Assembly: GCA_003228875.1 (NCBI GenBank)
Contig: QIGK01000128.1
Span: forward strand, 1 to 43,431
Reading direction: 5' to 3'
Source of the DNA: Rhodobacterales bacterium
Lineage (GTDB): Bacteria > Pseudomonadota > Alphaproteobacteria > Rhodobacterales > Rhodobacteraceae
DNA: 43,431 nt
Shown here: positions 1 through 43,431 of the stretch, piece by piece
How the letters are laid out: every line of letters starts with the position of its first letter
Numbering within the stretch: the first letter of the stretch is position 1
Notes under the pieces: model-generated
The model's database searches: none
What the model saw: the letters and a program-made list of their open reading frames with translations, nothing else
What the model was told of the DNA's origin: nothing
Made by a program: the position numbers and the translations under genes

Positions 1-43
1 TCAGACCAACAATCTCATCAGCAAGTTTTTTCAGATCAGCCAT
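1..43 (-). CDS. rplL: 50S ribosomal protein L7/L12, N-terminal fragment (cut by window edge)
   Basis: The minus strand reads ATG followed by codons for ADLKKLADEIVGL before the window ends, so only the first 14 codons are present. This N-terminus, rich in charged residues and leucine, is typical of L7/L12, the dimeric ribosomal stalk protein that binds L10 and recruits translation factors. A GGAGAG ribosome binding site lies upstream of the ATG. The gene lies downstream of rplJ with a 78 nt gap, the usual rplJ-rplL arrangement. Identification rests on the short N-terminus plus position. Confidence 0.85.
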   Translation of the reverse strand, partial: MADLKKLADEIVGL

Positions 44-121
44 TTTATGCTCTCCGTTATCAGTTTCAATTTATTCCGGTTAGATCGCGTTCGCGTATCA
101 GCCGGTCATATAGTCGAGATA

Positions 122-622
122 TTATGCCGCCTGCTCCTCGAGGGTAGAAAGTATACCCGCGATATTGCTGGCAGGTGCGCCAATTGCGCCAGCGATGTTG
201 CTTGCAGGGGCAGCAAGACAAGCAGCGATAGAGGCAAGAACCTCTTCACGGCTTGGCATGGCTGCCACAGCTTTAACACCGGCAACGTCCAGAACTGTAT
301 CACCCATGGCACCGCCAAGAATAACGAGTTTGTCGTTATCTTTGGAATATGCCTGCGCCACCTTAGCAGCGGCAACTGGGTCGACCGAAAAGGCCAGAAC
401 AGTCTGGCCCGTCAAAAGATCGCCGATGCTTTCGCTAGCTTTCCCCTTCAGGGCAATTTTGGCGAGCCTGTTTTTGGCAACGCGAACCGTTGCGCCAGCT
501 TCGCTCATGCGAAGGCGCAGGTCCGTCATATCTGCAACTGTAAGACCAACGTAATGTGCTACCACAACCACGCCAGAGTCCGTGAAGATTTGATCGAGTT
601 CGCCGATCACTAATTGCTCCAA
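122..622 (-). CDS. rplJ: 50S ribosomal protein L10
   Basis: Encodes the L10 stalk base protein that anchors L7/L12 dimers to 23S rRNA. Recognisable stretches are SGVVVVAHY near the N-terminus, [24 protein letters not shown], the [10 protein letters not shown] segment and the repeated APASNIAG at the C-terminus (166 aa; family about 165-175). The start is uncertain. TTG at 622 gives the longest form, but the usual alphaproteobacterial DRAQK-type N-terminus is missing. The bases TTGGAG could instead be the Shine-Dalgarno for a GTG at 610, six bases further on. There is no ATG in frame. It lies 218 nt downstream of rplA, leaving room for a regulatory leader, and is followed by rplL. Confidence 0.93.
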
Positions 623-840
623 GTTTATGGAAGGGTCGCCCCCTCCGGCTCAAATTCATCGGGCGACAACATGCCCCCCGACGTCTTGGTCCTTACGAAA
701 CCAGCCAAAATCACCCAAGGGTTTGCACCCAAAATTGATCCTGTTTGCTTCCGTCTCAAGCAGGAATTATGCATCTTAGCACCCACTATCTCGGACGAAA
801 ACGGGCCGTTACAGCCCGCCTAACCCCTTACGGGGATCTC
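623..840 (-). promoter_or_regulatory. Candidate rplJ leader (autoregulatory mRNA region)
   Basis: This 218 nt stretch between rplA and rplJ has no gene. On the minus strand it opens with CCCC-GTAA-GGGG (824-835) and GGGC/GCCC (803-817) hairpins just after rplA. It ends with GTCGCCC/GGGCGAC arms (667-661 and 641-635) whose loop contains GGAGGG, the only strong Shine-Dalgarno-like run near the start. In many bacteria the L10-L7/L12 complex represses its own synthesis by binding a leader here. That role is inferred from position and the hairpins; no conserved leader fold could be tested. Confidence 0.45.
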
Positions 841-1539
841 TTATTCACCCGCCGCAGTTGCGATGTCGAGTGTAACGCCCGGCCCCATGGTGGAGCTAAG
901 CGCGATTTTCTTGACGTAAGTGCCTTTGGCACCCGTTGGACGGGCTTTTTGAATTGCCGAAACAATGGCTTTAACATTTTCAGCCAAGGCAGCCTCGGAA
1001 AAAGACGCCTTGCCGATACCCGCATGCACAACACCGGCTTTTTCAGCCTTGAACTGCACTTCGCCACCTTTGGCAGCTTCAACAGCCGCTTTGATGTCCA
1101 TGGTTACCGTGCCAACCCGCGGGTTTGGCATCAGGTTGCGTGGGCCAAGAATTTTGCCCAGACGGCCAACGATTGGCATCATGTCAGGGGTGGCAATGCA
1201 ACGGTCAAAATCAAGGTTGCCCTGCTGGATTTGCTCCATCAGGTCTTCCGCGCCAACGATATCTGCGCCAGCTTTGGTTGCTTCTTCGGCTTTTGCATCG
1301 CGGGCAAAAACAGCAACCCGCATGGTTTTGCCGGTGCCGTTTGGCAAGGCGCAAACGCCGCGCACCATTTGGTCCGCATGGCGCGGGTCAACACCCAATG
1401 CAAATACGATATCAACAGTTTCGTCAAATTTTGCGGTTGCGTTGGCTTTGACCAATGCAACAGCTTCTTCAACAGATACTTCGGACTTGCCCGAAAATGC
1501 TGCTTTGGCAGCGGTAAAACGTTTTCCTATATGTGCCAT
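841..1539 (-). CDS. rplA: 50S ribosomal protein L1
   Basis: L1 binds 23S rRNA at the mobile L1 stalk, helps eject deacylated tRNA, and in many bacteria represses its own operon. The 232 aa product has the normal length. Diagnostic segments are the N-terminal MAHIGKRF, the [20 protein letters not shown] strand, [28 protein letters not shown] and [16 protein letters not shown] near the C-terminus. The ATG at 1539 is 4 nt after the rplK stop, so the two genes are almost certainly co-translated. A small GC hairpin follows the stop, before the rplJ leader. Confidence 0.98.
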
Positions 1540-1543
1540 AAGA

Positions 1544-1972
1544 CTACCCTTTCACCTCAATACCCATCGAACGGGCAGAGCCCATGATGATTTTCATTGC
1601 GCCGTCGATATCAACCGCGTTCAGATCGCGCATTTTGGCTTCGGCAATTTCTTTGACCTGCTTCAAGGTCACCGAACCAACAACCTCTTTGGCGGGGTTA
1701 TTGGCACCGGATTTCAAACCAGCCGCTTTTTTCAGCATGTAAGATGCTGGCGGGGTTTTGATCTCCATGGTGAAAGATTTATCAACATAATAGGTAATGA
1801 TCGTCGGGCAAGGCGCGCCGGCCTCTAGTTCCTGTGTTTTGGCGTTAAACGCCTTACAGAATTCCATAATATTAATGCCGCGTTGGCCCAATGCTGGGCC
1901 GACGGGGGGCGACGGGTTTGCCTTACCGGCGGGGACTTGTAATTTTAGCGTCCCGGCTATCTTCTTGGCCAT
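1544..1972 (-). CDS. rplK: 50S ribosomal protein L11
   Basis: L11 forms the GTPase-associated centre with 23S rRNA and is needed for the stringent response. The 142 aa product begins [20 protein letters not shown] and carries the [22 protein letters not shown] core and a C-terminal RNA-binding domain ending [17 protein letters not shown]. The start at 1972 is chosen because AAAGGAGG lies directly upstream and the family starts at MAKK. A longer in-frame extension to 2065 has no family support. It follows nusG by 105 nt and is 4 nt from rplA. Confidence 0.98.
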
Positions 1973-2077
1973 GTTGGCCTCCTTTGTATACCGCCCGATG
2001 GTCGCAACCAGTTGGGCATCGTGGTAGTGTGGTCTGGTCCGGGCGTGCGCGCCCTCGCCTCCCACACTCGGGGTTTA

Positions 2078-2611
2078 TCAGGTCTGTTTAGAGACCTGAG
2101 TAAATTCAAGCTCAACCGGTGTAGCACGGCCAAAAATAGATACGGTCACTTTGAGGCGGGCATTTTCCATGTCCACGTCCTCAACCATGCCGCTGAAACC
2201 TTCAAACGGGCCGTCGATGACGTTCACCTGTTCGCCGATATCGAAGAAAATCAGATTACGCGGGCCGTCAGCGGTTTCGTCAACCTGATTAAGAATCGCA
2301 GCCACTTCCGAATCGCGCATTGGCGACGGAGTGTTTTGCGCGCCCAAGAAACCAGTGACACGATTGATGCTGTTAATGGCATGATAGGCGCGGTCGGTCA
2401 GCTCCATCTGCACCAGAACATATCCCGGCATAAAGCGGCGTTCGCGGGTGACTTTTTTGCCACGGCGCATTTCCAAAACTTCTTCGGTGGGGACCAAAAC
2501 CTGAATGATTTCATCCTCCAGCCCTTTTTGGCGCACAGCCTCATGGATCGCTTCTTCAACTTTCTTTTCGAAATTCGAAAGAACGCTAACTGAATACCAG
2601 CGTATCGCCAT
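2078..2611 (-). CDS. nusG: Transcription termination/antitermination protein NusG
   Basis: NusG binds RNA polymerase, stimulates elongation, and contacts Rho or ribosomal S10. The 177 aa protein starts MAIRWYSVSVLSNFEKKV, the NGN domain opening, with the RRFMPGYVLVQMELTD strand around residues 59-75. The C-terminal KOW domain is FDIGEQVNVIDGPFEGFSG at roughly 124-142. Length and both domains are standard. The gene sits between secE and rplK, as in most proteobacteria. The upstream gap to secE is 157 nt and contains two weak hairpins. Confidence 0.98.
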   Translation of the reverse strand: MAIRWYSVSVLSNFEKKVEEAIHEAVRQKGLEDEIIQVLVPTEEVLEMRRGKKVTRERRFMPGYVLVQMELTDRAYHAINSINRVTGFLGAQNTPSPMRDSEVAAILNQVDETADGPRNLIFFDIGEQVNVIDGPFEGFSGMVEDVDMENARLKVTVSIFGRATPVELEFTQVSKQT

Positions 2612-2768
2612 TATGCCCGTGACCTCAATTTTTTGACGTTATCGTCATATTTACGTTTTATTACAGGGGTTTAACCTGTTACTCCCAAACAAACGAAAGC
2701 GCGCTAACGAATCGAAGCGCGCAGTTCATAGGTGGAAGCGTTGCCTATACAACCGGAACCGGATGGAA
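2612..2768 (-). other. secE-nusG spacer with two weak hairpins
   Basis: On the minus strand GCGCGC arms (2722-2717 and 2704-2699) enclose a 12 nt loop and are followed by a T-rich run. Further on, ACAGG/CCTGT arms form a second small stem. Because nusG lies immediately downstream and normally shares the secE transcript, these may attenuate or act as processing sites rather than terminate fully. No coding signal was seen. Confidence 0.3.
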
Positions 2769-2966
2769 TCAAGAGGCGGCAGTAAGCAAAGTCTCTAAAC
2801 CGAACCTGATAATCAGATCGACAAAAAAGAAAAAGATTGCTGCAAAAATAGCCATGACAAGAACCATGGCGGTGGTCAAAAGCGTCTCACGGCGGGTGGG
2901 CCAAACCACCTTTGACACCTCGGCGCGAACCTGCTGGATAAACTGAAATGGATTGGCGCTTGCCAT
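2769..2966 (-). CDS. secE: Preprotein translocase subunit SecE
   Basis: SecE clamps SecY in the SecYEG inner-membrane translocon. The 65 aa product is the short single-helix form common outside enterobacteria. It has the amphipathic N-terminal helix with FIQQVRAEVSKVVWPTRRET, followed by one transmembrane helix (about residues 31-55, MVLVMAIFAAIFFFFVDLI). The VVWPTRRE signature is diagnostic. AGGAG precedes the ATG. It is first in the secE-nusG-rplKA-rplJL series. The tRNA-Trp gene often found upstream in related bacteria is not present within the 146 nt before the next gene. Confidence 0.97.
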   Translation of the reverse strand: MASANPFQFIQQVRAEVSKVVWPTRRETLLTTAMVLVMAIFAAIFFFFVDLIIRFGLETLLTAAS

Positions 2967-3010
2967 AGGGGAATCTCCTGCTTGGTGCGGTTACTGAACC
3001 GCCTCTGCAT

Positions 3011-3039
3011 CACATACGGTGTCCAGCAAAAAAGTTCAA
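3011..3039 (-). promoter_or_regulatory. Candidate sigma70-type promoter of secE-nusG-rpl cluster
   Basis: On the minus strand TTGAAC (3039-3034) and TATGTG (3016-3011) are separated by 17 nt, about 45 nt upstream of the secE ATG. The pattern fits a housekeeping promoter and there is no other gene on this strand upstream. The -10 match is imperfect. Confidence 0.45.
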
Positions 3040-3112
3040 GATGCCGCGTGCATGACAGCAATGCATTTTGGCTGTGCCGAACGCCCTATACATTTGCCCT
3101 AATATCCCCTAG

Positions 3113-4972
3113 ATGCAGCCGCTTGTTATTAAAAAAGAGACCGCCGTGATCGAAACCTTTAAAAACGCGCTGCAAAAGCGCGGCTATGAAACCCTGACCC
3201 AAGTGCAGGAGGCCGTGACTGACCCCGCCTTGGAAAACGCTGATCTTCTGGTCTCAGCCCAGACGGGTTCAGGTAAAACCGTTGGCTTTGGCTTGGCCAT
3301 TGCGCCAACCATTCTTGAGGCTGACGGATGTTTCAGCCGCGCCAACAAACCGCTGGCACTGGTCATTGCACCAACGCGCGAACTGGCTTTGCAGGTCAAA
3401 CGCGAACTTGATTGGCTATATGCCGGCGCGGGCGCGATTGTGGCCTCTTGTGTGGGCGGCATGGATATGCGCACCGAGCGGCGCAATCTTGATCGTGGTG
3501 CCCATATTGTTGTGGCGACACCGGGGCGACTGCGCGACCATATCCAGCGCAATTCCATCAAGCTCGGCGACATCCGCGCCGTAGTGCTGGACGAAGCCGA
3601 CGAGATGCTGGACCTTGGCTTTCGCGAGGATCTGGAATTTATTCTTGAACAAGCGCCTAAGGACCGCCGCACCCTGATGTTTTCCGCCACCGTGCCAAAA
3701 ATGATTGCGACATTGGCCAAGAATTACCAGCGTGATGCAGTGCGCGTCACCGCCGTTGGCGAATCCCGCCAACATGACGATATCGAATATCGCGCCCTGA
3801 ACGTGGCCCCGCGCGACAGCGAAAACGCTATTATCAATGTTTTGCGATTTTACGAGGCCAAAAACGCCTTGGTATTTTGCAACACCCGCGCCATGGTCAA
3901 CCGCCTGACAACTCGGTTTTCAAACCGAGGGTTTTCGGTGGTGGCCCTGTCGGGGGAATTATCCCAAAACGAACGCACCCACGCATTGCAAGCCATGCGC
4001 GATGGCCGCGCACGGGTTTGTGTGGCGACGGACGTGGCCGCGCGAGGCATTGATCTGCCCAATCTTGAACTGGTAATCCATGCCGACCTGCCCAGCAATT
4101 CCGAAACATTATTGCACCGTTCGGGCCGCACGGGCCGCGCCGGGCGCAAAGGGGTCAGCACTTTGATTGTGCCACCAAAAGCGCGGCGCAAAGCCGAGCG
4201 CCTGCTGCGCGGTGCCAAAGTCGATGCCAATTGGGGCGAGGCCCCATCTGCCGATGCGGTGATCAAACGCGATAATGAACGGCTGGTTGATGCGCCAACT
4301 TGGACACAAACTATTTCCGAGGATGAGCGCAGCGCCGTCGATAGGCTGGTGGAAAAATTCAGCGCTGAACAACTGGCCGCCGCATTCCTGCGCGTGAACA
4401 ACGCCAAACAATCCGCGCCTGAAGAATTGGGTGTGTCACATGAAAAAGGCAAACCCGCCCCGCGCACGACATTTGGCCCCAGCGTCTGGTTCAGCCTGAA
4501 CATTGGCCGCAAACAACGCGCCGAGGCCAAATGGCTGCTACCGGCCCTGTGCAAAGGCGGCAACATAGACAATAGCGATATTGGCGCGATTAGGGTGCAG
4601 GAAAACGAAACCTTTATCGAGATCACCAAGAAAAGCCTGAACGGCTTTACCAAGGCGCTTGGCAAAGGTTTGCAACTGGAAGATCGCGGCCAGTTAAAAT
4701 TGCTGGATAAAGCGCCAGACATTGCCAACATGCCCCGCCCGAAATTCGAGGGCAAAAACAAAAAGCCGTATGATAAAAAACCCTATGACAAAAAGAAAAA
4801 GTCTTTTGACAAAAAACCCAAATGGCAACCGGAATCCGAACAGGCATTTAATGAAGGGCCGGATACCAGCAAAAAGAAACGCCCCAAGAAAAACGCAGCC
4901 CCCGGAAAACCGGCAGCACCGGCCAACACCAAAAACAAAGGCAAACGCCGTAAGCCTGCCAAACGGGATTAG
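3113..4972 (+). CDS. DEAD-box ATP-dependent RNA helicase
   Basis: An ATP-dependent RNA remodelling helicase with all core motifs: AQTGSGKT (residues 49-56), APTREL (86-91), TPGR (136-139), DEAD (160-163), SAT (191-193), ARGID and HRSGRTGRAGR in the second RecA domain. Residues about 440-530 resemble the small DbpA-type RNA-binding domain that recognises structured RNA, often rRNA. The last 80 residues are a lysine/proline-rich tail with repeated YDKK-like units, typical of disordered RNA-binding tails. ATG 3113 lacks a clear ribosome binding site; GTG at 3146 is an alternative start. It is divergent from secE. A role in ribosome assembly or mRNA decay is inferred from family only. Confidence 0.92.
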   Translation: MQPLVIKKETAVIETFKNALQKRGYETLTQVQEAVTDPALENADLLVSAQTGSGKTVGFGLAIAPTILEADGCFSRANKPLALVIAPTRELALQVKRELDWLYAGAGAIVASCVGGMDMRTERRNLDRGAHIVVATPGRLRDHIQRNSIKLGDIRAVVLDEADEMLDLGFREDLEFILEQAPKDRRTLMFSATVPKMIATLAKNYQRDAVRVTAVGESRQHDDIEYRALNVAPRDSENAIINVLRFYEAKNALVFCNTRAMVNRLTTRFSNRGFSVVALSGELSQNERTHALQAMRDGRARVCVATDVAARGIDLPNLELVIHADLPSNSETLLHRSGRTGRAGRKGVSTLIVPPKARRKAERLLRGAKVDANWGEAPSADAVIKRDNERLVDAPTWTQTISEDERSAVDRLVEKFSAEQLAAAFLRVNNAKQSAPEELGVSHEKGKPAPRTTFGPSVWFSLNIGRKQRAEAKWLLPALCKGGNIDNSDIGAIRVQENETFIEITKKSLNGFTKALGKGLQLEDRGQLKLLDKAPDIANMPRPKFEGKNKKPYDKKPYDKKKKSFDKKPKWQPESEQAFNEGPDTSKKKRPKKNAAPGKPAAPANTKNKGKRRKPAKRD

Positions 4973-4985
4973 GACCTAGGCCCAA

Positions 4986-5003
4986 CCGAGCGCAGCGAGG
5001 CCA
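4986..5003 (+). repeat. Short interspersed repeat, copy 1 (CCGAGC-N2-AGCGAGGCCA)
   Basis: The 18 nt reads CCGAGCGCAGCGAGGCCA just after the helicase stop. Near-identical copies occur at 37271 (plus) and 38721 (minus). Here GAGCG and CGCTC flanks form a small hairpin. Confidence 0.6.
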
Positions 5004-5153
5004 CGCTCAACAGTTGTGAGTCGTATAATTTTCTTACGAAATACCCCCTTCCCTTTGTGAATGGCTTCGGCTTCGCCTCGGTTTACCCCTGTTTCTGGAT
5101 GTTCGAAAAAACTCACGTTCCCGTTCTTGACGCTTGAGAAAATCAAAAATTGC

Positions 5154-5190
5154 CCCTGAAGCGAGGCGGTCTACCCGCTTGGCTTCAGGG
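5154..5190. terminator. Inverted repeat, possible bidirectional terminator
   Basis: Nine-base arms CCCTGAAGC (5154-5162) and GCTTCAGGG (5182-5190) pair perfectly around a 19 nt loop that can itself pair (AAGCG with CGCTT). On the minus strand ATTTTTG follows 3 nt after the stem; on the plus strand a T7 run follows about 20 nt later. It could insulate the foreign-looking gene downstream from the helicase. Confidence 0.4.
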
Positions 5191-5395
5191 TTCGGATTAG
5201 CTTCCACCTTTTTTTCAATTCATAAAGGAGATGGAGCGTCAGTATTTGACTCATCATACCGGTTCTGCGTGGATTTTTATAACACAGTGTATTACAGTTA
5301 TTAGTGAAACCATAAGTTTGTTTTGTCGGATTGGAACGAAAAATTATTATCAAAATCTAACAATCTCCCATATTTTTTAATAACTGGATAAGTTG

Positions 5396-6814
5396 ATGCC
5401 CGAAAACGTCGCAATAATTATTGGAAACGCCGAGTATGAAAGCCCAGATTTTGGCAACCTAGAGGCTTGTGTAAAAGATGTTGATGCAATGGAAGAGCTG
5501 CTCAAGGCTACGCGTAGATTTGACAAGATTATCCCATTAAAAAATGTTTCAGGCGATGATATAACGGAAGAGCTTAAGCGGCTAACTGGTAGTCAAAGTT
5601 ATGGCACCATTTTTATATACTTTTCCGGTCATGGGCATCGTGATAATAAAGATACGTTCTATTGGACAGGGAGAGATTTTGATACGAGCCAACCCAATAC
5701 GACAGGTGTGTCCCATGGGGTGTTGATAAGTTTCTTACGGGCTGCAAAATGCACAAACCGCATAATAATACAAGATGCGTGTTTCTCTGGCCACGCTCTT
5801 CTTAAAAGCTCTACTGAAAATTATAGCGCCGCGTTTGGGGACATTTTAATATTATCGTCTAGCCTCGCTAGTGAGGAAACCCCCGCTGGGCGGGAGTTAA
5901 GTCCATTTACCGATAGGTTCATCGAAGCATCATGCACAGTGAAAACCAAAGGCCCTATCGACTATTTTAATGTGATTCAAAAATTAAAAGACCTCTACGA
6001 AAACATTACCGATCATAATCCTTATTTGGCCTACCAAGGTTTGATTACATTGGGATTTTGTGATAATGTTACTTTTTTGAGCGACATAAACAAAAAATAT
6101 ACTGAATTTGAAAAAGAAGTTAGTGAGCCTGAAGTTTTGATTCAGGCAGTCACACCCCTATCTGAAAGCGACATTTTATCTACGGTAGAAAAGAAGTTGG
6201 TGCCAAAAGAAAAAATTCAAGAAATGATTTTGGCAATCGAAGGCCGCATCAACGAAAAGTATGAAGAACAAACAAATTTAGCGCAAATATTTTCACTTCG
6301 AAGCACAGCAAACGCGAATTATTATAATGTCGATGGCTTGAAACCCATTGTCGAATTTGTGAGAGGTCAGTCTAGGTGGGATGAATTTGTAACTGCAACA
6401 CACACGCGCACTAAGAAAAGGAAAACGCATTATTTTAATATTGATGATGTTCTCTACAAGCCTGAGTATGATGAAAACTACTATTTGGAAAACAATTCCG
6501 GCTTAGAAGCCGTCCATCAACAGTATTTCCTCGAGCCAAGTTCAAAATTGCTGAGGCGACACGTTCTGGAAATGATTATTGTTCCAGGGATTTTTAGCGC
6601 CAGTCTTTTTTGGCGGTTGCGCGTTCAAGGCTTGGAAAACTGGGACACATTTTCCAAAAACGCTGGTCAGAAAAAATGGCAGAGTTTGAAAATCGAGTGG
6701 GATGGGAACAACTTGTCCGACCTTGATGTTTTATATTCTGATTTGTTTGAGCAAGCTAAGAAATCACTTTATAGGACTGCAACCAATTTGTCAGCTAAAT
6801 TACCCGACAATTAG
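5396..6814 (+). CDS. Caspase-like (peptidase C14 family) protein with unknown C-terminal domain
   Basis: The first about 210 residues form a caspase-hemoglobinase fold: the opening strand VAIIIGNAEY, then IFIYFSGHG with candidate catalytic His79, then IIIQDACFSG with candidate nucleophile Cys129. This His-Cys order and the two strands are the family signature. Residues about 240-472 are not recognised; they contain a charged helical stretch followed by mixed segments rich in aromatic residues. No signal peptide or membrane helix is seen, so it is probably cytoplasmic. The gene is clearly more AT-rich than its neighbours and stands alone between convergent or unrelated genes, suggesting transfer. 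Prokaryotic caspases often act as effectors in defence or conflict systems; the substrate and trigger cannot be read from the sequence. ATG 5396 is preferred over the adjacent TTG 5393. Confidence 0.8.
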   Translation: MPENVAIIIGNAEYESPDFGNLEACVKDVDAMEELLKATRRFDKIIPLKNVSGDDITEELKRLTGSQSYGTIFIYFSGHGHRDNKDTFYWTGRDFDTSQPNTTGVSHGVLISFLRAAKCTNRIIIQDACFSGHALLKSSTENYSAAFGDILILSSSLASEETPAGRELSPFTDRFIEASCTVKTKGPIDYFNVIQKLKDLYENITDHNPYLAYQGLITLGFCDNVTFLSDINKKYTEFEKEVSEPEVLIQAVTPLSESDILSTVEKKLVPKEKIQEMILAIEGRINEKYEEQTNLAQIFSLRSTANANYYNVDGLKPIVEFVRGQSRWDEFVTATHTRTKKRKTHYFNIDDVLYKPEYDENYYLENNSGLEAVHQQYFLEPSSKLLRRHVLEMIIVPGIFSASLFWRLRVQGLENWDTFSKNAGQKKWQSLKIEWDGNNLSDLDVLYSDLFEQAKKSLYRTATNLSAKLPDN

Positions 6815-6892
6815 AGAGATTTGGCAAGCGATAGAAATTATGGGCAAGCGTGAAAAGAACCTAACAAAATATCGAGTAGGTTACCACGCATT

Positions 6893-7930
6893 TCATTCCT
6901 GCTCCATCGAGCTAACCCAGTTTTTCAGGAAATTCTGCTTTTTAAGCCGGTCGAGAAACACCAACAACCCCGGCCCCAGCCGGATAGGCCGTGCGGCGCT
7001 GTTTTCACGTAGTTGTGCTGGGTTAATCGGTGGCAGGCTGGTTAATTCGGTCAGCTCGGGCCTTTGGTTCAGCTCTGCCAGAAAATCTATCATCAGACCG
7101 GCTTCAACCGGATTTTCGGCATTTTTCGGGATCAGCGCCGTGCGCAGCATCACATTGACATAATCGCTAAACCGGACAATTCGCAAATCGGGAAATTCCG
7201 CAAGGCGCGAGCTGGCATAGCTGCCAACTACGTTATAGGCCAAGGCCAGTTCTCCCGATGCCACATCGCGGATCATATCGCCCGACCCCCCGTAAAGCTG
7301 TGCGTTTAACCGGCCCATGACCTCTGTCAGGCGCCAATAGGAATCAGAATTGCGGGAATCCTGTGTGGCAAAAAGATACCCCGCGCCGGAAATCCGCACA
7401 TCATAGGTGCCGATGCGGCCATCAAATATTTCGGGGTTATCGCGCAACAACGAAATCAGGTCTTCGCGGGTTTCGGGCGGGGTCATGCCCGCAAAAGCCG
7501 CGTCAGAAATGATCAGCACCGCCGGTTCTTGGGTAAAAGCAAAAATCTGGTCGCGCCAAATGGCCCAGCCGGGCAAGGTTTCGGTGGCGTTGGAAGTATA
7601 GGTTTGAGCAAACCCGTCATTGGCCAGCTTGGTTTGTAAATCCATGGCTGAGGAAATCGCCAGATCAAACACCGCAGCCTCCTCATGAATGGCTTTCATC
7701 AGCTCGGTGCTGCTAGCGATCACGTATTGGATGTTTATCGTCGGGTTATTCTGCTGAAATTCCAGTATGATTGGCTCAAACACATTGGCATCAGCGGTGG
7801 AAATAATTTGCAAGGTAACCAAACCATCGGTGGCAGGATAAAAAATGCTATCTTCGATTTCAAAAGCAGCCAAGCGCAATGGCATCAGCATGGCAAAAAA
7901 CAGGCTTAAGGCAAAATAAGCGAAACGCAT
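6893..7930 (-). CDS. Periplasmic solute-binding protein linked to a TctE-type sensor kinase
   Basis: A 345 aa exported protein with a signal peptide (about residues 1-22, ending LRLAA). The mature part resembles family 1 extracellular solute-binding proteins of the iron/polyamine type: an early VTLQIISTADANVFEPIILEF strand, then the EPAVLIIS hinge region. No ABC permease or ATPase is adjacent. Instead the gene overlaps the 3' end of the sensor kinase by 25 nt and ends the three-gene operon. A role as periplasmic ligand sensor for the kinase is inferred from this arrangement, which is known for TctD/TctE-like systems. GGGAGTGG upstream of the ATG lies inside the kinase gene. Confidence 0.8.
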   Translation of the reverse strand: MRFAYFALSLFFAMLMPLRLAAFEIEDSIFYPATDGLVTLQIISTADANVFEPIILEFQQNNPTINIQYVIASSTELMKAIHEEAAVFDLAISSAMDLQTKLANDGFAQTYTSNATETLPGWAIWRDQIFAFTQEPAVLIISDAAFAGMTPPETREDLISLLRDNPEIFDGRIGTYDVRISGAGYLFATQDSRNSDSYWRLTEVMGRLNAQLYGGSGDMIRDVASGELALAYNVVGSYASSRLAEFPDLRIVRFSDYVNVMLRTALIPKNAENPVEAGLMIDFLAELNQRPELTELTSLPPINPAQLRENSAARPIRLGPGLLVFLDRLKKQNFLKNWVSSMEQE

Positions 7931-9279
7931 GCGCCACTCCCTTCTGGGTTAGAGCGGATTAGAATATGGCCTTGATGGGCGCGGGCAACCACATCGGCAA
8001 TGGTCAGCCCAAGGCCTGAACCAACAATATCCGCAACGTTCTCACCCCGCGAAAACCGTTTGGTCAGCCCGCCAAGATCAGCGGCACCAAAACCACGGCC
8101 CTGATCGCCGAAGGAAATCTCAGTGGTTTTATCGCGGGTCAGTTTTATGATGATCTCGCTGTCGGCAGGGGAATATTTGATGGCATTGTCCAGAATATTT
8201 CGCAAAGCATTTTGCAATAGAATCGGGTCACCCACAAATGGGTAGGGTTTGTCGGGGATTTCCAGCAACAGCGAAATATCCTTTAGCCCCGCAGTTGGCG
8301 AAAGATGTTCGCAAGTATCGCGGGTCAGCTCGCCCAGGTCAAAATTTTTCGCCAATAAATTATCTGTGCGAAAGGTCACCATGGCATGGTCCAGCAATTG
8401 CCCTGCCGAACGCGAGCTTTCGTCAACCGCACGGATCATTTCACGCAAGGCTTTTTTGTCGCTGGGTTTTTCCATGCCCCGCAAGGCAATTTCAGCCCGA
8501 GTGCGCACAATTGCCAACGGCGTGCGCACACGGTGGGCAGCCTCGGCAACAAAATCCTCTGATTGGGCCAATGAGCTTCGCAACCGGTTCATAAAATTAT
8601 TAAGCGCCCCAACCAGCGGCACCAATTCGCTGGGCAAAGCTGCCTTGACCGGGCTGAGATCATGGGGGCCACGCCGCTGGATTGATTGGGTCATTCGTCG
8701 CAATGGCGACAAAGCAGATTGGGCTGCAAGCAGGCTAAGCCCAATAGCAAACAGAAAAAATCCAAAACCAACTGCCGCCGCAGTTGCCGAAATTCGGGAC
8801 GAAATTGTCGCCAGTCCCAGCCGCGTCTGGGCAACAATTGTTGTGGTATTAACCGCCTGCCCGCCTGAACTTACCGGTCTTGTTATGGCCACAGACCGGA
8901 CTTCCTCGCCGCGAAACACAAAAGTTGAGAACACCGGATCAGCCGCAATTGGTGATGCTGGCTGGGGCAGATCCCCGTATCCTGTCAGGGTTTCCCCATC
9001 AACGATGATGCGATAAAACACCCTGTCCTGACTGATAGACCCCAGCATAGAAAGCGCAGAATAAGGCAATTCAAGATTAACCAAACCGCGCTCAGAATAA
9101 AGCGCGTCTGCAATGGATGTGGCCGAGGCCGCCAGAATATTATCTTGGGTTTCCGTGGCGGCAGTTTCGGCAACCACCCGCACAATCAGGTAAAACGCAA
9201 AGGACAATATCGCCGCAATCAATGAAAGCTGAACAATCAACCGGCGGCGGATGGAATTTGTTTTTTGCCCAAATATCAT
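7906..9279 (-). CDS. tctE: TctE-type sensor histidine kinase
   Basis: A 457 aa membrane kinase. Helix 1 is about residues 14-34, a periplasmic sensor region runs 35-165, and helix 2 about 168-190. Then follow a HAMP-like linker (LSPLRRMTQSIQ), the phosphoacceptor box AEAAHRVRTPLA with His249, the N box (ALRNILDNAIKYSP) and G boxes (GDQGRGFG, GSGLGLTIA). The extracytoplasmic N-terminal domain is the kind found in TctE, which controls tricarboxylate transport genes. Its ATG overlaps the response regulator stop by 4 nt (ATGA), so the two are translationally coupled. The divergent tctCBA operon is the likely target. Confidence 0.9.
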   Translation of the reverse strand: MIFGQKTNSIRRRLIVQLSLIAAILSFAFYLIVRVVAETAATETQDNILAASATSIADALYSERGLVNLELPYSALSMLGSISQDRVFYRIIVDGETLTGYGDLPQPASPIAADPVFSTFVFRGEEVRSVAITRPVSSGGQAVNTTTIVAQTRLGLATISSRISATAAAVGFGFFLFAIGLSLLAAQSALSPLRRMTQSIQRRGPHDLSPVKAALPSELVPLVGALNNFMNRLRSSLAQSEDFVAEAAHRVRTPLAIVRTRAEIALRGMEKPSDKKALREMIRAVDESSRSAGQLLDHAMVTFRTDNLLAKNFDLGELTRDTCEHLSPTAGLKDISLLLEIPDKPYPFVGDPILLQNALRNILDNAIKYSPADSEIIIKLTRDKTTEISFGDQGRGFGAADLGGLTKRFSRGENVADIVGSGLGLTIADVVARAHQGHILIRSNPEGSGACVSLILP

Positions 9280-9944
9280 GCCGCTTTGGCTAAGCGATAA
9301 CCCAGGCCACGCACGGTTTCGATTCTGATTGCGGAGCCGTCCAGTTTTTTGCGTAACCGCCCGACATAAACCTCGATGGCGTTTTCCGATACGTCTTCGG
9401 AAAAGGAAAACAGCCGGTCCATCAGATGGGATTTAGAAAAAATCTGGGCTGGATTGACAAAGAATATTTCCAGCAACCGCAATTCCCGATTTCGCAGTTC
9501 TTCAACCCGCCCATCCATGGTTAAATGGCTGTTCATCGAATCAAGAATCACCCCTTCAAAGCTCCGTGCATTGATGGCAGACCCGCCTTGACGGCGTAAA
9601 ACCGCGCGGCAGCGGGCTTCTAATTCTGAAAAATCAAACGGTTTTGTCAAATAATCATCAGCCCCAAGGTCGAGCAACCCAACACGGTCTGACACTTGGG
9701 AGCGCGCCGTTAGCACAATTACCGGTGTGCGTTTTTCACGGCGACGATGGGTGGCCAAAAAATCCCGGCCATCGCCATCCGGCAGCATAATATCCAGCAA
9801 AATAAGATCATATTCCGCCACATCGATAAACCCGTGCGCGGTGGTAAGATCGGGGGCATGATCAATTACATGGCCATCCAGCGCTAAACGGTCAACCACC
9901 GCTTTGGCCAGTTCGGCATTATCTTCGACCAACAAGTATCGCAC
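9276..9944 (-). CDS. tctD: TctD-type response regulator (OmpR family)
   Basis: A 222 aa transcription factor. The receiver domain has the acidic pair Glu7/Asp8, phosphoacceptor Asp51 in LILLDIMLPDGDG, and the invariant lysine in LTKPFDF (Lys101). The C-terminal winged helix (about 128-220) contains the conserved EVYVGRLRKKLD and VRGLGYRL segments. The start is GTG at 9944 with AAGGGA upstream. It is the first gene of the regulator-kinase-binding protein operon and is divergent from tctC. The 114 nt between them contains TGTCA-type half-sites that could be its operator. Confidence 0.93.
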   Translation of the reverse strand: MRYLLVEDNAELAKAVVDRLALDGHVIDHAPDLTTAHGFIDVAEYDLILLDIMLPDGDGRDFLATHRRREKRTPVIVLTARSQVSDRVGLLDLGADDYLTKPFDFSELEARCRAVLRRQGGSAINARSFEGVILDSMNSHLTMDGRVEELRNRELRLLEIFFVNPAQIFSKSHLMDRLFSFSEDVSENAIEVYVGRLRKKLDGSAIRIETVRGLGYRLAKAA

Positions 9945-9966
9945 AATGTGTCCCTTTTTTTGCTCA

Positions 9967-10003
9967 TGACAGGTTGGTGTCAGGTTGCCGCCTTAACTGA
10001 CAC
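9967..10003. promoter_or_regulatory. Candidate TctD operator between tctD and tctC
   Basis: TGACA (9967-9971), GTGTCAG (9977-9983) and CTGACAC (9997-10003) lie in the divergent intergenic region. The last two are a perfect inverted repeat of 7 nt arms 13 nt apart, and the first pairs with TGTCA at shorter distance. Repeated half-sites in a divergent promoter suit an OmpR-family regulator. Assignment to TctD is by position only. Confidence 0.45.
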
Positions 10004-10058
10004 AATGTGCGCAGCCAATAGCGTATGTCAAACAAGCAAAATTCTCAGGAGGAATGAA

Positions 10059-11033
10059 ATGCGTAAAAACTTTTTCAAAACATTTGCCATCGCGGCAACC
10101 CTAAGCATGGGGGCACCGGTTATCGCAACCGCACAAGCAGCAGAATGTATCGCCCCTGCCAACCCCGGTGGCGGCTGGGATTTCACCTGTCGTCAAATCG
10201 GCAAAATCATGTTTGATATCGGCGCGGTTGATAAGCCCATTCAGGTAACCAACATGGCTGGCGGCGGCGGTGGCCTTGCCTTTACCAATGTGGTGGCGGA
10301 ACGCAATGAAGACGCTAACCTGATCATTGCTGCATCCACAGCAACCTCCACCCGTCTGGCCCAAAACGCCTATGCGGGCATGACCGCTGACCAAGTGCGG
10401 TTTGTTGGTGCGATCGGCATCGACCCCGGCGTGATTGTAGTGGCGGCTGACAGCCCGTTTATGACCCTAAGTGATTTGCTAGAGGCGGTTGTGGCCGATC
10501 CGTCTTCGGTTACCTTTGCTGGCGGTTCTGCGGTTGGTGGCTTTGACCATATGAAACCTTTGATGCTGTTGCAGCGTGCGGGCCTTACCGACATAACAAC
10601 CGTAAAATACATCGGTCTTGATGGCGGCGGTGATGCGATCACACAAACCATTGGCGGCTTTACCCAAGCCATGACCGGCGACATGTCGGAAATCGTTGGT
10701 TTCTTGACGTCTGGCGATGTTCGCGCTTTGGCGGTGCTGACCTCCGAGCGGGTCGAAGGGTTTGAAGATATCCCGACTGCCATAGAACAAGGCTATGATG
10801 TTGTGGCTGGTAACTGGCGTGGTCTTTATATCCCGCGCGGTGTTTCGGATGAAACCTTTGATTTGTGGGCCGGTCGCCTACAACAGGTTGCTGATTCTGA
10901 TGAGTGGGCCGAAGCAATGGCTGCCAATGGTCTGGCTCCGTTCACTTTGGTTGGTGATGACTTTCAGGCATATATCGACAATCTGATTGTCGAGATCCGC
11001 CAAATGAGCATCGAGATCGGAGTTATCCAATAA
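10059..11033 (+). CDS. tctC: TctC, periplasmic substrate-binding protein of a tripartite tricarboxylate transporter
   Basis: A 324 aa exported binding protein (Bug family). The signal peptide covers about residues 1-29, ending ATAQAA. The mature start has PANPGGGWDFTCRQIGKIM, with the PGGGWD segment typical of the carboxylate-binding loop, followed by VTNMAGGGGGLA and later GFDHMKPLML. ATG 10059 is chosen because AGGAGG lies 6 nt upstream; the reading frame extends further upstream but that part has no ribosome binding site or family similarity. It is first in tctCBA and overlaps tctB by 1 nt. The substrate is probably a di- or tricarboxylate, but sequence cannot say which. Confidence 0.92.
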   Translation: MRKNFFKTFAIAATLSMGAPVIATAQAAECIAPANPGGGWDFTCRQIGKIMFDIGAVDKPIQVTNMAGGGGGLAFTNVVAERNEDANLIIAASTATSTRLAQNAYAGMTADQVRFVGAIGIDPGVIVVAADSPFMTLSDLLEAVVADPSSVTFAGGSAVGGFDHMKPLMLLQRAGLTDITTVKYIGLDGGGDAITQTIGGFTQAMTGDMSEIVGFLTSGDVRALAVLTSERVEGFEDIPTAIEQGYDVVAGNWRGLYIPRGVSDETFDLWAGRLQQVADSDEWAEAMAANGLAPFTLVGDDFQAYIDNLIVEIRQMSIEIGVIQ

Positions 11034-11473
11034 TGGCTTCTGACCGGATATTTGGTCTGGTCGTGGCAGTTGTGGCGCTTGCATATATTGCAGGCGCCAC
11101 GCAAATCCAGACCAGTTTTTTAAGCGACCCGGTTGGGCCGAAAACCTTTCCGATCATGATCGGCACAGTGGCGGCACTTGCTGCGACTTTTATGGTTTTG
11201 AAACCCGACCCGGAACCTAATTGGCCTGTTTTACGCACCTTTGGTGCCTTGTTTTTTGCGGTTGTTGTGCTGGTGCTATACGCATTTTCGCTAAAACCAA
11301 TGGGGTTTATCATCCCGACAGCAATCACTGCCGCAGTGCTTAGTTATCAAATCAAACCCCAATTTGCCAAAGCCGCGCTTTCCGGCGTCGGGCTTTCAAT
11401 CGGGCTGTTTATATTATTCAAATTTGCGTTGGATCTGGGCCTTATTGGCTTTCCAAAAAGCTGGACGAGTTAA
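11033..11473 (+). CDS. tctB: TctB, small membrane subunit of tripartite tricarboxylate transporter
   Basis: A 146 aa protein with about four predicted transmembrane helices (residues about 6-24, 42-58, 71-90, 113-135). This is the usual small subunit of TTT transporters. The N-terminal motif FLSDPVGPKTFPIMIG is characteristic of TctB. Its ATG shares the A of the tctC TAA (TAATG), and tctA begins 3 nt after its stop. Together with TctA it forms the proton- or sodium-driven importer fed by TctC. Confidence 0.9.
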   Translation: MASDRIFGLVVAVVALAYIAGATQIQTSFLSDPVGPKTFPIMIGTVAALAATFMVLKPDPEPNWPVLRTFGALFFAVVVLVLYAFSLKPMGFIIPTAITAAVLSYQIKPQFAKAALSGVGLSIGLFILFKFALDLGLIGFPKSWTS

Positions 11474-11476
11474 ATC

Positions 11477-12979
11477 ATGGACATTATGTCAAATCTGGCG
11501 CTGGGGTTTTCCATTGCGCTATCGCCTTATACCCTGATGCTGGCGGTTGCCGGTTGTTTTCTGGGCACGATTATTGGCGCTTTGCCGGGGCTTGGGCCAT
11601 CAAACGGTGTGGCCATTCTTATTCCCATCACCTTCACGCTAGGCCTTGATGCGACATCGGCTTTGGTGCTGATGACCTCAGTTTATTATGGGGCGATGTA
11701 TGGCGGGCGGATCAGCTCTATATTGCTGAATATTCCGGGGGATGAACCGGCGCTGATGACCACGCTTGATGGCTATCCGATGGCCAAAGCGGGCCGCGCT
11801 GGGGATGCGCTGGTTTTATCTGGCTTTGCATCATTTTACGGGGCGTTATTCGCTACTATTGGTTTGATGTTTCTGGCGCCACTTTTATCGAGGGTCGCCT
11901 ATCAATTTGGACAGGCTGAATATTTTGCTTTGTATTTGCTGGCTTTCTGCACCCTTGGCGGCATGGCCAGCAACAATCAGGCCAAGTCAGCGATTGCCGC
12001 CTGTATCGGGCTTGGCATTGCCATGATCGGCTATGATTCCCGTGGCATGCCACGGCTTACCGGCGGTAATCTGCATCTGTTTGACGGCATTGATTTTCTG
12101 GTGGCGATTGTTGGGTTGTTTGCGATTGCTGAAGTATTTTTCTTTATCGAAAGCCACGGCAAAAAATCCTCCATCGGGGTGAAGCTCGACAAGGTTCGCA
12201 TCCCGTGGAAAGACATTTATGCAACCCGCTGGACCATGTTTCGGTCTTCGGTGGTGGGCTTTATTGCCGGAATATTGCCGGGCGCCGGTGCGTCTTTAGG
12301 CAGCTTCTTGGCCTATATGTCTGAAAAATCCATTGCCGGTAAAGATGGCGGCTTTGGTAAAGGCGCGATCAAAGGCGTTGCCGCGCCTGAGGCTGGCAAC
12401 AACGCCGCTGCTGGTGGTGCATTGGTGCCAATGTTAACCCTTGGTGTGCCGGGTTCGGGCACTACGGCAGTTTTGTTAGCCCTGTTGATGACGCTAAACA
12501 TCACCCCCGGTCCGACATTATTCACCGACCGTCCCGAGGTGGTCTGGGGGTTGATTGCTTCCTTGCTGATTGCGAATTTTGTCTTGCTGCTGATGAACGT
12601 GCCAATGGTAAAAATATTTGTTAAAGTGCTAATGGTGCCGCCGTGGATATTGCTACCCGGTGTGACAATGGTTTCTTTTGTTGGCATTTATTCGCTTTCC
12701 GGCAGCTATTTTGATCTGTTGCTGATGGTAGGTTTCGGGGTGCTTGGCTATGTGCTGCGCAAGCTCGATATCCCGACAGTGCCGGTTATTCTTGGCATTT
12801 TGCTGGGTGGCCATATGGAAGATGCCTTGCGCAATGCCATGGTGATTTCAGGGGGGGATTTTATGTATCTGTTTTCCTCGCCCATCGCGATTGGGCTTTG
12901 GATTGCAGCAATTGTCGGGTTTGTCGCGCCGATGTTTCTGCGCCGTTTCTTGAAAAAACCGCAAGCCGTTACTGATTAA
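11477..12979 (+). CDS. tctA: TctA, large membrane subunit of tripartite tricarboxylate transporter
   Basis: A 500 aa polytopic inner-membrane protein with about twelve helices, full length for the family. Characteristic segments are GALPGLGPSNGVAIL (about 37-51), YYGAMYGGRISSILLNIPGDEP, GILPGAGASLGSFLAY and the second-half GVPGSGTTAVLLALLM. The two PG-rich loops are the internal repeat of TctA that forms the substrate path. It is co-transcribed with tctC and tctB, and the next gene starts immediately after its stop codon (TAA-ATG with no gap). Confidence 0.95.
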   Translation: MDIMSNLALGFSIALSPYTLMLAVAGCFLGTIIGALPGLGPSNGVAILIPITFTLGLDATSALVLMTSVYYGAMYGGRISSILLNIPGDEPALMTTLDGYPMAKAGRAGDALVLSGFASFYGALFATIGLMFLAPLLSRVAYQFGQAEYFALYLLAFCTLGGMASNNQAKSAIAACIGLGIAMIGYDSRGMPRLTGGNLHLFDGIDFLVAIVGLFAIAEVFFFIESHGKKSSIGVKLDKVRIPWKDIYATRWTMFRSSVVGFIAGILPGAGASLGSFLAYMSEKSIAGKDGGFGKGAIKGVAAPEAGNNAAAGGALVPMLTLGVPGSGTTAVLLALLMTLNITPGPTLFTDRPEVVWGLIASLLIANFVLLLMNVPMVKIFVKVLMVPPWILLPGVTMVSFVGIYSLSGSYFDLLLMVGFGVLGYVLRKLDIPTVPVILGILLGGHMEDALRNAMVISGGDFMYLFSSPIAIGLWIAAIVGFVAPMFLRRFLKKPQAVTD

Positions 12980-14334
12980 ATGGTCCGGGTTCTTATCCCT
13001 TCCGGCGCGCTTGGCCTGAATTATGACCAAGACGCGTTGGAACGGGGGCTGGCAGCAAAACCCGATATCATTGCCATTGACGGTGGCTCTACCGATAGTG
13101 GCCCCGCCTATCTTGGGCGGGGCGTTTCAAAATATTCGCGCAGCTCTATAGCAGTTGAATGGAAAGGCCTGATGATTGCGCGCGCCAAAATCAACGTCCC
13201 GCTGGTGATCGGATCAGCCGGAACCTGCGGGGCAGACAGCACCGTGGACCAATTGGTGAAATAACCCGCGAAATCGCAACGGAACTGGGCCAAAGCATCA
13301 AAATAGCGATGTTGAAATCTTCGCAACCCAATCAGCGCGTCATTGATGCCTTGGCAAAAGGCAGGCTCCACGCCCTGCCCAATGCGCCGGACATATCAGC
13401 CGAAATTCTGGCGGAGTGCAGCAATATCGTGGCCCTTGCGGGGGTTGAACAAATCACCCTCGCCCTGAATACCGGTGCCGATATCATCATCGCGGGGCGC
13501 ACCACCGATGCCGCGATTATTGCCGCCCTGCCCCTGATGCGCGGGATGCATGCGGGTGCCGCATGGCACGGAGCCAAAATCGGAGAATGCGGCGCGCTTT
13601 GCACCACCAACCCACAATCCGGCGTGATCATTGTTGAATTTGACCAAGACGGGTTTACAGTTATTCCTATGGCCAAAGATGCCCGCGCCACGCCGCACAC
13701 GGTTTCGGCGCATATGCTTTATGAAAACAGCGACCCGTTTATCCTGTATGAACCGGGCGGGCATCTGGATGTTACGGATGCCAAATATACCGCGCTGGAT
13801 GATACATCCGTGCGGGTGACCGGCTCAAAATGGCTGCCCTCTGAAACCTATACCGTCAAGCTGGAGGCAGCGGCACCCGCAGGCCATCAGGTGATTTCGC
13901 TGGTGTTGCTGCGCGACCAGCGTTATGTGGAAAATGCTGCAATCTGGGCCGATGATATTCAGAAAAAATGCAGCCAGAAAGCCGTTGAACGTCTAGATAT
14001 TTCCGCTAATGATTTTTCACTTGAACTGCGCCTGATCGGACAGAATGCCAGTTTTGGAGATATGGAACCGCGCCGTCAAACCCCGCTCGAAATAGGCGTT
14101 TTAGGCATTGTCACCGCAAAAACCGGCCCGCTGGCCATGGAGATTGCCAAAATCCTCAACCCGTATTTGCTGCACCATCCCCTTACCCCGCAAGAAGAAC
14201 AGCCCACCTTTGCCTTTCCGTTTTCACCGCCAGAAATAGATCGCGGGCAAATTTACAGGTTTTGCCTGAACCATGTCCTAGCGTTAGATAACCCGATGGA
14301 CGCCTTTACCCTAGAGGTGATTAATCATGGTTGA
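12980..14334 (+). pseudogene. AtuA-family (DUF1446) protein, broken by a one-base deletion
   Basis: The 5' frame reads MVRVLIPSGALGLNYDQDAL and continues to GSAGTCGADSTVDQLVK, then meets TAA at 13262. The -1 frame immediately continues with EITREIATELGQ and runs to 14334 with AtuA-family sequence (GADIIIAGRTTDAA, ILYEPGGHLDV, TPLEIGVLGIVTAKTGPLA). One missing G around 13255-13259 explains the break; the intact protein would be about 451 aa. AtuA-like proteins occur in acyclic terpene or related acyl-CoA breakdown, and here pair with DUF4387 and TctABC. Either the gene is dead or the read has an error; no slippery site is visible. Confidence 0.8.
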
Positions 14335-14629
14335 ACTGGGCAAAATCGTGCAAAAAATCCGCAGCAAAAACGCAGGGCCGTTTTGGCTGACCATTGATAT
14401 TTTTTGCGGCTCCGAGGCGGTGTTCCAACAGGTTGTCACCGGCCTTTCCAACCAAGCAATTGCAGCGGTTTTCGGTGTGGACAGCACATCGATCAAACGC
14501 TTTGATATCCCCGACCTGAATGTGATTAAAATCAGCCTGCCAAGGCCCGAAACTCAGGGCGCGGTGCAGGACCGCGACATGCACGGCGCATCCTGGGCGG
14601 CACTATTGCAAGAACTGGAACTCGGTTAA
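14327..14629 (+). CDS. DUF4387 domain protein
   Basis: A 100 aa cytoplasmic protein beginning MVELGKIVQKIRSKNAGPFWLTIDIF. The RSKNAGPF motif and length fit DUF4387, a family of unknown function usually encoded next to AtuA-type (DUF1446) genes, where it may be a small partner subunit. The ATG overlaps the end of the AtuA-like gene by 8 nt, which implies co-translation. Its stop codon overlaps the stop of smc on the other strand through a shared TTAA at 14626-14629. Confidence 0.8.
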   Translation: MVELGKIVQKIRSKNAGPFWLTIDIFCGSEAVFQQVVTGLSNQAIAAVFGVDSTSIKRFDIPDLNVIKISLPRPETQGAVQDRDMHGASWAALLQELELG

Positions 14630-17600
14630 CCCTCAACGATTTCCTCAGCACGGCGCAGATCAACGCTTACCAGTTGCGAAACGCCTTTTTCACCCATGGT
14701 CACCCCGAATAACCGGTCCATACGCGCCATAGTCAGCGCGTGATGGGTAATAATCAAAAACCGCGTATCGGTCTGTTTGGCCATTTCATCCAGTAAGTCA
14801 CAAAACCGCGTAACATTGGCGTCATCCAACGGTGCGTCGACCTCGTCCAACACACAAATCGGTGACGGATTGGCCAAAAACACAGCGAATATCAAAGACA
14901 TAGCCGTCAATGTTTGTTCGCCACCAGAAAGCAGCGATAACGTCGACAGGTTTTTGCCGGGCGGTTGACACATCAATTCCAGCCCTGCTTCCAGCGGATC
15001 ATCGCTTTCCACCAACACCAAATTGGCATCGCCGCCACCAAACAGGTGTTTGAACAACATGCTGAAATTCTTGTTGACCTCGTCAAAGGCTTTTAACAGC
15101 CGTTCGCGGCCTTCGGAATTCAGGTTGGCAATGCCGTGGCGTAGTTTTTTCACTGCCGCTTCAAGGTCATTTTTCTCGCCATTCAGCCCGTCAAATTCTT
15201 CTTGCACTTCTCGGGCATCTTCCTCAGCCCGCAGGTTGACCGCCCCCAAAGCATCGCGCTGACGTTTCAACCGAGCGACATCATTTTCGATGCGCTCAGC
15301 GTCAGGCATTTTATCGGGGTCTGCCTCCAGTGTTTCCAGCAATGCGGTCGGGGTTACGCCAGTTTCGTCCAGCACCCGATCCGCTGCAACATCAACGCGA
15401 ATGACCGCGGCTTCGTTCACCGCATCAGCCCGCGCCCGCGCTTCGCGGGCATCAGCGGCATTGCGTTCAGCGTTACGTTCGCCTGTTTCGGCTTGGCGCA
15501 AAGCTGTTTCGCCAAGCGCCAGCGCATCGCCCGCATCGCCGCAGCGGCTTTTTGCCTTTTCAACCGCTTTGCCCATTTCATCGCGGCGCGCCATAATTTC
15601 ATCAGGCGTTGTTTTTGCCGATTTTAAGTCGGTTTCCGAAACGTCCAGCCGTGCTTGTAAATCAGACAATTGCGCTTCGGCATTGTCTGAGCGCCGTTGC
15701 CAGTTGACTTTTTCTGCTTCGATTTCTTTGTTGCGTCTAACCCGTGCTTCGCCTTCTCGGCGTAAATCATCTGCTATTGAACGCTTGGTCATCATGGTCA
15801 TACGCGTTGCTTCTACGGCAATTTTTTTGGTTTCAACCGCGTCCCGCGCCGCATCCATATCGCCTAAGTCTTGTGCGCCCTGCTCTGCCTCGCGCAATAT
15901 GGCCAAGGCCTGAACGCCGTCCTCAGCATGTCGCGCCGCTGCCATTTTGGTAGATTCCAGCTGGCCAAACAGCATTTCGCGTTCGGCTTCGGCCTTTGAA
16001 AGTCCGCGCGCCGCTGTTGTCACAGCTTCGTCTGCTGCCCGCCGCGCCATTCGCGCAGATTGGTCTGACGCTTGGGCTTGGTCCATCAAAACCCGTGCCG
16101 CCTGATGGGATTTTTGCGTAGCATTAGCCTTGGTTGATGCATCGCCAAACGCGGATTCAAGTTCGCTCAAACGGTTCATTTGTTGTAATCGCAACGCCGC
16201 CGTCGATGGCGCGTCTTCAGCCGCAGCCCGATACCCGTCCCAACGCCATAAATCCCCCTCAACAGAAACCAACCGCTGGCCGCGTTTCAGCAAGGCTTGC
16301 AACCTTGCACCGGCTGCCTTGTCAACAATACCGACCGCCTGCAATCGCCGCGCGAGCGCTTTCGGTGCAACCACAAAATCCGCCAGACGCGCAGTTCCAT
16401 CGGGTAAATCACCGCCGGATAGTTCAGGCAAAAGCAGCCAGCCCGATACGCCGTCAGCATCGATTTCCGATGTTTTCAAATCGTCACCCAAGGCTGCACC
16501 CAACGCCGCCTCATACCCTTTGGCCGCCTTGATTTTATCAAGCACTTGTTGGCCATCACCCTGATCCCGCGCCATCAACCGACGCAATGCAGCGGTCTCA
16601 CCTTCCAGCGCTTTGGCCTCACCGGATGCGCCCGATAATGCCACCCGAGCATCGGATTCGCGCAGTTGCGCATCAGCGCGCGCCTGCTCGGCTTGCGCCA
16701 ACGCCGCTTCGGCCAAACTGGCCTTTTCAACAGAATCGCTCCGCAAGGATTTAGCGGCATTTAGCTGAGTTTCGACATTTTCAAGCCCTTGGGAAACTCG
16801 TGTCACTGCGCTTTTTGCTTCTGCATTGGCCGTCGAAACTTTTTCCACTTGTTCGGTGGCTTCTTGTAACCGCCGTTTGGCGGTTTGGTGCCGCGCCACC
16901 AGCCGCGCCGCATCCTCGGCCAATTGGTCCATTTTGGTTTCCTGAGCCTGCAAACCACTGGCAGCATCGCGTGCGGCATCGCGCGCGGTTTCCAGCTTTT
17001 CGATATGCCCTTCCGAAGCATTGACCAAAGCAGCCGCTTCCCAGTTCAACCGATCAATCGTTTCGCCTGCGTCTTTGTTCAGCCCCGTTTCACGCGCCAT
17101 GTCGCGCTCCAGCTGAACTAATCGGTCTTGTAGTTCTTCGATCGCTTGCAAGGCGCGGGTTTCTTGCTCTGCTAACGCCCCTTGCTCTACCATCAAACGT
17201 TGTAATATTGCCGCCGCGATGGCTTCTTCTTCACGCAGCGGCGGCACTTTGGTCTCGGCATTTTCACGTTCGCGTTGCGCGGCCCCAGCTGCCCCCTGCG
17301 CAGCAGCTGCCACGCTGGTGACTTCGGTCAGGGCTTTGCCAGCAACCAACCGTTCGATATCTGCTTCGCGCCATCGCCGATATAACAGCAGCCCTTCGGA
17401 TTGACGCAATTCTTCGGAAATTTCACGATAGCGCCCCGCTTGCCTCGCTTGTCGCGCAAGGCTTTTCAGCTGCACATCAAGTTGTTCCAGCACATCCTCA
17501 ACCCGTGACAGGTTCAATTCGGTCCCGTTTAATTTCAGTTCTGCTTCGTGGCGACGCTGATACAGGCCGGAAATTCCGGCAGCTTCTTCCAGCACTCGCC

Positions 17601-18081
17601 GCCGTGACTTTGGTTTGGCATTGATCAATTCTGCAATTTGCCCCTGACGAACAAGCGCCGGAGAGTGGGCGCCGGTTGATGCATCTGCAAACAACATCTG
17701 CACATCCCGCGCCCGGCAATCTTTGCCATTCACCTTATAGGCTGATCCCGCATCGCGGGTTATCCGTCGGATAATCTCGATCGAATCCGAATGATTGAAA
17801 GCCGCAGGTGCCAGCCGTTTGCTGTTATCAATATGCAAGGTGACTTCAGCAAAATTACGCGCCGGTCGCGAATCTGATCCGGCGAAAATAACGTCTTCCA
17901 TGCCACCACCGCGCATGGCGGTCGGGCGGTTTTCACCCATCACCCAGCGCAAGGCCTCCAGTAAATTGGATTTCCCGCAGCCATTTGGCCCGACCACGCC
18001 AGTAATACCCGGTGCGATCACCAGTTCTGTTGGGTCTACAAAGCTTTTGAAGCCAAGTAATCTGAGTTTCGAAAATTGCAC
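14626..18081 (-). CDS. smc: Chromosome segregation protein SMC
   Basis: A 1151 aa ATPase that, as a dimer with ScpA/ScpB, compacts and segregates the chromosome. The N-terminal head has GPNGCGKSN (about 32-40). Two long alanine/glutamate-rich coiled coils flank a hinge around residues 500-640. The C-terminal head carries LSGGEQ (from about 1051), Walker B ICVLDEVDAPLDD (about 1075-1087) and the ITHH switch. Length is normal. The start is GTG at 18081, at the family N-terminus MQFSKLRLLGFKSF. It lies alone on this strand, divergent from the FMN reductase and convergent with the tct operon. Confidence 0.97.
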   Translation of the reverse strand: MQFSKLRLLGFKSFVDPTELVIAPGITGVVGPNGCGKSNLLEALRWVMGENRPTAMRGGGMEDVIFAGSDSRPARNFAEVTLHIDNSKRLAPAAFNHSDSIEIIRRITRDAGSAYKVNGKDCRARDVQMLFADASTGAHSPALVRQGQIAELINAKPKSRRRVLEEAAGISGLYQRRHEAELKLNGTELNLSRVEDVLEQLDVQLKSLARQARQAGRYREISEELRQSEGLLLYRRWREADIERLVAGKALTEVTSVAAAAQGAAGAAQRERENAETKVPPLREEEAIAAAILQRLMVEQGALAEQETRALQAIEELQDRLVQLERDMARETGLNKDAGETIDRLNWEAAALVNASEGHIEKLETARDAARDAASGLQAQETKMDQLAEDAARLVARHQTAKRRLQEATEQVEKVSTANAEAKSAVTRVSQGLENVETQLNAAKSLRSDSVEKASLAEAALAQAEQARADAQLRESDARVALSGASGEAKALEGETAALRRLMARDQGDGQQVLDKIKAAKGYEAALGAALGDDLKTSEIDADGVSGWLLLPELSGGDLPDGTARLADFVVAPKALARRLQAVGIVDKAAGARLQALLKRGQRLVSVEGDLWRWDGYRAAAEDAPSTAALRLQQMNRLSELESAFGDASTKANATQKSHQAARVLMDQAQASDQSARMARRAADEAVTTAARGLSKAEAEREMLFGQLESTKMAAARHAEDGVQALAILREAEQGAQDLGDMDAARDAVETKKIAVEATRMTMMTKRSIADDLRREGEARVRRNKEIEAEKVNWQRRSDNAEAQLSDLQARLDVSETDLKSAKTTPDEIMARRDEMGKAVEKAKSRCGDAGDALALGETALRQAETGERNAERNAADAREARARADAVNEAAVIRVDVAADRVLDETGVTPTALLETLEADPDKMPDAERIENDVARLKRQRDALGAVNLRAEEDAREVQEEFDGLNGEKNDLEAAVKKLRHGIANLNSEGRERLLKAFDEVNKNFSMLFKHLFGGGDANLVLVESDDPLEAGLELMCQPPGKNLSTLSLLSGGEQTLTAMSLIFAVFLANPSPICVLDEVDAPLDDANVTRFCDLLDEMAKQTDTRFLIITHHALTMARMDRLFGVTMGEKGVSQLVSVDLRRAEEIVEG

Positions 18082-18264
18082 GCGGCTTGTCCGCCTTTGA
18101 TTCTGCCCGGGGCTGAATTGTTTCGCGCATGGACCCCAGAGTCAATAATGAACCCCTTCATTTGGCGTCTTTGGCCAAGATATCTACAACATATCGTATT
18201 ATTTCGATTTCCATATTGCAATTTCGAAAGCACCGCGTATTGCGTATTCTAAAAGGGGAACAAA

Positions 18265-18804
18265 ATGACACTCAAACTTATCGGGATTTCGGGCTCATTA
18301 CGCGCCGGTTCTTTTAACACGATGCTGGTCCATGAAGCAGCGCGTTGCTTTGGGGAATGTGACTTTGAAATGACCAATATCCGCTTCCCGCTATTTGATG
18401 AAGATCTGGAGGCCAAAAACTTTCCCGCCGAAGTCACTGCGCTAGCAGAAAAAATTAGCCAGGCTGATGCGGTTGTCATTGCCACACCCGAATACAATAA
18501 AAACCTCTCCGGCAGCCTTAAAAATGCCCTTGATTGGCTTAGCCGCACCAAACCGCAACCTTGGGCCCGTAAACCCGTGGCCATTCTGTCAGCCGCCGCG
18601 GGCAGCACAGGCGGCGTGCGCGCCCAATATTCCCTGCGCCACTGCATGACCACGTTTAACCCGCGTATCCTGCAAGCCCCCGAAATTATGATTGCCTTTG
18701 CGGGTAAAGCATTTGATGAAACCGGACGATTAGTCGATGAAAAATCCGTCCAGTATTTGACCCGCCAAATGGACGCGCTCAAAGCGGAAATTAAACGGCG
18801 CTGA
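18265..18804 (+). CDS. NADPH-dependent FMN reductase family flavoprotein
   Basis: A 179 aa flavodoxin-like protein. GISGSLRAGSFNT near the N-terminus is the FMN phosphate loop, and VVIATPEYNKNLSGSLKNALDW (about 70-91) is the second FMN loop of the NAD(P)H:quinone/FMN reductase family. Such enzymes transfer electrons from NADPH to FMN, quinones or azo compounds; the exact substrate is not predictable. AAGGGG precedes the ATG. It is a single gene, divergent from smc, and its 3' neighbour is convergent. Confidence 0.9.
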   Translation: MTLKLIGISGSLRAGSFNTMLVHEAARCFGECDFEMTNIRFPLFDEDLEAKNFPAEVTALAEKISQADAVVIATPEYNKNLSGSLKNALDWLSRTKPQPWARKPVAILSAAAGSTGGVRAQYSLRHCMTTFNPRILQAPEIMIAFAGKAFDETGRLVDEKSVQYLTRQMDALKAEIKRR

Positions 18805-18931
18805 CCGCTAAAAATTCTTTGTTTCAAGAAGAATCAAACACCCGATGGCGCAGCCGAGGGCATGGCCCAAAGGGAAGCGGTTTTTTGTGTCAGCAAAAAC
18901 GCCGCTGGACTGCGGGAACCAGCCATAACTT

Positions 18932-19333
18932 TTAGAGACTTGGCATCAGCGTTGAGATTTCAATCAAGTTTTCATCGGGGTCTCGCACATAAAGCGACAC
19001 GATCGGGCCAGTTGCGCCGGTGCGGGTCACTGGGCCTTGTTCAATCAAAATATTGTGGACCTGCAAGTGCAAAACCCAGTCTGAAACCTTGCCCGAGGTC
19101 AAAAAACAAAGATCAGCCGAACCGGCCGTTGGGTGTTCTGCTTTCGGGTCAAATTCAGCACCGAGCTGGTGCAAGTTAATTTTTTGATCTCCGAATTTTA
19201 ACGCGACGCGCTTGGTTCCATCCGCCACCAGAAATTCCAGCATTTCCATGCCCAGAATATCCCTGTAAAATTGGCATGTCGCGGCCATATCAGCAACAGT
19301 TAGAACCAGATGATCAAGGCTATCAACTTTCAT
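18932..19333 (-). CDS. VOC (glyoxalase/dioxygenase superfamily) protein
   Basis: A 133 aa protein with the paired beta-alpha-beta-beta-beta modules of the vicinal oxygen chelate fold. LDHLVLTVADMAATCQFYRDILGM opens the first module with a candidate metal ligand His8. IVSLYVRDPDENLIEIS closes the second, with a candidate Glu ligand near the C-terminus. This pattern is common in virulence protein STM3117-like and glyoxalase members; the reaction cannot be assigned. The ATG lies 11 nt inside the end of the upstream helicase gene, so the two are probably co-transcribed. Confidence 0.88.
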   Translation of the reverse strand: MKVDSLDHLVLTVADMAATCQFYRDILGMEMLEFLVADGTKRVALKFGDQKINLHQLGAEFDPKAEHPTAGSADLCFLTSGKVSDWVLHLQVHNILIEQGPVTRTGATGPIVSLYVRDPDENLIEISTLMPSL

Positions 19334-20843
19334 CCGGTGCCTTTTGCGTCAGCACCAAATCTGGCACTGCCATGTCCAGATCCGCCACACCTAACGGATT
19401 TTTCGGCTTGGCCAGCATATAGCGTTTAATCCAGTATAACCGTGTTTCAGCGCGGGTGATCGCCACATAAGCCAAGCGTTTCCACAGCGGAATACCCGCC
19501 TCCACCCGACCAGCGCGCGACGCCGCGTAAAGATCAGGCGCAAACACCTGCACCTCAGGCCATTGCGACCCTTGGGCCTTGTGGATGGTCACCGCAGCGC
19601 CGTGCAAAAATACCGCGCCCATACTTGCCGCGGTTACAATTTCTGGGTCTTCGCGGTCCGGTATTTCGATTTGAATTATAGATGCCGCATTGACCTGCGG
19701 ATCACTAGCACCGGTCACATAAAGCCGACTGAATCCCGGCTTTTTACCCGGCCCCAAATACACACATTGCGCACCTTTAATTAACCCCCGCGCCTCCAGA
19801 TCAATGCGTTTTTTGCGGTGCTTCAGGGGCAATTCAATGCCATCGCAAATCAACGGTTCGCCGGTCAGAAGCGCCGTCTCCGGCGCGTCATAGGCCTTTC
19901 GAAATGCATTGATCAACCGAATACGGGTGGCATTGCGCCAAACCAAAACCGGTGATCGGGCCATTTTTTCCGCGTCAACGCGCGACGCTACAACCACGCG
20001 GTCATCTTTGGCCGCTGCTTCATCGATCATCGCTTCAAAGTCACCAAACCCCAGCTCCGGATCGCCAAGCGCATGGGCCAAATCAAGGATCGGATTATCG
20101 GCGCTTTGCCGATGCACGCGGTGCAAAACCAATTTACGTTTCTCGGGCAGTTTGTCAAAAGTCATGGAACCCGATTGCCCGACAGGGGCTAGTTGCGCCG
20201 GGTCACCAAACAGAACAAGGGTCTGAAAAATTTCTTTCAGGTCTTCCAGTTGCTTGTCATCAATCATCGAGCTTTCATCAATAAAGCCGATATCCATCGG
20301 GTCATCGCGCCGTTTCCAGCCGATAATAAAATCTGACCCGCGCAAACCAGCAGTTGCCAGCGCCCCGGGGATGGATTTATTGGTTGCAAAATATGCTTTG
20401 GCGCGATCCAGCGCCGCATCCGTCAGCCCCTCAATTGTTGGGCGTTCCGCGTTGCCTGACAACCACTCTGCAATCTGCTCATACTCCGGATCATATAGTG
20501 GAGAATATATGATCCGGTGAATGGTGGTCGCTGGCACGCCAAAACCCCGCAACACGCTGGCAGCTTTGTTAGTGGGCGCAAGCACTGCCAAGGTGCGCTT
20601 GTCTTTGCGCAGCCGCGATTCATATTCGGCAGAGATGCTTTCAACACCCAAAGCCTCAATTGCCTTGACCAGTTTGGCCAATAACATGGTTTTGCCTGAG
20701 CCAGCTTTACCAAGCACAGCCAACACTTGCGCCTTTCCAGCCGCGCCGCTGGTCAGCAGCTCGTTTTCCAGATCAACCCCGGCTGATTTCAACACTTGCG
20801 TGATGACATCATAGGCCTCAGCCTGATCGTCAGACAATATCAT
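19323..20843 (-). CDS. RecD/Dda-like superfamily 1 DNA helicase
   Basis: A 506 aa ATP-dependent helicase. Walker A is LGKAGSGKT (about 44-52), APTNKAA is motif Ia, and FIDESSMI is motif II. GDPAQLAPVG is motif III, and TIHKAQGSQWPEV and YVAITRAETRLYWI are motifs V and VI in the UvrD-C-like domain. It resembles short RecD-like/Dda helicases that act alone in replication or repair rather than the RecBCD subunit. GGAG lies upstream of the ATG. It sits 59 nt after luxI and overlaps the VOC gene, so read-through from the quorum-sensing operon is possible. Confidence 0.92.
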   Translation of the reverse strand: MILSDDQAEAYDVITQVLKSAGVDLENELLTSGAAGKAQVLAVLGKAGSGKTMLLAKLVKAIEALGVESISAEYESRLRKDKRTLAVLAPTNKAASVLRGFGVPATTIHRIIYSPLYDPEYEQIAEWLSGNAERPTIEGLTDAALDRAKAYFATNKSIPGALATAGLRGSDFIIGWKRRDDPMDIGFIDESSMIDDKQLEDLKEIFQTLVLFGDPAQLAPVGQSGSMTFDKLPEKRKLVLHRVHRQSADNPILDLAHALGDPELGFGDFEAMIDEAAAKDDRVVVASRVDAEKMARSPVLVWRNATRIRLINAFRKAYDAPETALLTGEPLICDGIELPLKHRKKRIDLEARGLIKGAQCVYLGPGKKPGFSRLYVTGASDPQVNAASIIQIEIPDREDPEIVTAASMGAVFLHGAAVTIHKAQGSQWPEVQVFAPDLYAASRAGRVEAGIPLWKRLAYVAITRAETRLYWIKRYMLAKPKNPLGVADLDMAVPDLVLTQKAPDES

Positions 20844-20902
20844 ATCGGCTCCGCAAAATGCTTTGCGAAACTCTTAAACCACTAACCGCTTAGTTGCCAG
20901 TG

Positions 20903-21550
20903 TTAGGCAACCATTGCACCCTCGGTCATCGTAACCGGGAAGCTGTCATTAAACCATTTTTCCGCGGTTACGCGCGAAATGCCTGATTTACGTGCAATTG
21001 TATCCATGGCTTCCTCAGAAACTGTCCAGAGGCCAACGCTGATGGAATCTTTGCCCTCGCCGCTTGTGCCAAGCACCTCAGGGCACCAGCCAAGACGTTT
21101 GTAAATTGATACCATGCGCGTATCAAACACGCCAACCCAGTTTTCAACCGCAAAACGGGTACTCATCTCCAGACCCGCCAGCATCAATGCTGCACCGGCA
21201 ATTGCGCTGGTTTTTGTGTCAGCATTTGGTGACAGGCAAAACCGTGTGCATTCCCAGATCAGCGGGCTTATCAAATTGACGCCACCCGTCAGGTTACTGA
21301 AATGGTCATTTACCATGGTTTCAGCAGTTGTGGGTAGCAAACGCATAGACCCGCCATGTTCGCCATTTTCCAACTCATAAATCATATAAAGCGGGTTTTT
21401 TCTGTCATATTCGTCCATCTCATGGCCGTTTTCATCGACAGACACATCCCAACCAAGGCGTTCTTTAAACTGCCAGGCGCGGTCTTTATACATAGTGTCT
21501 TTAAGTAATGGAAACGCATCCAACGCATCAGCATATACAAATTTAATCAT
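20903..21550 (-). CDS. luxI: Acyl-homoserine-lactone synthase (LuxI family)
   Basis: A 215 aa autoinducer synthase that joins S-adenosylmethionine with an acyl carrier to make an acyl-homoserine lactone. The invariant residues are in place: Arg24, Phe28, Trp34, Asp46, Asp49, Arg70 (in GGSMRLLPT), Glu100 and Arg103 (in WECTRFCL). The acyl chain length cannot be predicted. GGAG lies 7-10 nt upstream of the ATG. It is 91 nt downstream of luxR on the same strand; that gap holds a 13-bp dyad that may be a LuxR site. Confidence 0.96.
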   Translation of the reverse strand: MIKFVYADALDAFPLLKDTMYKDRAWQFKERLGWDVSVDENGHEMDEYDRKNPLYMIYELENGEHGGSMRLLPTTAETMVNDHFSNLTGGVNLISPLIWECTRFCLSPNADTKTSAIAGAALMLAGLEMSTRFAVENWVGVFDTRMVSIYKRLGWCPEVLGTSGEGKDSISVGLWTVSEEAMDTIARKSGISRVTAEKWFNDSFPVTMTEGAMVA

Positions 21551-21572
21551 TCTTTTTCTCCGGTTTAGGTGG

Positions 21573-21585
21573 CATCAACGTGATG
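21573..21585. promoter_or_regulatory. Dyad upstream of luxI, possible LuxR-binding site
   Basis: CATCA-ACG-TGATG gives perfect 5 nt arms with a 3 nt centre, 23-35 nt upstream of the luxI ATG. It is shorter than a classical 20-bp lux box, so its role is uncertain. Confidence 0.3.
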
Positions 21586-21641
21586 TGGCTAACTCGTTAA
21601 AGAACAAAAATTCTGATTGCCCAACTTTCCTTTTCTCTGAT

Positions 21642-22361
21642 TTAAAGAAGAATTAAGCCCTTTGTGTATGCAAGGCTTACGGCGTGCACAGTATTCAACG
21701 CGCCAAGTTTGTGGCGTGCAGAATCGATATATACCCGTAAGGTGTGCTCAGATATTTCCAGCTTTTCGGAAATTCTTGAGCGGCTCATTCCATGAGCAAG
21801 ATATTTTAGTGTGTCAGCCTCACGCGGAGAAAGCGGCTGTTGCGCGCGATTTCCTTCTGGAAGCATTATTTTAACAACTTTATTATGAATAAAGTGTGAA
21901 ATTAACAGCATATCTTTTAGAAATTCTTTATAAAATGTCTCCCAGTGCTTATCTGTGCAATTATCATTGATGGTAAAAAGCGCGAATTGTCCGTTTGGGC
22001 CGCGAATCGGTATCGACAGGCCCTGATTTCCGATGCCTGCATCGGTCGCTTCACCCAGAAAAGCACGGCTACCGCGACCTGACCAATCAAGCCGCTTCCA
22101 GTCCATCGGATGAAAATGTTGCAAAGCACCGCGCACCACCGGATCAACCTCAACATATTTTTGTTCTTGGTAGTGATCCATCCACTCTGGCGTATAGGTA
22201 AGTGCTGCATAAGGCGCACCGTCCAAGTTAACCGCATGATAGACAGCATTCGACACGCCATATGTGTCCCGCAGAGACTCAACAAGCGTTTGGATATCAT
22301 TTGGAGTCTTGCTCGATTCCAGATTGCTCAGGAATTGTTCCAGCTTTGTCACGGTGTCCAT
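21642..22361 (-). CDS. luxR: LuxR-family acyl-homoserine-lactone responsive regulator
   Basis: A 239 aa quorum-sensing transcription factor. The N-terminal autoinducer-binding domain carries the expected aromatic and acidic residues in PEWMDHYQEQKYVEVDP and HFHPMDW. The C-terminal GerE helix-turn-helix starts LSPREADTLKYLAHGMSRSRIS and includes SEHTLRVYIDSARHKL. ATG 22361 is chosen over TTG 22370 because TTG gives only three extra residues. Its start lies inside the 3' end of the small upstream ORF (65 nt overlap), implying coupled translation. luxI is 91 nt downstream. Confidence 0.94.
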   Translation of the reverse strand: MDTVTKLEQFLSNLESSKTPNDIQTLVESLRDTYGVSNAVYHAVNLDGAPYAALTYTPEWMDHYQEQKYVEVDPVVRGALQHFHPMDWKRLDWSGRGSRAFLGEATDAGIGNQGLSIPIRGPNGQFALFTINDNCTDKHWETFYKEFLKDMLLISHFIHNKVVKIMLPEGNRAQQPLSPREADTLKYLAHGMSRSRISEKLEISEHTLRVYIDSARHKLGALNTVHAVSLAYTKGLILL

Positions 22362-22512
22362 CCAAAACAAGTTCTCTTTCAGAGACTCGCTCCAACTCCG
22401 TCGCTGCTAAAATAATTGCGTCGTCCAGATGTTCAGACAAAGCCATCATTTTGCTATCCAAAGCAAAAGCGCGGATATCCGCCAGTACATCGATTATCCA
22501 GTCTTTGTCCAC
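22297..22512 (-). CDS. Small protein encoded upstream of and overlapping luxR
   Basis: A 71 aa acidic protein beginning MDKDWIIDVLADIRAFALDSKM, with a helical LSEHLDDAIILAATELERVSE stretch; no signal peptide or membrane helix. Small ORFs of this kind are seen directly upstream of luxR in roseobacters, which together with codon usage supports it being real. The 3' third overlaps luxR in another frame. Its function is unknown; it could influence LuxR synthesis by coupling or bind LuxR. Nothing in the sequence shows a DNA-binding or enzyme motif. Confidence 0.75.
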   Translation of the reverse strand: MDKDWIIDVLADIRAFALDSKMMALSEHLDDAIILAATELERVSERELVLDGHRDKAGTIPEQSGIEQDSK

Positions 22513-22558
22513 CTTATCATTCTTCGTTACTATTTCAAGTGTGCCGCCGTGTTTCCGC

Positions 22559-22582
22559 CTTTATTACAAACTTTATTACAAA
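22559..22582. repeat. Perfect 12-bp tandem repeat upstream of the luxR operon
   Basis: CTTTATTACAAA occurs twice with no gap (22559-22570 and 22571-22582), 47-70 nt upstream of the small ORF start. Read on the operon strand the unit is TTTGTAATAAAG. It could form a promoter region or a regulator site; it is too short to be a mobile element trace. Confidence 0.7.
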
Positions 22583-22601
22583 TGGATTAACACTTGGAAA
22601 T

Positions 22602-22617
22602 TCCCCAGAAATGGGGA
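22602..22617. promoter_or_regulatory. TCCCCA-GAAA-TGGGGA palindrome upstream of the luxR operon
   Basis: Six-base arms pair perfectly around 4 nt, centred about 97 nt upstream of the small ORF ATG. It is the strongest dyad in the 217 nt between ccrA and the quorum-sensing operon, so it is a candidate LuxR or other regulator site; it might also be the base of a terminator for ccrA. Confidence 0.4.
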
Positions 22618-22729
22618 GGGCGCATATTTTAACTCATTGAAATCATTGAAAGACGTAAAATATGTCGTGAAAGCTCGCCTTAAAATGTCATCATTTTGCC
22701 CGATTCGGGCCATATGGGTTAAGCCGATT

Positions 22730-23983
22730 CTATGCATTTTCCACCTCGCGGGCGTCCTCCAATGTGCGTAAACCCGTGATCGGGGCGCTGACCAGCACAG
22801 CCATATTTCCGGGCTTATGCTCATTATTCATCATTTTGGTATGGGCATCTGGAATTTGCTGCCATGGCAAGACCTCAGACATGCAGGGTTCGATCCGCCG
22901 TTCAATCATCAACTGGTTCGCTTGGCTGGCTTGTTTTAGATTGGCAAAATGGCTGCCTTGCACCCGTTTCTGATGCATCCATAAATAACGTGCATCCATG
23001 GTCAGATTATATCCGGTTGTGCCCGCACAAATCACCACCATGCCACCACGTTTTACCACAAACACCGATACCGGAAAGGTCGCCTGCCCGGGATGTTCAA
23101 AAACGACGTCCACATTATTGCCTTTTCCAGTGATATCCCAGATGGCCTTGCCAAATTTACGCGCCGCCGCGAACCATGTTTTATAGGCATCGGTGTTCAC
23201 TGTGGGCATCTCGCCCCAACAGTCAAAATCCTTGCGGTTAATCACGCCTTTGGCCCCCAAAGACATAACAAAATCCCGTTTGCTTTCATCCGAAATCACG
23301 CCAATCGCGTTGGCACCCGCTGTGTTGATCAGCTGAATAGCAAAAGACCCAAGGCCGCCGGACGCCCCCCAAACCAGCACATTCTGCCCCGGTTTCAATG
23401 TGTGGGGCCGGTGGCCAAACAACATGCGATAAGCGGTTGCCAATGTCAGCGTATAACACGCACTTTCTTCCCATGTCAGATGGGTGGGGCGGTGCATCAG
23501 CTGTTGCGCCTGCACGCGGGTAAATTGCGCGAATGACCCGTCGGAGGTTTCATAGCCCCAAATGCGCTGGCTGGGGGAAAACATAGGGTCGCCACCGTTG
23601 CATTCCTCATCATCACCATCATCCTGATTGCAATGCACGACCACCTCGTCGCCAACCTTCCAGCGTTTGATTTTATCACCCACCGCCCAGATAATGCCCG
23701 AGGCATCGGACCCGGCAATATGATAAGGTTGCTGGTGAATATCAAACGGCGAAACTGGCACGCCCAAACCAGCCCATACCCCGTTATAATTTACGCCCGC
23801 CGCCATCACAAAAACCAACACCTCGTTGCTGTCGAGCACGGGCGTGTCGACCACCTCACAAGCAAAACTTTTGTCTGGTTCACCGTGGCGTTCGCGCCGG
23901 ATCGTCCATGCATACATTTGTTTTGGCACATGCCCCAGCGGGGGGATTTCGCCGATTTCATACAGGTCTTTTTCAGGGGCCAT
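22730..23983 (-). CDS. ccrA: Crotonyl-CoA carboxylase/reductase
   Basis: The key enzyme of the ethylmalonyl-CoA pathway, which reduces and carboxylates crotonyl-CoA to (2S)-ethylmalonyl-CoA with NADPH and CO2. It is a 417 aa medium-chain dehydrogenase/reductase with N-terminal GroES-like domain, MYAWTIRRERHGEP start region, VNYNGVWAGLG, and the Rossmann loop WGASGGLGSFAIQL (about 205-218). VFEHPG, holding a histidine of the CO2 site, and the long insertion DDGDDEECNGGDPMF distinguish it from plain enoyl reductases. It has its own 114 nt upstream region with a GCAA/TTGC palindrome. ecm lies nearby, divergent beyond an acyltransferase. Confidence 0.96.
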   Translation of the reverse strand: MAPEKDLYEIGEIPPLGHVPKQMYAWTIRRERHGEPDKSFACEVVDTPVLDSNEVLVFVMAAGVNYNGVWAGLGVPVSPFDIHQQPYHIAGSDASGIIWAVGDKIKRWKVGDEVVVHCNQDDGDDEECNGGDPMFSPSQRIWGYETSDGSFAQFTRVQAQQLMHRPTHLTWEESACYTLTLATAYRMLFGHRPHTLKPGQNVLVWGASGGLGSFAIQLINTAGANAIGVISDESKRDFVMSLGAKGVINRKDFDCWGEMPTVNTDAYKTWFAAARKFGKAIWDITGKGNNVDVVFEHPGQATFPVSVFVVKRGGMVVICAGTTGYNLTMDARYLWMHQKRVQGSHFANLKQASQANQLMIERRIEPCMSEVLPWQQIPDAHTKMMNNEHKPGNMAVLVSAPITGLRTLEDAREVENA

Positions 23984-24006
23984 TGTCTTTTCCTCAAAAA
24001 TTGGTC

Positions 24007-24023
24007 ACGCAACATTATTGCGT
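24007..24023. promoter_or_regulatory. GCAA-N5-TTGC palindrome upstream of ccrA
   Basis: ACGCAA-CATTA-TTGCGT has perfect 6 nt arms, 24-40 nt upstream of the ccrA ATG. Its core GCAACATTATTGC differs by one base from GCAATATTATTGC upstream of ecm (25573-25585). A common regulator of these two pathway genes is inferred. Confidence 0.6.
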
Positions 24024-24097
24024 AAAACGCTTCATTTGGGTAATGACATTATCTTGCCAAGCTCGCAAGTGGTTTTTGTGCGATGCAGCAGAAAAGA

Positions 24098-25501
24098 CTA
24101 TTTGGTGGGGTTATGGGGCAAATGTTCAATGGATTTGGCGTAATATTCCAGCAGGTGCATGTTGTCAGGGTTAGCATGCAGCACGCCATCAACTTCATCC
24201 AGAATATGGCGAATCGTTAACATGCGAATGCCGACATCAACCGCATAATCCTCATCACCCCGGGGGATGTGATTATACACGTTGCAAGCCGTGTAATCCT
24301 GCCACAGCTTATGCGCGGCGGCTTTTATAGCAATGCGTTTCAGCGGCTTGCCTTCAGCCGCCAAAATAACCTTGGAAATCAGTGAAACCGGCAGCACCGG
24401 AACCACGTTGCCAATTGCGGCCATCAACTCTGCACCCAGCTCGGCGATCTGGTTCTCTTGCGGTTGATCAGCGCGCGCCTCGACAAATTCCCGCAGTGAA
24501 ACCGGTTTGCCAAAGCTAACCACCGCATAGCCGAAGCGGTGAAACTTACCGCGCATCCGCAGCCAGATATGGTGGAAAAAGAACTTAAAAAACGACCCCG
24601 GCGCAAAGCGAAAGCTCTTTTTGCCGTCTTTGTCACGCGCCGCCAGCAACACGCGATCCTCCAGCACTCGGTCATAATTCAGGCCAACCGGCACAAAAAC
24701 TACGTCTTTTTTGCTGTCGGGGGTAAAGCCGCTGACGATATAACTCAGCAAGCCCAGCTTGGCCTGACCAAGGCCGCCATCGCGGCTAAGCCCCCCTTCG
24801 GGAAAAATCGCCTGGGTCACACCGCCCTCAGTGGCCATTTGCACATAGCGCGCCAAAACCCTGCGATACAACGGGTTCTGCGATTTGCGCCGAATAAAAT
24901 AGGCCCCCATAGATCGGATAAACCCCTGAAGCGGCCAGATCCGCGCCCATTCCCCAACTGCATAAGAAAGCGCTGATCGCGCCGAGGCCAGATAAGTCAC
25001 CAGCACATAATCCATGTTGGAGCGATGATTCATCACAAAAACCACGGTGGATTCCAGATCAACCTCGTCCATCGCTGATTCGTCCAAATATCCCAGCCGA
25101 ACCCGATAGAGCGATTGCGAAATCCAGCGTGACACCCGCGCGGCAAAACCAAAATAGGCAAAGGCAGAAAAATGCGGCACAATTTCCCTCGCATATCTGG
25201 CAGCCTTTTTAGCAACCACTTCAGCGGGTTCACCCGATTCATTTGCATGCTCAATGATGGCCTCAGCGACCAAAGGGTCATGGGCCAGCCGGTCAATCAA
25301 CACCCGACGGTCGGTCAGCTTAAAGGGCTGGATTTGCAGTTGCAGGCGGTTATTCAGTTTCTTGACCGCGCGGTTAAAGCGTTTGCGAAAAAACCAGCGC
25401 ACCGAGGGAAATAGCAGCCGTTGCAAAATGCCAATAATCGCGAATATTCCGCCGATCACCAAAACCCATACAGGAATTTCCACTGTATTAAACATTGTCA
25501 T
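24098..25501 (-). CDS. Membrane-bound glycerol-phosphate acyltransferase (PlsB/PlsC superfamily)
   Basis: A 467 aa acyltransferase with an N-terminal membrane helix (about 10-30). The catalytic HX4D is in VMNHRSNMDYVLV (His159, Asp164), and the glycerol-phosphate binding block is IFPEGGLSRDG (about 232-242). The large size and DKDGKKSFRF segment resemble the PlsB-like glycerol-3-phosphate acyltransferase group more than the 240 aa PlsC group. It would act in phospholipid or storage lipid synthesis. It lies between ccrA and ecm, upstream of ccrA on the same strand, a link seen in Rhodobacterales. ATG 25501 or the ATG two codons later may be used. Confidence 0.85.
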   Translation of the reverse strand: MTMFNTVEIPVWVLVIGGIFAIIGILQRLLFPSVRWFFRKRFNRAVKKLNNRLQLQIQPFKLTDRRVLIDRLAHDPLVAEAIIEHANESGEPAEVVAKKAARYAREIVPHFSAFAYFGFAARVSRWISQSLYRVRLGYLDESAMDEVDLESTVVFVMNHRSNMDYVLVTYLASARSALSYAVGEWARIWPLQGFIRSMGAYFIRRKSQNPLYRRVLARYVQMATEGGVTQAIFPEGGLSRDGGLGQAKLGLLSYIVSGFTPDSKKDVVFVPVGLNYDRVLEDRVLLAARDKDGKKSFRFAPGSFFKFFFHHIWLRMRGKFHRFGYAVVSFGKPVSLREFVEARADQPQENQIAELGAELMAAIGNVVPVLPVSLISKVILAAEGKPLKRIAIKAAAHKLWQDYTACNVYNHIPRGDEDYAVDVGIRMLTIRHILDEVDGVLHANPDNMHLLEYYAKSIEHLPHNPTK

Positions 25502-25572
25502 AGCCTATAGCAGTCTGGCTTTGGGTCCAGCGCAAACTTGCATCATATTATTTCTGTAAATCATGCTTTTGC

Positions 25573-25585
25573 GCAATATTATTGC
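25573..25585. promoter_or_regulatory. GCAATA-T-TATTGC palindrome upstream of ecm
   Basis: A perfect 13-bp palindrome 53-65 nt upstream of the ecm ATG, in the divergent region shared with the acyltransferase. It is nearly identical to the ccrA upstream element. Confidence 0.6.
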
Positions 25586-25598
25586 TTGAACATTTTAC

Positions 25599-25611
25599 AT
25601 TGCAGTGCAAT
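25599..25611. promoter_or_regulatory. ATTGCA-G-TGCAAT palindrome upstream of ecm
   Basis: A perfect 13-bp palindrome 27-39 nt upstream of the ecm ATG. The core TTGCAGTGCAA matches TTGCGGTGCAA upstream of mcl2 at 10 of 11 positions when both are read in the gene direction. Confidence 0.6.
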
Positions 25612-25637
25612 ATAAAACTTCTTTCTCGGAGGTTACG

Positions 25638-27569
25638 ATGAAAAAAGACAAACCTTGGCTTTTTCGCACCTATGCAGGGCACTCCACCGCTGCGGCGTCA
25701 AATGCGCTTTTTCGTTCCAACCTTAAAAAAGGCCAAACGGGCCTGAGCGTGGCTTTTGATCTGCCCACCCAAACCGGATATGACAGCGATCACATTCTGG
25801 CACGCAGCGAGGTTGGTAAAGTTGGGGTTCCGATCAGCCATCTGGGTGACATGCGCGCACTTTTTATAGATATTCCCCTTGAAACCATGAACACCTCCAT
25901 GACCATCAACGCCACCGCGCCGTGGCTGTTGGCGATGTATATCGCAGTGGCGGAAGAACAAGGCGCGGATATTTCTGCCCTGCGCGGCACGGTGCAAAAC
26001 GATATTATCAAGGAATACCTGTCACGCGGCACCTATATTTTCCCGCCCGAACCCAGCCTGAAAATGATCGGCGATGTGGCCAGTTATTGCCTTGAACACC
26101 TGCCGAAATGGAACCCGATGAATATCTGTTCCTATCATTTGCAAGAGGCTGGGGCGACACCGGAGCAGGAGCTTGCCTTCGCACTGGCCACCGCCACAGC
26201 GGTGCTGGACCAAGCAAGGGAGCAAGTTTCACCAGCGGATTTCCCGCAAGTCGTGGCGCGGGTCTCGTTTTTCGTAAATGCCGGCATCCGGTTTGTGACC
26301 GAAATGTGCAAAATGCGGGCTTTTGTTAACCTGTGGGACGAGATTTGCCTTGATCGTTATGGCGTGACCGACCCTAAATTGCGGCGCTTTCGCTATGGGG
26401 TGCAGGTCAATTCGCTGGGCCTAACCGAACAACAACCCGAAAACAATGTCTATCGCATATTGATCGAAATGCTGGCGGTCACACTAAGCAAAAACGCCCG
26501 CGCCCGCGCCGTACAGCTGCCCGCATGGAACGAGGCCCTTGGCCTGCCCCGCCCGTGGGATCAACAATGGTCACTACGAATGCAGCAAATTTTGGCGTTT
26601 GAAACTGATCTGCTGGAATATGACGACCTGTTTGATGGCAACCCGGCGATAGATCGCAAAGTCGAAGCTTTGAAAGTTGGCGCGCGGGCCGAGATGGCCC
26701 AAATAGACGCCATGGGCGGCACGGTGGCGGCGATTGATTATATGAAATCGGCGCTGGTGGAAAGCAATTCAAAGCGGCTGGAAAATATTGAAAACGGGTT
26801 GACTACTGTTGTTGGTGTAAACCGGTTTGAAGCCGGTGAAGAAAGCCCACTCACCGCAGGAGATGATGGCATAATGACCGTCAATCCGCAGGTGGAAGCC
26901 GCCCAAATAACCGCCCTTAACGCCTGGCGCCAAGCGCGCGACAGTGCCGCCGTTCAGGCGGCGCTAAGCGCGCTTGGGTCGGCCGCGAAAGCGGGCGAAA
27001 ATATTATGCCAGCGTCAATTGCTGCTGCCAAAGCGGGTGCGACCACCGGCGAATGGGCTGCGGCCATGCGGGCGGTATACGGAGAGTTCCGCGCTCCGAC
27101 AGGTGTTTCAACTGCGGTTTCTAACACCGCTACCGGTCTTGATGACCTGCGTGCCGCCGTCAGCCGACATGCTGAGAAAACCGGCAAACAACTGACATTC
27201 CTGATGGGAAAGCCCGGCCTTGACGGCCATTCCAACGGGGCCGAACAAATTGCCGTTCGGGCCCGCGATTGCGGCATGCGGGTGATTTATGAAGGCATCC
27301 GCATGACGCCTGCGGCCATTCTGGAAACAGCCGAAACCGAAGCTGTGGACGTGATAGGCTTATCGATTCTGTCAGGCAGTCATTTGTCATTACTGGATGA
27401 GTTTTTAGCCCACAAAACCACGGAAACGCCAGTCATTGTTGGTGGTATCATACCTCAAGAAGACGCTGGCAAGCTGCGGGATCAGGGAGTTGCACGGGTA
27501 TACACGCCCAAAGACTTTGATCTAAATAAAATTATGGCCGATATCATCGCACTCGCGGCCGTGTCCTAG
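25638..27569 (+). CDS. ecm: (2R)-Ethylmalonyl-CoA mutase (coenzyme B12 dependent)
   Basis: A single-chain 643 aa mutase that converts (2R)-ethylmalonyl-CoA to (2S)-methylsuccinyl-CoA in the ethylmalonyl-CoA pathway. The substrate barrel starts KDKPWLFRTYAGHSTAAASN and contains GLSVAFDLPTQTGYDSDH. The C-terminal B12 domain has the lower-ligand motif GLDGHSNG (Asp529, His531) followed by IGLSILSGSHL and VIVGGIIP. These differ from methylmalonyl-CoA mutase and match Ecm (MeaA-type). ATG 25638 has GGAGG upstream; an upstream GTG in frame is less likely. Its 3' end overlaps the sulfotransferase on the other strand by 26 nt. Confidence 0.96.
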   Translation: MKKDKPWLFRTYAGHSTAAASNALFRSNLKKGQTGLSVAFDLPTQTGYDSDHILARSEVGKVGVPISHLGDMRALFIDIPLETMNTSMTINATAPWLLAMYIAVAEEQGADISALRGTVQNDIIKEYLSRGTYIFPPEPSLKMIGDVASYCLEHLPKWNPMNICSYHLQEAGATPEQELAFALATATAVLDQAREQVSPADFPQVVARVSFFVNAGIRFVTEMCKMRAFVNLWDEICLDRYGVTDPKLRRFRYGVQVNSLGLTEQQPENNVYRILIEMLAVTLSKNARARAVQLPAWNEALGLPRPWDQQWSLRMQQILAFETDLLEYDDLFDGNPAIDRKVEALKVGARAEMAQIDAMGGTVAAIDYMKSALVESNSKRLENIENGLTTVVGVNRFEAGEESPLTAGDDGIMTVNPQVEAAQITALNAWRQARDSAAVQAALSALGSAAKAGENIMPASIAAAKAGATTGEWAAAMRAVYGEFRAPTGVSTAVSNTATGLDDLRAAVSRHAEKTGKQLTFLMGKPGLDGHSNGAEQIAVRARDCGMRVIYEGIRMTPAAILETAETEAVDVIGLSILSGSHLSLLDEFLAHKTTETPVIVGGIIPQEDAGKLRDQGVARVYTPKDFDLNKIMADIIALAAVS

Positions 27570-28383
27570 GCACGCGGATTTTATTGAAATAATCGCTTAA
27601 AAAATCAACGTCCGACCAGCGTTGCAACAGATCATCACTGTAACCCAATCGCTGCGCCAGATCCCAAACCAAGGTAAGCAGCTTTTTGTTTTTCATTGCA
27701 TATCCGCGCCGCGCTCGCGCGTTAAATTGGTCATATGCTGGAAGTTCCTGAAATTTATCAGGGTCAAACCCGCATTTCGCCCATAAATCTCTGATCGCAG
27801 CGCTATCGGCTTTATACAGGTCTTCGAATCGAAAAAGCCCCAAGAAGCTTGAACCGTGGCTTTGATCCAACAAAAAACTGTGGACTTCTAACCAATGGTA
27901 AAGCCCGCGTTCAAAATAGGAAAATTCAGCGTAGTCTGACTGAAATCCCGGATATAGCACACCCTTAATATGCGGGCGGATAATGCCGTGTTTTGACAGC
28001 GTATCGTCGCCATCGCCTAACAAAGCATGGGTTGTCATGGACGCTGCCGTTGCAAATGGATTGCGAAGCAAATGCACAAATCCAAATTCATCACCGTATC
28101 GTTTTTGCAAATACGGCCCCCATCCATAAGCGGGCCACCCTGTTTCAATAAACCGCCCACCACTGGCTAATTGCGTGTCGATTTGGCCAAATAGGTCTTG
28201 TAACTGATGGGTTTCGGCGAGCACTTTTTCAAAATTTGTATTGCGAAACACCTGCGCGGGCTTAAAATTTGGGCCTGCGCCCTCATGCACCACCAATGTA
28301 TTTGCATCACCTTTCGTCAGTAAACGCGCCAAAAATTGCGTGCTACACCGACCTGTCGACAGAATAAAGATGACTTTCGCCAT
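27544..28383 (-). CDS. Sulfotransferase-family protein
   Basis: A 279 aa cytoplasmic protein. MAKVIFILSTGRCSTQFLARLL is a 5'-phosphosulfate-binding type P-loop, and FVHLLRNPFATAASMTTHALL (about 102-122) is the 3'-phosphate-binding segment of PAPS sulfotransferases. The acceptor is unknown. ATG 28383 lies 2 nt after the sdhB stop, so it is very likely the last gene of the sdh operon, an unusual place. A longer reading frame into sdhB is antisense-free but has no family similarity. It ends 26 nt inside ecm on the opposite strand. Confidence 0.8.
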   Translation of the reverse strand: MAKVIFILSTGRCSTQFLARLLTKGDANTLVVHEGAGPNFKPAQVFRNTNFEKVLAETHQLQDLFGQIDTQLASGGRFIETGWPAYGWGPYLQKRYGDEFGFVHLLRNPFATAASMTTHALLGDGDDTLSKHGIIRPHIKGVLYPGFQSDYAEFSYFERGLYHWLEVHSFLLDQSHGSSFLGLFRFEDLYKADSAAIRDLWAKCGFDPDKFQELPAYDQFNARARRGYAMKNKKLLTLVWDLAQRLGYSDDLLQRWSDVDFLSDYFNKIRVPRTRPRVR

Positions 28384-28385
28384 GC

Positions 28386-29165
28386 TTACAACTTGCGCTC
28401 TACCATCATTTTTTTCAACTCTGCAATCGCCTTGGCCGGGTTTAACCCCTTGGGGCAAGATCGGGTGCAGTTCATAATGGTGTGGCAACGATACAGTTTA
28501 AACGGATCTTCCAGATCATCCAGACGTTCGCCTGCAGCCTCATCACGCGAATCGATGATCCAACGATAGGCATGCAGCAAGGCCGCTGGCCCCAAATACC
28601 GATCCCCGTTCCACCAATAGCTGGGGCAAGAAGTGGAACAGCTGGCGCACATCACGCATTCATACAACCCGTCCAGCTTTTTGCGGTCCTCAATTGATTG
28701 CCGCCATTCCTTGGCCGGCCGGTTGGTTTTGGTTTCCAGCCACGGCATGATGCTGGCGTGCTGCGCATAAAAATGCGTCAGGTCAGGGATCAGGTCTTTA
28801 ACCACCGGCATATGGGGCAGTGGATAAATCTTCACGTCGCCCGAAACTTCATCCCAGCCATAAAGACAGGCCAATGTGTTGATGCCATCAATATTCATCG
28901 CACAAGACCCACAAATCCCTTCACGGCAAGAACGGCGAAAGGTTAAGGTCGGGTCGATCTCAGTTTTGATTTTTATCAATGCATCCAGCACCATCGGCCC
29001 ACAATCATCCAGATCAACATAATAAGTGTCAATCCGCGGGTTTTCCCCCGCATCGGGATCATAGCGATAGATTTTGAAAGCCCGCACATTGGTGGCACCC
29101 TCTGGTTTTGGCCAGATTTTACCAACTTTCATGCGGGAATTCTTTGGAAGCGAGAGTTCGACCAT
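28386..29165 (-). CDS. sdhB: Succinate dehydrogenase iron-sulfur subunit
   Basis: The electron-transfer subunit of complex II, carrying electrons from the flavin to ubiquinone. The 259 aa sequence has the [2Fe-2S] ligands Cys80, Cys85, Cys88 and Cys100 ([10 protein letters not shown]). The C-terminal domain carries Cys170, Cys173, Cys176 and Cys180 ([11 protein letters not shown]), Cys227, Cys233 and Cys237 (CPKG) for the [4Fe-4S] and [3Fe-4S] clusters. It starts 3 nt downstream of a small lipoprotein gene rather than directly after sdhA, and is followed 2 nt later by the sulfotransferase. Confidence 0.98.
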
Positions 29166-29168
29166 TGC

Positions 29169-29390
29169 TTAATTAGCCCCTAGACTAGACACAATCGTGC
29201 CGCCGTTTTCGATATACGGCAAGGCTGCCAGTTTCTGCTCATTGGTCATACCCGCCCAGATAAGCTGATCATCCGGCGACAGCGATGCCCCCGAAGGCAA
29301 AAACCCAACCGCGCCGGTGCTGGTGGTTTCAAGACAACCCGCAAGCAAAAGTGCTGCTGCGGATGCTGCAAAAATTGATCTGGTTTTCAT
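29169..29390 (-). CDS. Small lipoprotein inside the sdh operon
   Basis: A 73 aa protein with a lipoprotein signal: MKTRSIFAASAAALLLAGC, lipobox LAGC with Cys19 as the lipidated residue. The mature part contains FLPSGASLSPDDQLIWAGMTNEQKLAALPYI; no known fold is recognised. It lies 4 nt after a second lipoprotein gene and 3 nt before sdhB, so it is clearly co-transcribed with complex II. A ribosome binding site AGGGG precedes the ATG. Function unknown. Confidence 0.8.
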   Translation of the reverse strand: MKTRSIFAASAAALLLAGCLETTSTGAVGFLPSGASLSPDDQLIWAGMTNEQKLAALPYIENGGTIVSSLGAN

Positions 29391-29394
29391 ATTA

Positions 29395-29685
29395 CTACCC
29401 CTCCACTATTTGGCCATTGGCGGCCAGTTCATTCATACAATGTTCAAATACTGCTGCTGGATCAAGACCGCGTATATAGGCGTCGCTTAAACTAATAGAC
29501 AAACCGCCAAAAAAGCCGGTGTTTGAATTGGCCCCAACGGTTGCACCATAGGTCGGCCCGCTGGCATCACTGGCTTTTCCCTGACAAAGGACAATGGCAT
29601 CTGACCGTGTCATGGTTTCCAATGTTGTGGTGCAGGCCGAAATGACCAATGCAGCGCCTGTTAAAACAATGTAAATACTTTTCAT
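29395..29685 (-). CDS. Small lipoprotein inside the sdh operon, second copy of context
   Basis: A 96 aa exported protein with lipobox ISAC (signal MKSIYIVLTGAALVISAC). The mature part has GKASDASGPTYGATVGANSNTGFFGG, a glycine/serine-rich stretch, and two cysteines (CQG, HCMNEL) that might form a disulfide. No family recognised. AGGAG of its ribosome binding site overlaps the sdhA stop codon, so translation is likely coupled to sdhA. It is not similar in sequence to the next lipoprotein beyond the signal peptide. Confidence 0.8.
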   Translation of the reverse strand: MKSIYIVLTGAALVISACTTTLETMTRSDAIVLCQGKASDASGPTYGATVGANSNTGFFGGLSISLSDAYIRGLDPAAVFEHCMNELAANGQIVEG

Positions 29686-29694
29686 AAAAATCTC

Positions 29695-31503
29695 CTAATA
29701 AACGCGCTTTTTGGGCGCGAGCTTTTTCATCTCGATCCCCCCGTCTTTTTCAGCAGTCAGCGGATTCAAGTGAACATCACGATACGTTAAATCAACTTTC
29801 CAGTCATCCCCCATAGTTGCCAGCGAATGTTTACGCCAGTTTTTGTCATCGCGATCCGGGAAATCCTCATGGGCGTGGGCGCCGCGGCTTTCCTTGCGGG
29901 CCTCAGCCGAAACAATGGTTGCCAGCGCGTTTGGCATTAGATTTGCCAGCTCCAGTGTCTCCATCAGGTCGGAATTCCAGATCATTGAACGATCAGTCAC
30001 GCTAAGATCATTCATCAAGGCAGCAACCTTATCCATCTTTTTACAACCCTCCGAGAGACTTTCAGAGGTGCGGAAAACGGCGGCATCATCCTGCATGGTT
30101 TTTTGCATATTCAAGCGGAGTTCCGCCGTGCCAACGCTGCCGCTCATGTGGCGCATACGGTCAAACCGCTCCAGCGCCGAATCGGTTGATGCCTGATTGG
30201 TTGGGCGGTTGGCAGTTTCGGGGTTCACAATTTTTCCGGCTTTGATCGCAGCGGCGCGGCCAAAGACCACCAAATCAATCAATGAATTTGACCCCAGACG
30301 GTTGGCCCCATGCACGCTGGCACAGCCGGCCTCGCCCACCGACATCAAGCCGGGCTGGATGCGGTCATGATCATCAGCGGTCGGGTTCAAAACCTCGCCC
30401 CAATAATTGGTCGGGATGCCGCCCATATTGTAATGCACGGTTGGCAGCACCGGAATCGGTTCTTTGGTGACATCCACACCGGCAAAAACTTTGGCGCTTT
30501 CGGAAATGCCCGGCAGACGTTCGGCCAAGGCCTCAGCAGGTAAATGTTGCAAGTTCAGATAGACATGGTCTTTGTTCGGGCCAACACCGCGCCCCTCGCG
30601 GATTTCAATGGTAGAGCACCGCGAAACCACATCGCGCGAGGCCAGGTCTTTATAGGTCGGCGCATACCGCTCCATATAGCGCTCGCCCTCGGAATTGGTC
30701 AGATAACCGCCCTCGCCACGCGCGCCCTCGGTTATCAACATGCCCGCGCCATAAATGCCGGTCGGGTGGAATTGCACAAATTCCATGTCTTGCAATGGCA
30801 AGCCTTGGCGCGCCACCATGCCGCCACCATCACCAGTGCAAGTATGTGCCGAAGTAGCGCTGAAAAACGCGCGGCCATACCCCCCCGTGGCCAGCACTGT
30901 CATTTTGGCGTTAAAGCGATGCAAGGTGCCATCATCCAGTTTCCATGCCAGCAAGCCTTGAATTTCGCCGTCCTCAGATTTGATCAAATCAATGGCAAAA
31001 TATTCAATAAAAAATTCAGCATTGTTTTTCAGGCTTTGCCCGTAAAGCGTATGCAACATGGCATGGCCGGTGCGATCTGCGGCCGCACAAGTGCGTTGCA
31101 CCGGCGGGCCTTCGCCATATTCGGTGGTGTGGCCCCCGAACGGGCGTTGGTAAATTTTGCCCTCTTCGGTGCGGCTGAATGGAACACCGTAATGCTCCAG
31201 CTCATAAACCGCTTTGGGGGCTTCGCGGACCAAATATTCCATCGCGTCCATATCGCCCAGCCAGTCTGACCCTTTGACGGTGTCATACATGTGCCATTTC
31301 CAGTTATCCGGCCCCATATTGGCAAGGCTGGCAGCAATACCGCCTTGGGCCGCCACTGTGTGGGAACGGGTCGGGAAAACCTTAGTGACACAGGCAGTTT
31401 TCAGCCCCTGTTCTGCCATGCCCAGCGTGGCGCGCAGCCCCGCGCCGCCAGCGCCAACAACAACCACGTCATAAAAGTGGTCGGTAATTTCATATGCAGC
31501 CAT
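29695..31503 (-). CDS. sdhA: Succinate dehydrogenase flavoprotein subunit
   Basis: Oxidises succinate to fumarate in the TCA cycle. The 602 aa protein has the FAD Rossmann motif [15 protein letters not shown] (about 13-27), the FAD-linked histidine in [10 protein letters not shown] (His48), the active-site HTTEYG and HPTGIYGAG segments and the C-terminal KLAPKKRVY. Length is standard. It begins 14 nt after sdhD and is followed by two small lipoproteins before sdhB, a departure from the usual sdhCDAB. Confidence 0.99.
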
Positions 31504-31517
31504 CTTTAATTCCTAAC

Positions 31518-31898
31518 TCAGCCGCCAAAGGCGATTTTAGCGATTGAAAAGACACCGGTCACACCCAGAATGGCGGAAAATGCCGTATTGGCCAACAGCG
31601 CCAAAACCAGCTTTTTCTTGCCATGGATGTAATCAACGATGACCTCTTGCAACCCGTGCTTAAGGTGCAGCGACACGGTGATAAAAAACAATATCCCAAC
31701 AATGGCGTTAAACGGGTGCGCGTAAACATGGCGCACATCTTCAAAATCTCCACCCAGACTAAGCGCCAGCGGCACCACAAACAGGATCACCAACGGCACC
31801 AGCGCAATTGCCGAAATCCGGTGTCCGATCCATTCATGGGTGCCGTCTTTGGCAGAGCCAAGCCCGCTGACGCGTTGACGGTCTGTTTGAAAGGACAT
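31518..31898 (-). CDS. sdhD: Succinate dehydrogenase membrane anchor subunit D
   Basis: A 126 aa inner-membrane protein with three helices (about 26-50, 63-81, 98-120). MSFQTDRQRVSGLGSAKDGTHEWIGHRISAIAL is the typical alphaproteobacterial SdhD start. HLKHGLQEVIVDYIHG holds the heme-ligand histidine region. With SdhC it anchors SdhAB and forms the ubiquinone site. ATG 31898 overlaps the sdhC stop (TGATG), implying coupled translation. A longer reading frame upstream belongs to sdhC in another frame. Confidence 0.95.
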   Translation of the reverse strand: MSFQTDRQRVSGLGSAKDGTHEWIGHRISAIALVPLVILFVVPLALSLGGDFEDVRHVYAHPFNAIVGILFFITVSLHLKHGLQEVIVDYIHGKKKLVLALLANTAFSAILGVTGVFSIAKIAFGG

Positions 31899-32293
31899 CA
31901 AGACCCCCCCAATGAAATGGCAACAATCAAGATCGTCAGGATGATCGAACAGGCAATAACAGCCAAACCGGAACGCCAAGCGGTTTGCAATTCAAACCCA
32001 TAGCCCGCATCCCAGAACAAATGCCGGATACCGTTGCAAAGATGAAACATCAACGCCCAGAGCGAGGCGATCAGGATCAAACCGCCAAAAACCGAAGTTA
32101 ACACCGCATCGGCAAACGCAAAATATTTCTCGCCAATCGCTAGGGTCAAAAACCACCATGTAACCAGCACCAGACCAAGGCTAAGCCCAACGCCGGTAAT
32201 GCGGTGGGTGATCGATAGAATCATGGTATACATCGGACGGTAAATTGATAAATGCGGCGAAAGCGGTCGATCACCACGGTTTACATCAGCCAT
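31898..32293 (-). CDS. sdhC: Succinate dehydrogenase cytochrome b556 subunit
   Basis: A 131 aa membrane subunit with three helices. RPLSPHLSIYRPMYTMILSITHRITG is the family signature with the Ser/Arg quinone-site residues, and MFHLCNGIRHLFWDAG carries the heme b ligand histidine. It is first in the sdhCDA-lipoprotein-lipoprotein-sdhB-sulfotransferase operon. GAGGAG precedes the ATG. The 423 nt upstream carries two GTGATCAC palindromes. Confidence 0.97.
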   Translation of the reverse strand: MADVNRGDRPLSPHLSIYRPMYTMILSITHRITGVGLSLGLVLVTWWFLTLAIGEKYFAFADAVLTSVFGGLILIASLWALMFHLCNGIRHLFWDAGYGFELQTAWRSGLAVIACSIILTILIVAISLGGS

Positions 32294-32408
32294 TATACGC
32301 TCCTCGGGCAGGGTTTATCTGGGCAACCATACCCAAACAAAGGTTTAGAGCAAGTAAAACTGCGTCATTGTATTCATTGGCATGCCTAAACAATCAATAA
32401 AACCAGAA

Positions 32409-32441
32409 TTGTGATCACATAAAAAATTATAGTGATCACAA
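32409..32441. promoter_or_regulatory. Paired GTGATCAC operators upstream of sdhC
   Basis: TGTGATCACA (32410-32419) and AGTGATCACA (32431-32440) are nearly perfect palindromes whose starts are 21 nt apart, i.e. about two helical turns. They lie 117-147 nt upstream of the sdhC ATG. The same pair with the same spacing precedes sucC. A dimeric regulator binding both sites on one face of DNA is inferred. Confidence 0.7.
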
Positions 32442-32716
32442 ATCGATAGCGTCGGTTTACAGCATTATTCCAGCCAATTCCGGCCTTGTTGGATGGGAAA
32501 ATGGTTTCAAAAAGTCTTCGCCTAAAAAATGCACGCGCTTTATCCAGCCATCGCCATTCTCCAACTAAACCCCGTCAGATGAAAAAGATAGTTGAGCACT
32601 GAAACCCTCATAAAAAAGATGCATATCTTCTTCGTGCGGGCAGTAACCTCTCTATGATTTATGGGAGGGTGTTGAAACGTCAACAGTGGTCACTCCAATC
32701 GGGATATTAAATGGTT
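32442..32716. other. Spacer between the sdh promoter and the AT-rich membrane gene
   Basis: No gene is seen. It contains a TGTTGA-AACG-TCAACA dyad (32670-32685) and an AAGATGCATATCTT element. No promoter motif is clear. The region may be the 3' side of the AT-rich two-gene insert next door. Confidence 0.4.
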
Positions 32717-33205
32717 TTAAGATTGTTCGTTGTCATTATCTAATTCACCTTTTTGTTGCGTATGATTGATAACTCCGATCAACCCCAAATTTCCAAGATA
32801 ATAAAAAAACCAAAAGCCAAATGTAACACCTATTTCAGGTGAACCATCTTTGGGAAAAGGTATATTTCTCATTAATATCAATATTGGCAATGTCGTTAGA
32901 AGTCCCACGAAAGCCATAACTAGGTGGACATAAAAGGCTGTACGCCTACCGATGTGTGAGTGCGGAAAGGCCCAAGCCGAATTGTTGGCCAAATTGAACC
33001 GAAGCAATTCTTTGTGCGCAAGCATATGCCTGTTCAAAAGGACGTAAGAAATAAAAATTGCGGTTACAATCAATATTTCTAACGGAGCGTAACGGAGCAG
33101 AGAAAGAGATATGCCACTAGCTAATATCAGTGCGTGAATTTGAGCTAAAATTCGCAGCCCAAATTCCCCTCGTAGCGCGACTATAAACAATTTTGATACT
33201 CCCAC
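32717..33205 (-). CDS. Unknown four-helix membrane protein
   Basis: A 162 aa protein with about four hydrophobic helices (residues about 15-37, 43-60, 92-112, 128-146) and a charged tail QQKGELDNDNEQS. No family recognised. Start is GTG at 33205 without a good ribosome binding site, 4 nt after the upstream ORF stop, so coupled translation is likely. The gene is more AT-rich than its neighbours and sits next to a truncated ORF, suggesting an acquired segment. Confidence 0.65.
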   Translation of the reverse strand: MGVSKLFIVALRGEFGLRILAQIHALILASGISLSLLRYAPLEILIVTAIFISYVLLNRHMLAHKELLRFNLANNSAWAFPHSHIGRRTAFYVHLVMAFVGLLTTLPILILMRNIPFPKDGSPEIGVTFGFWFFYYLGNLGLIGVINHTQQKGELDNDNEQS

Positions 33206-33209
33206 TGAG

Positions 33210-33428
33210 TTAGTGCCGTCCGGTTACTTTCACCGCATTGCTATAATTTATATCTGAAGCTGTGTTTATGAAAAATTTATCGCGATGGCTAACAAATGCC
33301 CCGTTTTCTAACTTTTCCAATAATTCTTTTGTAAAATCTACTTGGTAGCCAAAGCCGCCATTCCAGCGAAATACGTTGCCCATAACAGGGATGCAAGGGA
33401 CAGCATCTTTTAAAGTATCGGAAAACAC
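33210..33428 (-). CDS. Unknown ORF, probably 5'-truncated, upstream of the membrane gene
   Basis: From GTG 33428 it encodes 72 aa containing IPVMGNVFRWNGGFGYQVDFTKELLEKLENG, with no signal or known domain. The same frame stays open upstream to 33521 and reads like protein (RWAIKNRSNFDESRVGEAWQSV) but has no ATG, GTG or TTG; the open frame starts at the mch stop. This suggests the original start was lost when the segment was joined next to mch. It is followed 4 nt later by the membrane protein. Confidence 0.5.
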   Translation of the reverse strand: MFSDTLKDAVPCIPVMGNVFRWNGGFGYQVDFTKELLEKLENGAFVSHRDKFFINTASDINYSNAVKVTGRH

Positions 33429-33511
33429 GGATTGCCAAGCTTCTCCAACGCGGCTTTCATCGAAGTTGCTCCGGTTTTTTATTGCCCAACGCAGATTATT
33501 TTCCCCACCAA

Positions 33512-34549
33512 TCAGTCGTCCTTAGATTTAGGTATGGCCACCCAATAGTTCAGATCAAGCAGAATATGGGGTTGATATTTTCCTGCATCAGTTTTCAAAT
33601 CAAACCCGCTTGAATTCCGGTTTGTGGCCACCAACCGCAACCGCAATGCGCCGATACCGTTGATTTCAGTTTTATCCAGCACTTCGGACCATGCCCAAAC
33701 CGTGTCTCCGGCAAAACACGGGTTGGCATGGCTGCCGGAATTGATTGCCAAAACCATCTGCGCATTTGCCAGCCCGTTGAATGACAGCGCGCGGGCCATG
33801 GAAATAATATGCCCCCCATAAATCAGCGGCCGACCATCGGGGCGCTGCGAGGTGTCAAAATGCACCTTTGCGGTATTTTGCCAAAGCCGCGTCGCCATCA
33901 TATGTTCAGCCTGCGACAGGGTTACCCCGTCAATATGGTCAATTTTTTCACCGATTTTGTAATCGGCAAAACGATGCGTTTCGCCCGCCAACGTAAAATC
34001 ATAATTGTCAAAATCCAGCCCCTCGGGCAGGATCAAATCATCTGGCGCAACTGTGCTGGCAAGCTCTGGAATTACTGTTTCCGGCATTGGCGCATCCAGA
34101 TTATTTTTGCGCACCATCACCCAGCGCACAAATTTCAACACAATTTCATCGCGCTGGTTCAGCCCCGCCGTGCGCAACCAAACCACGCCGCTTTTGCCAT
34201 TTGAATTTTGCTTTACGCCAATAATTTCAGATCGCGCCCGCAGAGTATCGCCCGCAAATACCGGCATTAGAAACCGACATTCCGCATAGCCCAGATTGGC
34301 CACCGCATTCAGGGATATATCCGGTACGGTTTTGCCCAGCACCAAATGAAAAACAATTAAATCTTCGATCGGGCTGCTGGGCAATCCACAGCCCCGCGCA
34401 AATTCATCCGATGAATAAAGCGCAAAGCGGCTGGGATACAGCGCTTGATAAAGCGCCCGCTCCCCCCCTGAGATCGTGCGCGGCACAGCGTGGTCAAACA
34501 CCTGACCGACCAAAAAATCTTCAAAGAAATTTCCGCGAGTGATCTTCAC
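33512..34549 (-). CDS. mch: Mesaconyl-CoA hydratase (MaoC family)
   Basis: Ethylmalonyl-CoA pathway enzyme that hydrates mesaconyl-C1-CoA to beta-methylmalyl-CoA. The 345 aa double-hotdog protein has NFFEDFLVGQVFDHAVPRTIS, the first-half APDD-free segment LVLGKTVPDISLNAVANLGYAE, the central IGEKIDHIDGVTLSQAEHMMATRLWQNTAKVHFD and C-terminal YGGHIISMARALSFNGLANA. These match the known Rhodobacter enzyme closely. The start codon is GTG at 34549, overlapping the DUF1737 stop by 4 nt (GTGA). It is the last gene of the mcl2-NnrU-DUF1737-mch operon. Confidence 0.95.
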   Translation of the reverse strand: MKITRGNFFEDFLVGQVFDHAVPRTISGGERALYQALYPSRFALYSSDEFARGCGLPSSPIEDLIVFHLVLGKTVPDISLNAVANLGYAECRFLMPVFAGDTLRARSEIIGVKQNSNGKSGVVWLRTAGLNQRDEIVLKFVRWVMVRKNNLDAPMPETVIPELASTVAPDDLILPEGLDFDNYDFTLAGETHRFADYKIGEKIDHIDGVTLSQAEHMMATRLWQNTAKVHFDTSQRPDGRPLIYGGHIISMARALSFNGLANAQMVLAINSGSHANPCFAGDTVWAWSEVLDKTEINGIGALRLRLVATNRNSSGFDLKTDAGKYQPHILLDLNYWVAIPKSKDD

Positions 34550-34749
34550 ACCTGCCCCAGTTTCATATCACGGGAATATTCACCGTCATATTGTTTGACC
34601 ACCGCTTGCGCACATCGCACGACGCCGCGCGTGGCATCAAAACTCATGACCGGATCGCCCTGTAATGACCAGCCTTTGGCCAAAGCCTCGGATACTTTGT
34701 GGCAAAAATCCGAAGTATCGTCTTCGGTTAATAATCTATAGGCAAGCAT
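34546..34749 (-). CDS. DUF1737 domain protein
   Basis: A 67 aa protein beginning MLAYRLLTEDDTSDFCHKVSEALAKGWSLQG. The YRLLTG-like start and the KGWxLxGxP pattern are those of DUF1737, a small domain of unknown function. GGAGG lies just upstream of the ATG (34749), which is 1 nt after the NnrU-like stop. It sits inside an ethylmalonyl-CoA pathway operon and its stop overlaps mch, so it is surely expressed with it, but a metabolic role is not shown. Confidence 0.8.
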   Translation of the reverse strand: MLAYRLLTEDDTSDFCHKVSEALAKGWSLQGDPVMSFDATRGVVRCAQAVVKQYDGEYSRDMKLGQV

Positions 34750-34750
34750 G

Positions 34751-35314
34751 TTATCCTCCAAAAGGTGACGGGCCGATCCAGATATGCAATCCAGCAATCA
34801 CCGCAAATACCACGCCTGAAATCACCAGCCATTTGATGTCGCCCGATGCGGGGCCAGCTTTTGGCCGGTCCCATTTGCCCTCGGTCATATTGATCAGCAA
34901 CATTGAAATCAACGCCCAGATGCCAATGCCGCCAAACAACACCAGTGATGCCATGTCACCATTGGCCAACAAATGCGCTGATGCCCAGACAGCCGTGCCC
35001 CATAACATCGGATGGCGAAGCCATGCGCGCGCCCGCCCTTTTGATTTTCCCATGCCCATCAAACCAATGGCCACCAGCATCATCAGGTTGTTCACACCCT
35101 TGCCCCAACTCGGTGCGTTGTAAATCATATCAACTGGCGCGGCGCGATACCCGATGACCATCAAAACCACTGACAGAATTAGCAAGACGCCAAACACACC
35201 TTTGGCAGGGCCAACCCCCAGTTTGCTGTCCATGCCAGCCCGCAACTGCGGCGTCAGGCGTTTTACAAAATGCCCCAGCCACCAAATCACCATACCCGTA
35301 TATAGAAGTGTCAT
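34751..35314 (-). CDS. NnrU-family integral membrane protein
   Basis: A 187 aa protein with about six membrane helices (starting near residues 1, 38, 72, 97, 122 and 162). WWLGHFVKRLTPQLRAGM and RHPMLWGTAVWASAHLLANGD are typical of NnrU, a membrane family linked to nitrite/nitric oxide reduction in some bacteria and of uncertain role elsewhere. ATG 35314 is 1 nt after the mcl2 stop and 1 nt before DUF1737. No denitrification genes are nearby, so a general redox or membrane role is equally possible. Confidence 0.85.
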   Translation of the reverse strand: MTLLYTGMVIWWLGHFVKRLTPQLRAGMDSKLGVGPAKGVFGVLLILSVVLMVIGYRAAPVDMIYNAPSWGKGVNNLMMLVAIGLMGMGKSKGRARAWLRHPMLWGTAVWASAHLLANGDMASLVLFGGIGIWALISMLLINMTEGKWDRPKAGPASGDIKWLVISGVVFAVIAGLHIWIGPSPFGG

Positions 35315-35315
35315 G

Positions 35316-37256
<1,941 letters not shown>

Positions 37257-37270
37257 AGCAAGATCCAAAG

Positions 37271-37288
37271 CCGAGCAAAGCGAGGCCA
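37271..37288 (+). repeat. Short interspersed repeat, copy 2, inside the mdh terminator
   Basis: CCGAGCAAAGCGAGGCCA shares 16 of 18 bases with copy 1 and its AGGCCA end forms the left arm of the mdh terminator. Confidence 0.6.
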
Positions 37289-37314
37289 TGCCCATAGGGG
37301 GCGTGGCCTTTTTT
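37283..37314 (+). terminator. Rho-independent terminator of mdh
   Basis: Eleven-base arms (37283-37293 and 37299-37309) pair with one G-T wobble around ATAGG and are followed by a T run (37309-37314). It lies 27 nt after the mdh stop. Confidence 0.9.
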
Positions 37315-37558
37315 GTGCGCCAGCAAGAGCAAAACCGCGCTCATCAAGGCTGGCAGGAAATGTGAGCCGAGGCAATCAGCATAGTGAAGCCGTCTTTCGC
37401 TGCACCGCTATCGAACTGGTGCTGTGCGGGCGGAGTGAGCTTTCGTTGCATAAACAGTCTCTTTGTCGGCTCCCAGCCCAAAACGGACGTCATGCATTTC
37501 TAACCAAGCAAAATTGGTGGCGCGGCGTGCCTGCAATGCGACTCGTGCGCGTCGCACT
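37315..37558. other. Gene-free spacer after the mdh terminator
   Basis: About 240 nt with no gene. It is GC-rich and contains a GAAGCCGTCTTTCGCTGC run similar in style to other Rhodobacterales spacers. No hairpin or repeat of strength was seen beyond the terminator. Confidence 0.4.
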
Positions 37559-38038
37559 TTATCGCTTATTTTTTTGGGGCGGAGTAGCCCAATGCATGAT
37601 ATTCACGCAGTCTACGTCATATATTGAAAGACGATTGTACAACTCCCAGTCCTGCGTGAAGACTCTAACCTTCTCTTTTTTCAGGCGAGCCAAACATGAG
37701 ATAATTGCCGCATCCGCAAGACCTACCCTCATGTATTCGCTAATTTTAACAACCTCTTTGCTAGGCTGATATATCTCGTCAAGGTTGAGGATGTAGACGC
37801 TCAATGCGTGGGCAGAGCCAACAACCGGCTGCTGTTGACCTGCTCCTAAATGATTGGAAGCTTCAGTTAGAATGTTTGGCAATGAAATGTGACTGTTGAG
37901 TTTTTTGATCTCATCATCCAGTTTCTGGAACATCTTTAAGGTATGCTGTTTGGTCTTGCCTGTCCCAATAAGATCGGGCCGCAAGGAACCACATAAAAAT
38001 AAGACCAGTGGTCCGCTATCCAACAATACAGAGGTCAA
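37559..38038 (-). CDS. PIN-domain protein (putative RNase)
   Basis: A 159 aa protein with the acidic pattern of PIN nucleases: Asp7 in VLLDSGPLVLF, Glu59 in LTEASN, Asp109-region in GLADAAIIS, and Asp in VFTQDWELYNRL. PIN toxins cut RNA using these carboxylates. The start is TTG at 38038, two codons after the UGA of the upstream gene and in the same frame, so either coupled restart or stop read-through makes it. The upstream gene is a candidate antitoxin. No signal peptide or membrane segment. Confidence 0.75.
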   Translation of the reverse strand: MTSVLLDSGPLVLFLCGSLRPDLIGTGKTKQHTLKMFQKLDDEIKKLNSHISLPNILTEASNHLGAGQQQPVVGSAHALSVYILNLDEIYQPSKEVVKISEYMRVGLADAAIISCLARLKKEKVRVFTQDWELYNRLSIYDVDCVNIMHWATPPQKNKR

Positions 38039-38041
38039 GGT

Positions 38042-38344
38042 TCAACCTATCCTCTGGAAGATGCCTTCGTTGTCCAAATAGATATGTCGCACCTCTCGAA
38101 CCGTCTTGGTGGTTTTTTTACCAAATCCAGAAAGGGAAGCCATGGCCCCAAGATTAGCTGGTTCTGAAGTTTCTTGACGTTTTCCATTGAAACCAATGGA
38201 AACAATCCATCCATCGCCTTCGGGCTCTAGCCCTTCTAACAGGACGCCGTCTAACCGATTGTCGCGATCAACAAATGTTTCAAAGTAACTGAATGCCTTT
38301 TCGACAATCTCCTCAACACTCAGTTTCTGCTGTTCTTCCGGCAT
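38042..38344 (-). CDS. Unknown protein encoded in frame with the PIN protein (candidate antitoxin)
   Basis: A 100 aa protein starting MPEEQQKLSVEEIVEKAFSYFETFVDRDNRLDGVLLEGLE, with DGWIVSIGF and a C-terminal VREVRHIYLDNEGIF. It has no known antitoxin DNA-binding motif (no ribbon-helix-helix, AbrB or HTH recognised). ATG 38344 has AGAGGA upstream. Its stop UGA is followed by ACC and then the TTG of the PIN gene in the same frame. Pairing suggests a toxin-antitoxin or similar two-gene unit, but the partner is not a recognised antitoxin family. Confidence 0.7.
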   Translation of the reverse strand: MPEEQQKLSVEEIVEKAFSYFETFVDRDNRLDGVLLEGLEPEGDGWIVSIGFNGKRQETSEPANLGAMASLSGFGKKTTKTVREVRHIYLDNEGIFQRIG

Positions 38345-38836
38345 AATCAAAATCCTCTAGCTAAATACATTGGCCCACATCATTAATCTGACACAGCAGT
38401 GAGCCAGCCCACTTAGCCACAAGATCGCCCCAATCTATGGATTGATCAAGGACATTCTTCCTTGCCACGGCTTCGCAACTTTGAACATTCATTTCCTGCG
38501 CTTTGTTGTAATCCGTTCATCATGCAGCATTCCGCACTAAGGGCTCTAAGTGCAAATCCGCTGCGATTTCAAACAACGGCCGCTTTTGGAAATCATCCTT
38601 AAATTTCTTAAAACATGGCTTGACCGACAACGGATACTCGACGGAAGCGTTCCGCGCAAAAAGGCTGCCCTCTGTCAGCGACACCCTTGCTGGCGCAATG
38701 GGCCGCTAACATTCGGGCGGTGGCCTCGCTATGCTCGGCGGACGTTACGTCACCCGCTGGAATTTTGGTCAAACGCTTGTATTATTTCTGGCATGACCTA
38801 TTTCTTGAACATCGTTCATAAATTTGGAGCCAGATC
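38345..38836. other. Gene-free spacer upstream of the exported protein gene
   Basis: About 490 nt with no convincing gene. It contains copy 3 of the CCGAGC-N2-AGCGAGGCCA repeat in reverse (38721-38738) and GC-rich text resembling decayed spacer. The translation that runs through 38550-38840 has no family features and overlaps the next gene start, so it is not called. Confidence 0.4.
38721..38738 (-). repeat. Short interspersed repeat, copy 3
   Basis: On the minus strand CCGAGCATAGCGAGGCCA, matching copies 1 and 2 except at the two variable positions. Confidence 0.6.
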
Positions 38837-40030
38837 ATGAAATTACGTTTTATCCTTCCTTTCCTGCTAACCGCCAGTATTTCACAGGCGCAGACCAACC
38901 CGTTTATTGCTAGCGAAACGCTGGAAATGGCCCAATCGCGGCTGGCAGATTTGCCTGCTCGAACCGACGACCAGAATTTTGCGCTTGGCGCGGTGCATTT
39001 CCTGCGCGGCATTGAAAAAACCCTGCAAACCCGCTGGCTGCACAATGCCACGCTGAATGATTTTGATATGCCGGTTCTACGTTTGCCGGTGGCTCCGAAC
39101 CCCGATGCACAACCTTTTTCACCTGATCTGATAACCAATATATTCGCAGGATTGCGGACAGACATGCAAGCCAGCCGCATGGCACTGGCAGAGGTCAATG
39201 GCGAAGTTGCCCTGCGCGTCAATCTACAAGACCTCTGGTTTGATATCAATATGAACAACACCCGTGATACGGGCGAAGGCATCATGGAGGTTGGCGCGGG
39301 TTCGGTGATGTCAGACCGGCAAATGCGCGATATGGAACAAATGCCGCAAAACATCAAAATCCAGTTTGATGCCGCTGATGTGGCATGGCTGACCGCCTAT
39401 ACCCACCTGATTTCCGGCGTCTCGGAACTGGTGGTTGCCTTTGACCCGACCGAAGCAATTGAAACCGTGATGCAATCTGCCAGTGAAATGGATGACTTGC
39501 GCGGAATGCCGTTTGCTCAACGCGGGTTCCTTGGTCCAAATGAAACCCGCTGGATGGACCAGTTTGCTATGGTTTATGGCGCCTTAAACCAGCAGCCCGA
39601 TGCCTCCCGCACCCGCGCTGCCCATGCGCATTTTCTTGAAATGATTGCCCAAAACAAAGTTTTCTGGGCCGAACTGGCGCAAGAAACCGACAACACGCTG
39701 GAATGGATTCCAAATGAAAATCAGCAAGCCGCGCTTGGTTTTGAAATGCCCGTCGGCACCGGCATCGCATGGCAGGCCATTCTGGCTGATGCCGAGGCCA
39801 TTTTGAACGGTGATCTGCTGATCAACCATTGGCGTGTCTCGCCGGGCGTTGGCATCAATGTCAAAGAAATGTTCATGAACCCGCCAGCAGTTGATATTGT
39901 CACATGGGTGCAAGGTTCCGGCCTGTTGCCCTATATGGAACGTGGTCCGGTTGCGACATCGGAAAATATGCGGGCGTTTAACCGTTTGGTTTCAGGCAAT
40001 TCTGTCGGGCTTTCCTTCTTGCTGAACTAA
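38837..40030 (+). CDS. Exported protein of unknown function upstream of sucC
   Basis: A 397 aa protein with signal peptide MKLRFILPFLLTASISQA (about 1-18). The mature part has no recognised domain; it contains a DINMNNTRDTGEGIMEVG segment, and a later NHWRVSPGVGINVKEMF. The gene lies between mdh and sucC, a position this gene also holds in related Rhodobacterales by recollection. GGAG precedes the ATG. It has no link shown to succinyl-CoA synthetase. Confidence 0.8.
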   Translation: MKLRFILPFLLTASISQAQTNPFIASETLEMAQSRLADLPARTDDQNFALGAVHFLRGIEKTLQTRWLHNATLNDFDMPVLRLPVAPNPDAQPFSPDLITNIFAGLRTDMQASRMALAEVNGEVALRVNLQDLWFDINMNNTRDTGEGIMEVGAGSVMSDRQMRDMEQMPQNIKIQFDAADVAWLTAYTHLISGVSELVVAFDPTEAIETVMQSASEMDDLRGMPFAQRGFLGPNETRWMDQFAMVYGALNQQPDASRTRAAHAHFLEMIAQNKVFWAELAQETDNTLEWIPNENQQAALGFEMPVGTGIAWQAILADAEAILNGDLLINHWRVSPGVGINVKEMFMNPPAVDIVTWVQGSGLLPYMERGPVATSENMRAFNRLVSGNSVGLSFLLN

Positions 40031-40039
40031 AACCCCTAT

Positions 40040-40072
40040 TTGTGATCACACCGATTTTTCATGTGATCACAA
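40040..40072. promoter_or_regulatory. Paired GTGATCAC operators upstream of sucC
   Basis: TGTGATCACA occurs at 40041-40050 and 40062-40071, starts 21 nt apart, 148-178 nt upstream of the sucC ATG. Outer flanks give TTTGTGATCACA and TGTGATCACAAA. Identical layout precedes sdhC. Confidence 0.7.
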
Positions 40073-40218
40073 ACCTGCCTATTCACAAATTATTCATAAG
40101 ACAAATGGTCAAAACACTTGGCGTTAACCAAGAATCATGTCTTATTATCCCTGATTGAACGAAATATTTACCAATTAATGCGCAAAACGCTGGAATTGAT
40201 CAAAAAGGGACACAAGCC

Positions 40219-41412
40219 ATGAACATCCACGAATATCAGGCGAAAAAACTTTTGGGCGAATATGGCGCTCCGATTTCGGACGGACGACCGGTGCTAAAAG
40301 CCGAAGATGCCAAAACCGCCGCAAGCGAACTTGACGGTCCGGTCTGGGTTGTCAAAGCCCAAATTCATGCTGGCGGGCGCGGCAAAGGCCATTTCCTTGA
40401 ACCCGAGGCAGGTTCCGCTGGCGGTGTGCGAATCTGCAAATCGGTTTCTGAAGCCGCTGAAGAAGCCCAGAAAATGCTGGGCCGCACCCTTGTTACCCAC
40501 CAATCCGGCCCGGCTGGCAAAGTTGTAAACCGTGTGTTTATTGAGGATGGTGCTGACATCGACAGCGAATTTTATCTAGCCCTGCTGGTTGATCGTGTTT
40601 CATCGCGGGTGTCCTTTGTTGTCTCAACTGAAGGCGGTATGGACATTGAAACCGTCGCCGCAGAAACCCCCGAAAAAATCCTTTCCTTCAGTGTTGATCC
40701 CGCATCCGGCATTTCCGGTTTCCACGGTCGCCGCGTTGCCTTTGCGCTGGGGCTGGAAGGCAAGCAGGTTAAACAATGTGTGCAGCTGATCAACACCCTG
40801 TTTAAGATGTTTGTTGAAAAAGATTGCGAGATGTTGGAGATCAACCCCCTGATCACCACCAAAGCCGGTGATCTGGTCTGTCTCGATGCCAAAATGGGCT
40901 TTGATTCCAACGCGCTGTATCGCCAGCCCGAAATCATGGCCCTGCGCGACGAGAGCGAAGAAGACGCCAAGGAACTGGCGGCCTCAAAATTTGACCTGAA
41001 TTATATTTCCTTGGACGGTGAAATCGGCTGCATGGTTAACGGCGCGGGTCTGGCGATGGCCACAATGGACATCATCAAACTATACGGTTCGGCCCCTGCG
41101 AATTTCCTTGATGTAGGCGGCGGTGCCACAACCGAAAAAGTGACCGAGGCTTTCAAAATCATCACCTCCGACCCCAATGTCAAAGGCATCCTTGTGAATA
41201 TTTTCGGCGGCATCATGCGCTGTGACGTAATCGCCGAGGGTGTGGTGGCAGCGGTAAAAGAAGTAGGCCTGAAAGTCCCGCTTGTGGTGCGGCTTGAGGG
41301 CACGAATGTGGAAAAAGGCAAAGAGATCATCAACAATTCAGGTCTGGGCGTGATTGCCGCTGATGATCTGGGTGATGCTGCGGCAAAGATTGTTAAGGCA
41401 GTGAAGGGGTGA
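40219..41412 (+). CDS. sucC: Succinyl-CoA synthetase beta subunit
   Basis: The nucleotide-binding beta subunit of succinyl-CoA synthetase (TCA cycle, makes ATP/GTP). It is a 397 aa ATP-grasp protein with [18 protein letters not shown] start, [53 protein letters not shown] and [16 protein letters not shown]. The normal partner sucD does not follow directly: 1.3 kb of other material lies between. The stop overlaps the ATG of the next small gene (TGATG). Confidence 0.98.
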
Positions 41413-41989
41413 TGACCTTAACGGGAAACGATGATTTGGAAGATTCACGTTCAGTGACCATAGAAAAAAGCTATACGGGACTATTGGCAGTGCTGGTTAT
41501 GGCCATAGGGTTCGTATTGCTCGGGATATATTATGCCAAGGGAGGAATGAATTAACCATTTATGTTGGCTGGGCCGGCATTCTCTTCTTTGGGCCACTAT
41601 GTTTTCTTTGGTTCTGGCGAATTTTGTCGCAGAGTCGGGACGTCATAATTCTCGGACCAAATGGATTTTTGGACGCCCGGATAGGCAATACTACCTTTCC
41701 CTGGTCATCAGTTCTTGAGATTTCAGTTTGGGGCCAAGTGATCCCTTTTACCTTCGGCAGAAAACAACATTCTCAGATCATCGTCAAAATTGATCCTGCC
41801 TTTGAAAAGAGCGCCGCGCTTTCATGGAGACAAAAGTTTACCCGCCCCATGAATAAAAGACTGGGTGCAGATGGGCTTTTTATCGGTTCTATCGGTCTCA
41901 AAATTTGTTTTGAGGAGCTATATTCCCGCATTACCAATATTGCAAAAACACATAACCCCGATATTAGAATTTCGGGTGAAGGTATCTAA
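41412..41989 (+). pseudogene. STM3941-like membrane protein, frameshifted
   Basis: The first frame (41412-41555) starts at TGATG overlapping sucC and encodes a membrane segment, LLAVLVMAIGFVLLGIYYAKGGMN. From about 41549 the -1 frame carries ELTIYVGWAGILFFGPLCFLWFWRIL and continues as SQSRDVIILGPNGFLDARIG to 41989. The joined product resembles STM3941-type small membrane proteins (two helices, then a PH-like domain). One indel near 41545-41550 explains it; alternatively the second ORF starts at TTG 41624. Placed between sucC and sucD. Confidence 0.55.
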
Positions 41990-41991
41990 AA

Positions 41992-42039
41992 ATGGCCGTT
42001 CTTGTAAGAGAAAACACCAAGACTTTTTGCCAAGGGCAG
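41992..42039 (+). pseudogene. Decayed copy of the sucD 5' end
   Basis: The 48 nt read MAVLVRENTKTFCQGQ, matching the real sucD start [16 protein letters not shown] at 42734 by 38 of 48 bases, including blocks of 12 identical bases around GAAAACACCAAG and TTTGCCAAGGGC. Similarity ends after about 48 nt. The remnant sits 2 nt after the upstream stop, the expected sucD position. Confidence 0.75.
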
Positions 42040-42072
42040 GTTTCCTTGACAAATAGCTATGGCATTACGCCT

Positions 42073-42396
42073 TCAAGCAGCCTCCCCCAAATCCGTCCGC
42101 TCCAGCGGTTCGATCTCGTCCAGCGCAGCAAGGCGTTTTTTGTCGGCGTGCAGGCAATCCAGTTCATAGCTGCTTTGCAACCCAAGCCAAAACCCATCGG
42201 ACATGCCAAAATATCGTGCCAACCGCGCAGCCGTGTCTATGCTCAGCGCGGTTTCCTCACGCAGCAACCGCTCTATTCGGGTGCGCGGCACTTTCAGAGC
42301 CTTGGCCAGCTTTCCAGCACTCAGGCCCAGCGGCTCCAAAAACTCTTCCCGCAGTATTTCACCGGGGTGGATAGGGTTTGCAAATCTGATTTCCAT
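42073..42396 (-). CDS. higA: HigA-family antitoxin
   Basis: A 107 aa protein with the HigA signature NPIHPGEILREEFLEPLGLS, then a helix-turn-helix (LSAGKLAKALKVPRTRIERLLREE) and FWLGLQSSYEL. HigA binds HigB and represses the operon. It follows higB by 9 nt, the reversed toxin-first order typical of higBA. GAGGAGG precedes the ATG. It lies between sucC and sucD on the opposite strand. Confidence 0.93.
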   Translation of the reverse strand: MEIRFANPIHPGEILREEFLEPLGLSAGKLAKALKVPRTRIERLLREETALSIDTAARLARYFGMSDGFWLGLQSSYELDCLHADKKRLAALDEIEPLERTDLGEAA

Positions 42397-42405
42397 AAAA
42401 CCTCC

Positions 42406-42687
42406 TCAGTGGTAATCCACTATTTCAACATCTTCCGCTGCGTTATCAACCCAGCGAAAACAAATCCGCCATTGCCGGTTGATCCGAATGGAATGCCAGC
42501 CATCGCGATCACCGCGCAGGGCCTCCAGCCTATTCGACGGCGGGTGACGCAAATCTTGCAGAGCGCGCGCCTGTTGCAACATTTTCAAACGGCGCTGCGC
42601 CGCCCGCATCAAATCCGGCGGGAACCGTTTTGGCAACCTGCCATCCAGAATCTGCTGAACGCGCTTGTCGCGAATCGACCTAATCAT
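42406..42687 (-). CDS. higB: HigB/RelE-family toxin
   Basis: A 93 aa basic protein with [49 protein letters not shown] and VDYH at the end, the HigB-like RelE fold of ribosome-dependent mRNA interferases. It is first in higBA; a 7-nt-arm palindrome lies just upstream. The module is divergent from sucD. Confidence 0.92.
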
Positions 42688-42695
42688 TCTATATA

Positions 42696-42714
42696 TGTAT
42701 CATGTCGTGATACA
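42696..42714. promoter_or_regulatory. Operator palindrome between higB and sucD
   Basis: TGTATCA-TGTCG-TGATACA has perfect 7 nt arms, 9-27 nt upstream of higB and 20-38 nt upstream of sucD. It is a likely HigA site and may affect sucD transcription. Confidence 0.6.
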
Positions 42715-42733
42715 AAACTCAAGGGAGCCTAAC

Positions 42734-43431
42734 ATGGCCGTACTCGTAGACGAAAACACCAAGGTAATTTGCCAAGGGCTGACTGGCTCTCAGGGCACGT
42801 TCCATTCTGAACAAGCCATTGCCTATGGCACACAGATGGTTGGCGGGGTGACGCCGGGCAAAGGCGGGCAAACCCATATCGGCCTGCCGATTTTTAACAC
42901 CGTGGCTGAGGCCGCGCATGTGACAGGGGCCAACGCCACCGCCATTTACGTGCCGCCGCCGTTTGCTGCGGATGCCATTTTGGAAGCGATTGACGCGGAG
43001 CTAGAGTTGATCGTTTGCATCACAGAGGGCATTCCGGTGCTGGACATGATGAAGGTCAAACGGGCGCTTGAGGGGTCAAAATCCACCCTGATCGGCCCGA
43101 ACTGCCCGGGGGTGATTACACCGGATGCCTGCAAAATCGGCATTATGCCGGGGCATATCCACAAACGCGGTTCCGTGGGCGTGATTTCCCGTTCCGGCAC
43201 GCTGACTTATGAGGCGGTAAAACAAACCACCGATGCGGGGCTTGGACAAAGCACATGTATCGGCATTGGCGGCGACCCGATCAAAGGGTTTGAGCATATC
43301 GACGCGCTGGAATTGTTGTTGGGGGATGACGAAACCCAAAGCATCATCATGATCGGCGAAATTGGCGGTTCAGCCGAGGAAGACGCCGCGCAATTTATTA
43401 TTGATGAACGCAAACGTGGCCGCTCCAAACC
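42734..43431 (+). CDS. sucD: Succinyl-CoA synthetase alpha subunit (cut by window edge)
   Basis: The CoA-binding, phosphohistidine-forming subunit. 232 residues are in the window: [76 protein letters not shown] and [13 protein letters not shown]. The phosphoacceptor histidine (near residue 246) lies beyond the edge. AAGGGAG precedes the ATG. It is separated from sucC by a STM3941-like gene, a sucD remnant and higBA, so it probably depends on a promoter between higB and itself or on read-through. Confidence 0.96.

What the first reader, a model, noticed from the sequence alone, without database searches (positions are those of the whole stretch)
37559..38344. PIN protein encoded in the same frame as its partner, separated by UGA-ACC-UUG
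The partner stops with UGA at 38042-38044, and the PIN gene starts with TTG two codons later in the same frame. Either termination-reinitiation couples them, or UGA read-through makes a fused partner-PIN protein. The partner does not look like known VapB-type antitoxins, so it may be a new antitoxin type for PIN toxins.
Basis: partly seen in the sequence, partly recalled or inferred. Interest (0 to 1): 0.55.

Follow-up and report, generated by a model that had tools for sequence, protein, structure and literature searches.

The report
PIN nuclease with unnamed small partner
Two small neighbouring genes, one for a PIN-type nuclease and one for a small protein of no named family, travel together across many bacteria and look like a mobile toxin-antitoxin pair; the odd stop codon between them in this genome is an ordinary gene junction, not a fusion.

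Summary
In detail: on the minus strand a 100-aa gene ends in UGA at 38044-38042, and a 159-aa PIN gene starts at UUG 38038 in the same frame after one codon (ACC). The pair is real. A prophage contig (L100) carries it at 77% DNA identity with the same UGA-ACC-UUG, dN/dS 0.13-0.14 in both genes, and no flanking similarity.

The in-frame junction is not special. In 93 pairs the PIN start lies in another frame in 86, usually as a 4-base overlap; no fused ORF was seen, and 4 of 7 in-frame junctions use UAA. Coupled termination-reinitiation is favoured; read-through is not.

The association is near-obligate: 93 of 94 PIN places have the partner directly upstream, the exception being a fragment. The pair is patchy and mobile (prophage, cyanobacterial plasmids, DUF499-DUF1156 defence operons, an empty site in congeners). 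PIN catalytic acids are kept. The partner matches no Pfam or NCBIfam family and models as an alpha-beta4, cystatin/PepSY/NTF2-like domain, unlike DNA-binding VapB-type antitoxins.

Best reading: a PIN-based, type II-like toxin-antitoxin pair with an unnamed, non-DNA-binding antitoxin candidate. Toxicity and neutralisation are untested.

The parts
38042..38344 (-). Partner gene (candidate antitoxin), ATG to TGA, 100 aa; alpha-beta4 domain; no Pfam or NCBIfam family
   Evidence: family homology; model; fold matches
38353..38358 (-). AGAGGA, Shine-Dalgarno-like, 8 nt before the partner ATG
   Evidence: Read from the sequence; consensus match only
38036..38044 (-). Junction UGA-ACC-UUG: partner stop, one-codon spacer, PIN start, same frame
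   Evidence: identical in L100
38046..38055 (-). AGAGGAUAGG inside the end of the partner gene, a possible ribosome-binding site for the PIN start (AGAGGA 11 nt, AGG 7 nt before UUG)
   Evidence: Read from the sequence; weaker in L100 (AGAAGAUGG). A local hairpin over it is not better than synonymous recodings and not conserved
37559..38038 (-). PIN-domain protein, TTG start, 159 aa; catalytic acids D7, E59, D109, D130
   Evidence: fold of relative L061 matches VapC/FitB/PIN structures
37345..38780 (.). Approximate acquired stretch holding the pair, between the mdh terminator and the next gene; pair G+C 0.449 against 0.515 in the rest of the window
   Evidence: bounds approximate

Best explanation
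The pair is a small mobile toxin-antitoxin-like module. One mRNA carries the partner first and the PIN nuclease second. Ribosomes ending the partner at UGA restart on the UUG three bases on, so the PIN protein is made only where its partner has just been made. The partner, a folded alpha-beta4 (cystatin/PepSY/NTF2-like) domain, binds the PIN protein and keeps its four-acid active site inactive; loss of the partner or a trigger such as phage infection would free an RNase that stops growth. Shown: gene structure, near-obligate pairing, conserved active site, purifying selection, mobility, absence from Pfam and NCBIfam. Predicted: both folds. Inferred: reinitiation, binding, inhibition, RNase activity, toxicity, trigger.
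For: Partner directly upstream of 93 of 94 PIN places in 92 loci, exception a 38-column fragment, and 93 of 93 partner places paired. In 50 whole genomes 57 partner places and 56 full-length PIN places, all 56 adjacent to a partner; the 57th partner has a PIN remnant. Antitoxin-first order with overlap: 62 of 93 have a 4-base overlap. D7, E59 and D109 in 76 of 76, D130 in 75 of 76. Partner and PIN distances correlate over 75 pairs (Mantel r 0.80, largest of 999 permutations 0.23; shared ancestry not removed). Self-contained cassette: DNA similarity to L100 starts at the partner ATG and ends near the PIN stop, and L100's neighbours are phage terminase, HNH, antiterminator and replication genes. 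Empty site in 4 of 6 congeneric loci. Plasmid copies and copies within DUF499-DUF1156 operons.
Against: No toxicity, binding or RNase data exist for this pair. The partner gene is broken or truncated in four loci whose PIN frame is intact (L039, L066, L085 in two pieces; L041 cut before the last strand), which a strong toxin should not allow; all four are metagenome assemblies, so assembly error is possible. The PIN gene is broken in L018 (an isolate) and L088. The partner has no recognisable DNA-binding domain, so the usual autoregulation is unsupported. The complex was not modelled with an interface score.
Confidence: 0.65

Rival explanations
1. The two proteins form a regulated, non-toxic RNase: the partner is a subunit or substrate adaptor that helps the PIN protein rather than restraining it.
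For: Near-obligate pairing and correlated divergence would look the same; the partner has no DNA-binding fold; broken partner genes with an intact PIN frame occur.
Against: Patchy, mobile distribution on plasmids and a prophage, with 0 of 40 relatives carrying the partner, is typical of addiction or defence modules; antitoxin-first overlapping order is the TA habit (recalled).
Confidence: 0.2
2. The pair is an accessory effector of anti-phage systems: the partner senses infection and the PIN protein kills or arrests the cell, rather than acting as a stand-alone addiction module.
For: Nested between DUF499 and DUF1156 genes in three cyanobacterial plasmids; prophage copy L100 and four further viral contigs; a survey of BREX-related systems names PIN RNases among backup effectors (PMC12839542, passages).
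Against: The window pair lies between housekeeping genes with no defence genes beside it; no control for chance neighbourhood was run.
Confidence: 0.1
3. UGA read-through makes a fused partner-PIN protein of biological importance.
For: Same frame in the window; the same UGA-ACC-UUG in L100 at dS about 1.1.
Against: No fused ORF, 86 of 93 out of frame, UAA in 4 of 7 in-frame cases; no unusual structure after the UGA (z -0.61 and -0.02).
Confidence: 0.03

Closest known systems
VapBC / FitAB type II toxin-antitoxin systems
   Same: PIN-fold second gene with the acidic active site; small upstream partner gene, overlapping or abutting; mobile and patchy. The L061 PIN model matches FitB and VapC chains at Z about 10.
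   Different: PIN sequence matches Pfam PIN only weakly, in 4 of 76 members; partner has no AbrB, RHH, HTH, Phd or MerR match and models as alpha-beta4.
PIN-associated antitoxin families of Makarova 2009 (COG2442/DUF433, COG2886, COG2880, COG1753, MerR-like; PMC2701414 section 9 read)
   Different: All those described there are DNA-binding folds (winged HTH, HTH, AbrB, RHH, MerR); this one is not predicted to be.
NetFlax PIN pairs with diverse antitoxins (PMC10440598, passages)
   Same: PIN/VapC-like toxins validated with non-classical antitoxins.
   Different: Whether any of them (for example SynP1, node D151) is this partner family could not be checked; its sequences are in files I could not open.
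DUF499-DUF1156 (BREX-related, Hma-like) defence operons
   Same: Host the pair between their genes in some cyanobacterial plasmids.
   Different: The window's copy and many others are not inside such operons; the pair is separable.
Cystatin/PepSY/NTF2-like folds (YpeB, YpmB, TraM, colicin M immunity protein, designed cystatins)
   Same: Partner fold by model: window Z 7.3 at best, L061 Z 10.0 (4exr), 9.9 (4r80), 8.7 (2gu3).
   Different: No sequence family match (2 of 78 members hit PepSY weakly); a shared fold shows no function.

Membership tests
Type II TA of the VapBC (PIN) kind | PIN-fold toxin with conserved acidic active site | tested here: met
   D7, E59, D109 76 of 76, D130 75 of 76; fold of relative L061. 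The window PIN itself was not modelled.
Type II TA of the VapBC (PIN) kind | Antitoxin gene adjacent, same strand, upstream or overlapping | tested here: met
   93 of 94 PIN places; 56 of 56 full-length PIN places in 50 genomes
Type II TA of the VapBC (PIN) kind | VapB-type antitoxin with a DNA-binding domain (AbrB, RHH, HTH, Phd) | tested here: not met
   No such Pfam hit in 78 partner sequences at E 0.01; none in NCBIfam; alpha-beta4 model
Type II TA in general | Toxicity of one gene alone and neutralisation by the other through protein binding | not testable with these tools
   Needs expression and binding assays
Known PIN-partner families in Pfam or NCBIfam | Profile match of the partner above cut-off | tested here: not met
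Cystatin/PepSY/NTF2-like superfold | Helix packed on a four-stranded antiparallel sheet | tested here: inconclusive
   Window Z 7.3 at best (below the caution line of 8); relative L061 Z 10.0 and 9.9; Foldseek E at best 0.1
Stop-codon read-through fusion | Conserved reading frame and leaky stop across relatives, or natural fusions | tested here: not met
   7 of 93 in frame, 4 of these with UAA; no fused ORF
DUF499-DUF1156 defence operon component | Located between these genes | tested here: not met
   True for plasmid copies, not for the window

The most novel reading that the evidence does not exclude
The partner is a new class of PIN inhibitor: a folded, non-DNA-binding cystatin-like domain that caps the nuclease and is itself the infection sensor, giving a widespread two-gene abortive-infection switch that is carried by plasmids and prophages and slotted into larger DUF499-DUF1156 defence operons.
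Probability: 0.2. Interest if true: 0.72.

Novelty: new variant of a known kind. Interest (0 to 1): 0.5.

Why it matters
PIN toxins are among the commonest bacterial toxins (recalled), and the PIN-associated antitoxin families in the survey read here are DNA-binding proteins. A near-obligate, widespread partner without such a domain would show another way to hold a PIN nuclease in check, and would name two protein families now labelled hypothetical or only PIN-domain in cyanobacteria, proteobacteria, acidobacteria, planctomycetes, Bacteroidetes and others. Its place inside anti-phage operons and a prophage makes a role in phage conflict directly testable.

Tried and rejected
Single-sequence search with the window partner found no true relative: none in 40 relatives, two chance matches in 385 class genomes (L002, inside a solute-binding-like protein; L003, no plausible gene), none on plasmids or viral contigs. 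The family was reached only through the PIN protein. Of five matches, one was the window itself and one (L010) was a chance match without a PIN gene; L002, L003 and L010 were dropped before counting.

A special RNA structure at the junction: the window has a hairpin over the possible ribosome-binding site (z -2.16), but it is absent in L100 and no better than synonymous recodings (24.6% of 2000 fold as well). Rejected.

Complex prediction: a naturally in-frame pair (L061, stop read as a residue) was folded as one chain as a stand-in; pLDDT 88, pTM 0.73, but no interface score is returned, so no interface is claimed. Earlier mixed alignments (and trials) misplaced partner rows and were not used.

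Neighbourhood scan used 112 of 145 neighbour proteins and has no control, so no enrichment for defence genes is claimed. No match to the pair was found in the named phage collection.

Literature: searches gave no paper on this pair; joint searches for PIN domain, antitoxin and PepSY, cystatin or NTF2-like returned 0 papers. The library lacks most subscription papers, and the PIN superfamily classification was not held. In the Synechocystis TA paper (PMC4963859, passages) some PIN genes have hypothetical partners that I did not compare.

Full report
Observation. The pair lies on the minus strand. The partner runs from ATG 38344 to TGA 38044-38042 (100 aa; a TTG at 38350 is possible but ATG has an AGAGGA eight bases upstream). 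One codon, ACC, follows, then TTG 38038-38036 opens a 159-aa PIN gene ending at 37559, in the same frame.

Is it real? Neither protein has a Pfam match at cut-off, and NCBIfam gives only a sub-threshold match for the PIN protein. The PIN protein finds two cyanobacterial plasmid genes annotated as PIN-domain and three true alphaproteobacterial relatives among 385 class genomes (a fourth match, L010, was chance). Each of these five has, directly upstream, a roughly 90-105-aa gene with the pattern LEEVE...W.ITLGF...K....G.V.SMK.R. The window partner belongs to this family: 25.5 bits against a profile built without it, versus 8.1 for the best of 2000 shuffles, aligned over residues 8-64.

Family survey. 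A scan of 84,980 species genomes with the six-sequence PIN alignment gave 131 relatives; 79 loci were kept, from cyanobacteria, proteobacteria, acidobacteria, planctomycetes, Bacteroidetes, Chloroflexi and others. With viral and plasmid loci added, and duplicates, three chance loci and the congener loci without the pair dropped, 92 loci hold 94 PIN places; 93 have the partner immediately upstream on the same strand, and the exception is a 38-column fragment in L032. All 93 partner places are paired. In 50 whole genomes searched separately with each profile there are 57 partner places and 56 full-length PIN places, every one of the 56 beside a partner; the 57th partner (G810) has only a PIN remnant (a few weak or fragmentary PIN matches are not counted). 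These genomes were chosen through the PIN gene, so the test of solo PINs is fair but the test of solo partners is weaker.

Junctions. Of 93 pairs, 75 have the PIN start in frame +2 (62 with a 4-base overlap, 8 with a 1-base overlap), 11 in frame +1, and 7 in the partner's own frame. The seven are the window, L100, L007, L061, L070, L082 and L083; their stops are UGA in three and UAA in four. No ORF holds both domains. L047 and L070 are near-identical operons with different spacing and frame. The family therefore keeps proximity, not frame: the signature of translational coupling, not of read-through. No unusual RNA structure follows the UGA, and a hairpin over the window's possible ribosome-binding site is neither conserved nor beyond synonymous chance.

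A close relative. A scan of viral contigs with the PIN family found L100, a 14.6-kb record carrying the window's pair at 77% DNA identity over 764 bases, 74% (partner) and 76% (PIN) protein identity. The match starts at the partner ATG and ends close to the PIN stop. Neighbours are terminase large and small subunits and an HNH endonuclease on one side and a transcription antiterminator and replication-initiation protein on the other, all on the opposite strand. The pair's G+C is 0.47 against 0.685 around it; in the window 0.449 against 0.515. dN/dS is 0.142 (partner) and 0.130 (PIN) with dS about 1.1, and the nine junction bases are identical. A further search for this subfamily in viral contigs and 385 class genomes found only these two.

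Acquisition. None of 40 relatives, 12 of them congeners, has the partner. Six of nine congeners searched have the downstream gene; in four of the six it follows mdh after 73-178 bases, in two another ORF sits there (it reads like a glycosyltransferase, not searched), and in the window the gap is 1580 bases. The pair was inserted beyond the conserved mdh terminator.

Structure. PIN residues D7, E59 and D109 are invariant in 76 sequences and D130 is present in 75. The PIN half of L061 matches PIN proteins: 2fe1 Z 10.5, FitB 10.3, VapC 5x3t 10.2. The window partner models as one helix and four strands (pLDDT 83, pTM 0.69); best fold matches are YpeB Z 7.3, TraM 7.0 and colicin M immunity protein 6.1, below the level at which the tool advises trust. 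The more central L061 partner half reaches 10.0 (4exr), 9.9 (designed cystatin 4r80) and 8.7 (YpmB). This supports a cystatin/PepSY/NTF2-like arrangement and gives no sign of the DNA-binding folds of VapB-type antitoxins.

Context elsewhere. In three cyanobacterial plasmids the pair lies between a DUF499 gene with a small gene after it and a DUF1156 methylase gene; five of 112 neighbour proteins are DUF7680. DUF499 and DUF1156 belong to BREX-related systems in a 2026 survey that lists PIN RNases among backup effectors (PMC12839542, passages only). Many other copies have mixed neighbours.

Mechanism. Antitoxin-first order, coupling, near-obligate pairing, an intact nuclease site, mobility and purifying selection fit a type II-like toxin-antitoxin pair. 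In the survey of PIN antitoxins that I read (PMC2701414, section 9 and passages) a small protein in a conserved operon with a known toxin gene is taken as an antitoxin; the families listed there are DNA-binding. What speaks against: partner genes are broken or truncated beside intact PIN frames in four metagenome-assembled loci, and no activity has been shown. I put 0.65 on the toxin-antitoxin reading, 0.2 on a non-toxic two-part nuclease, 0.1 on a dedicated defence effector and 0.03 on read-through.

Novelty. Both families are absent from Pfam and NCBIfam (only weak, scattered matches), and eight paper searches found nothing on the pair, within an incomplete library. One published set of PIN antitoxins (NetFlax, PMC10440598) could contain it under another name and could not be checked. 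I therefore call it a new variant of a known kind, of moderate interest, with the stop-codon oddity itself ordinary.

Noticed in passing
window 42073-42687, minus strand: A HigB-like toxin gene (Pfam HigB-like_toxin, E 4.7e-19) followed by an HTH_3 gene, a second and classical toxin-antitoxin pair about 4 kb from the first.
   Followed up: partly
L105, L106, L107 (Nostoc and Allocoleopsis plasmids): The partner-PIN pair sits between DUF499 plus a small gene and a DUF1156 methylase; in L105 and L106 the gap also holds ThiF-family, HTH and ImmA/IrrE genes.
   Followed up: partly
L100 2500-3276: A prophage-type contig carries the window's pair as a bare two-gene cassette in opposite orientation to the phage genes.
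   Followed up: yes
L045 (genome G790, contig C290): Two diverged copies of the pair lie about 3.4 kb apart on one contig.
   Followed up: no
L039, L066, L085, L041; L018, L088; G810:C37: Broken members: partner frameshifted or cut short beside an intact PIN frame (four metagenome assemblies), PIN broken beside an intact partner (L018, L088), and a partner with only a PIN remnant (G810).
   Followed up: partly
L097 and L098, between mdh and the next gene: Two congeners have a different insert at the same spot, a glycosyltransferase-like ORF; the site may be an insertion hotspot.
   Followed up: no
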